Below are positions 1-7,668 of a stretch of 7,668 bases of DNA, one piece after another. This stretch comes from Nitrospirae bacterium GWC2_42_7 (GTDB lineage Bacteria; Nitrospirota; Thermodesulfovibrionia; Thermodesulfovibrionales; UBA6898): assembly GCA_001803645.1 (NCBI GenBank), contig MHDW01000186.1, positions 1 to 7,668 on the forward strand. The letters are read 5' to 3'. Within the stretch, counting starts at the first letter, position 1; every line of letters begins with the position of its first letter. Both the position numbers and the translations under genes were made by a program. The notes beneath the pieces are model-generated. The model had not been told where the DNA came from. It saw nothing but the letters and a program-made list of their open reading frames with translations, and did no database searches.

Positions 1-30
1 GTGCGTTAACCCTTTTGCCATTGATTTAAA

Positions 31-66
31 CACCCTCTCCCTACCCTCTCCCCTCAAGGGAGAGGA
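31..66. repeat. Short dispersed-type palindromic repeat (CCTCTCCC...GGGAGAGG)
   Basis: The stretch holds two tandem CCCTCTCC-like units, then an 8-bp inverted repeat, CCTCTCCC at 45-52 and GGGAGAGG at 58-65, around a 5-base loop. Sequences of this kind occur as dispersed intergenic repeats in many environmental bacterial genomes (general knowledge, not searched here). Only one copy is in this window. It lacks a following T-run and has no adjacent gene end, so I do not call it a terminator. Confidence 0.55.
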
Positions 67-250
67 ACTTTACCCACACCCATACACGAAGAAATAAATA
101 AATTAATCTGTGTGACTGGGCTGATACTGAAAAAATGACTGATATCTGCCTTATATGTCTCCTTATCATCTGCGTCTGTTGTTATAGGCCGGAATTATTA
201 AAGAGAACAGGGGAGCAGACCTGTTGTCCCGAGCTGACCCTGCAGAAGAA
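67..250. other. Intergenic stretch with no recognised feature
   Basis: I see no convincing reading frame with a ribosome binding site, no RNA gene and no clear promoter here. It separates the short palindromic repeat from the first MITE-like element. Confidence 0.5.
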
Positions 251-255
251 TTCAT

Positions 256-416
256 CCTAAAAACGGCAGTTCGAGTCTGTCATTGCGAACCTGCCTGCCG
301 GCAGGCAGGCAAAGTGAAGCAATCTCGCAGTTTTATCCTGAGATTGCCACACACCCTTCGGGTGTTCGCAATGACATGTTTTTATTCACTTTTTCGTTTT
401 AACTGCTTTTTTTAGG
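256..416. mobile_element. MITE-like palindromic element, copy 1, with inserted 20-bp palindrome
   Basis: The ends are inverted repeats: CCTAAAAACGGCAGTT on the left and AACTGCTTTTTTTAGG on the right, matching apart from one mismatch and indels. Inside lies a second inverted pair, TGTCATTGCGAAC (278-290) and its complement near 362-376, so the element can fold into a long nested hairpin. It is flanked directly by TTCAT on both sides (251-255 and 417-421), a 5-bp target-site duplication. Compared with the copy at 4518-4657 it is identical except for a 20-bp insertion (about 290-309) and one extra T near the right end. It encodes no transposase, so any movement would need one supplied in trans. 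The right end is 23 bases beyond the stop codon of the minus-strand gene at 440-880. Confidence 0.85.
290..309. repeat. 20-bp perfect palindrome inserted in the MITE
   Basis: CCTGCCTGCCGGCAGGCAGG equals its own reverse complement. It sits exactly at the end of the TGTCATTGCGAAC arm and is absent from the otherwise identical copy at 4518-4657, where the same arm runs straight into AAAGTGAAG. It is very GC-rich against its AT-rich host element. Its function is unknown; a small mobile or expanding palindrome unit is one reading. Confidence 0.85.
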
Positions 417-439
417 TTCATAGGCCTTTCCAGATCTTT

Positions 440-880
440 TTATTTGAAATAGCCTAATATCCTGGATTTCGGAATGTTTGTCAGATCAGCGGTAATATTT
501 TTAATTAGGTTTGATTTTATTTTTGGATCTAATTTTTTAATGATCTCCTTGTTGATCTTTTCTCCTGCAGCCAGATACCAGTCTTCACAATCTTCCTTTT
601 TAATTAAAGCGTTGATATCAGAAACGATTGTTTTAATCAGTTTTTTGTCGATATCTGCTTTAAGATGGTGGGGTTCCCCATATCCTCTTGCAACTTCGCC
701 TTTTCCACCCCCTCCAGTAAATCTTCCGGCTACATCACTTAATTTTTCCCCTAACTTGGTGTGTCCCTCGATCGAGTCATAGTTCTCGATCAGTTCGATC
801 TTAGGGCTTTTACCAGTGCCTTCAGTTACCCTGTATGCTTTGAAATGTCCGAGATCAACAGTGATAATTATTGTCTTCAT
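440..880 (-). CDS. Small host-attachment / baeRF-like protein
   Basis: The 146-residue protein has no signal peptide or membrane segment. The N-terminus (residues 3-18, ITVDLGHFKAYRV) reads as a beta-strand followed by a DxGHFKAY motif. A Gly-rich linker follows (52-69, RFTGGGGKG), then a helical and Lys-rich half ending DLTNIPKSRILGYF. This layout resembles the 'host attachment protein' family (Pfam Host_attach), which has been linked to bacterial relatives of the eRF1 release-factor fold (baeRF). The name comes from plant-associated bacteria and should not be read as a proven role in attachment. The start is supported by GAGGAG (889-894) eight bases upstream of ATG. It lies 88 bp downstream of the diguanylate cyclase gene on the same strand and may be co-transcribed. 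An inverted repeat lies between the two genes. The family call is from memory of the motif pattern, so moderate. Confidence 0.65.
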   Translation of the reverse strand: MKTIIITVDLGHFKAYRVTEGTGKSPKIELIENYDSIEGHTKLGEKLSDVAGRFTGGGGKGEVARGYGEPHHLKADIDKKLIKTIVSDINALIKKEDCEDWYLAAGEKINKEIIKKLDPKIKSNLIKNITADLTNIPKSRILGYFK

Positions 881-894
881 AATGCTTTCTCCTC

Positions 895-935
895 AAAGCC
901 AGGGCCAATATTCGGAAGTTGAAATGGCTGGCTTT
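895..935 (-). repeat. Inverted repeat just upstream of the 440-880 gene's ribosome binding site
   Basis: AAAGCCAG (895-902) and CTGGCTTT (928-935) form an 8-bp inverted repeat around 25 bases. On the minus strand the second arm ends right where the GAGGAG ribosome binding site begins. No U-run follows on that strand, so it is unlikely to terminate the upstream gene. It could be a leader hairpin or an operator. Confidence 0.35.
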
Positions 936-968
936 TGTTTTAACGTTTTTTTTTGTACCCGCTGTTTT

Positions 969-2633
969 TTAGAGTGTTTGATACCTATGTTTTTTCTGTT
1001 CATACATCAATTTGTCAGCATCGCGCAGAAGTTCATCGATAGAGCGTGGATTTTCAGGGTCATAGAAAGAGATTCCTGCACTCAATGAAAGTTTATATGC
1101 ACCTTTTTTCTCTGTGTTGTAGTTTTCGAGATTTTCCTGGAGTCGTTCAATGATCAGATCAACATTTTCCTTGACATTTCCGACCGGGATCACCACAAAT
1201 TCATCACCGCCAATACGGGCAACAACATCAGAACTGCGATAAGTTGCTTTGAGGATCCTGGCAGTTTCAATTATTGCATTGTCGCCTTCCTTATGGCCGA
1301 AATCATCATTAATAACCTTGAGCCTGTCCATATCAGCATAAAGCAGGAATATTCCTTTTCTGGCTCTGTCGGCAAGTTTTAGCTGTTGTTCAGCCAGCAC
1401 CAGAAATCCCCTCCGGTTGTACAGTCCTGTTAGTTCATCAGTAATGGACAAGGTATGCAGTTTGTCTTCCATTACCTTAAGTTGAGTGACATCTTTTGAG
1501 ACTATGGTTACAGCCGTGATTCTTCCCTTAAGGCTTTTAACCGGACTGAATGTCCTGATAAAATATCTGCTGTCCCGAGGGCTTTGATGTTCAACCTGGA
1601 GAGATTCACCTGTGCTGAATATGTTTTCTATTATCTCTGAAAATTCTTTTGTGTCTTCAGACGGATGAAACTCACCATAATATTTTCCAAGTATATGGTC
1701 TTTTAATAAGCCACATCTTTTTAAGTGTTTCTCATTCATGAACAGGTACCTGCATTTCCTGTCTACCAGATAAATGGAATCATCTGTAGAGTCAACTAAA
1801 GAGCGGTATTTTGCTTCACTTATCTTGAGCTGTTCTTCTATCTGTCTGCGCTCTGTAATGTCCTTTATGAGGCCGTCATATGCAGTAAGCTGATGCTGTT
1901 CATCAAACCTGAGGACAATTGTGTTTGCTACCCAGCGGATGCTGCCATCCGCATGAATTATCCTGTGTATAAGGGATGGCTGAACTTCACCCCTGAGAGA
2001 TTTTTCAGCATGTTCTATAACGCTTTTCCTGTCTTCTTCATGGATCATACTGTGCCAGAGATAAGGATCGGCATCGTAGTCCTCGGTCGTGTATCCTGTG
2101 ACCCCGATACAGCCCGGGCCGTGGGATGTTCTAACAGGACGGTTGTTCTTAATCTGCACAGTATAAATATAGTCGGTTACTGATTCTACCAGCCTCTTAT
2201 AACGTTTTTCGCTTTCCTGAATTGCATCTTCTTTTTTCTTGCTCTCTGTGACGTCGCGGAAACTCCAGACTCTTCCGACAATTGCATCAGCAATTTTCTG
2301 GGGTTTAGAAAAGCGTTCATAGATCCTTCCGTCCTTAAATTCAATAATATCTGTGCTTTCCTGTTCAGGGTTGTTATAAAGAGTTTTGACCAGCACAATG
2401 AAGGCGTACGGTGACTTTAGTTGATCAACAACAAATTCGAGAAGTTTTGTGTCATCACGCAGTTCTGCAAGTTCTTCCGGGATCCTCCATAACTCCAGAA
2501 ATTTTCGGTTATAAAGAGATATCTTCCCTTTCAGGTCCACAACAAGAATGCCTTCAGCCGTTGCTTCGATCGCTGCATTCAGAAGTGAAAGCGACTTAAG
2601 GTCTTGTTTATCCATACGAATATTATAGGTCAT
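969..2633 (-). CDS. Diguanylate cyclase with three PAS domains (PAS-PAS-PAS-GGDEF)
   Basis: The 554-residue soluble protein should condense two GTP into cyclic di-GMP. PAS-like domains fall at about 12-130 (ending WSFRDVTE), 140-262 (ending GLIKDITERR) and 272-385 (ending TIVSKDVT); each ends with the typical D-[IV]-T sensor-domain exit. The GGDEF domain occupies about 392-550: DELTGLYNRRGF start, metal-binding ADMDRLKVINDDFGH (D434, D436), and a canonical GGDEF at 475-479. RSSD at 466-469, five residues before GGDEF, is a complete RxxD inhibitory site, so product feedback is expected. No EAL domain, transmembrane segment or receiver is present, so input should be cytoplasmic (ligand, redox or haem; not readable). 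The annotated ATG has no good Shine-Dalgarno. The second ATG (codon 7) is six bases after a TATAAT, so the true start is uncertain. Confidence 0.93.
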   Translation of the reverse strand: MTYNIRMDKQDLKSLSLLNAAIEATAEGILVVDLKGKISLYNRKFLELWRIPEELAELRDDTKLLEFVVDQLKSPYAFIVLVKTLYNNPEQESTDIIEFKDGRIYERFSKPQKIADAIVGRVWSFRDVTESKKKEDAIQESEKRYKRLVESVTDYIYTVQIKNNRPVRTSHGPGCIGVTGYTTEDYDADPYLWHSMIHEEDRKSVIEHAEKSLRGEVQPSLIHRIIHADGSIRWVANTIVLRFDEQHQLTAYDGLIKDITERRQIEEQLKISEAKYRSLVDSTDDSIYLVDRKCRYLFMNEKHLKRCGLLKDHILGKYYGEFHPSEDTKEFSEIIENIFSTGESLQVEHQSPRDSRYFIRTFSPVKSLKGRITAVTIVSKDVTQLKVMEDKLHTLSITDELTGLYNRRGFLVLAEQQLKLADRARKGIFLLYADMDRLKVINDDFGHKEGDNAIIETARILKATYRSSDVVARIGGDEFVVIPVGNVKENVDLIIERLQENLENYNTEKKGAYKLSLSAGISFYDPENPRSIDELLRDADKLMYEQKKHRYQTL

Positions 2634-2685
2634 AAATCTGCAAATTAAAACAACCTTTTGCCGGCCCTTCTTTTAACTTGAAATT

Positions 2686-2923
2686 CCCTGTAGCTTGCTA
2701 CAGGGTTTTCTCTGTCATTGCGAGTATTTCAACCCCTGAAACGGAGGGGAATCTTTCTACAAGAAACTTGTCCTCTGAATGGGTGGGTGATATGCTAAGA
2801 GGTGGGAGTTTCTTAGGAGCGAAGCGAAGCAATCTCTTGTTTTGGGATTGCTTCGGGATAAAGCTCCTCGCAATGACGTGTACTATCTGTATTTGTTTTG
2901 ATACCCTGTGGCTTGCTACAGGG
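2686..2923. repeat. Composite nested palindromic repeat
   Basis: This 238-bp element is bounded by near-identical 20-bp units: CCCTGTAGCTTGCTACAGGG (2686-2705) and a one-mismatch copy at 2904-2923. Each is nearly palindromic itself. Inside are TGTCATTGCGAG (2713-2724) opposite CTCGCAATGAC (2867-2877), AAGAAACT (2761-2768) opposite AGTTTCTT (2807-2814), AGGAGC (2815-2820) opposite GCTCCT (2863-2868), and CGAAGCAATC (2825-2834) opposite GATTGCTTCG (2846-2855). The core words TGTCATTGCGA and GAAGCAATCTC are shared with the two MITE copies, so it belongs to the same broad repeat superfamily with different ends. I found no clear target-site duplication. It fills most of the gap between the divergent genes at 2633 and 3030; the rest of that gap shows nothing I can name. 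Confidence 0.75.
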
Positions 2924-3029
2924 TTGTTCATATAAATATATTGCTTGCAATTGTTCTTAAAGTAACCTAAAATCACAATTATAGATATCTTATTAACCAG
3001 TTATTTGGAAGCAATGCTTTCAAAAAAGC

Positions 3030-4499
3030 ATGAATAAAAGCGTTAAAACATTAGTAGTGCTTTCTATTCTATTCTTAAGCCTGTTGTCTGCCTATACACT
3101 AAGAAAACCCGACAAGCAAATATTTTCTGCACCTTTTGATATTAAAGTCTTTGAAGACCACAGAGATGCATTGGAGCATTGGGCTAAAAAAGAATTCAGG
3201 GATGCTGTGCTTGTAAATATTGATGCGCATGATGATATTCAAATGGTTTCGACCGAAAATATGAATAGGCTTAAAGAGATCTCTCAAAAGACAGTCAATA
3301 GCGGTTTGGGTGGCCATAATTTCAGTGAGAATGAATCAATAAGTCCGTTAATTACCAATAGTAATTTTATTAATGCAGCTGTGAAGCTCGGAATTATAAA
3401 AAGAGTCGTTTGGATAGTTCCTTCAACATTTGATCTCTTTCAGGATAACAGCATGCAATTAGTGTCTTTACTGAAAGCATATGGATTTCAGAAGGAGGAC
3501 ATAAACACCTTTAAAATGAAGGGTGAATGCTTTAGAGGCAGAGCATTTGAGGTCCCTCTCGATATATGTGACATTAATTCATTGCCATATCTCAACGAAC
3601 CAGTTCTTCTGAGTATTGATGCTGATTATTTTCCGCTTGCTGTTAGTGGTAATAATTATAAAATCACTAAATCCATACAAAATACCGTAAACAGGATATT
3701 TAGTAAGGGATACACTATCCAGGATGCTGTTGTTGCATATTCTGTGAATGGCGGCTTTTTAAATACTACTCACAGATGGGTGGGAGATCTTGCTGCTGAT
3801 CTCCTCAGGAGTCCTGAAATGCGCGCAGAATCTGAGCTGCCCGAAAAATATGCTGTTCTTCAGAGTGTGGACCTGTTATTGACAATGAAAAGACATAAGG
3901 ATCTGCTCGATTATCTTCTGCCTTATCTAAAAAAAGATGAAAAAAATCCGGCTATCAACATGTATGTTGCAAAGGCTTATCATGAGCTTGGTGAAATTGA
4001 TAAATCGTTTGCTTATGCTGAAAAAGCCTGTCTTGCTGAGAATAATTACTGTTATGGGCTGCCGGAACTCGGCAGTAATATCCTGGACGATCACGGGCTT
4101 GCTTCAGCAGAGAGATTTTTTGTCCGCGGATATGAAATGTGTCCGAAAATGGATTACAGACAATTCAGATTTGCGATGAAGCTTAAGCAATCCGGCAGAT
4201 ACAAAGACGCTATTAAATACTTTAAAGTCTTCAGGGATCTGCACGGGTCGTTTCCGGTTGATCTATATATAGCAGAGGCATATCTTCTTATTGGAGATGA
4301 GATCTCAGCGCTTAAATATTTCGACAGCGCCAGGACAGAACTGTTGCAGAATCCCAATGCATTGGCAAGTTTCGGCGACCTGAGCACTATTAAAAGAGCA
4401 GTAAGTTTTTATGAGGAAAAAGGCCTTAATAAATCTGCTGAGGAACTCAACCAAATTATGAAGCCCGGTCATATAAATGCAATTAATTTTAGCATGTAG
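3030..4499 (+). CDS. Exported UPF0489-like (arginase-fold) protein with TPR tail
   Basis: The 489-residue protein starts with a short basic stretch and a hydrophobic segment (residues 7-21, LVVLSILFLSLLSA). This is a signal peptide or N-terminal anchor without a lipobox Cys. Residues about 35-265 resemble UPF0489, whose members share metal-site motifs with ureohydrolases. Visible are FEDHRDALEHW (41-51), NIDAHDD (63-69; D65, H67, D69 match DxHxD), RVVWIVP (125-131) and SIDADYF (195-201; D197, D199 match DxD). Residues about 275-470 are helical repeats of TPR type, for example AYHELGEIDKSFAYAEKA and KQSGRYKDAIKYF. I infer a periplasmic or envelope-anchored metal-dependent hydrolase-like domain with a protein-binding tail. 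The substrate is unknown. No strong Shine-Dalgarno precedes the ATG, but the signal peptide supports this start. The gene stands alone; MITE copy 2 begins 18 bases after the stop. Confidence 0.75.
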   Translation: MNKSVKTLVVLSILFLSLLSAYTLRKPDKQIFSAPFDIKVFEDHRDALEHWAKKEFRDAVLVNIDAHDDIQMVSTENMNRLKEISQKTVNSGLGGHNFSENESISPLITNSNFINAAVKLGIIKRVVWIVPSTFDLFQDNSMQLVSLLKAYGFQKEDINTFKMKGECFRGRAFEVPLDICDINSLPYLNEPVLLSIDADYFPLAVSGNNYKITKSIQNTVNRIFSKGYTIQDAVVAYSVNGGFLNTTHRWVGDLAADLLRSPEMRAESELPEKYAVLQSVDLLLTMKRHKDLLDYLLPYLKKDEKNPAINMYVAKAYHELGEIDKSFAYAEKACLAENNYCYGLPELGSNILDDHGLASAERFFVRGYEMCPKMDYRQFRFAMKLKQSGRYKDAIKYFKVFRDLHGSFPVDLYIAEAYLLIGDEISALKYFDSARTELLQNPNALASFGDLSTIKRAVSFYEEKGLNKSAEELNQIMKPGHINAINFSM

Positions 4500-4517
4500 T
4501 AACATGAAGTCAATAAA

Positions 4518-4657
4518 CCTAAAAACGGCAGTTCGAGTCTGTCATTGCGAACAAAGTGAAGCAATCTCGCAGTTTTATCCTGAGATTGCCACACACCCTT
4601 CGGGTGTTCGCAATGACATGTTTTTATTCACTTTTTCGTTTTAACTGCTTTTTTAGG
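4518..4657. mobile_element. MITE-like palindromic element, copy 2
   Basis: This 140-bp element is identical to the copy at 256-416 apart from that copy's 20-bp insertion and one T. The terminal inverted repeats are CCTAAAAACGGCAGTT and AACTGCTTTTTTAGG. Inner arms are TGTCATTGCGAAC (4540-4552) with GTTCGCAATGACA (4606-4618), CAATCTC (4562-4568) with GAGATTG (4582-4588), and ACACCC (4593-4598) with GGGTGT (4602-4607). Flanks are ATAAA at 4513-4517 and ATAAA at 4658-4662, a 5-bp target-site duplication different from that of copy 1. It carries no protein gene. Its position 18 bases after a stop codon, like copy 1 just beyond another stop, means its hairpin could also affect 3' ends of transcripts. 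Confidence 0.88.
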
Positions 4658-4713
4658 ATAAATAGTGTCCCCAAAAGTTCTTCCATATACAATATTATCC
4701 ATGTTTGATTATC

Positions 4714-4749
4714 CGTCTGCTGTGTGATAAGGTTATTCAGAAGCAGACG
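4714..4749 (+). repeat. Leader inverted repeat upstream of the lipoprotein gene
   Basis: CGTCTGCT (4714-4721) and AGCAGACG (4742-4749) form a perfect 8-bp inverted repeat with a 20-base loop, ending 12 bases before the Shine-Dalgarno of the gene at 4774. No U-run follows, so a terminator is unlikely. An operator or an mRNA leader hairpin is possible. Confidence 0.45.
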
Positions 4750-4761
4750 AACAGATCAATT

Positions 4762-4769
4762 AAGGAGGT
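4762..4769 (+). promoter_or_regulatory. Strong Shine-Dalgarno deciding the start at 4774
   Basis: AAGGAGGT is a perfect anti-16S match four bases before ATG at 4774. It fixes the start 23 codons inside the longest open frame, which could otherwise begin at 4705 with no ribosome binding site. Confidence 0.8.
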
Positions 4770-4773
4770 CCTA

Positions 4774-5124
4774 ATGGAGAAAAAAAGTCTCATGATAACC
4801 CTCTCGGCTTTTACTTTCCTGATCTTTATTACCTTTTACGGATGTGACACATTTATACCAGAGGTACCGCCTGAAAATTTACCGCCGGTCCCTGATAAAT
4901 GCATTACCCTGTCCAATAAACATATGAATGCCCTGATTATCGCATATAAATCAGTGGAAGTCAGCCAGTTGCAGGTCACAAAGGTTGCCAACGAATTTGC
5001 ACAGTGTATGCAGGATGCCGGACTATCAAGGGGAGAAGCAAAGGGTATTTTGAAGAAAAATGAAGCTGCTGCAGTAGAGGAAGCTGAAAAAAGCAGCGCC
5101 AATGATGTACATGTTTTTCAGTAA
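4774..5124 (+). CDS. Small putative lipoprotein, function unknown
   Basis: The 116-residue product begins MEKK and continues with a hydrophobic stretch to FYGC, with Cys24 the likely lipidated residue. The lipobox is imperfect (Phe and Tyr at -3 and -2, Gly at -1), so a plain signal peptide is an alternative. A Pro-rich linker follows (PEVPPENLPPVP, 29-40), then an amphipathic helical part from about 48 to 107 that could be coiled (KSVEVSQLQVTKVANEFAQCM, then Ala/Glu/Lys-rich). C43 and C78 could pair in the periplasm. I do not recognise a family; a small envelope-anchored helical protein is all that can be said. It stands alone downstream of MITE copy 2, with an inverted repeat in its leader, and faces the minus-strand response regulator across a 40-bp gap holding a stem-loop. 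Confidence 0.75.
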   Translation: MEKKSLMITLSAFTFLIFITFYGCDTFIPEVPPENLPPVPDKCITLSNKHMNALIIAYKSVEVSQLQVTKVANEFAQCMQDAGLSRGEAKGILKKNEAAAVEEAEKSSANDVHVFQ

Positions 5125-5128
5125 ATTT

Positions 5129-5158
5129 CGATAGAACCTCAGCCTGGGGTTTCTAGCG
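5129..5158. terminator. Stem-loop between convergent genes, possible bidirectional terminator
   Basis: AACCTCA (5135-5141) pairs with TGGGGTT (5145-5151), with one G-U, and the stem extends outward through TAG/CTA with a bulge to about 5129-5158. It lies between the stop at 5124 (plus) and the stop at 5165 (minus). The flanking tails are only weakly A/T-rich (AAATTT on the minus-strand exit), so efficiency is doubtful. Confidence 0.45.
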
Positions 5159-5164
5159 GAAAAA

Positions 5165-5836
5165 TTAACAACAGGAACACCCTGCCAAGTAGAGATCGGG
5201 TGACATTTCTTTTACCCATTGGATAGATGTATTGTTAAAATTAATTGGGAGTCCAGTTTTAATCACGATAGGTTGTTTTTCAGCAGGAGGAGTACCCACT
5301 TTCAGACAAAGTCCGCTGTTGCTGTAATTTATGACTGTAGCTTGATATGTTTTATCGTTGTTGTATTCATATACTATATCTATGTTAGAGGGATGACGGT
5401 ATTCTTTCCTTATGGTCCCGAGGGGTTTTGACAGATCAATACGTTTCTCACAATTACCAAGCCAGGCAAAAAGCTCATTAAATCTGAAAGGTTTGTTGAA
5501 GAATGCACATCCTAACTCTTCGATCATCTCCTGGCCTTTACCGTCGATGTTCCCGGACATAACAAGCTTATTTCTTATATCAACCTTGCATCCCATTTGT
5601 GCCTGATGAAGCAGCATTTCAGTTCCGGTCATCCCCGGCATTTGATAATCGGTCATGATAATATCAGCACATGGATTTAAGAAATTATTGCACTTGTCTG
5701 CCTTGCCGCTATTGATCGGGCAGACAACCGGTCTGTCAAAGAGCAGTATCTCGTAATCCCTCTGGGACATAAATATCTTAAGCATCTCAAGAGTAGTTAC
5801 ATCATCGTCAAAGATGCTTATTCTCAGTTTTCTCAT
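5165..5836 (-). CDS. Response regulator with receiver and PilZ domains (REC-PilZ)
   Basis: The 223-residue cytoplasmic protein should be a phosphorylation-controlled cyclic di-GMP receptor. The receiver (about 3-128) has the acidic pocket FDDD (9-12), phospho-acceptor D63 in MTDYQMPGMTG, S94 in LVMSGN and K115 in NKPF, so it looks active. An insert at about 36-56 (CPINSGKADKCNNFLNPC) makes the beta2-beta3 region longer than usual. The PilZ domain (about 140-220) has RKEYR (143-147), matching RxxxR, and NYSNSG (170-175), matching [DN]xSxxG, the two c-di-GMP-contacting motifs. There are ten Cys in all and the end is GCSCC, which is odd. The start has AAGGGG eight bases upstream and a plausible -35/-10 pair. 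It is divergent from the LuxR-type gene at 6065. No histidine kinase is in the window, so its phosphodonor lies elsewhere. Confidence 0.9.
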   Translation of the reverse strand: MRKLRISIFDDDVTTLEMLKIFMSQRDYEILLFDRPVVCPINSGKADKCNNFLNPCADIIMTDYQMPGMTGTEMLLHQAQMGCKVDIRNKLVMSGNIDGKGQEMIEELGCAFFNKPFRFNELFAWLGNCEKRIDLSKPLGTIRKEYRHPSNIDIVYEYNNDKTYQATVINYSNSGLCLKVGTPPAEKQPIVIKTGLPINFNNTSIQWVKEMSPDLYLAGCSCC

Positions 5837-5852
5837 AGTTATAACCCCTTAA

Positions 5853-5881
5853 ACTATATTTAATGAACTGTAAGTATGCAA
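5853..5881 (-). promoter_or_regulatory. Candidate sigma70-type promoter for the REC-PilZ gene
   Basis: On the minus strand TTGCAT (5876-5881) and TATAGT (5853-5858) are separated by exactly 17 bases. The -10 matches consensus at five of six positions and the -35 at three. It would give a leader of about 10-15 bases that contains the AAGGGG ribosome binding site. Confidence 0.4.
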
Positions 5882-5937
5882 TTCCCCGGTGCTTTCATTT
5901 ATATTACCCTAAAATCAGCAAGATCATGTTCTTTTTG

Positions 5938-5954
5938 AATTATAATTTATAATT
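5938..5954. repeat. AT-only 17-bp palindrome in the divergent promoter region
   Basis: AATTATAA and TTATAATT flank a single central T. It lies between the divergent genes at 5836 and 6065, about 100-110 bp from each start, where a regulator could bind. The surrounding sequence is very AT-rich, so chance is a serious alternative. Confidence 0.3.
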
Positions 5955-6064
5955 CTTTGATATATTATAATTAAAATGAAGTTTATGCTATATCCCAAAT
6001 AGGAGAAGATAATATTCATTAATATAGTGTTTTATATTAAGAACATATCGCGAGGGGGTAAATT

Positions 6065-6601
6065 ATGAGCAGAATTAATAAAGAAATAATGGTCAAGGTC
6101 AAGAATTCTCTGAGATCTATTGATAAGAACCTCGAAAAGGAAGCAGTAATATTTATTGATGCAAAAGGCGCGCATTGGATTAATGAACTTGCTAATGAAT
6201 TTATTTCCAAAAAAGGGATACCCAAAGAAGATTTTGTGGAATGGATCAAGATCGGATCTTCTCATCTTCAGAACCTCAATTATGGCGACATAGATATTCA
6301 CATGATGAAGCTTCCGGAACAGGATGTGGTAGTATTTCTCAAACAAGGACAGAAAGAGACTGATTCTAAAAAGTGTAAGCTCACTCTAAGGGAAAAAGAG
6401 CTTCTGCGTTACCTTGTGCAGGGATTTTCGAACAAGAAAATAGCAGGCCTTATGAAGATCAGTTCCGGTACGGTCAACACTCATCTTGACAATATTTATT
6501 CGAAGCTTAACTGCTCAAACAGAGTTACGACTTGTTTTACTGCCCTTAAGAACGGCCTTTACCTCCCAACCTGTAATGTTGGAGTAAATAAAATGACTTA
6601 G
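6065..6601 (+). CDS. LuxR/GerE-type HTH regulator with PAS-like N-terminus
   Basis: The 178-residue DNA-binding protein has a C-terminal GerE/LuxR helix-turn-helix at about 105-166: LTLREKELLRYLVQGFSNKKI, then GTVNTHLDNIYSKL (recognition helix region) and a final helix to about 164. The N-terminal about 25-95 (VIFIDAKGAHWINELANEF and VVVFLKQ at the end) looks like a degenerate PAS fold. No receiver domain is present, so it is not a classical NarL-type response regulator. The start is supported by GAGGGGGT shortly upstream of ATG. It is transcribed away from the REC-PilZ gene, so the two share a 228-bp AT-rich control region. The regulator may control itself, its neighbour or both; this is inference. 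No terminator is visible after its stop. Confidence 0.88.
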   Translation: MSRINKEIMVKVKNSLRSIDKNLEKEAVIFIDAKGAHWINELANEFISKKGIPKEDFVEWIKIGSSHLQNLNYGDIDIHMMKLPEQDVVVFLKQGQKETDSKKCKLTLREKELLRYLVQGFSNKKIAGLMKISSGTVNTHLDNIYSKLNCSNRVTTCFTALKNGLYLPTCNVGVNKMT

Positions 6602-6885
6602 GCTTTATCCATCAGTAGTTGCGGTTTCATTTTTGAATACCCAGTGCTTTTGAATCGATAATTCCGGAAATAACTTATTAGGCTGGATCCTACAGAGATG
6701 TCTTCAAAAATTGCACTTTTAAGATTATTGAAACCATTGCCGGATTTCTTAAGTCAACTGACAAAAAAGAGTCGTAGCAGAATTTATCGTGAAAGTACAT
6801 ATCCATTTATTACTGATAAATCGTGAAGTTATAAAACGAGCTGAACGCTGAGATCAGGCATAAAAGATGCAATAAAATATTTGCC
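6602..6885. other. Intergenic stretch with no recognised gene
   Basis: There is no open frame with a credible ribosome binding site on either strand, no RNA I recognise and no strong terminator after 6601. It precedes the riboswitch promoter. Confidence 0.5.
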
Positions 6886-6914
6886 TTGATATATTTGAGG
6901 ATCAGTGATATATT
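6886..6914 (+). promoter_or_regulatory. Extended -10 sigma70-type promoter for the riboswitch transcript
   Basis: TTGATA (6886-6891, five of six) and TATATT (6909-6914, five of six) are spaced by 17 bases, and TGA directly before the -10 gives an extended -10 TGn. Transcription would start near 6921, about 35 bases before the aptamer. A weaker alternative is TTGACG (6916-6921) with TTTGAT (6939-6944), which would start even closer to the aptamer. Confidence 0.6.
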
Positions 6915-6956
6915 TTTGACGTATATATGAATTAGTTCTTTGATAAAGAAGTTTTC

Positions 6957-7053
6957 GTTTCCGAAAAGGTAAATCCTGGGTAATCAGGAGGCACAAAGCT
7001 ACGGGTCCTTTTGAGAATGTTATTTGAAAGGACCGCCGGGCTGCCGAAGAAAC
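6957..7053 (+). promoter_or_regulatory. GEMM-I (cyclic di-GMP-I type) riboswitch aptamer
   Basis: This RNA element should bind a cyclic dinucleotide and control the genes downstream. P1 is GTTTC (6957-6961) with GAAAC (7049-7053), then GGTA (6968-6971) with TGCC (7042-7045). The first hairpin is TCCTGG (6974-6979) with TCAGGA (6984-6989), closed by a GUAA tetraloop, a GNRA loop as the family requires. The conserved CAAAGC (6994-6999) and ACGGGTC (7001-7007) follow. The second hairpin pairs GGTCCTTTT (7004-7012) with GAAAGGACC (7026-7034). Then comes the hallmark GCCGGGCTGCCGAA (7035-7048). A G (6968) appears to sit at the ligand-contacting position called G20 in the Vc2 aptamer, favouring c-di-GMP over cGAMP, but this is an alignment by eye. 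An intrinsic terminator follows 29 bases later. Confidence 0.88.
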
Positions 7054-7097
7054 AGTGCATGTCCATATGCTATCTTTTTGGAAAAGGCCTGTTTCTT
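7048..7097 (+). promoter_or_regulatory. Predicted antiterminator pairing of the riboswitch
   Basis: AAGAAACAG (7048-7056) is a perfect 9-base complement of CTGTTTCTT (7089-7097). The first contains the 3' strand of aptamer stem P1, the second is part of the 5' arm of the terminator. The pairing is therefore mutually exclusive with both P1 and the terminator, the logic of a transcriptional switch. Confidence 0.65.
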
Positions 7098-7122
7098 GTT
7101 TCCTGGAAACAGGCCTTTTTTT
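7082..7122 (+). terminator. Intrinsic terminator, expression platform of the riboswitch
   Basis: A 14-bp perfect stem, AAAAGGCCTGTTTC (7082-7095) with GAAACAGGCCTTTT (7106-7119), encloses a 10-base loop and ends in seven consecutive T (7116-7122). It is the strongest terminator in the window and no gene ends just before it, so it acts on the leader transcript. Confidence 0.9.
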
Positions 7123-7191
7123 GTCTGGTACGGGAGAACTAAAAAGAAGGGAGGGAAAAAAGAAAGATATCAGACGTACAGGAAGAGGGTA

Positions 7192-7305
7192 ATGGCGACT
7201 ATGAAACCACCTACCTATTTGGGCGCCATGGTTGGTGGTGGAGTCAATGGCGCAACCAGCCAACTATTGCAAATCTTATTTAGGTTTTTACAAGGTTATT
7301 TGTAA
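7192..7305 (+). CDS. Small ORF (37 residues) in the riboswitch-controlled leader
   Basis: The frame MATMKPPTYLGAMVGGGV...QGYL begins with ATG preceded by AGGAAGAGGG at 7180-7189, an adequate ribosome binding site. It ends in TAA 15 bases before the next ATG, whose own ribosome binding site starts four bases after this stop. The product is Gly-rich in the middle and hydrophobic at the end (LLQILFRFL), like a small membrane-active or membrane-associated peptide. I recognise no family. It is the first possible gene after the switch terminator and is tightly spaced to the exported-protein gene, suggesting a bicistron or a translated leader peptide. A longer frame from a TTG at 7024 runs through the riboswitch and terminator and is not credible. 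Confidence 0.5.
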   Translation: MATMKPPTYLGAMVGGGVNGATSQLLQILFRFLQGYL

Positions 7306-7320
7306 AAAAAGGAGATTTCT

Positions 7321-7668
7321 ATGTGCTGGAAAAAACTAATATGTTTATTACTAGTAGTTGGCTTAATGGTTATCAGTTTTTCATCGCCAGTATTTGCACG
7401 TAATAAAGAACAACGCAGTCAGGTTAAAGTGCAAGCCCCCCTAGACGCTATCAATTGCCTGGCGGCCCCTGCGACTATCAGCCTGCTTGGACTTACCATA
7501 GACGTAAGCAAGGCGAGCTTCGTCTCTGAATGGCATGACGAGCAAGCTAATAACTTGACCTGTGCCGATCTGACAGTGGGCCAAGTGGCGGAAGTTAATT
7601 TGATCAGTGATACTCCTGATCCTGTGACCGGGCTGCTGACGGCAACCAAAATAGAAGCACCCGGTGAC
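7321..7668 (+). CDS. Exported DUF5666-like protein, 5' part (cut by window end)
   Basis: 116 codons are open to the window edge, so length and C-terminus are unknown. The start has AAGGAG (7309-7314) six bases upstream of ATG. Residues 1-27 form a clear signal peptide: MCWKK, hydrophobic core LICLLLVVGLMVISF, then SSPVFA with V-F-A suiting signal peptidase I. The mature part (ISLLGLTIDVSK, LTVGQVAEVNLIS, TGLLTATKIEA) has the alternating strand pattern and 'vGq.veV...G.L.AtkIe' ending of DUF5666, a small beta-barrel-like exported domain of unknown role. C46 and C81 may pair. It should be controlled by the upstream cyclic dinucleotide riboswitch. Past about 7420 the gene is visibly richer in GC (about 50-55 % in sampled lines) than the genes before it (about 38 % in the LuxR-type gene). 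Confidence 0.75.
   Translation, partial: MCWKKLICLLLVVGLMVISFSSPVFARNKEQRSQVKVQAPLDAINCLAAPATISLLGLTIDVSKASFVSEWHDEQANNLTCADLTVGQVAEVNLISDTPDPVTGLLTATKIEAPGD

Follow-up and report, generated by a model that had tools for sequence, protein, structure and literature searches.

Two c-di-GMP-type aptamers of different classes in one Thermodesulfovibrionales leader: a possible opposite-sign tandem

What decision could a leader make that reads a cyclic dinucleotide twice before a single gene? This question is raised by a locus of Nitrospirae bacterium GWC2_42_7, analyzed here in a window (the whole stretch of DNA under study) of 7668 nucleotides, which is contig C186 in a genome of 238 contigs that is 71% complete. 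An earlier note on this DNA had described one riboswitch unit, comprising a promoter, a GEMM-I (class I) aptamer, an antiterminator and a terminator, followed by a small ORF and an exported protein. The class I switch, predicted to be OFF, was retained in our analysis, whereas the small ORF is better read as a second aptamer of another class. The sequence, covariance models and covariation establish both folds, the terminator, the strand shared by class I P1 and a possible antiterminator, the order of class I before class II and the recurrence of this order. The features of the leader are as follows.

6886–6914, + strand: possible promoter, with −35 TTGATA, a 17-nt spacer, −10 TATATT and TG before the −10 (10/12 matches)
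6957–7053, + strand: class I c-di-GMP aptamer, with P1 formed by GTTTC (6957–6961) and GAAAC (7049–7053)
7049–7095, + strand: predicted antiterminator, GAAACAG (7049–7055) with CTGTTTC (7089–7095)
7083–7122, + strand: intrinsic terminator, a 14-bp stem and a T tract
7149–7154, + strand: GGGAGG, a weak form of the SD-like element that lies ahead of class II aptamers
7185–7268, + strand: class II c-di-GMP-type aptamer (RF01786), between the terminator and the start codon
7223–7253, + strand: class II pseudoknot, GCGCC (7223–7227) with GGCGC (7249–7253)
7271–7318, + strand: predicted SD hairpin, AAAUCUU (7271–7277) with GAGAUUU (7312–7318) around an inner A/T hairpin, covering most of GGAG (7311–7314)
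7321–7668, + strand: start of the downstream gene, with a signal-peptide-like N terminus (by eye) and a weak DUF5666 match (E = 0.011, below the cut-off)

Two aptamers and the recurrence of their order

We ran the covariance-model check proposed for the GEMM-I aptamer, and RF01051 (c-di-GMP-I) scored 63.4 bits on positions 6957–7053, above the gathering cut-off of 35. The GEMM-I sequence motifs lie where the earlier note had placed them, as do GTTTC at 6957 and 7091 and GAAAC at 7049 and 7106; an additional GTTTC occurs at 7098, inside the terminator loop. The same aptamer scored 61.7 bits with RF03167, the c-di-GMP-I-GGC variant (gathering cut-off, 59). We rejected this variant identity: the RF03167 consensus has a G in CGCGAAGC, which by our own reading of the model marks the GGC variant, and the window has an A (CACAAAGC). 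Because its raw score was higher with RF01051 than with RF03167, the aptamer was filed as an ordinary class I member. In the model alignment, the pocket-equivalent bases of the window are G6968, A6995 and C7044, which we take to correspond to G20, A47 and C92 in Vc2 numbering and thus to the c-di-GMP type. This G/A/C set was found in all six tandem loci (see below) and in 35 of 37 class I rows overall, L038 being ambiguous owing to a base inserted by the alignment. One class I aptamer of the family (L037, genome G025), and perhaps that of L038 (G017) if its ambiguous alignment is so read, has an A at the position-20 equivalent, a type known for cGAMP. The pocket-edge pair was flipped in 18 of the 37 rows, with AAGCC...GGAAAGC in place of AAGGC...GCAAAGC. 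The G20 position has been described as a selectivity factor of class I (PMC9262584). Changes on both sides were observed for six pairs of the class I fold, compared with 1.6 after shuffling (0/500 shuffles). P1 varied on both sides in no case in the class I alignment, which leaves P1 and the antiterminator without covariation support.

The second aptamer, at positions 7185–7268, matched RF01786 with 50.0 bits (E = 6.3e-9), under the gathering cut-off of 53.5; other close relatives scored 35.0–53.1 bits. Across the 10 aligned loci of this close group, 92.1% of cells were paired, compared with 85.0% after shuffling (0/500 shuffles), and 10 pairs showed both-side changes, compared with 4.4 (0/500), while the number of further pair types was not above that of shuffles (291/500). 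The pseudoknot was paired in 100% of cells, with both-side changes in two of its five pairs, and covariation was found in both the P3 stem and the pseudoknot, as expected of c-di-GMP-II. P1 of class II is weak in the relatives of the order (−1.8 to −6.4 kcal/mol). A second class II copy (49.8 bits) is found on contig C47 of the genome; it has no class I match beside it, and the different gene that it precedes encodes a partly masked protein of exported appearance. With the pattern used here, an SD-like run (at its best AAAGGAGGUG; GGGAGG in the window) was found 15–99 nt upstream of class II in 12 of 14 loci (the window, L003 and L007–L018); it is absent from L011 and L013, and no start codon was seen after it in the 12 loci. 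Three records titled Thermaceae (L054, L055 and L056) each contain two class II aptamers on opposite strands, facing away from each other and 132–167 nt apart, one being ordinary and the other best scored by the GAG variant.

We searched the order Thermodesulfovibrionales with R2, a class II model built from the 10 loci, and obtained 21 matches in 17 of 176 genomes. High scores with R1 and R2 are a consequence of building both models from these loci; the matches of the loci to Rfam models do not depend on either. All 21 places were checked for a nearby class I aptamer, in loci of approximately 3 kb or less. Class I was found upstream on the same strand in six of them (the window, L008, L009, L011, L012 and L017) in five genomes, i.e. 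in five leaders of four genomes other than that of the window, at a spacing of 127–170 nt. Outside the order, 108 of 398 genomes of Bacillota, the phylum of Oceanobacillus, had a class II match. Thirty Bacillota loci were inspected, of which three had class I upstream. It lies in the same leader in L096 and L101; in L121 it is 408 nt upstream with a short ORF between (by eye). Since these 30 loci are the best-scoring, one per genome, of the 108 genomes, 2/30 is not a rate; the tandems in L096 and L101 nevertheless indicate that the arrangement is not confined to one clade. The filters of the R2 search, as of all genome searches over more than 40 genomes, lose weak matches. A collection scan yielded 31 stretches, 22 of them with a match to the class II model. 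The class II core was the same as in loci of the order in 12 of the 31 (e.g. L050 = L010 and L073 = L083), and the tandems among these 12 were L008, L009 and L017 again. None of the 17 stretches checked with Rfam at E = 0.01 had a class I match. The scan pattern was modelled on this clade, and the scan is thus not a measure of tandem frequency. The leader DNA had no match in plasmids.

The ORF of the likely exported protein starts at 7321, its signal peptide being judged by eye. Beyond the window, where the sequence contains masked stretches and frame changes, the gene has one DUF5666 match over the cut-off and a CarboxypepD_reg match below it. The downstream proteins look exported in all six tandems of the order (by eye); that of L011 has Sortilin/BNR-like repeats, that of L012 has DUF4382 and a lipoprotein-like start, and no Pfam match was found for those of L008, L009 and L017. 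Judged by eye, the proteins downstream of tandems resemble proteins downstream of class II alone (L017 and L003, L008 and L007, L009 and L010), a likeness that suggests gain or loss of class I as a module. Elsewhere in the window, a PAS-GGDEF protein (969–2633, − strand), a response-regulator/PilZ-like protein with both domains below the Pfam cut-off (5165–5836, − strand) and a LuxR-type regulator (6065–6601, + strand) form a cyclic-dinucleotide neighbourhood beside the riboswitches. A MITE-like repeat of approximately 150 bp, which itself contains inverted repeats (TGTCATTGCGAAC...GTTCGCAATGACA), was seen by eye at 262–415 and 4521–4660, and a related stretch at 2710–2880.

Predicted signs of the two switches

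We examined the elements around the class I aptamer. The extended −10 promoter is present as a sequence, with its −10 element 42 bases from P1. However, the scan gave three promoter-like sites, compared with 3.8 expected from shuffles; as such sites are no commoner than by chance, the promoter is plausible, not shown. The terminator is strong: its 14-bp stem (7083–7118; −21.5 kcal/mol, z = −5.34) was equalled by 0 of 200 shuffles and is accompanied by the seven T of the earlier note (7116–7122). The antiterminator reaches −15.1 kcal/mol while the 3΄ strand of the terminator is still unavailable. At equilibrium in the window, the terminator (−28.0 kcal/mol) is favoured over the antiterminator (−15.1 kcal/mol), so that the class I decision must be kinetic. 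In all six tandems of the order, the P1 3΄ strand of class I and the next bases read GAAACAG (GAAGCAG in L017) and can pair, as long as the terminator is incomplete, with CUGUUUC, which is also part of the terminator 5΄ strand; each tandem has a terminator and a T tract. A ligand-bound P1 would let the terminator form, which predicts that class I is a transcriptional OFF switch, a prediction supported by this anatomy. That the P1 3΄ strand, the antiterminator and the terminator can compete in this way in 6/6 tandem loci supports the OFF sign predicted in the earlier note. An OFF class I is not unusual: the class I c-di-GMP switches of Clostridioides difficile are OFF (PMC11477304, PMC9262584).

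For class II, we compared the platforms of eight relatives, the window and L012 being set aside from the close group; L012 is a misfit, with its start codon 152 nt away. In the eight relatives, four of them tandems (L008, L009, L011 and L017) and four with class II only (L003, L007, L010 and L018), the start codon is 23–32 nt downstream. In all eight, the P1 3΄ strand AGCC-NN-CUUAC, or a variant, complements GUAAG-GA-GGC, or a variant, over the SD sequence, and in L008 (CUUGC/GCAAG) and L011 this anti-SD pairing is kept through matching changes. The SD hairpins of the eight have z values of −1.7 to −4.5, and for none of them did more than 36 of 500 shuffles do as well. On nine rows including the window, the eight pairs of the anti-SD helix were 91.7% paired, compared with 29–54% when the partner was slid; 5 of 500 shuffles reached the number of paired cells and 32 of 500 reached the two double-change pairs, although a partner slid by −2 gave three such pairs compared with two in register. 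In none of the nine loci did the SD-pairing probability stand out from shuffles, of which 51 or more out of 200 matched it in every locus; this control is uninformative, in part since the helix has tandem G-A positions that are scored as unpaired.

When the P1 strand was held, the cost of opening the SD sequence fell by 1.2–9.8 kcal/mol in all eight relatives with at most 12 nt of coding sequence (L003 being shortened by a masked stretch). The effect was small in L018, and with 30 nt of coding sequence it was gone in L008 (−0.7) and L017 (−0.3). In a whole-leader proxy with the aptamer held, SD opening increased at least 7-fold in six of nine loci; the values were 1.6-fold in L011, 0.5-fold in L018 and 0.1-fold in the window. 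In the Bacillota tandems L096 and L101, whose class I P1 runs into a T tract, holding the class II P1 strand lowered the cost from 9.4 to 0.07 kcal/mol in L096 and from 9.9 to 0.66 kcal/mol in L101. A freed P1 strand would thus hide the SD sequence and a bound P1 would leave it open, so that class II is predicted to be ON in 8/8 close relatives and in both Bacillota tandems. Apart from the close group, L014, L015 and L016 have class II aptamers with a G at position 73 upstream of genes whose N termini look pilin-like (by eye); P1 CCUCC can pair with a start-site GGAGG, as the folds of L015 and L016 show, which again predicts ON.

With the two signs opposed on a single mRNA, the leader would act as a band-pass device. 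According to this proposal, class I bound by c-di-GMP would end transcription at its terminator, binding of the class II-type aptamer would, judging by the relatives, free the ribosome-binding site, and expression of the downstream gene would be limited to intermediate signal. We infer that class I, whose decision must fall during transcription, needs a higher ligand level than class II, whose action is on the finished mRNA. With simple binding curves, the peak output was 0.83 of the maximum at a K_I/K_II of 100, 0.25 at equal affinities and 0.008 at 0.01; the affinity ordering thus decides whether the device is a band-pass. Ligand binding by each aptamer, with bound class I turning the gene off and bound class II turning it on, is presumed in this scheme. 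For the family, an opposite-sign tandem is the reading that fits best, and we adopt it by default for the window; the full proposal, with the two switches in series and the gene on only at intermediate signal, is quite possible, although we hold it tentatively. In two phyla, and on different class I platforms, a pair of unrelated c-di-GMP-type classes predicted to have opposite signs would thereby form a natural RNA-only band-pass filter or, if the two ligands differ, a gate separating c-di-GMP from cGAMP.

Ligand of class II and alternative readings

The contacts of c-di-GMP-II include C68, A69, A70, C71, C72, G73 and A74 (PMC7288161). The window departs from these contact bases, reading CAACCAG with A7258 at the G73 position, and its aptamer is described here as a class II-type variant for this reason. 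If the Rfam variant names give bases 69/70/73, as the RF03169 consensus suggests, it would be of an 'AAA' type. A73 was found in 10/10 rows of the close group including the window, and in L006; the other 10 of the 21 matches in the order have G. G73 was also found in 11 sites of eight loci of other lineages and in 28 of the 30 Bacillota loci, the remaining two having U (L109 and L121; read by eye). This replacement of a known contact raises the possibility of a two-input gate, in which class I reads c-di-GMP and turns the gene off and the A73 class II reads 3΄,3΄-cGAMP and opens translation, i.e. NOT c-di-GMP AND cGAMP. The signature of Hypr-type (cGAMP-synthase-like) GGDEF proteins is a Ser plus GGDEF (PMC6456294). 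A Hypr-type orthologue was found in 8/8 A73 genomes (59–100% identity; in the window's genome the frame is partial, with 305 aa) and in 0/9 G73 genomes, where the best matches listed had 34–44% identity; all 14 orthologues found have GHxxGS and GGDEF. From this co-occurrence, class II may read cGAMP. However, the distributions of A73 (f1, f10 and f13, with G73 in f5 and f11) and of the Hypr gene both run along families, so that the association may reflect shared descent, and six of the seven genomes sampled from the window's family that lack a class II match have the gene as well. In addition, 0/9 is a count of orthologues, the serine having been read in the 14 orthologues, and G001 has a separate serine-bearing GGDEY protein that is 38% identical. 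The A70 position deviates as well in L011, which has a C there, and in L006. The GGDEF protein within the window is of the ordinary Asp type. We regard the link between A73 and the Hypr gene as a clade-level association, not proof, and the two-input gate as possible but unlikely. If it is true, a class II-type RNA would read cGAMP made by the genome's Hypr GGDEF protein, and one leader would tell two sister cyclic dinucleotides apart; neither such an RNA nor such a leader was found in our literature searches.

Two further alternatives concern the class II platform of the window. Its hairpin at 7269–7320 has −10.2 kcal/mol (z = −2.63), whereas for 7258–7323 the z value is −0.9 and 92 of 500 shuffles are as good. 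The P1/SD duplex has −2.0 kcal/mol, compared with −9.7 to −15.4 kcal/mol in the relatives, and among the nine loci compared the window alone is without the conserved complement of the SD region. A shift of +2.2 to +2.6 kcal/mol toward ON was obtained only when coding bases pair with CCAGC (−0.2 kcal/mol without coding sequence). In the whole-leader proxy, the sign was opposite, SD opening falling from 0.26 to 0.025, and other constraints changed little; this folding ignores the pseudoknot, and its outcome is ambiguous. The ON sign of class II in the window itself is accordingly described as weakly supported. The lowered SD opening, and an SD hairpin at 7271–7318 that is compatible with P1, would suit a double lock in which both switches are OFF, termination being followed by hiding of the ribosome site, for which the SAM-II/SAM-V pairs are a precedent (PMC9481103). 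Yet the P1 strand can serve as anti-SD in the eight close relatives and two Bacillota loci, which predicts ON, and we consider the double lock distinctly improbable. To a similar degree we doubt that the platform of the window has been lost, so that the class II aptamer would fold and only the class I OFF switch would work: the missing complement and the shuffle result for 7258–7323 point in this direction, but the aptamer core and pseudoknot are intact and the SD hairpin at 7269–7320 exists.

The conserved small ORF or leader peptide of the earlier note is highly improbable: the frame is open from ATG 7192 to TAA 7303–7305 and similar peptides are readable in several relatives, but the same stretch matches c-di-GMP-II, the frame shifts in L012, in-frame upstream start codons are absent from L011, L013, L014 and L015, the pseudoknot double changes of L007 and L018 (GCC to GTC with GGC to GAC) alter amino acids on both sides, and we rejected this reading as neither a kept frame nor a consistent start was found among the relatives.

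Comparison with known systems

We compared the opposite-sign tandem with published arrangements. At the level of titles and abstract openings, the literature searched named no class I/class II c-di-GMP tandem, and the pair is absent from Tables 1 and 2 of PMC9481103. A 2025 survey of contiguous riboswitches pooled both c-di-GMP classes as one family and expected pseudo-cooperative action (PMC12452182); the anatomy described here predicts another outcome. One-ligand tandems have been explained in a survey as steeper or two-level forms of the same decision. Doublets and triplets of c-di-GMP-I (PMC9481103, PMC4759541) likewise place several c-di-GMP aptamers in a row, but there one class is repeated, which is expected to steepen the response, whereas a window of signal is predicted here.

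The term bi-mechanism tandem denotes a leader that combines a transcriptional riboswitch with a translational one for an identical ligand (PMC9481103). The SAM-II/SAM-V tandems so described, whose two classes read the same ligand, resemble the present leader in having two classes in one leader, with the terminator first and the ribosome site second. The order and the terminator are found here as well, and the predicted translational platform is clear in the relatives and weak in the window. However, SAM-II and SAM-V are both described as turning expression off, whereas here opposite signs are predicted from the relatives and a second messenger would be sensed (PMC9481103). The same two classes, with class I OFF and class II ON, are found in C. 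difficile (PMC11477304), although they control separate genes there and lie on one mRNA here. Finally, the Desulfobacca gates, AdoCbl/c-di-GMP-I and AdoCbl/c-AMP-GMP, likewise combine an OFF switch followed by an ON switch, with a predicted NOT A AND B logic; their first sensor reads coenzyme B12, unlike class I here (PMC9481103).
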